From a bacterium (GTDB taxonomy: Bacteria; Armatimonadota; Fimbriimonadia; Fimbriimonadales; GBS-DC): DNA of 16,146 nt. The notes under the pieces are model-generated. The model saw only the letters and a list, made by a program, of their open reading frames with translations. It was not told the origin of the DNA and searched no databases. The stretch covers positions 1-16,146 of the forward strand of contig JARJMV020000008.1 in assembly GCA_029335935.2 (NCBI GenBank), given 5' to 3'. The position numbers were made by a program, and so were the translations under genes. Positions within the stretch are counted from its first letter, which is position 1; each line of letters begins with the position of its first letter. Positions 1-16,146 of the stretch are shown here, one piece after another.

Positions 1-684
1 GTTTTTGACTATACCTACAAGTCGCGTTTGATGCTTCTTAAAGTATTCTTTAAGCTTAGTCACAAAATTTTCTTTCACCCCGTGTTGTTCCAGTCGCCCG
101 TCCCGAACAATCGCGACTTTGATTCGGACTTCTTTGTAGCGCTTTGCCACCGAAACGATGTATGCCCACTCCAGCACGCTGCGCACGATGTTTGTAAAGC
201 TTTGCAAATCCTTGTAGATATGGTCTCCTAAGTCCTCAAGAGCAATTTGTGTCTCTGCGGAGAAGGTGTTTAGAGGCTCTTCGTTGAACCATGCCTTCAG
301 TAAGGCTTCCCGTTTTTGACGAAGCGCCTCGCTGGCTTGTGTATTTTTGTGGAAATCGAACAACTCATAGTTCTTGATTACCTTAACCACAGGTTCGGGT
401 TGTTCTTCAAGGTCGTCACTGTACGCGCATACCCTAATCATACCGAGACTGATTTCTCGGAATTCAGGAAATAGTAGGGAGCTGCCGCCATCTACGGCAA
501 TAGAGACGAGTCGGTAACTCGTAGATGCAGGCGTGATGCGCTTCACAGACGAATCCTGGAGACTGCCAGCAAGGTCCTCGATAATCTGTTTTATTTCCTT
601 GAACTGCTGGTAGTCTTCATCGTGCATCTGATTTAGAAAGTCAGATGCGCCCAGCGGGTTATTCATCTGTTTTGCGTAGGGCAT
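1..684 (-). CDS. NurA-like nuclease domain protein, partial (3' end beyond window)
   Basis: The reading frame starts at ATG 684 and stays open for 228 codons to base 1, so the C-terminus is missing. Two segments resemble NurA 5'-3' nuclease cores. One is a hydrophobic strand ending in AVDGGS (about residues 63-68), the usual position of a metal-binding Asp. The other is IVRDGRLEQHG (about 193-203), followed by a helix and LVGIVKN at the window edge, like the NurA xxRDGxL...VGxxK arrangement. NurA proteins normally work with a HerA-type hexameric ATPase in DNA end resection, and also occur in phage-defence loci; any HerA partner would lie outside the window. A strong Shine-Dalgarno (GGAGG at 690-694) lies 5 nt before the ATG, and the dndC-like stop codon is only 11 nt upstream, so the two genes are probably co-transcribed. 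GC content is low for this window. The family call rests on motif recognition only; the catalytic C-terminal residues cannot be seen. Confidence 0.72.
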   Translation of the reverse strand, partial: MPYAKQMNNPLGASDFLNQMHDEDYQQFKEIKQIIEDLAGSLQDSSVKRITPASTSYRLVSIAVDGGSSLLFPEFREISLGMIRVCAYSDDLEEQPEPVVKVIKNYELFDFHKNTQASEALRQKREALLKAWFNEEPLNTFSAETQIALEDLGDHIYKDLQSFTNIVRSVLEWAYIVSVAKRYKEVRIKVAIVRDGRLEQHGVKENFVTKLKEYFKKHQTRLVGIVKN

Positions 685-689
685 GCCAT

Positions 690-694
690 CCTCC
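690..694 (-). promoter_or_regulatory. Ribosome binding site of the NurA-like gene
   Basis: On the minus strand GGAGG sits 5 nt before ATG 684 and just after the TGA of the dndC-like gene (696-698). It fixes the start of the partial nuclease gene and supports translation from a shared mRNA. Confidence 0.7.
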
Positions 695-695
695 G

Positions 696-1721
696 TCAAT
701 AGGTGTCCGCATAGTGGGGGCTTTCCCACAATTGACAGATTCTATGATACTCGATAGATGACAGAATCTGTTCTCCCAGTGTTTGTTCGACTGCGCGCAA
801 TCGGCGCAGAATCTCAAAACGCGCCTTGAGCGTGAGTCTGCCCCAGTCTCCGTTCGGCTTGAGGACTCGGTTTTGGGGCTGTTTGGCGAACTCCACAAGC
901 CAGTTGCGAAACTCCAACAGAGGGGCAAGATCTTCACGCTTTTGAACAATCCGCTGCATCGTTCTGTCTTGGGAAATCACCGAGCATGTCCAGCATCCAA
1001 AACGCGTTTCGCGACCCTGATAAACCTCAAACAGTCCGCGCGTTGGATAGCCCCACGCGGGCGCGATGAAGTTGAGAAAATCCCACACTTCGCATTCGCG
1101 CCAGACGAGGATGGGAGAGAAGTATCCAAGTTGGAGGCGTTGGCTCTCTTCGTACCAGACGCCTTGTCCGCATTCACCGCCGCGAGCGCAGGAGAGTTGG
1201 AGACGCAGGTCGCGTGCGTCCGATTCCCCCAAACGAACGCCCGTAACAATCAACGGGCGTTCCGCAGACGAGTAGTTCCGTAGGTAGTCTTCCACAGGCT
1301 TTATCTTCAACCGACGAGTGCACCAGCGGAAGTGCTGGTGGGGGGGGGGATAGCCCTTGCCGATAAGCTGCACCCAGAAAGAATCTTCAACGGCAGGTCT
1401 GAGTTCGGTAATCTGGGCGCGTTCGGCGGCGCGGAGCCAGTCTAAAAAGCTGCGGGCAAAGTCGCGAAGGGTGGGAATCTCAATCCCTGTGTTGCAGTAA
1501 AGCACTTCCAGCGTAAAGCCATGGGCCTTAGCGGCTTCGGCGCAAAGCACCAACGCAGTCGTGGAGTCTTTTCCGCCCGAATACATCACCAGCCAGCGCG
1601 TGTAGCCACGTTCCACCATGCGTTGAATGCCTTGGCAGGCACGTTCTATCGCGTCTTGTAGGCGGTCGACGCTTGTGGGCAGTTCTGCTGAGAGCGCGTC
1701 TTTGAGCAGATCTTGGAACAT
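696..1721 (-). CDS. DndC/SspD-like ATP-pyrophosphatase (PAPS reductase family), candidate DNA phosphorothioation enzyme
   Basis: From ATG 1721 the protein is 341 residues. It has the PP-loop SGGKDS at 48-53, GYPPP at 123-127, RWCTRRLKI at 132-140, GVRLGES at 161-167, and the paired cysteines of FGCWTCSV at 241-248. With C134 and C178/C184 these could ligate an Fe-S cluster. The GCWxC motif and RWCT-LKI block are typical of DndC-type enzymes, which activate a substrate with ATP during sulfur insertion into the DNA backbone. They are not typical of assimilatory PAPS reductases. The protein seems shorter than classical DndC, so an SspD-like or standalone paralogue is possible. The same frame extends to GTG 1823, but that extra N-terminus is low-complexity, spans a palindrome and runs into the promoter of the next gene, so 1721 is preferred; no clear Shine-Dalgarno precedes it. 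A NurA-like gene follows. No DndA, B, D or E is visible. A 10-C tract interrupts the conserved GYPPP codons. Confidence 0.82.
   Translation of the reverse strand: MFQDLLKDALSAELPTSVDRLQDAIERACQGIQRMVERGYTRWLVMYSGGKDSTTALVLCAEAAKAHGFTLEVLYCNTGIEIPTLRDFARSFLDWLRAAERAQITELRPAVEDSFWVQLIGKGYPPPHQHFRWCTRRLKIKPVEDYLRNYSSAERPLIVTGVRLGESDARDLRLQLSCARGGECGQGVWYEESQRLQLGYFSPILVWRECEVWDFLNFIAPAWGYPTRGLFEVYQGRETRFGCWTCSVISQDRTMQRIVQKREDLAPLLEFRNWLVEFAKQPQNRVLKPNGDWGRLTLKARFEILRRLRAVEQTLGEQILSSIEYHRICQLWESPHYADTY
1340..1349. repeat. Homopolymer G10/C10 tract inside the dndC-like gene
   Basis: Ten consecutive G on the plus strand are ten C on the coding strand and encode the prolines of the conserved GYPPP motif. 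Gain or loss of one base would truncate the protein, so the tract could act as a contingency (phase-variable) switch, or simply be error-prone in sequencing. Confidence 0.9.
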
Positions 1722-1766
1722 GTGATGTATCGATTCGCGTTTTCGGAAAATGTTCCTGCTCGATTT

Positions 1767-1786
1767 CGTCGGCGAGGACGCCGACG
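1767..1786. repeat. Perfect 8-bp inverted repeat with 4-nt loop
   Basis: CGTCGGCG and CGCCGACG flank AGGA, giving a GC-rich hairpin on either strand. It lies between the preferred start of the dndC-like gene (1721) and the fur promoter (1815). There is no T-run after it, so a classical intrinsic terminator is unlikely. It may be a 5'-leader hairpin or a member of a dispersed palindromic repeat family; only one copy was noticed in the window. Confidence 0.6.
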
Positions 1787-1814
1787 CTACGCTGAGGGCG
1801 TTTCTCAAGGGGGG

Positions 1815-1845
1815 TTGACACACTCCCGACCTTTTGGAGTATAAT
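1815..1845 (+). promoter_or_regulatory. Sigma-70-type promoter of the fur-family/ATPase operon
   Basis: TTGACA at 1815-1820 and TATAAT at 1840-1845 both match consensus exactly, with a 19-nt spacer (slightly long). They precede the Fur-family start at 1882 by about 36 nt. This is the best-matched promoter in the window. Confidence 0.75.
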
Positions 1846-1865
1846 TTGCCTTAGAGAGTAATTAT
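1841..1865. promoter_or_regulatory. AT-rich inverted repeat overlapping the -10: candidate Fur/PerR operator
   Basis: ATAATT (1841-1846) and its inverted copy AATTAT (1860-1865) are separated by 13 nt and cover the -10 box and the expected transcription start. Fur/PerR operators are typically AT-rich palindromes with ATAAT/ATTAT half-sites, so autorepression is likely. The spacing is wider than in the classic 7-1-7 PerR box, so the exact operator is uncertain. Confidence 0.5.
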
Positions 1866-1881
1866 CCACAGGAGAGAGCCG

Positions 1882-2316
1882 ATGAACCGATTGGCGATAG
1901 GGCTGAAGCAGGCAGGGTTGCGCCTGACCCCACAGCGCGTGGCGATATGCAAGGTGCTGGCGGAGAGCAAAGACCATCCGACCGCGCTGATGATTTACCA
2001 CCAACTATTGCCCCAGTTCCCCACGCTCAGCTTGGCGACGGTCTACAAGACGCTGCATGTGCTGAAGACGATGGGGTTGGTGCATACGCTGGGCGACGCG
2101 GGCGACGGCGCGGAGCATTTCGACGCCGACCTAACGCCTCACATCAACCTCGTGTGTATCCGATGCCACAGCGTGATAGACTTCGACGAGCATCTGATAG
2201 AGGCGGTGCAGCAGGCGGTCGCTGAGCGGTCGGGCTATGAGATACAGGGCGCGCGGATTGTGTATTATGGCTTGTGCCCCAGCTGCCGTGCGCAGGACGC
2301 GAAGGAGAGTGCGTGA
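1882..2316 (+). CDS. Fur/PerR-family metal-dependent transcriptional repressor
   Basis: The protein has 144 residues, the usual length for Fur-family regulators. It carries an N-terminal winged helix (LRLTPQR at 13-19; recognition-helix LSLATVYKTL at 49-58) and a C-terminal dimerisation domain. That domain has the two structural zinc pairs CIRC (92-95) and CPSC (132-135). HFDADLTPHINLVC (79-92) is the regulatory metal-site segment. By rough alignment with Bacillus PerR the position of the second regulatory histidine is Asn89, so the sensing specificity cannot be fixed. The start ATG 1882 follows GGAGAG at 1871-1876 with 5 nt between. The TGA overlaps the ATG of the P1B-type ATPase (TGATG), indicating translational coupling. 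The likely role is repression of itself and the exporter until metal or peroxide inactivates or activates it, as in PerR-pfeT systems. A Zur or Fur role cannot be excluded. Confidence 0.9.
   Translation: MNRLAIGLKQAGLRLTPQRVAICKVLAESKDHPTALMIYHQLLPQFPTLSLATVYKTLHVLKTMGLVHTLGDAGDGAEHFDADLTPHINLVCIRCHSVIDFDEHLIEAVQQAVAERSGYEIQGARIVYYGLCPSCRAQDAKESA
2302..2308 (+). promoter_or_regulatory. Ribosome binding site selecting ATG 2316 of the ATPase
   Basis: AAGGAGA lies 7 nt before ATG 2316, inside the 3' end of the repressor gene. It argues for the start at 2316 rather than the in-frame start at 2274, which would overlap the repressor gene by 43 nt. Confidence 0.65.
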
Positions 2317-4613
2317 TGGGCGTGATTCGTTATCTGCGCAAGCGCGCGGCGGAAGCCGACTCGTGCGTGGATGAGATGGCAAAGGTCGCAATCTCGACGC
2401 GCGGGCTATATCGCGTGCGCTATCGGTACAAAGAGGACGCTGTTGAGTTAGAGTACGACTCGGACACGCTCAGCGCGGCGGAGGCGCAGTCCGCCGCCGA
2501 ACCGTTGCTGCGCGAGTTAGGCGTGCGTATCCCCACTTGCGGTCTGCGCGACCCTGCGAACGGCGTGTGCGAGGCGTGCCCCAGCGTGGCGCAGCACGGC
2601 AAACGCTGGCAAGTGAACGGCGTCGCCTACCGCGCGAGCTTTGACGGCGAGACGCTACTCATCGAGCAAGAGGATGCCCCCAAAGCAGCCACTGACCGTC
2701 TCCTGCGCCGTGTGAAAGCGATTGAGCGTCCCGCGCCGCTGTGGCAAAGCCGCGCGTTCTGGGAGCCGCTGCTGTCGGCGATTACGCTGCTGATGGTTAT
2801 CATGGGCGGGCTGCTGCGCTGGCAAAATTATGGGGGGGCAGCCAACTTCGCCTACACCGTCGCCTACCTCGCAGGGGGCTACTTCGGCGTGGTGGACGGC
2901 TACCAGACCCTGCGCGAGCGACGGCTCGATGTCAACTTCTTGATGATTGCGGCGGCGATTGGCGCAGCGCTGGTGGGTGAGGCGCCCGAGGGCGCGACGC
3001 TGCTGTTCCTGTTCTCGCTTTCGAACACGCTGCAGAACTACGCGCTGGCGCGCAGTCGCCGCGCCGTGCGCGCACTGATGGCGTTGCAGCCCGAAGTCGC
3101 CACGCGCCTCACTGCCACAGGCGTGGAAACTGTGCCTGTGGAAGCGCTCCAAGTGGGCGACCGCGTGCTGACCCGCCCCGGCGAACGCATCCCCACCGAC
3201 GGAGTCGTGCTGCAGGGCGACTCGCATGTCGACCAATCGCCCATCACTGGCGAGAGTACGCCCGTGCATAAAACTGTCGGCAGTACGGTGTTTGCAGGCA
3301 CTGTGAACGGCAACGGCGTGCTGGAGATCGAAGTGCGTGCGCCTGCGACGGAGACCCTGCTCCATCGGATTATGCAACTGGTGGAGCAAGCGCAGGAGCA
3401 GAAGGCGCGCACCCAACGCTGGCTGGAGCGGTTCGAGCAACGCTACGCGCTGGGAGTGATTGGGGGGGCAGCAGCCGTCGCGGTCGGGTTGCCCCTCATC
3501 GGTTGGAGTTTCACCGACGCCTTCTACCGCGCGATGACGCTGTTGGTGGTCGCCTCGCCCTGCGCGTTGGTTATTAGCACGCCCGCGACGCTGTTGAGCG
3601 CCATCGCCAACGCCGCCCGACGCGGCGTGCTGTTCAAGGGCGGCGAACCGATTGAACGGTTGGCGACCGTGCAAGCCCTCGCCATCGACAAGACAGGCAC
3701 GCTAACCACGGGCAAACTGGAGTTCACCGACCTCGTGCTGATAGGCGACGAGCCGCGCGCGTGGCAGGTGATTGCCGATGTGGAGTCGCGTTCGGAGCAC
3801 CCGCTGGCGCAGGCGTTGGCGCAGGCGGCGCAGGCGCACGGCTACGCCCCTCAACCAGTCGAGCGCGTTGAGGCCGTGCCTGGCAAAGGCATTCGCGCCA
3901 CCCTAAACGATGGAACGGAAGCGCGAATCGGCAACCTGCGCCTGTTCGAAGACCTCGCCGTGCCCGAGCCTGTGCTGCAAGCGGTGCAGACGTTGCTTGA
4001 GGCGGGCCAGACGGCGATGGTGGTGTGGGCAGATGGGCAGTTCCTGGCGGTCGCCGCCGCCGCCGACACAGTGCGCCCCGAAGCCTCACACGCTGTCGCG
4101 CAGCTGCGTGCGCTGGGCGTGCCCTGTATCGCGATGCTCACAGGCGACGCCGAGCCAATCGCCCGCGCCGTCGCGCAGCAAACGGGAATCGATCGGGTCT
4201 ATGCCGACCTGCTTCCGCACGAGAAGTTGGAGACGCTGGATCGGCTGAGCGCGGAGTTTGGCGCGACGGCGATGGTCGGCGACGGCGTGAACGACGCGCC
4301 CGCGCTCGCCGCCGCCGAGGTGGGCGTCGCGATGGGCGCAGGCGCCGATGTCGCCTTAGAAACCGCCGATGTCGCCCTCGTCGGCAATCACTTGATGCAC
4401 CTGCCCTACGCGCTTGCCCTCAGCCGACGCGCCATGCAGGTGCTGAAACAGAACCTCATCTTCTCAACGGCTGTGATCGTGGTGTTGGTCATCTTTACCT
4501 TCACGGCGAACCTGCGCCTGCCCCTCGGCGTGGTTGGGCACGAGGGTAGCACGCTGATTGTCGTGCTGAACGGGTTGCGCCTACTGTGGTATCGCCCCCG
4601 CGAAGCAGGGTAG
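2316..4613 (+). CDS. P1B-4-type heavy-metal-translocating ATPase (Fe(II)/Co/Zn efflux)
   Basis: The 765-residue inner-membrane protein has every P-type ATPase landmark: ITGES in the actuator domain, phosphorylated Asp458 in DKTGTLT, SEHPLA in the nucleotide domain, and GDGVNDAP from residue 655. Metal selectivity is read from transmembrane SPC (414-416) and HEGST (from His742) in the last membrane segment. That combination defines subgroup P1B-4 (CoaT, CtpD, PfeT) rather than CPC-type copper or zinc/cadmium pumps. Membrane helices are seen near the N-terminal third, around SPC, and at the C-terminus. The first ~140 residues form a soluble N-terminal region with cysteines in TCGL and CEAC. It resembles a degenerate metal-binding domain, unusual for P1B-4 pumps, which often lack one. 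Cotranscription with a Fur/PerR repressor suggests iron or cobalt/zinc detoxification. The exact ion cannot be assigned from sequence alone. Confidence 0.92.
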   Translation: MGVIRYLRKRAAEADSCVDEMAKVAISTRGLYRVRYRYKEDAVELEYDSDTLSAAEAQSAAEPLLRELGVRIPTCGLRDPANGVCEACPSVAQHGKRWQVNGVAYRASFDGETLLIEQEDAPKAATDRLLRRVKAIERPAPLWQSRAFWEPLLSAITLLMVIMGGLLRWQNYGGAANFAYTVAYLAGGYFGVVDGYQTLRERRLDVNFLMIAAAIGAALVGEAPEGATLLFLFSLSNTLQNYALARSRRAVRALMALQPEVATRLTATGVETVPVEALQVGDRVLTRPGERIPTDGVVLQGDSHVDQSPITGESTPVHKTVGSTVFAGTVNGNGVLEIEVRAPATETLLHRIMQLVEQAQEQKARTQRWLERFEQRYALGVIGGAAAVAVGLPLIGWSFTDAFYRAMTLLVVASPCALVISTPATLLSAIANAARRGVLFKGGEPIERLATVQALAIDKTGTLTTGKLEFTDLVLIGDEPRAWQVIADVESRSEHPLAQALAQAAQAHGYAPQPVERVEAVPGKGIRATLNDGTEARIGNLRLFEDLAVPEPVLQAVQTLLEAGQTAMVVWADGQFLAVAAAADTVRPEASHAVAQLRALGVPCIAMLTGDAEPIARAVAQQTGIDRVYADLLPHEKLETLDRLSAEFGATAMVGDGVNDAPALAAAEVGVAMGAGADVALETADVALVGNHLMHLPYALALSRRAMQVLKQNLIFSTAVIVVLVIFTFTANLRLPLGVVGHEGSTLIVVLNGLRLLWYRPREAG

Positions 4614-4616
4614 AAT
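4611..4616 (+). promoter_or_regulatory. -10-like hexamer close to the DUF4058 start (possible leaderless promoter)
   Basis: TAGAAT, sharing its first three bases with the ATPase stop codon, ends 6 nt before GTG 4623. That spacing would place the transcription start at the start codon. No convincing -35 is seen 16-18 nt upstream. Confidence 0.4.
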
Positions 4617-4622
4617 CTGCGT

Positions 4623-5349
4623 GTGATCCAGCATCGGGTTGTGGGGATGGGCCCTTACATCGAGGCGCAAGCGTGGCGCGACTTCCACGCAGAGATGATT
4701 ACAGGAATCCGCGCCGCGCTGACGCCCCTGCTTACGCCCAAGTATGCCGCGCGCATCGGGGAGCGAATCTACATCGACGAGGCAGTTGCTGCGCCCCAGA
4801 CGCGCGACCCCCGCCATCGAGACAGCGCAGCCTGACGCGCCTCACGCAGGCGTCGGGGTCGCCGCCGCAATCCAGCCTGCCCTACTGAGCGTGCCGATGA
4901 CCGAAGAGTATCGCGAGCGATTCCTCGAAATCCGCCTGTTGCCCAACCGCCAGCGCGTCACTGTAATCGAGCGGCTTTCGCCGACGAACAAACGCGCAAA
5001 CTCCGTAGGCAGGCGAGCATACCTGCGCAAGCGTCGCCAAGTCCTCAACGCGCGTGTGGATTTAGTAGAGAACGATTTAGTCTTGCAAGGCGAGCGCATG
5101 CCCACCAGTGCGCCACTGCCAGAGGGCGACTACTTTGCGCTGGTGGCGCGCGGACAGCAGTTGCCGATAGTGGAAGTATACGCTTGGAAGCTGGAGCAGC
5201 CGTTGCCGACCATCCCCATCCCGCTCCTGCCAGGCGACCCTGACGCGCCGCTGGATTTGCAAGCAGTGTACGAGAGCGTCTATCCGCGCGCTCGATACGA
5301 TGTGCAGCTGGACTGCTCGCCGCCGTTGCCCCTCCTCACCGCCGAGTGA
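4623..5349 (+). pseudogene. DUF4058 family protein, interrupted by a frameshift
   Basis: Two overlapping frames together rebuild one DUF4058 protein. The first, from GTG 4623 (or ATG 4647), encodes GMGPYIEAQAWRDFH...YAARIGERIYIDEA, the family N-terminus, and stops at 4833-4835. The second frame, about 4810 to 5349, encodes FLEIR, TVIERLSPTNK, AYLRKRRQVL, LVENDLVLQGERMP, GDYFALVARG, the LP-IPIPLLPGDPDAPLDLQAVYE block and a PPLPLL C-terminus, all in family order. A single extra base would explain the shift; the C5 run at 4808-4812 sits at the right place. It may be a true pseudogene or a sequencing/assembly error. The function of DUF4058 is unknown; the family is often multicopy in cyanobacteria and related bacteria. 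The gene ends 30 bp from the convergent GH5 gene, and no terminator hairpin is obvious between them. Confidence 0.8.
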
Positions 5350-5379
5350 GTTGGGCATGCGGGTAGGTGGTTCGGCTTG

Positions 5380-6390
5380 TCACATCCCCTGCAGGAGCCG
5401 TAGCATCGCTCGGTCTAACTGGTGTCCGCGCCAAGGTTCATACGCCACATCGGCGCGGTCGCTGTCGAGGATGCCAAATGAACCTCGGAAGTTCCACAGC
5501 GCCCAGCCCCATCCCGCCTGCTTCCAGAGCTCCAGCAGGTCGCGCATCCAAGCCATCACCACCGCGTGGGGCGTATGTTTATACGCGCCGAACTCGCCGA
5601 CCATCACCCCTACTCCCTTCTGTTCGAGGGCTTTCCAACGGGCGTAGTAGGCGTCCCACAGGCGTTGCTTGTCCCACAGCGTCTCGCCCTCGCGCAGCGG
5701 ATACTCGGTCGGCGGAGACCACCGATCGGCGCCTTGCACCCACTCGGCGCGGTAGTGCGTCAGTCGGAACGGCTGAGACCCCCGCGTCGCCTGCGCGACC
5801 TGCAGCGGAATCAGGTCATCGTTCGGCGCGCCGCCCCAATCGCGCCCATCACAGACGATTAATCGGCGCGAATCTTCCTTGCGAATGGCTTCCACCACGC
5901 GCTCGACCACCTTGCGATGCGACTCGGCGTCCACATTGCTCGGCTCGTTGAACAGGTTGAAACTCACCTGACGGTTAGGGACGCCCTGATACCGCTTGGC
6001 GAACTGCGTCCAGTGGTGGGCGCATAGTTTCTGGGCGTCCTCGTCTTTCCAGAGGTTCAACCGTTCAGGCGGCGAGGCGACGGTGTAGCCCGGCGCCCGA
6101 TGGAAGTTAAGCTGCACATGGATTTGGTAGCGCTCGCCGAACCGCACGGCGCGGTCGATTTCGCGCAGCTCCTGTTCGCGCAGGCGGTAGGGATCGCTCG
6201 CGTCTGTCCAGATTCGATAGTCCAACGGCAGCCGCACGAAGTTGAAGCCGAGCTCGGCAATCCACTCGAAATCCTGCTGCTCGAACGGCTTGTTGCTCCA
6301 CTCCAGCCCGAACTTATTCAGCAGGTTGAACCCGCGCCAGCGCGGCAGTTTGCGCGGCGTCGGCTCGGGCAAAGTCGCACGCTGTTGCAT
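5380..6390 (-). CDS. GH5-like glycoside hydrolase (cellulase family), cytoplasmic
   Basis: The 336-residue protein spans essentially one TIM barrel of clan GH-A. Visible landmarks are WRGFNLLNKF at the first strand, NFVRLPLDY (50-58), the LNFHRAPGY motif (94-102), FNLFNEP with probable acid/base Glu149, THY (211-213), VGEFGAY with probable nucleophile Glu266, and ALWNFRGSFG with Trp299. This is the standard GH5 order, so retaining hydrolysis of a beta-linked glucan or mannan oligosaccharide is expected. Substrate cannot be set from sequence. No signal peptide or carbohydrate-binding module is present, which suggests action on imported oligosaccharides or an intracellular glycan. The start ATG 6390 is 40 bp from the divergent GHL10 gene, pointing to a shared regulatory gap. 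Confidence 0.88.
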   Translation of the reverse strand: MQQRATLPEPTPRKLPRWRGFNLLNKFGLEWSNKPFEQQDFEWIAELGFNFVRLPLDYRIWTDASDPYRLREQELREIDRAVRFGERYQIHVQLNFHRAPGYTVASPPERLNLWKDEDAQKLCAHHWTQFAKRYQGVPNRQVSFNLFNEPSNVDAESHRKVVERVVEAIRKEDSRRLIVCDGRDWGGAPNDDLIPLQVAQATRGSQPFRLTHYRAEWVQGADRWSPPTEYPLREGETLWDKQRLWDAYYARWKALEQKGVGVMVGEFGAYKHTPHAVVMAWMRDLLELWKQAGWGWALWNFRGSFGILDSDRADVAYEPWRGHQLDRAMLRLLQGM

Positions 6391-6399
6391 AGTAGCGCG

Positions 6400-6405
6400 A
6401 TTCTA
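6400..6405 (-). promoter_or_regulatory. -10-like hexamer of the GH5 gene (possible leaderless promoter)
   Basis: On the minus strand TAGAAT ends 9 nt before ATG 6390, preceded by GGG as at 4608-4616. It lies in the 40-bp gap between divergent glycosidase genes. No clear -35 or Shine-Dalgarno accompanies it. Confidence 0.4.
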
Positions 6406-6430
6406 CCCGTTGGGGTATCCTATCGGCTCG

Positions 6431-8083
6431 ATGCGATGGTTCTGGTGTTGGGCTGTTAGCGCAGGCGTGTTGGCAAGCGCGTCTCCCCAGTCGTTGCCGT
6501 CGTCGGTCGCGCTCACACGGCGCATGGGGCTGGAAGGGCGCGTGATGTGGGTGGATGCCACCGCGAACCTCCACTGGCTGATCGACCGCGTGCAGGTGCA
6601 GCAGTTCGTGCGCCGTTGCCGCGCGGTAGGAATCAACCTGATAGTGCTGGATGTCAAGCCTATCAGCGGGCATGTGCTTTACAACAGCCAGATAGCGCCC
6701 AAACTCACCGAGTGGCGCGGCGTGCAGGTGCCACCCGACTTGGATGTGTTGCAGATGTTTCTGGAAGAGGCGCACGCCGTCGGACTGGAGGTGCATGCGA
6801 ACATCAATGTGCTGTCGGAGGGGCACAAGATGTTCAACACGGGTCCGGCGTATGAGCGAGCCGACTGGCAGATGGTCGCCTATTCGCGTCGGCGCACGCT
6901 GGTGTTGCCTGACGGCTCGCGCTATGATTTGAATCGGTTCGACACAACGCCGCCGCCCGATGGGATTGCAGCGTATCGGCGCAACCCTGCGCCCCCGCCG
7001 CCTGCAGGACGCAACTGGGCATATGCGATACTCAGCGACGACCTGCGCGTGCAGGCGGTGGTGGACGGGATGTTCGTCGCGCGTTCGCTCACGCCGCCCG
7101 AGAACGGCTGGATACTCCTCGCCGACGGTCAAGCGGCGCAGAACTTGGAGCGGCTCAGCCTGCTCGGAACCCCGCTCACCCTGCAGACGCAGCCCATCCT
7201 GCAGCCGATTGCCGAATCGGACACGGAAGGGATTGCCGTGTTTGTGAACCCGCTCCACCCAGAGGTGCGCACGCGGCTACTGGCGATTATCCGCGAGATT
7301 TGCCAGCACTATCCCATCGACGGCTTCGTGCTGGATCGGATGCGTTGGGCGAATGTGTATACCGACTTCTCGGAGCGCACGCGCGCGGCGTTCGAGGCGC
7401 AATACGGGCGCGTGAACAACTGGCCCGACGACATCGTGCGCCCCCCCGTGTTGCCACGCGAGGGCTACGAGCGCGGTGTGCGGTTTGCGCAGTGGGCAGA
7501 GTTCCGCGCCAGCGTGATTCGCGACCTGCTGCGCGACATCCGTCGCGTCGTTGAGTCCGTGCGCCCGATGCCCATCGGCGCATATGTGGGCAGCTGGTAT
7601 CCCATCTATTTCGAACTGGGCGTGAACTGGGGCAGCGATAGTTTAGCGCGTCCCTACGGCTTCGTCAGCCCCGAATATCGGCTCACCTCCTACCTGTACG
7701 ATATGGACTACCTGATGCCCGGCGTCTACTACAGTATCCCCTTCATGAACGAAGCCGCGCTGTACGACAGCGACGAGATACGCACGGTGGAAGGCATGAC
7801 GCGCCGCGTGATGGATTGGACGAACGGCGACCTGTTCGTCTACGCGGGGATATACGCGCTGGATTATCGGGGCGACCCTGCAGGTTTTGAACGGGCGATT
7901 CGCGCCGCGCGGCTCAACTCGCACGGCGTGATGCTCTTCGACGCCTCGCATATCGTGCAGTGGGATTGGTGGGACGCCATCCAGCGCGGGTTGGGCGCGT
8001 CGGAAGGCTCCGACACGACGCTCGCGCCCCATCAGCTGCCCTCGCTCCTGCCAAGTTTGCGCAACGGGGGCGGCGGCTCGTGA
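6431..8083 (+). CDS. Secreted GHL10-like (family 10 glycosidase-like, YngK/DUF187-related) protein
   Basis: The preferred start is ATG 6431, giving 550 residues with a signal peptide (hydrophobic stretch to about residue 16, cleavage likely after ASA at 16-18). The frame is open further upstream to 6242, but that part overlaps the GH5 gene on the other strand. The catalytic barrel begins at GRVMWVDA (36-43) and continues through INLIVLDVKP, VGLEVHANINVLSEGHKM and, later, PIDGFVLDRMRWANVYTDFS (296-314), MPIGAYVGSWYP and the final GVMLFDASHI. These are the strands of GHL10-type putative glycosidases, implicated in peptidoglycan or polysaccharide cleavage. Residues about 198-262 look like a beta-rich insertion (VDGMFVARS, GWILLADGQAAQNLERL) splitting the barrel. 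The likely location is periplasm or outside the cell. Catalytic residues are not assigned. Confidence 0.8.
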   Translation: MRWFWCWAVSAGVLASASPQSLPSSVALTRRMGLEGRVMWVDATANLHWLIDRVQVQQFVRRCRAVGINLIVLDVKPISGHVLYNSQIAPKLTEWRGVQVPPDLDVLQMFLEEAHAVGLEVHANINVLSEGHKMFNTGPAYERADWQMVAYSRRRTLVLPDGSRYDLNRFDTTPPPDGIAAYRRNPAPPPPAGRNWAYAILSDDLRVQAVVDGMFVARSLTPPENGWILLADGQAAQNLERLSLLGTPLTLQTQPILQPIAESDTEGIAVFVNPLHPEVRTRLLAIIREICQHYPIDGFVLDRMRWANVYTDFSERTRAAFEAQYGRVNNWPDDIVRPPVLPREGYERGVRFAQWAEFRASVIRDLLRDIRRVVESVRPMPIGAYVGSWYPIYFELGVNWGSDSLARPYGFVSPEYRLTSYLYDMDYLMPGVYYSIPFMNEAALYDSDEIRTVEGMTRRVMDWTNGDLFVYAGIYALDYRGDPAGFERAIRAARLNSHGVMLFDASHIVQWDWWDAIQRGLGASEGSDTTLAPHQLPSLLPSLRNGGGGS

Positions 8084-8085
8084 GG

Positions 8086-8091
8086 TATAAT
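8086..8091 (+). promoter_or_regulatory. -10 element of miaB (possible leaderless promoter)
   Basis: A perfect TATAAT lies 2 bp after the GHL10 stop codon and ends 8 nt before GTG 8100. A transcript starting 6-8 nt downstream would begin at or next to that GTG and would largely exclude the AGGGGTGA sequence at 8096-8103 that could otherwise serve ATG 8109. No -35 match is evident. Confidence 0.5.
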
Positions 8092-8099
8092 CCGTAGGG

Positions 8100-9449
8100 G
8101 TGAACACCATGCCGCGCTACAAAATTCTCACCTGGGGCTGCCAGATGAACGAGGAAGACTCCGAGCAGATGAGCCTCTACCTGCAGGAGCGTGGGTACGA
8201 ACCTGCCGAGACGGTAGATGACGCCGATGTGGTGTTGCTCAACACCTGCTCGGTACGGCGCAAGCCCGAAGATAAGGTGTTCAGCACGCTGGGCAGTCTG
8301 CGCTCGCTCAAACAGCGCAAGCCCCATCTGGTGATAGGCGTGTGCGGCTGCATGGCGCAGCTGCGCGCGGACGAAATCCGCCAAAAAGCCCCCTATGTGG
8401 ATATGATTATCGGCACGGCACATGTGGCGCAGGTCGGCGCACTGGTGGAAGAGGTGGTGCAAAAACGCCGACTCGCCATGCGGCTCGAGCTACCCGAACG
8501 CAAAGGCGCCATCGTCACCGACATCCCCCAACGCAAAGTCGACCGCCAGCCGAAGCTGAAAGCGTTCGTGCCCATCCAGTACGGCTGCGATAAGTTCTGC
8601 ACCTTCTGCATCGTGCCCACCACGCGCGGGCGCGAACGCAGCCGACCTACCGCCGATATCCTCGACGAAATCCAACGCCTCGCCGAGCGCGGCACAAAAG
8701 AGGTCACCCTGCTGGGGCAAACGGTCAACTCCTACGGCAAGAACCTATTGGAGGGGCGCGTGCCCTTCGCGCGACTGCTCAAACTAATCAGCGATATTCC
8801 CGGCATCGAGCGCATCCGCTACACCTCGCCCTACCCACGCGACTTCCGAGACGACCTGATTAACGCCATCGCTGAACTGCCCAAAGTGATGGAGCATGTC
8901 CATCTCCCGTTGCAATCGGGCGACAACGAGGTGCTGAAGGCGATGCGCCGCCTCTACACCGTGGAGCTGTTTGAAGAGATTGTCCACAAGCTGCGCGAGC
9001 GCGTGCCCGAAATCGCCATCACCACCGACATCATCGTGGGATTCCCAGGCGAGACCGACGAGCAGTTCGAGAACACGCTCCAAGTGGTGGAGCGCGTGCG
9101 CTTCGACGGCGCCTACATGTTCGCTTACAGCCCCCGTCCGGGCACGCCTGCGGCGGAGATGGAGCGCCAAATCCCGCGCGCGGTCAAGCAGGAGCGTCTC
9201 CAACGGCTCATCGACTTGCAAAATCGCATCACTTGCGAAATCAACAGCGCGCAGGTGGGGCGCGTGTTCGAGGTGCTGGTGGAGGGACCCAGCCAGAAAG
9301 ACCCGACGAAGTTGGCAGGTTTCACGCGCGAGAACAAGATGATGCACTTCGTGGGTTCACATGACCTTATCGGTCGGATTGTGCGGGTGCGCGCCGACGA
9401 AGCGCACCTGTGGGGGTTCTACGGCACTGTGGTTCCTACGGCGCAGTAG
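8100..9449 (+). CDS. miaB: tRNA-2-methylthio-N6-dimethylallyladenosine synthase (MiaB)
   Basis: Radical-SAM methylthiotransferase that adds a methylthio group to i6A37 of tRNAs reading UNN codons. With the GTG start the protein is 449 residues, normal for MiaB. The N-terminal UPF0004 domain has the three auxiliary-cluster cysteines C14 (WGCQMN), C50 (NTCSVR) and C84 (GCGCMAQ pattern). The radical SAM motif CDKFCTFC gives C163, C167 and C170 and is followed by VPTTRGRERSR. GETDEQF and the LPLQSGDNEVLKAMRR block are also present. A C-terminal TRAM domain (about 380-446) binds RNA. MiaB-specific wording such as CSVR and VPTTRGRERSR favours MiaB over MtaB or RimO. The alternative start ATG 8109 removes three residues and would match the common MPRYKxxTWGCQMN beginning; which start is used depends on the transcription start site. 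It follows the GHL10 gene by 16 bp but seems to have its own promoter. Confidence 0.95.
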   Translation: MNTMPRYKILTWGCQMNEEDSEQMSLYLQERGYEPAETVDDADVVLLNTCSVRRKPEDKVFSTLGSLRSLKQRKPHLVIGVCGCMAQLRADEIRQKAPYVDMIIGTAHVAQVGALVEEVVQKRRLAMRLELPERKGAIVTDIPQRKVDRQPKLKAFVPIQYGCDKFCTFCIVPTTRGRERSRPTADILDEIQRLAERGTKEVTLLGQTVNSYGKNLLEGRVPFARLLKLISDIPGIERIRYTSPYPRDFRDDLINAIAELPKVMEHVHLPLQSGDNEVLKAMRRLYTVELFEEIVHKLRERVPEIAITTDIIVGFPGETDEQFENTLQVVERVRFDGAYMFAYSPRPGTPAAEMERQIPRAVKQERLQRLIDLQNRITCEINSAQVGRVFEVLVEGPSQKDPTKLAGFTRENKMMHFVGSHDLIGRIVRVRADEAHLWGFYGTVVPTAQ

Positions 9450-9482
9450 GAGTTCGGCGCGGCGCGTGGAATAGGCGGTTTG

Positions 9483-10907
9483 ATGAACCGTTGGCTAATC
9501 CGACTGCTGTTCGCGCTGGCGGTGGGCGGCGTGATGGGCAGCGCGCTCTGGAACAACATCGCCACCAATCGGCTAATCGAGCAGGCGACAGGCGAGAACC
9601 GCGCGCAGCAGACCGTCGCGCTCGCTGCACTGGCGCGGCGCGACGACTTTTTCGACCTCATCCAGTCGCGGAAGTTGCCCGCGCGCCTGCGCGTGGCGGA
9701 CGGCGTGGAGGCGATGAACAACCCTGACGGCGTAAAAATCGCGCTGGCGATGTTGCGCGACCCCGACCCGCGCGTGCGCGACCGATTTCTGGAGACGCTG
9801 ATTAGTATCGGCAAAGACAATCTGGAGGCGGTTGCGGAAGGTTTGAAGCACAGCGACGGGAAGGTGCGCAACGGCACGGTTGAGGCGATGATTGCGCTGG
9901 GCGAGCCATCGCTGCCCCACGCGCTGAAGATGTTTGAAGAGGGCGCGGCGCGCGCCGCTGCGACAGAGGTGCTGGCGCATTTTGGCGCAAGGAGCACAGA
10001 AGGGCTGCTGCGTATCATCGCGACTAAAGACGACGAGGGGTTGCGCTTAGACGCTGTCGCGGCGCTGGGGCGTATCGGCGACCGCCGCGCGACTGGGGCA
10101 ATCCTGCCGTTTCTGAAGCTGCCCCCTGAAAAACGGCGCGTGGCGCTGTCGGCGCTGGGTAGCATCGCCGACCCGTCCACCGAGCGCGTGCTGATAGAGG
10201 CGTTGCGTTCCGAGTCGGACGACCCCGACGCGCGCGCGCAGGTCGCGCTGGGGCTGGGCGCGATAGCGACGCCGAACGCGCTGCGCGCCCTACAAGACGC
10301 GCTTGGGTCGCTCAACCTAGCGGTGGCGGACGCAGCGGCGATAGGGTTCCAACGCGCGGGCGCACGCGCGCTGCCTATCTTAGCGGAGTCGGCGCGTCAT
10401 CCGAACCCTGCAGTGCGTCGTCGCGTCGCCGTGGGGCTGGGCGGTATCCCTGAGGCGCAGGCGGCGACGCTTCTGGGCGCGTTGCTTAACGATCGCGAGC
10501 CGACCGTGCGACGCGCCGCCGCCGATGCGCTGGGCGCCATCGGACGCGCGGAAGCGGTTCCAATACTTGTGCGTGCGCTCAGCCATCCTGACGGCGGCGT
10601 TGTGGAGCGCGCCGCGCAGAGCCTCGCGAAAATCGGCGCGCCCGCAGTGCGTCCCCTGATAGACGCGCTGGGCGATGATAACGCCACCCGAGCCTACTGG
10701 GCGGCAATCGCGCTCAGCCAGATTGACGACGCGGAGCCTGCCCTGCTCCAAGCCGCCCAGACGACTCGCACGCGCCGATACGCGCTCCTCGCGCTGATTG
10801 AACGTAATAGCACGGCGGCGATACCGCTACTCCAGCAGGCGGCGAACGCGCCCGACCCCGACCTACGCGCGCTTGCCCAGCGCGGCTTGCAGCAACTTGC
10901 GCCATGA
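9483..10907 (+). CDS. Membrane-anchored HEAT-repeat protein
   Basis: The 474-residue protein (ATG 9483; a TTG at 9480 would add one residue) has one N-terminal hydrophobic segment (residues 4-23), either an uncleaved signal anchor or a signal peptide. The rest is roughly a dozen HEAT/PBS-lyase-like repeats of about 30-33 residues. Typical repeat signatures are DPDPRVRDRFLETLISIG, RLDAVAALGRIGD, PNPAVRRRVAVGLG and EPTVRRAAADALGAIG. Such alpha-solenoids mediate protein-protein binding; no catalytic motif is visible. It lies 33 bp downstream of miaB with a weak AGGCGG ribosome site, and its stop overlaps the start of the next small membrane protein (ATGA), so the two products probably act together. 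The function is unknown. Confidence 0.85.
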   Translation: MNRWLIRLLFALAVGGVMGSALWNNIATNRLIEQATGENRAQQTVALAALARRDDFFDLIQSRKLPARLRVADGVEAMNNPDGVKIALAMLRDPDPRVRDRFLETLISIGKDNLEAVAEGLKHSDGKVRNGTVEAMIALGEPSLPHALKMFEEGAARAAATEVLAHFGARSTEGLLRIIATKDDEGLRLDAVAALGRIGDRRATGAILPFLKLPPEKRRVALSALGSIADPSTERVLIEALRSESDDPDARAQVALGLGAIATPNALRALQDALGSLNLAVADAAAIGFQRAGARALPILAESARHPNPAVRRRVAVGLGGIPEAQAATLLGALLNDREPTVRRAAADALGAIGRAEAVPILVRALSHPDGGVVERAAQSLAKIGAPAVRPLIDALGDDNATRAYWAAIALSQIDDAEPALLQAAQTTRTRRYALLALIERNSTAAIPLLQQAANAPDPDLRALAQRGLQQLAP

Positions 10908-11215
10908 AACCGCCTCGCGACTGGCTCGGACGCGCCTTCGCCCTGCTCATCACCGCGCTCGGCGTCGCGCTGATGCTTATCTGCTTCTACTTAGCCTATC
11001 GGCAGTTCACCACGCCCCCGCGCGAGCTGATGAACAACCCCGCCACCAACCAGCCCGACTTGGGCAGCATCGCGACTGGCGTCTGGACAAGTTTGCGGTC
11101 AATCTTGCTGTTGCTGGTAATGGTGATAGCAGGCGGTATGATAGCCAATCGCGGCGTGGGACTCTATCTGAATGTGCGTCGCGCGGAGCAAGAGGAGACC
11201 CGCGCGCAGCATTAG
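10904..11215 (+). CDS. Small two-TM membrane protein of unknown function
   Basis: The 103-residue product has two hydrophobic helices (about 10-32 and 66-82) joined by a polar, proline/asparagine-rich loop, and ends in a charged tail (RRAEQEETRAQH). No family is recognised. ATG 10904 overlaps the TGA of the HEAT-repeat gene by 4 nt, indicating translational coupling. Its TAG (11213-11215) overlaps the stop codon of the convergent kinase gene. A role as a membrane partner of the HEAT-repeat protein is inference from the overlap only. Confidence 0.75.
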   Translation: MKPPRDWLGRAFALLITALGVALMLICFYLAYRQFTTPPRELMNNPATNQPDLGSIATGVWTSLRSILLLLVMVIAGGMIANRGVGLYLNVRRAEQEETRAQH

Positions 11216-12468
11216 GGCGCCTCGATAAAGAGGGGCAACTTCACGCGGAAGGTGCTGCCCACGCGATACTCGCTCTCGACTTCCACCGTGCCGTCGTGCG
11301 CTTCGACGATATGTTTCACGATGGCAAGCCCCAACCCTGTGCCCCCCTCCTCGCGCGAGCGCGCCTTGTCGACGCGATAGAACCGCTCGAAGATGCGCGG
11401 TAGCGCCTCGCTGGGGATGCCGATGCCCGTGTCGGCGACCTCGATGACGGCGTGGGTATCGTGCGCGTAGGCGCGTACCGCCACGGAGCCGTGCGGCTTA
11501 TTGTAGCGTATCGCGTTGCTCAGCAGGTTCAGCAACACTTGCAGAATCTGGTCGCGATTTGCCAACAGTTTCAGCTCGGGCGTCGGCTCGGCGTGCAACT
11601 GCACTTGGTGGCGTTGCGCTTCGGCTTCCATCTCCTGCACGGCTTGCTGAATGAGCGGCGCGAGTTCGAACACCTCTTTGACAGGCGTCATCGACTCGGC
11701 GCGTGTGAGGGAGAGCAAATCGTCGGCGATGCGGGTGAGGCGGTCGGCTTCCTGCACAATCAGGTTCAGGAACCGCTGGCGCGTGGCGTGGGGCATTTCG
11801 GGGTCGTCGTGGATGGTCTCTGCCAGCGAGCGGATGGAAGCTAATGGCGTGCGGAACTCGTGCGAGACATTCGCCACGAAGTCGCGCCGCACCTGCTCCA
11901 AGCGCACCAGCTCGCTCTTGTCAATCAGCGCGATTGCGAAGAGGTGGCGCGAGTCGGCTTCGCCCAGATACCAGATGGTCGCCTCCGCTTGACGCTCTTT
12001 GGGGAAGCTGAAGGTGATTTCGCCCGACACAACCGACTGCCGCCGCGCCGCTTTTAGCATGAGCAGGTAGAGGTCGTAGCTGAAAGTGAGCGCGAGCAGC
12101 GATTTGCCCGTCATGTAGCGAAATCCGAACCATTCCAGCGCGACTCGGTTCGCATGGCGCAGCATCGCGTCCTCATCGCAGATGAGCAGCGGGATGGGCA
12201 TATGTTCAATCAGCGCGAGGCGGCGGCGTTGCTGACGGGTGAGTTCGAGGTTCAGCGTCTCTATCTGATCCCTCAGTTGCGTCGCGTGTTCGCGCAGCGC
12301 CGTGTAGCGCAGGTACACGCGCCGCGCGAAGTAGAGCGCGAGCAAAATCGTGCCCAGTGCGATTGCCGTAATCGCCTCGCGCCACGCGTTCGGCAAGTTC
12401 GGCAGTGCGGTGAGTAGGAGCAGCCCTGCGCTCATCAGTAGCGACGCGGGCAGCCAACGGAAACTCAT
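11212..12468 (-). CDS. PhoR-type membrane sensor histidine kinase
   Basis: The 418-residue kinase has two closely spaced N-terminal hydrophobic helices (about 8-23 and 31-48) with almost no periplasmic loop. A coiled-coil stretch follows (about 55-85), then a PAS-like domain (about 86-185). The H-box VSHEFRTP carries phosphoacceptor His203. The ATPase core shows the N-box NLLSNAIRYN (Asn318), DTGIGI (346-351), FERFYRVDKAR (361-370) and GTGLGLAIV (376-384). This architecture matches PhoR and related kinases. The lack of a sizeable extracytoplasmic sensor suggests detection within the membrane, through partners, or by the PAS domain. The start overlaps the TGA of the response regulator by 4 nt (ATGA), so the two form a cognate pair. 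The stimulus is not identifiable; phosphate is the family precedent, but no pst or phoU genes are in the window. Confidence 0.93.
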   Translation of the reverse strand: MSFRWLPASLLMSAGLLLLTALPNLPNAWREAITAIALGTILLALYFARRVYLRYTALREHATQLRDQIETLNLELTRQQRRRLALIEHMPIPLLICDEDAMLRHANRVALEWFGFRYMTGKSLLALTFSYDLYLLMLKAARRQSVVSGEITFSFPKERQAEATIWYLGEADSRHLFAIALIDKSELVRLEQVRRDFVANVSHEFRTPLASIRSLAETIHDDPEMPHATRQRFLNLIVQEADRLTRIADDLLSLTRAESMTPVKEVFELAPLIQQAVQEMEAEAQRHQVQLHAEPTPELKLLANRDQILQVLLNLLSNAIRYNKPHGSVAVRAYAHDTHAVIEVADTGIGIPSEALPRIFERFYRVDKARSREEGGTGLGLAIVKHIVEAHDGTVEVESEYRVGSTFRVKLPLFIEAP

Positions 12469-13169
12469 GCCTCGAAACGATACCCGCTGCCGCGCACCGT
12501 CTGAATGTAGCGCGGATTGCGAGGGTCAGGCTCCACTTTAGAGCGCAGCCAGCGGATATGCACATCCACCGTGCGCGGACTGACATAAGTGCCCAAGCCC
12601 CACACATGATCCAGCAACTGGTCGCGCGTGAACACTTTGCCCGGATGCGTGGCGAGCAGGGTCAGCAGCGCATACTCTTTTGGGGTCATCGGCACTTCTT
12701 CACCTGTTCGGTACACACGCCGCGCCTCCAGATCGATTTCCACCTCGCCGAACTGAATGCGTGGGGCAGCCACAGACTGTGAACGGCGCAGGATAGAGCG
12801 GATGCGCGCAATCAACTCCGCTACGCTGAACGGTTTGACGATGTAGTCGTCGCCGCCGAGCTCGAAGCCGCGAATTTTGTCCTCTTCCGCCGCGCGCGCC
12901 GTCAAAAACAGCACGGGCGTCTGACTATGCTGGCGAATAATCCGACACAGGTCGAAGCCGCTACGACTGGGCAACATCACATCCAAGATAACCAGGTGGG
13001 GCTGGTATTGGTTGAACAGTTGGAGCGCGTCTTCGGCGTTGTCGGCGACGAACACTTCGAGCCGCTCGCGTTGCAGGTTATATTGGAGCGTCTCGCACAG
13101 TACGGGGTCGTCCTCCACCAGCAGGATGCGCGCTTTAGGGGTGTTCTCGGCGTCGGCGTGCTTGCTCAT
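12465..13169 (-). CDS. PhoB/OmpR-family response regulator
   Basis: The 234-residue protein has an N-terminal receiver domain (residues 14-128) with acidic pocket ED-D (19-21), phosphoacceptor Asp63 in ILDVMLP, Thr90 and Lys112 (YIVKPF). The C-terminal winged-helix DNA-binding domain (about 138-234) contains MTPKEYALL, VWG and TVDVHIRWLRSKVEPDPRNPRYI, the OmpR/PhoB recognition region. It is phosphorylated by the kinase encoded next and activates or represses target promoters. A GAGGAG ribosome site lies inside the last codons of the upstream gene, whose stop is 2 nt before ATG 13169. Confidence 0.95.
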   Translation of the reverse strand: MSKHADAENTPKARILLVEDDPVLCETLQYNLQRERLEVFVADNAEDALQLFNQYQPHLVILDVMLPSRSGFDLCRIIRQHSQTPVLFLTARAAEEDKIRGFELGGDDYIVKPFSVAELIARIRSILRRSQSVAAPRIQFGEVEIDLEARRVYRTGEEVPMTPKEYALLTLLATHPGKVFTRDQLLDHVWGLGTYVSPRTVDVHIRWLRSKVEPDPRNPRYIQTVRGSGYRFEA

Positions 13170-13171
13170 CG

Positions 13172-14302
13172 CTACTCCTCCACGATGATTTCCACATTCG
13201 CACGGGGCACGACCGCAACCGTGCCGTCATCGAGGCGCGCCTTCAGCACGCGCGCGTGCGTGCCCGATTCGATCTCCATCAGCTCGGGCGGCAGTTCCAC
13301 CACGGTACCAAGCCTACCGAAGTAGGGTTCGCGAATGATGCGCACGGCGCTGCCGATATCGAGGGCTTGCGCCTCGCGGGCGGGCGGCGATTCGGGCAAG
13401 TGGCGGGGGTCTTCTAACGGCACAATGATTTCGGGGCGGATAACGCCCGCGCGGATTTGCGTTGCGCCATTGATGGAGGCCGTTTTACCTGCCAAGCTCG
13501 TGAGTAAGCGGAAGGTGCGGTTCGCCATCTGTATCGCGCCGAAACCCTCAGTCACGATGATCGAGAGTGGGATGTCTTCGGAGCCTGTAATTGCGACGCC
13601 GATGTCGCGTCCTAAGTATTGCACGAGGTCGGTATCGCGGATACCGCCTGCGACGATGCCGACTGCGCCGAGTTCGGCGGCGCGTCGGATGGCGTCGGCT
13701 TCCACGCTCGCGCCGCCCACTAATATCTGTGCCTGCACATCGTTCGGGATATGTTGCGCGGTGAGCGTCTCGCTGGGCGATTGCACCAGCACGCGCAGCA
13801 CGCCGCGCCGCTCGCCGCCCACCCCGAAGATGCCCTGAATGAGGGCGCCCTGCGTTTCAATCACCGCACCCTCTTGGGGCATCACTTTCACCACGCGCCC
13901 CTGCACATAGGCGTTCACATCGATGACTGTCGGCGGCTGGCGTACCCCGATGTGTCCCGTGACCTCCGAGATAAGCTCCACAGTGCCTTTCACGGGCGAT
14001 TTCGCCACGCCGCGAAACAACCCCAGAAAGCCTTTGGTTTCGGCAATCACTTGGTCTTTCTCGACCTCGTCGCCCTCTTTAACCTTAAGAGCGGAGCGGA
14101 TCTGCTTGGGCTCGATACCCAGTACCTGCGCGGCGCGCACCGTCTGCAAGATTCCAGGCAGCAGCGCGCGCGCCACCACCGTGTCGGGTTGCACAGTATC
14201 GCCCTCTTGCACCAGCACCTCGCCCTTGATGGGCAGGCGGCGCGTCTTCAAGATGAGCGTATTCGCACTGACAGTAAGTCCCGGAGTATATGCAGTGCCC
14301 AT
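13172..14302 (-). CDS. Conserved-type hypothetical protein with lipoyl-like/barrel-sandwich segments and C-terminal KOW-like segment
   Basis: The 376-residue protein is not an enzyme I recognise. It is rich in beta strands and glycine turns. Residues 24-50 (GEVLVQEGDTVQPDTVV) and 72-115 (LKVKEGDEVEKDQVIAE...SPVKGTVE) look like biotinyl/lipoyl or RnfC-type barrel-sandwich hybrid motifs. Another such segment at 131-156 reads VQGRVVKVMPQEGAVIETQG. No biotinylation or lipoylation lysine motif stands out. A central alpha/beta part (about 192-265) contains ILVGGASVEADAIRRAAELGAVGIVAGGIRD. The C-terminus (about 316-375) ends in a KOW-like turn (YFGRLGTVVELP) and VVPRANVEIIVE. There is no signal peptide or membrane helix. 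It sits between tatC (15 nt) and the response regulator gene (2 nt), clearly in the same operon. A GAGGAG ribosome site precedes ATG 14302. The function is unknown; a scaffold or carrier role is speculation. Confidence 0.75.
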   Translation of the reverse strand: MGTAYTPGLTVSANTLILKTRRLPIKGEVLVQEGDTVQPDTVVARALLPGILQTVRAAQVLGIEPKQIRSALKVKEGDEVEKDQVIAETKGFLGLFRGVAKSPVKGTVELISEVTGHIGVRQPPTVIDVNAYVQGRVVKVMPQEGAVIETQGALIQGIFGVGGERRGVLRVLVQSPSETLTAQHIPNDVQAQILVGGASVEADAIRRAAELGAVGIVAGGIRDTDLVQYLGRDIGVAITGSEDIPLSIIVTEGFGAIQMANRTFRLLTSLAGKTASINGATQIRAGVIRPEIIVPLEDPRHLPESPPAREAQALDIGSAVRIIREPYFGRLGTVVELPPELMEIESGTHARVLKARLDDGTVAVVPRANVEIIVEE

Positions 14303-14317
14303 TCGTTGCTCTCCTCA

Positions 14318-15121
14318 CTAAGTGCGTTTGGCTTCCATGCGCAGGGCTTGCTGGCGCTTCTTTTTCGTGATGCGCGCCACCAGTGCGATGCTCAGGAAGT
14401 AGAGAAACACCATCGGCAGGGCAATTGCGAGCATTGAGAAGGCGTCGCCCGACGGGGTTAGCAGCGCACCGAGCAACATAATCCCCACAATCGCTTGACG
14501 CCAATACTTCCACATCGTCTCAGGCGTCGCCACGCCGATGTGCGCCAAGAACATCAGCACCACAGGCATCTGGAAGCCCAGCCCGAACGCGAACATCATC
14601 TTTACCACGAACATCACATACTGCCCCGGATTTTGGAACAGTTGCGCGTCGGGGTAGTCGTTAAGATAGCTGAGGAAGAAGTTGAACGCCGCAGGCAGGA
14701 TGTAGTAGCCCAGCGCAACGCCCGAAAAGAACAGCAGCAAGCTAAACGGCGCAATGAGCTTCACCGCGCGCTTCTCTTGCTTGGTCAGTCCGGGCGATAA
14801 GAACCCCCACAACTCGCGCATCAGCAGCGGCATCGCCAAGATAAGCCCTATCACCAGCGCGAGTTTGAACTTCAGGAAGAATGGCTCGGTAGCATGGGTG
14901 AAGACGAACTTCGCGCCTTCGGGTTTCGTGGCAAGCAGCGGACCCGCCAAGAAGTCGTAAACATAGCCTGTGATCGCGAAGCCGATTGTCCAGCCCAGCA
15001 TGATGTAGATAAGCCCGCGGAAGATGCGTTTGCGCAGCTCTTCCAGATGTTCCATAAAAGTCGCCTTCGGCTCTTCCTCGATGCGCTCGTTGGGCGGCTC
15101 CACTCCTGCTGGGCTGGTCAT
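14318..15121 (-). CDS. tatC: Sec-independent (twin-arginine) translocase subunit TatC
   Basis: TatC is the inner-membrane receptor that binds twin-arginine signal peptides and recruits TatA for export of folded proteins. The 267-residue protein shows the family order: an acidic cytoplasmic N-terminus with MEHLEELRKRI (Glu28 matching E. coli Glu15), six hydrophobic helices, FLSPGLTKQEKR in the first cytoplasmic loop (Glu116 matching E. coli Glu103), and LLTPSGDAFSMLAIALPM near the C-terminus. A basic tail (ITKKKRQQALRMEAKRT) ends the protein. The gene begins 3 nt after the stop of the upstream glycine-rich gene. No tatA/tatB gene is adjacent in the window, so they must be elsewhere or farther upstream. 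Confidence 0.96.
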   Translation of the reverse strand: MTSPAGVEPPNERIEEEPKATFMEHLEELRKRIFRGLIYIMLGWTIGFAITGYVYDFLAGPLLATKPEGAKFVFTHATEPFFLKFKLALVIGLILAMPLLMRELWGFLSPGLTKQEKRAVKLIAPFSLLLFFSGVALGYYILPAAFNFFLSYLNDYPDAQLFQNPGQYVMFVVKMMFAFGLGFQMPVVLMFLAHIGVATPETMWKYWRQAIVGIMLLGALLTPSGDAFSMLAIALPMVFLYFLSIALVARITKKKRQQALRMEAKRT

Positions 15122-15124
15122 AGG

Positions 15125-16146
15125 TTAGAAGATTCGGTTCAGCGTCATATCGATTTCGAAGACGAATCGGTTGATGAGATTGCGTGCGCCCATTGGTGCG
15201 CCGCCGCCGAATCCGCCGCTGCCTCGCGCGGGCGGCCCGCCGACGCCTGCACCGACTCCTGTGCCGAGACCGCCTGCCGCTGCAGGTCCGCGCGGAGCGC
15301 GTCCGCCGCCGCGCATCATACCCTCATCTTCTGCGCCAAAGCCGCCTGGACCGCGTCCAAAGCCTGGCGGTCCACCGAAACTGCCCGGTCCACCGATTCC
15401 ACCGCCGAATTGGTCTTGACGAATCGTGCCTTCCAGCTGAAGTGTGGTGGTCATGCGGATGACTTGCCCGATATCGTAGGCGAAGTAGACCACACGGCGA
15501 ACAGTACTCTTGGGCTTCTCAAGGCGCACGCCGCCGAGATCGATCTCGCCCGGTAGGTTGCCCGTGAACTCGTAGACAATCTTGGCGCATTTGTAGCCGC
15601 GCTCCCACTCGAACCGTTCCAAGCGTGCGGCAACGGGGATTTGGTCGCCCACTTCCGCAACATCGCCAGAGCGCAGCGGGTCGTAGCGCGCGATGGTCGC
15701 GCTCCAGCGATCGCCCGGTTTGTAGCGGCGCGGGGGCAGCAGCGGCAGGTCGGCGGTCCACACATAGTAGATGCCTGGCTCGCTGGAATCGATAGCGCCA
15801 CGCGAGACCTGATAGCGCACGCGCCCTGTGGTCTCAATCTCCTGATACACAGGCGCCATACGGTCGGAGTTGATAATGTTCGGTTGACCGCCCATCAGTT
15901 CGATGGCGGGCGGCACAGGCGTCCACGAGATGAGCCCCAGATTGCTACGGAAATCCATCACATTCAGGTCGCCTTTGAAGGTTATCTCGCGCAAGATGGT
16001 CTCTTCAGGCGACAGCCCTGAGTATTGCACTTCGTTGACCTCTTTAGCGACTGCCTGCACATCATAGCGGTACATCTTGCCGGGCGTCCAGCGGTAGCGT
16101 AGGAAGATACCCTCGGCTGGAACCTTGATTTCGTTTTCGACTTGCA
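15125..16146 (-). CDS. Hypothetical protein with glycine-rich C-terminal tract, partial (5' end beyond window)
   Basis: The frame is open from the right window edge (first full codon at 16144) to the TAA at 15127-15125, about 339 residues. An internal ATG at 16075 is not the likely start, because the codons before it continue in the same style (LRYRWTPGKMYRYDVQ). The visible part is beta-rich, with KPGDRWSATI, GYKCAKIVYEFTGNLPGEIDLGG, RRVVYFAYDIGQVIRMTTTLQLEG and a final RFVFEIDMTLNRIF. This resembles secreted beta-sheet proteins of unknown function. A low-complexity stretch of Gly, Pro, Phe, Ala and Arg (about 90 residues, coded by 15175-15415) is inserted before the last strand. A signal peptide, if any, is outside the window. 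It is followed after 3 nt by tatC. No family is recognised; function unknown. Confidence 0.75.
   Translation of the reverse strand, partial: QVENEIKVPAEGIFLRYRWTPGKMYRYDVQAVAKEVNEVQYSGLSPEETILREITFKGDLNVMDFRSNLGLISWTPVPPAIELMGGQPNIINSDRMAPVYQEIETTGRVRYQVSRGAIDSSEPGIYYVWTADLPLLPPRRYKPGDRWSATIARYDPLRSGDVAEVGDQIPVAARLERFEWERGYKCAKIVYEFTGNLPGEIDLGGVRLEKPKSTVRRVVYFAYDIGQVIRMTTTLQLEGTIRQDQFGGGIGGPGSFGGPPGFGRGPGGFGAEDEGMMRGGGRAPRGPAAAGGLGTGVGAGVGGPPARGSGGFGGGAPMGARNLINRFVFEIDMTLNRIF
15175..15415 (-). repeat. Low-complexity Gly/Pro-rich coding tract
   Basis: About 80-90 codons encode mostly Gly, with Pro, Ala, Phe and Arg, in imperfect FGG/GGP/GxGxG units. The complementary strand therefore appears as a proline-rich open frame (15171-15419), which is an artefact. 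It lies between two beta-strand segments of the partial gene. Confidence 0.75.

Follow-up and report, generated by a model that had tools for sequence, protein, structure and literature searches.

What kind of system places a gene for a DndC-like PP-loop sulfurtransferase directly ahead of one for a NurA-like nuclease? The question is raised by one end of the window, by which we mean the whole 16,146-nt stretch of DNA analysed here; it constitutes an entire contig (G000:C228) of a draft genome that is 85.5% complete, and carries at its end the opening gene and half of the second from a compact system of three. Both genes lie on the minus strand. The first (696..1721) encodes 341 aa from an ATG at 1721, with an alternative in-frame GTG at 1823 that would add 34 residues, and its stop codon (698-696) stands 11 nt before the ATG of the second gene at 684; a GGAGG ribosome-binding site (690..694, minus strand) can be read from the sequence 5 nt upstream of that start. 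The second gene (1..684) runs off the contig at base 1 after its first 228 codons. The arrangement given in the original prediction, a DndC-like PP-loop gene followed 11 nt on by a NurA-like gene with a ribosome site, is thus confirmed, and it is very probable that the contig end represents the 5' part of a tdpC-tdpB-tdpA operon, encoding a Tdp-type DNA phosphorothioation restriction-modification system.

The second gene is left nearly unassigned by Pfam, NCBIfam and PADLOC alone, and it was the PDB sequence search that gave its identity. The Pfam NurA profile (PF09376) has no match in the window gene and scores 16.8 bits, against a cut-off of 21, on the homologue from the related genome G010, and PADLOC offers a weak candidate, PDC-M07A (E 0.0018), for the window gene and PbeC (E 0.033) for a homologue. 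An 18-row profile of the NurA-like family, by comparison, matches a single PDB sequence, that of TdpB (8wet, 8wfd, 8y1k), over nearly the full length (E 6.2e-88). The full-length protein of a close relative (G009), which over its first part shares 98% identity with the 228 codons present in the window, matches the TdpB chain 8wet_G over nearly its full length with E 4.5e-64, and the window gene matches the A3 model with E 4.4e-98. The D, E, D, D, Y and H residues of the TdpB family are invariant in all 18 aligned relatives, and two of the invariant aspartates lie within the window motifs VDGG (484..495, minus strand; D65 in P0007 numbering) and DGRLEQHG (79..102, minus strand; D197 in the same numbering). 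The original assignment to the NurA family therefore stands as regards TdpB homology and the invariant residues, and is weak as regards PF09376, which is below its cut-off or absent.

Among 61 related genomes, a protein search recovered the first gene from seven: the window's own, three of the same genus (G009, G010 and G012), one of the same order (G059) and two with weak matches. The G009 contig and the window are collinear (97.26% over 13,201 bp), and the contig continues beyond the window end through a complete second gene, encoding 393 aa from a GTG, into a third gene of 603 aa that encodes a HerA-type ATPase, so that the HerA not seen in the window exists in a close relative. The same third gene is found in G010 and G012, PF01935 scoring above its cut-off in all three copies, and the tdpC-tdpB-tdpA order is common to these genomes with reading frames intact in each; this lends support to the earlier proposal, which had called for a leftward extension, of a variant modification/restriction system in which NurA would act as the effector with an unseen HerA. 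The match of the G012 HerA-like protein to TdpA (8wet_A) extends over almost the full length, with 450.6 bits (E 7e-134), as against 56 bits for the chain ranked next (8j4u, a nucleoside triphosphate hydrolase) and 45.1 bits for archaeal HerA (4d2i), and the Walker A motif GKTG(F/Y)GKS is present in all seven HerA-like (TdpA) rows. The window has only half of tdpB and no tdpA, and a HerA search found no tdpA elsewhere in its own 85.5%-complete assembly, a miss that we treat as an assembly gap and not as an absence; we therefore infer the full operon of this organism from that of G009.

The surroundings of the operon vary, with FeoB and Fur genes in G009, a thiouridylase-like gene in G010 and an MreB-like gene in G012, the last two labels being our reading of the sequences. 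The G059 enzyme gene is instead preceded by one for a DGQHR protein (TIGR04172, 451.2 bits, the cut-off being 450). In a search for an empty site, the flanking Fur and FeoB genes were placed in 12 same-genus genomes: they are together in G009, are at least 80 kb apart in G001, G004 and G011, where both are on one contig, and in the remaining genomes are on different contigs, or one of them is missing (G003) or weakly matched (G006). No empty site without the tdp operon was shown by this placement among the 12 genomes.

The window enzyme is, by its sequence features, TdpC-type and not DndC proper, being short, carrying a C-x-x-GGEC insert and standing apart in a tree. It matches the DndC profiles TIGR03183 (E 6.1e-49) and PADLOC (E 1.7e-51) and PF01507 above cut-off, and when the enzyme alone is scanned it is closer to DndC (173.7 bits) than to SspD (50.6 bits) or BrxP (38.8 bits). 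Its 167.1 bits on TIGR03183 do not reach the equivalog cut-off of 290.4, which a canonical DndC control (L037) clears with 389.7 bits. On the minus strand it has the PP-loop motif SGGKDST (residues 48-54, 1560..1580), of which SGGKDS is invariant in alignment A9; FRWCT (residues 131-135, 1317..1331), invariant in alignments A4 and A9 and part of an FRWCT..LKI signature; the insert C-A-R-G-G-E-C (residues 178-184, 1170..1190), which separates TdpC-type enzymes from canonical DndC; and GCWTC (residues 242-246, 984..998), in which G, C, W and the second C are invariant in A4 and A9. The DndC type proposed originally is thus borne out by the profile match and motifs, and needs amendment in that the score is under the cut-off and the enzyme is TdpC-type.

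The tree was built from 36 chosen rows out of a wider locus set, ten of them labelled canonical DndC. A branch with 100/100 support and a length of 2.16 parts the window enzyme and the TdpC-type rows from nine of the ten; the tenth (L064, Myxococcales), which was given its canonical label before inspection, falls on the TdpC side with a very long branch. The C-x-x-GGEC insert is present in all 26 other rows and in L064 and absent from the nine canonical rows, its presence being in loci partly selected for it, since RGGECGQG is one of the two peptide patterns used in collecting them. A fold search with the TdpC model returned general PP-loop relatives, namely PAPS/APS reductases, GMP synthetases and tRNA sulfurtransferases, and no solved TdpC structure was matched in PDB sequence searches; the putative identification as TdpC is based on the operon position and on the Thermus operon, to whose copy the window enzyme is 49% identical.

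The pairing of DndC-like and NurA-like genes, put forward originally as an unrecognised arrangement, proves to be already known as TdpABC (of Thermus), given the homology of TdpA and TdpB to the chains in 8wet, 8wfd and 8y1k, whose names we take to refer to the TdpABC system of An et al. from 2025. That work, in Nat Chem Biol (21:1160), is said to describe TdpABC as a phosphorothioation defence system in which TdpC reportedly forms the phosphorothioate via an adenylated DNA intermediate, and a TdpA hexamer with a TdpB dimer reportedly degrades unmarked DNA, phosphorothioation being said to inhibit TdpAB. What is new here is a member from the Fimbriimonadales (Armatimonadota), a little-studied lineage. 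In such a system TdpC, the DndC-like enzyme, would probably insert sulfur into the DNA backbone of its own cell, and the hexamer of TdpA, a HerA-like ring translocase, together with the dimer of TdpB, a NurA-like nuclease, would probably run along DNA and degrade it where it is unmarked; sulfur-marked DNA would block TdpA-TdpB. We infer TdpABC activity, self-marking and defence in this organism. The system-level idea of the original prediction is right in kind, given the TdpA and TdpB homology and the reported function of TdpABC. Class-V aminotransferase homologues (the cysteine desulfurase family) are present in six of six genomes, which makes a sulfur donor plausible. Literature searches found nothing joining NurA and DndC, and those for TdpABC, TdpAB or TdpC returned only unrelated titles among the matches listed.

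When named genomes were scanned with the DndC-like alignment, 63 loci were obtained, and ORFs of at least 80 aa were searched in all of them. The TdpB family is present in eight, in each adjoining the HerA family, and a survey of co-occurrence, as had been advised, thus finds that the pair with HerA recurs, which speaks against chance, and that the adjacency is not unique. Three of these triad loci are from Fimbriimonadales (L014, L015 and L018, on the same contigs as G010, G012 and G009, respectively); the others are in a MAG labelled Brevinema andersonii (L016), an Anaerolineales MAG (L017), a Clostridiales MAG (L019), Thermus parvatiensis RL (L025) and Thermus sp. JCM 17653 (L032), the last frame-broken as assembled. 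The 'Brevinema' label may be doubtful, since the TdpC of that MAG nearly equals the Anaerolineales one. The T. parvatiensis RL TdpB is identical to the PDB TdpB chain, so that this strain has, strictly speaking, a Tdp operon. The TdpC rows from triads do not group as a single clade in the tree (four label changes): one supported group joins Fimbriimonadales with Anaerolineales and 'Brevinema', and another joins Clostridiales with Thermus and includes the orphan genes described below.

Strong TdpB matches occur in four of 13 same-genus genomes, a patchiness that is usual for defence genes. Across 291 genomes of the phylum, TdpB is strong in four, all of one genus, and weak in three more, and TdpC-type matches are found in 31, five of them strong. 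A wider search, in which 7,997 candidates out of 5.8 billion were scored, gave 35 protein clusters of the TdpB family, counting that of the window. Elsewhere, TdpC-type genes are found next to a trio of ParB-like genes in Bacteroidota, and in Thermoplasmata next to a GHKL ATPase gene in convergent orientation.

A second architecture, in which a TdpC-type gene is followed by a HerA-like gene and then by a divergent NurA-like gene, is found in four of the 63 loci: L022 and L031 (WOR-3), L023 (Desulfovirgula) and L026 (Thermalbibacter). Its HerA matches the HerA of 7f6d, 7wrw and 7wrx (E 5.1e-50), of which 7WRW and 7WRX are Deinococcus HerA (PMC9960219). The NurA-like protein has no PDB sequence match, and of two copies scanned, that of L022 is below the Pfam NurA cut-off (E 0.016) and that of L026 has no match. 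Its AlphaFold model (pLDDT 85) has NurA chains as the five best of 410 PDB fold matches, one of which is significant (2ygk, E 3e-4, TM-scores 0.33/0.42), ranks 2-5 having E values of 0.06 to 0.39. Profile comparison failed to connect this NurA with TdpB (probability 0.08%) and connected the HerA with TdpA weakly (28.3%), and strong TdpB is found in none of the genomes of the four loci, one having a weak match (E 2.4e-5). We read these loci as a putative, separately built TdpC-HerA-NurA set, of which no earlier description was found in the open-access literature; if this is true, sulfur marking and HerA-NurA restriction have been combined more than once.

Three other explanations of the window locus have to be weighed against a Tdp operon. 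In archaea and in Deinococcus, HerA and NurA take part in end resection (PMC9960219), and tRNA thiolases and PAPS reductases, whose folds rank with those closest to the TdpC model, are PP-loop enzymes; the genes might accordingly belong to a repair module, in which HerA-NurA would resect DNA ends and the DndC-like enzyme would serve an unrelated sulfur modification, for instance of tRNA. We regard this as improbable, for the HerA-like protein matches TdpA at 450.6 bits as against 45.1 for archaeal HerA, the NurA-like family has TdpB as its sole PDB match, and the HerA-NurA sets that accompany TdpC-type genes are of two different kinds. The occurrence of strong TdpB in just four of 13 same-genus genomes, taken with the TdpA and TdpB homology, also disfavours the modified repair module that had been entertained at the outset.

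That the locus is a fragment of a classical Dnd system, with DndD, DndE and the other parts elsewhere in the genome, is suggested by the matches to the DndC-like profiles of TIGR03183 and PADLOC, and the absence of DndD cannot fairly be judged by the TIGR03185 cut-off (245.85), because three DndD proteins adjoining canonical DndC score 219, 212 and 93 bits, and all control genomes are likewise below it. As 'over cut-off' is for this reason uninformative, DndD was compared by bits: the best match in 13 genomes, mostly drafts, is 44.5 bits, against 93 to 219 for known DndD, and some weak match is found in eight of the 13 and also in nine of 14 control genomes. DndE, whose Pfam profile recognises three of three known DndE, has no match in the same 13 genomes and likewise none in the control genomes. 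With the window enzyme also well short of the TIGR03183 cut-off that canonical DndC clears, and set apart in the tree from nine of the ten canonical-labelled rows, we hold a Dnd fragment to be very improbable. A decayed or inactive remnant would be in keeping with a window copy that ends at the contig edge and with the frame-broken Thermus sp. JCM 17653 copy, but is extremely improbable given the intact motifs in the window and the intact frames in G009, G010 and G012.

No TdpB was confirmed in viral contigs among 81 pattern matches, and none was found in plasmid and phage records with the Thermus protein as the query. Orphan tdpC genes, by comparison, are carried by Thermus phage Tsatsa, whose copy is annotated as a PAPS reductase and matches the Thermus protein at 86% over 87% of its length, by a viral contig from IMG/VR (L094) and by T. 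parvatiensis and T. composti prophages that align with the Tsatsa and L094 viruses; two more are present in the Clostridiales MAG that also carries a triad. One of the Clostridiales orphans adjoins a cytosine methylase gene and an ArdC-type anti-restriction gene, and from such neighbours both would appear to be on mobile DNA. In the tree the orphans nest with TdpC from the triads of their respective host groups, and their protein identity to the triad copy of T. parvatiensis or of the Clostridiales MAG is 84 to 93%. The prophage and operon tdpC genes of T. parvatiensis share 926 bp at 97.4% DNA identity, and the two loci match nowhere else. Such similarity suggests counter-defence through self-marking: the orphan would give viral DNA the host's sulfur mark and so let it pass TdpAB. 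T. composti, which has an orphan-bearing prophage and no TdpB, counts against a simple form of this reading, and indicates that orphan and operon need not share a host.

The host of phage Tsatsa is T. thermophilus HB8. The authors of the phage study note the gene in Tsatsa and P23-77 and leave its role open (PMC11437467), and among the matches listed in the open-access literature no title or abstract opening carries a Tdp link for the phage gene. Connecting the 'PAPS reductase' of Tsatsa-like viruses with a host sulfur-marking defence provides a testable function for it. More tentatively, and with somewhat less than even confidence, we suggest that both sides of an arms race may draw on TdpC, which would have been combined with different HerA-NurA sets on two or more occasions and, in the form of host-derived orphans, would serve to self-mark mobile DNA.

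These findings place a putative Tdp operon in the Fimbriimonadales and the same triad in Anaerolineales-, Clostridiales- and Brevinema-labelled MAGs, beside Thermus. Their added value is this wider spread, together with the second architecture and the viral orphans, the last two being the more novel extensions.

Among known systems, the locus most resembles TdpABC, in which TdpA and TdpB are homologous over nearly their full length, the three-gene operon includes a DndC-like enzyme, and tdpC occupies the position that it has in T. parvatiensis, the species with a TdpB identical to the PDB chain; the locus differs in its Fimbriimonadales host and in a TdpC only about half identical to the Thermus copy, and is known here from sequence. 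With DndABCDE and DndFGH it shares a DndC-like PP-loop enzyme, but the window enzyme is shorter, with its C-x-x-GGEC insert, and is partnered by a NurA-like nuclease; the lack of a DndD- or DndE-grade match in 13 genomes, mostly drafts, separates it from Dnd and is as expected of a three-gene system such as Tdp. The restriction side of Dnd also has an ATPase domain of the HerA/FtsK type, in DndH (PMC10853773). The HerA-NurA end-resection complexes of Deinococcus, Sulfolobus and Thermococcus likewise combine a HerA-type ATPase with a NurA-type nuclease, whereas the Tdp genes are linked to a sulfurtransferase gene and the TdpB family is under the Pfam NurA cut-off. SspABCD-SspE and type 4 BREX (BrxP) employ DNA sulfur-marking in defence, as Tdp does (PMC12839542), but the window enzyme is set apart from both by profile scores that are far lower for SspD and BrxP than for DndC.

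Orphan copies of tdpC, from whose loci both tdpA and tdpB are absent, are carried by Thermus phage Tsatsa (PQ109078; L185, 1710-2669), by a viral contig from IMG/VR (L094, 1717-2748) and by prophages of T. parvatiensis (L027, 8812-10011) and T. composti (L028, 6094-7059). The prophage tdpC of T. parvatiensis shares 97.4% DNA identity over 926 bp with the operon tdpC of the same genome, and a search of the T. composti genome did not find TdpB. These viral and prophage genes may act in counter-defence through self-marking. The Tdp operon of Thermus sp. JCM 17653 (L032, 1576-4504) is, as assembled, interrupted by stops or frameshifts.

Clostridiales MAG RBS10-35 has two further orphans (L020, 8307-9356; L021, 8929-9975), which are 90% and 86% identical to the tdpC of its own tdpC-tdpB-tdpA triad (L019); a cytosine methylase gene and an ArdC-type gene adjoin one of them.

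A second architecture, in which a TdpC-type gene is accompanied by a Deinococcus-type HerA and a divergent NurA-fold protein, is present in two WOR-3 loci (L022, 5877-10398; L031, 8980-13557), in Desulfovirgula (L023, 3-4196) and in Thermalbibacter (L026, 8881-12951).

Other TdpC-type genes have different neighbours. Two Bacteroidota loci (L024, 8968-12113; L029, 5873-9029) share three downstream genes of the same families. In L024 one of the three products is ParB-like, another is small and unknown, and the remaining one is a DUF6602 protein that weakly matches PD-DExK nucleases. In Thermoplasmata loci L033, L034, L035, L036 and L073, the convergent gene that faces the TdpC-type gene belongs to a single family throughout; judged from the L036 copy, it encodes a GHKL-type ATPase. 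At the locus of G059, a genome from the same order as the window (L012, 12716-15130), neither NurA nor HerA was found adjacent to the TdpC-type gene, which comes immediately after the gene for a DndB-like partner, a DGQHR protein of family TIGR04172.
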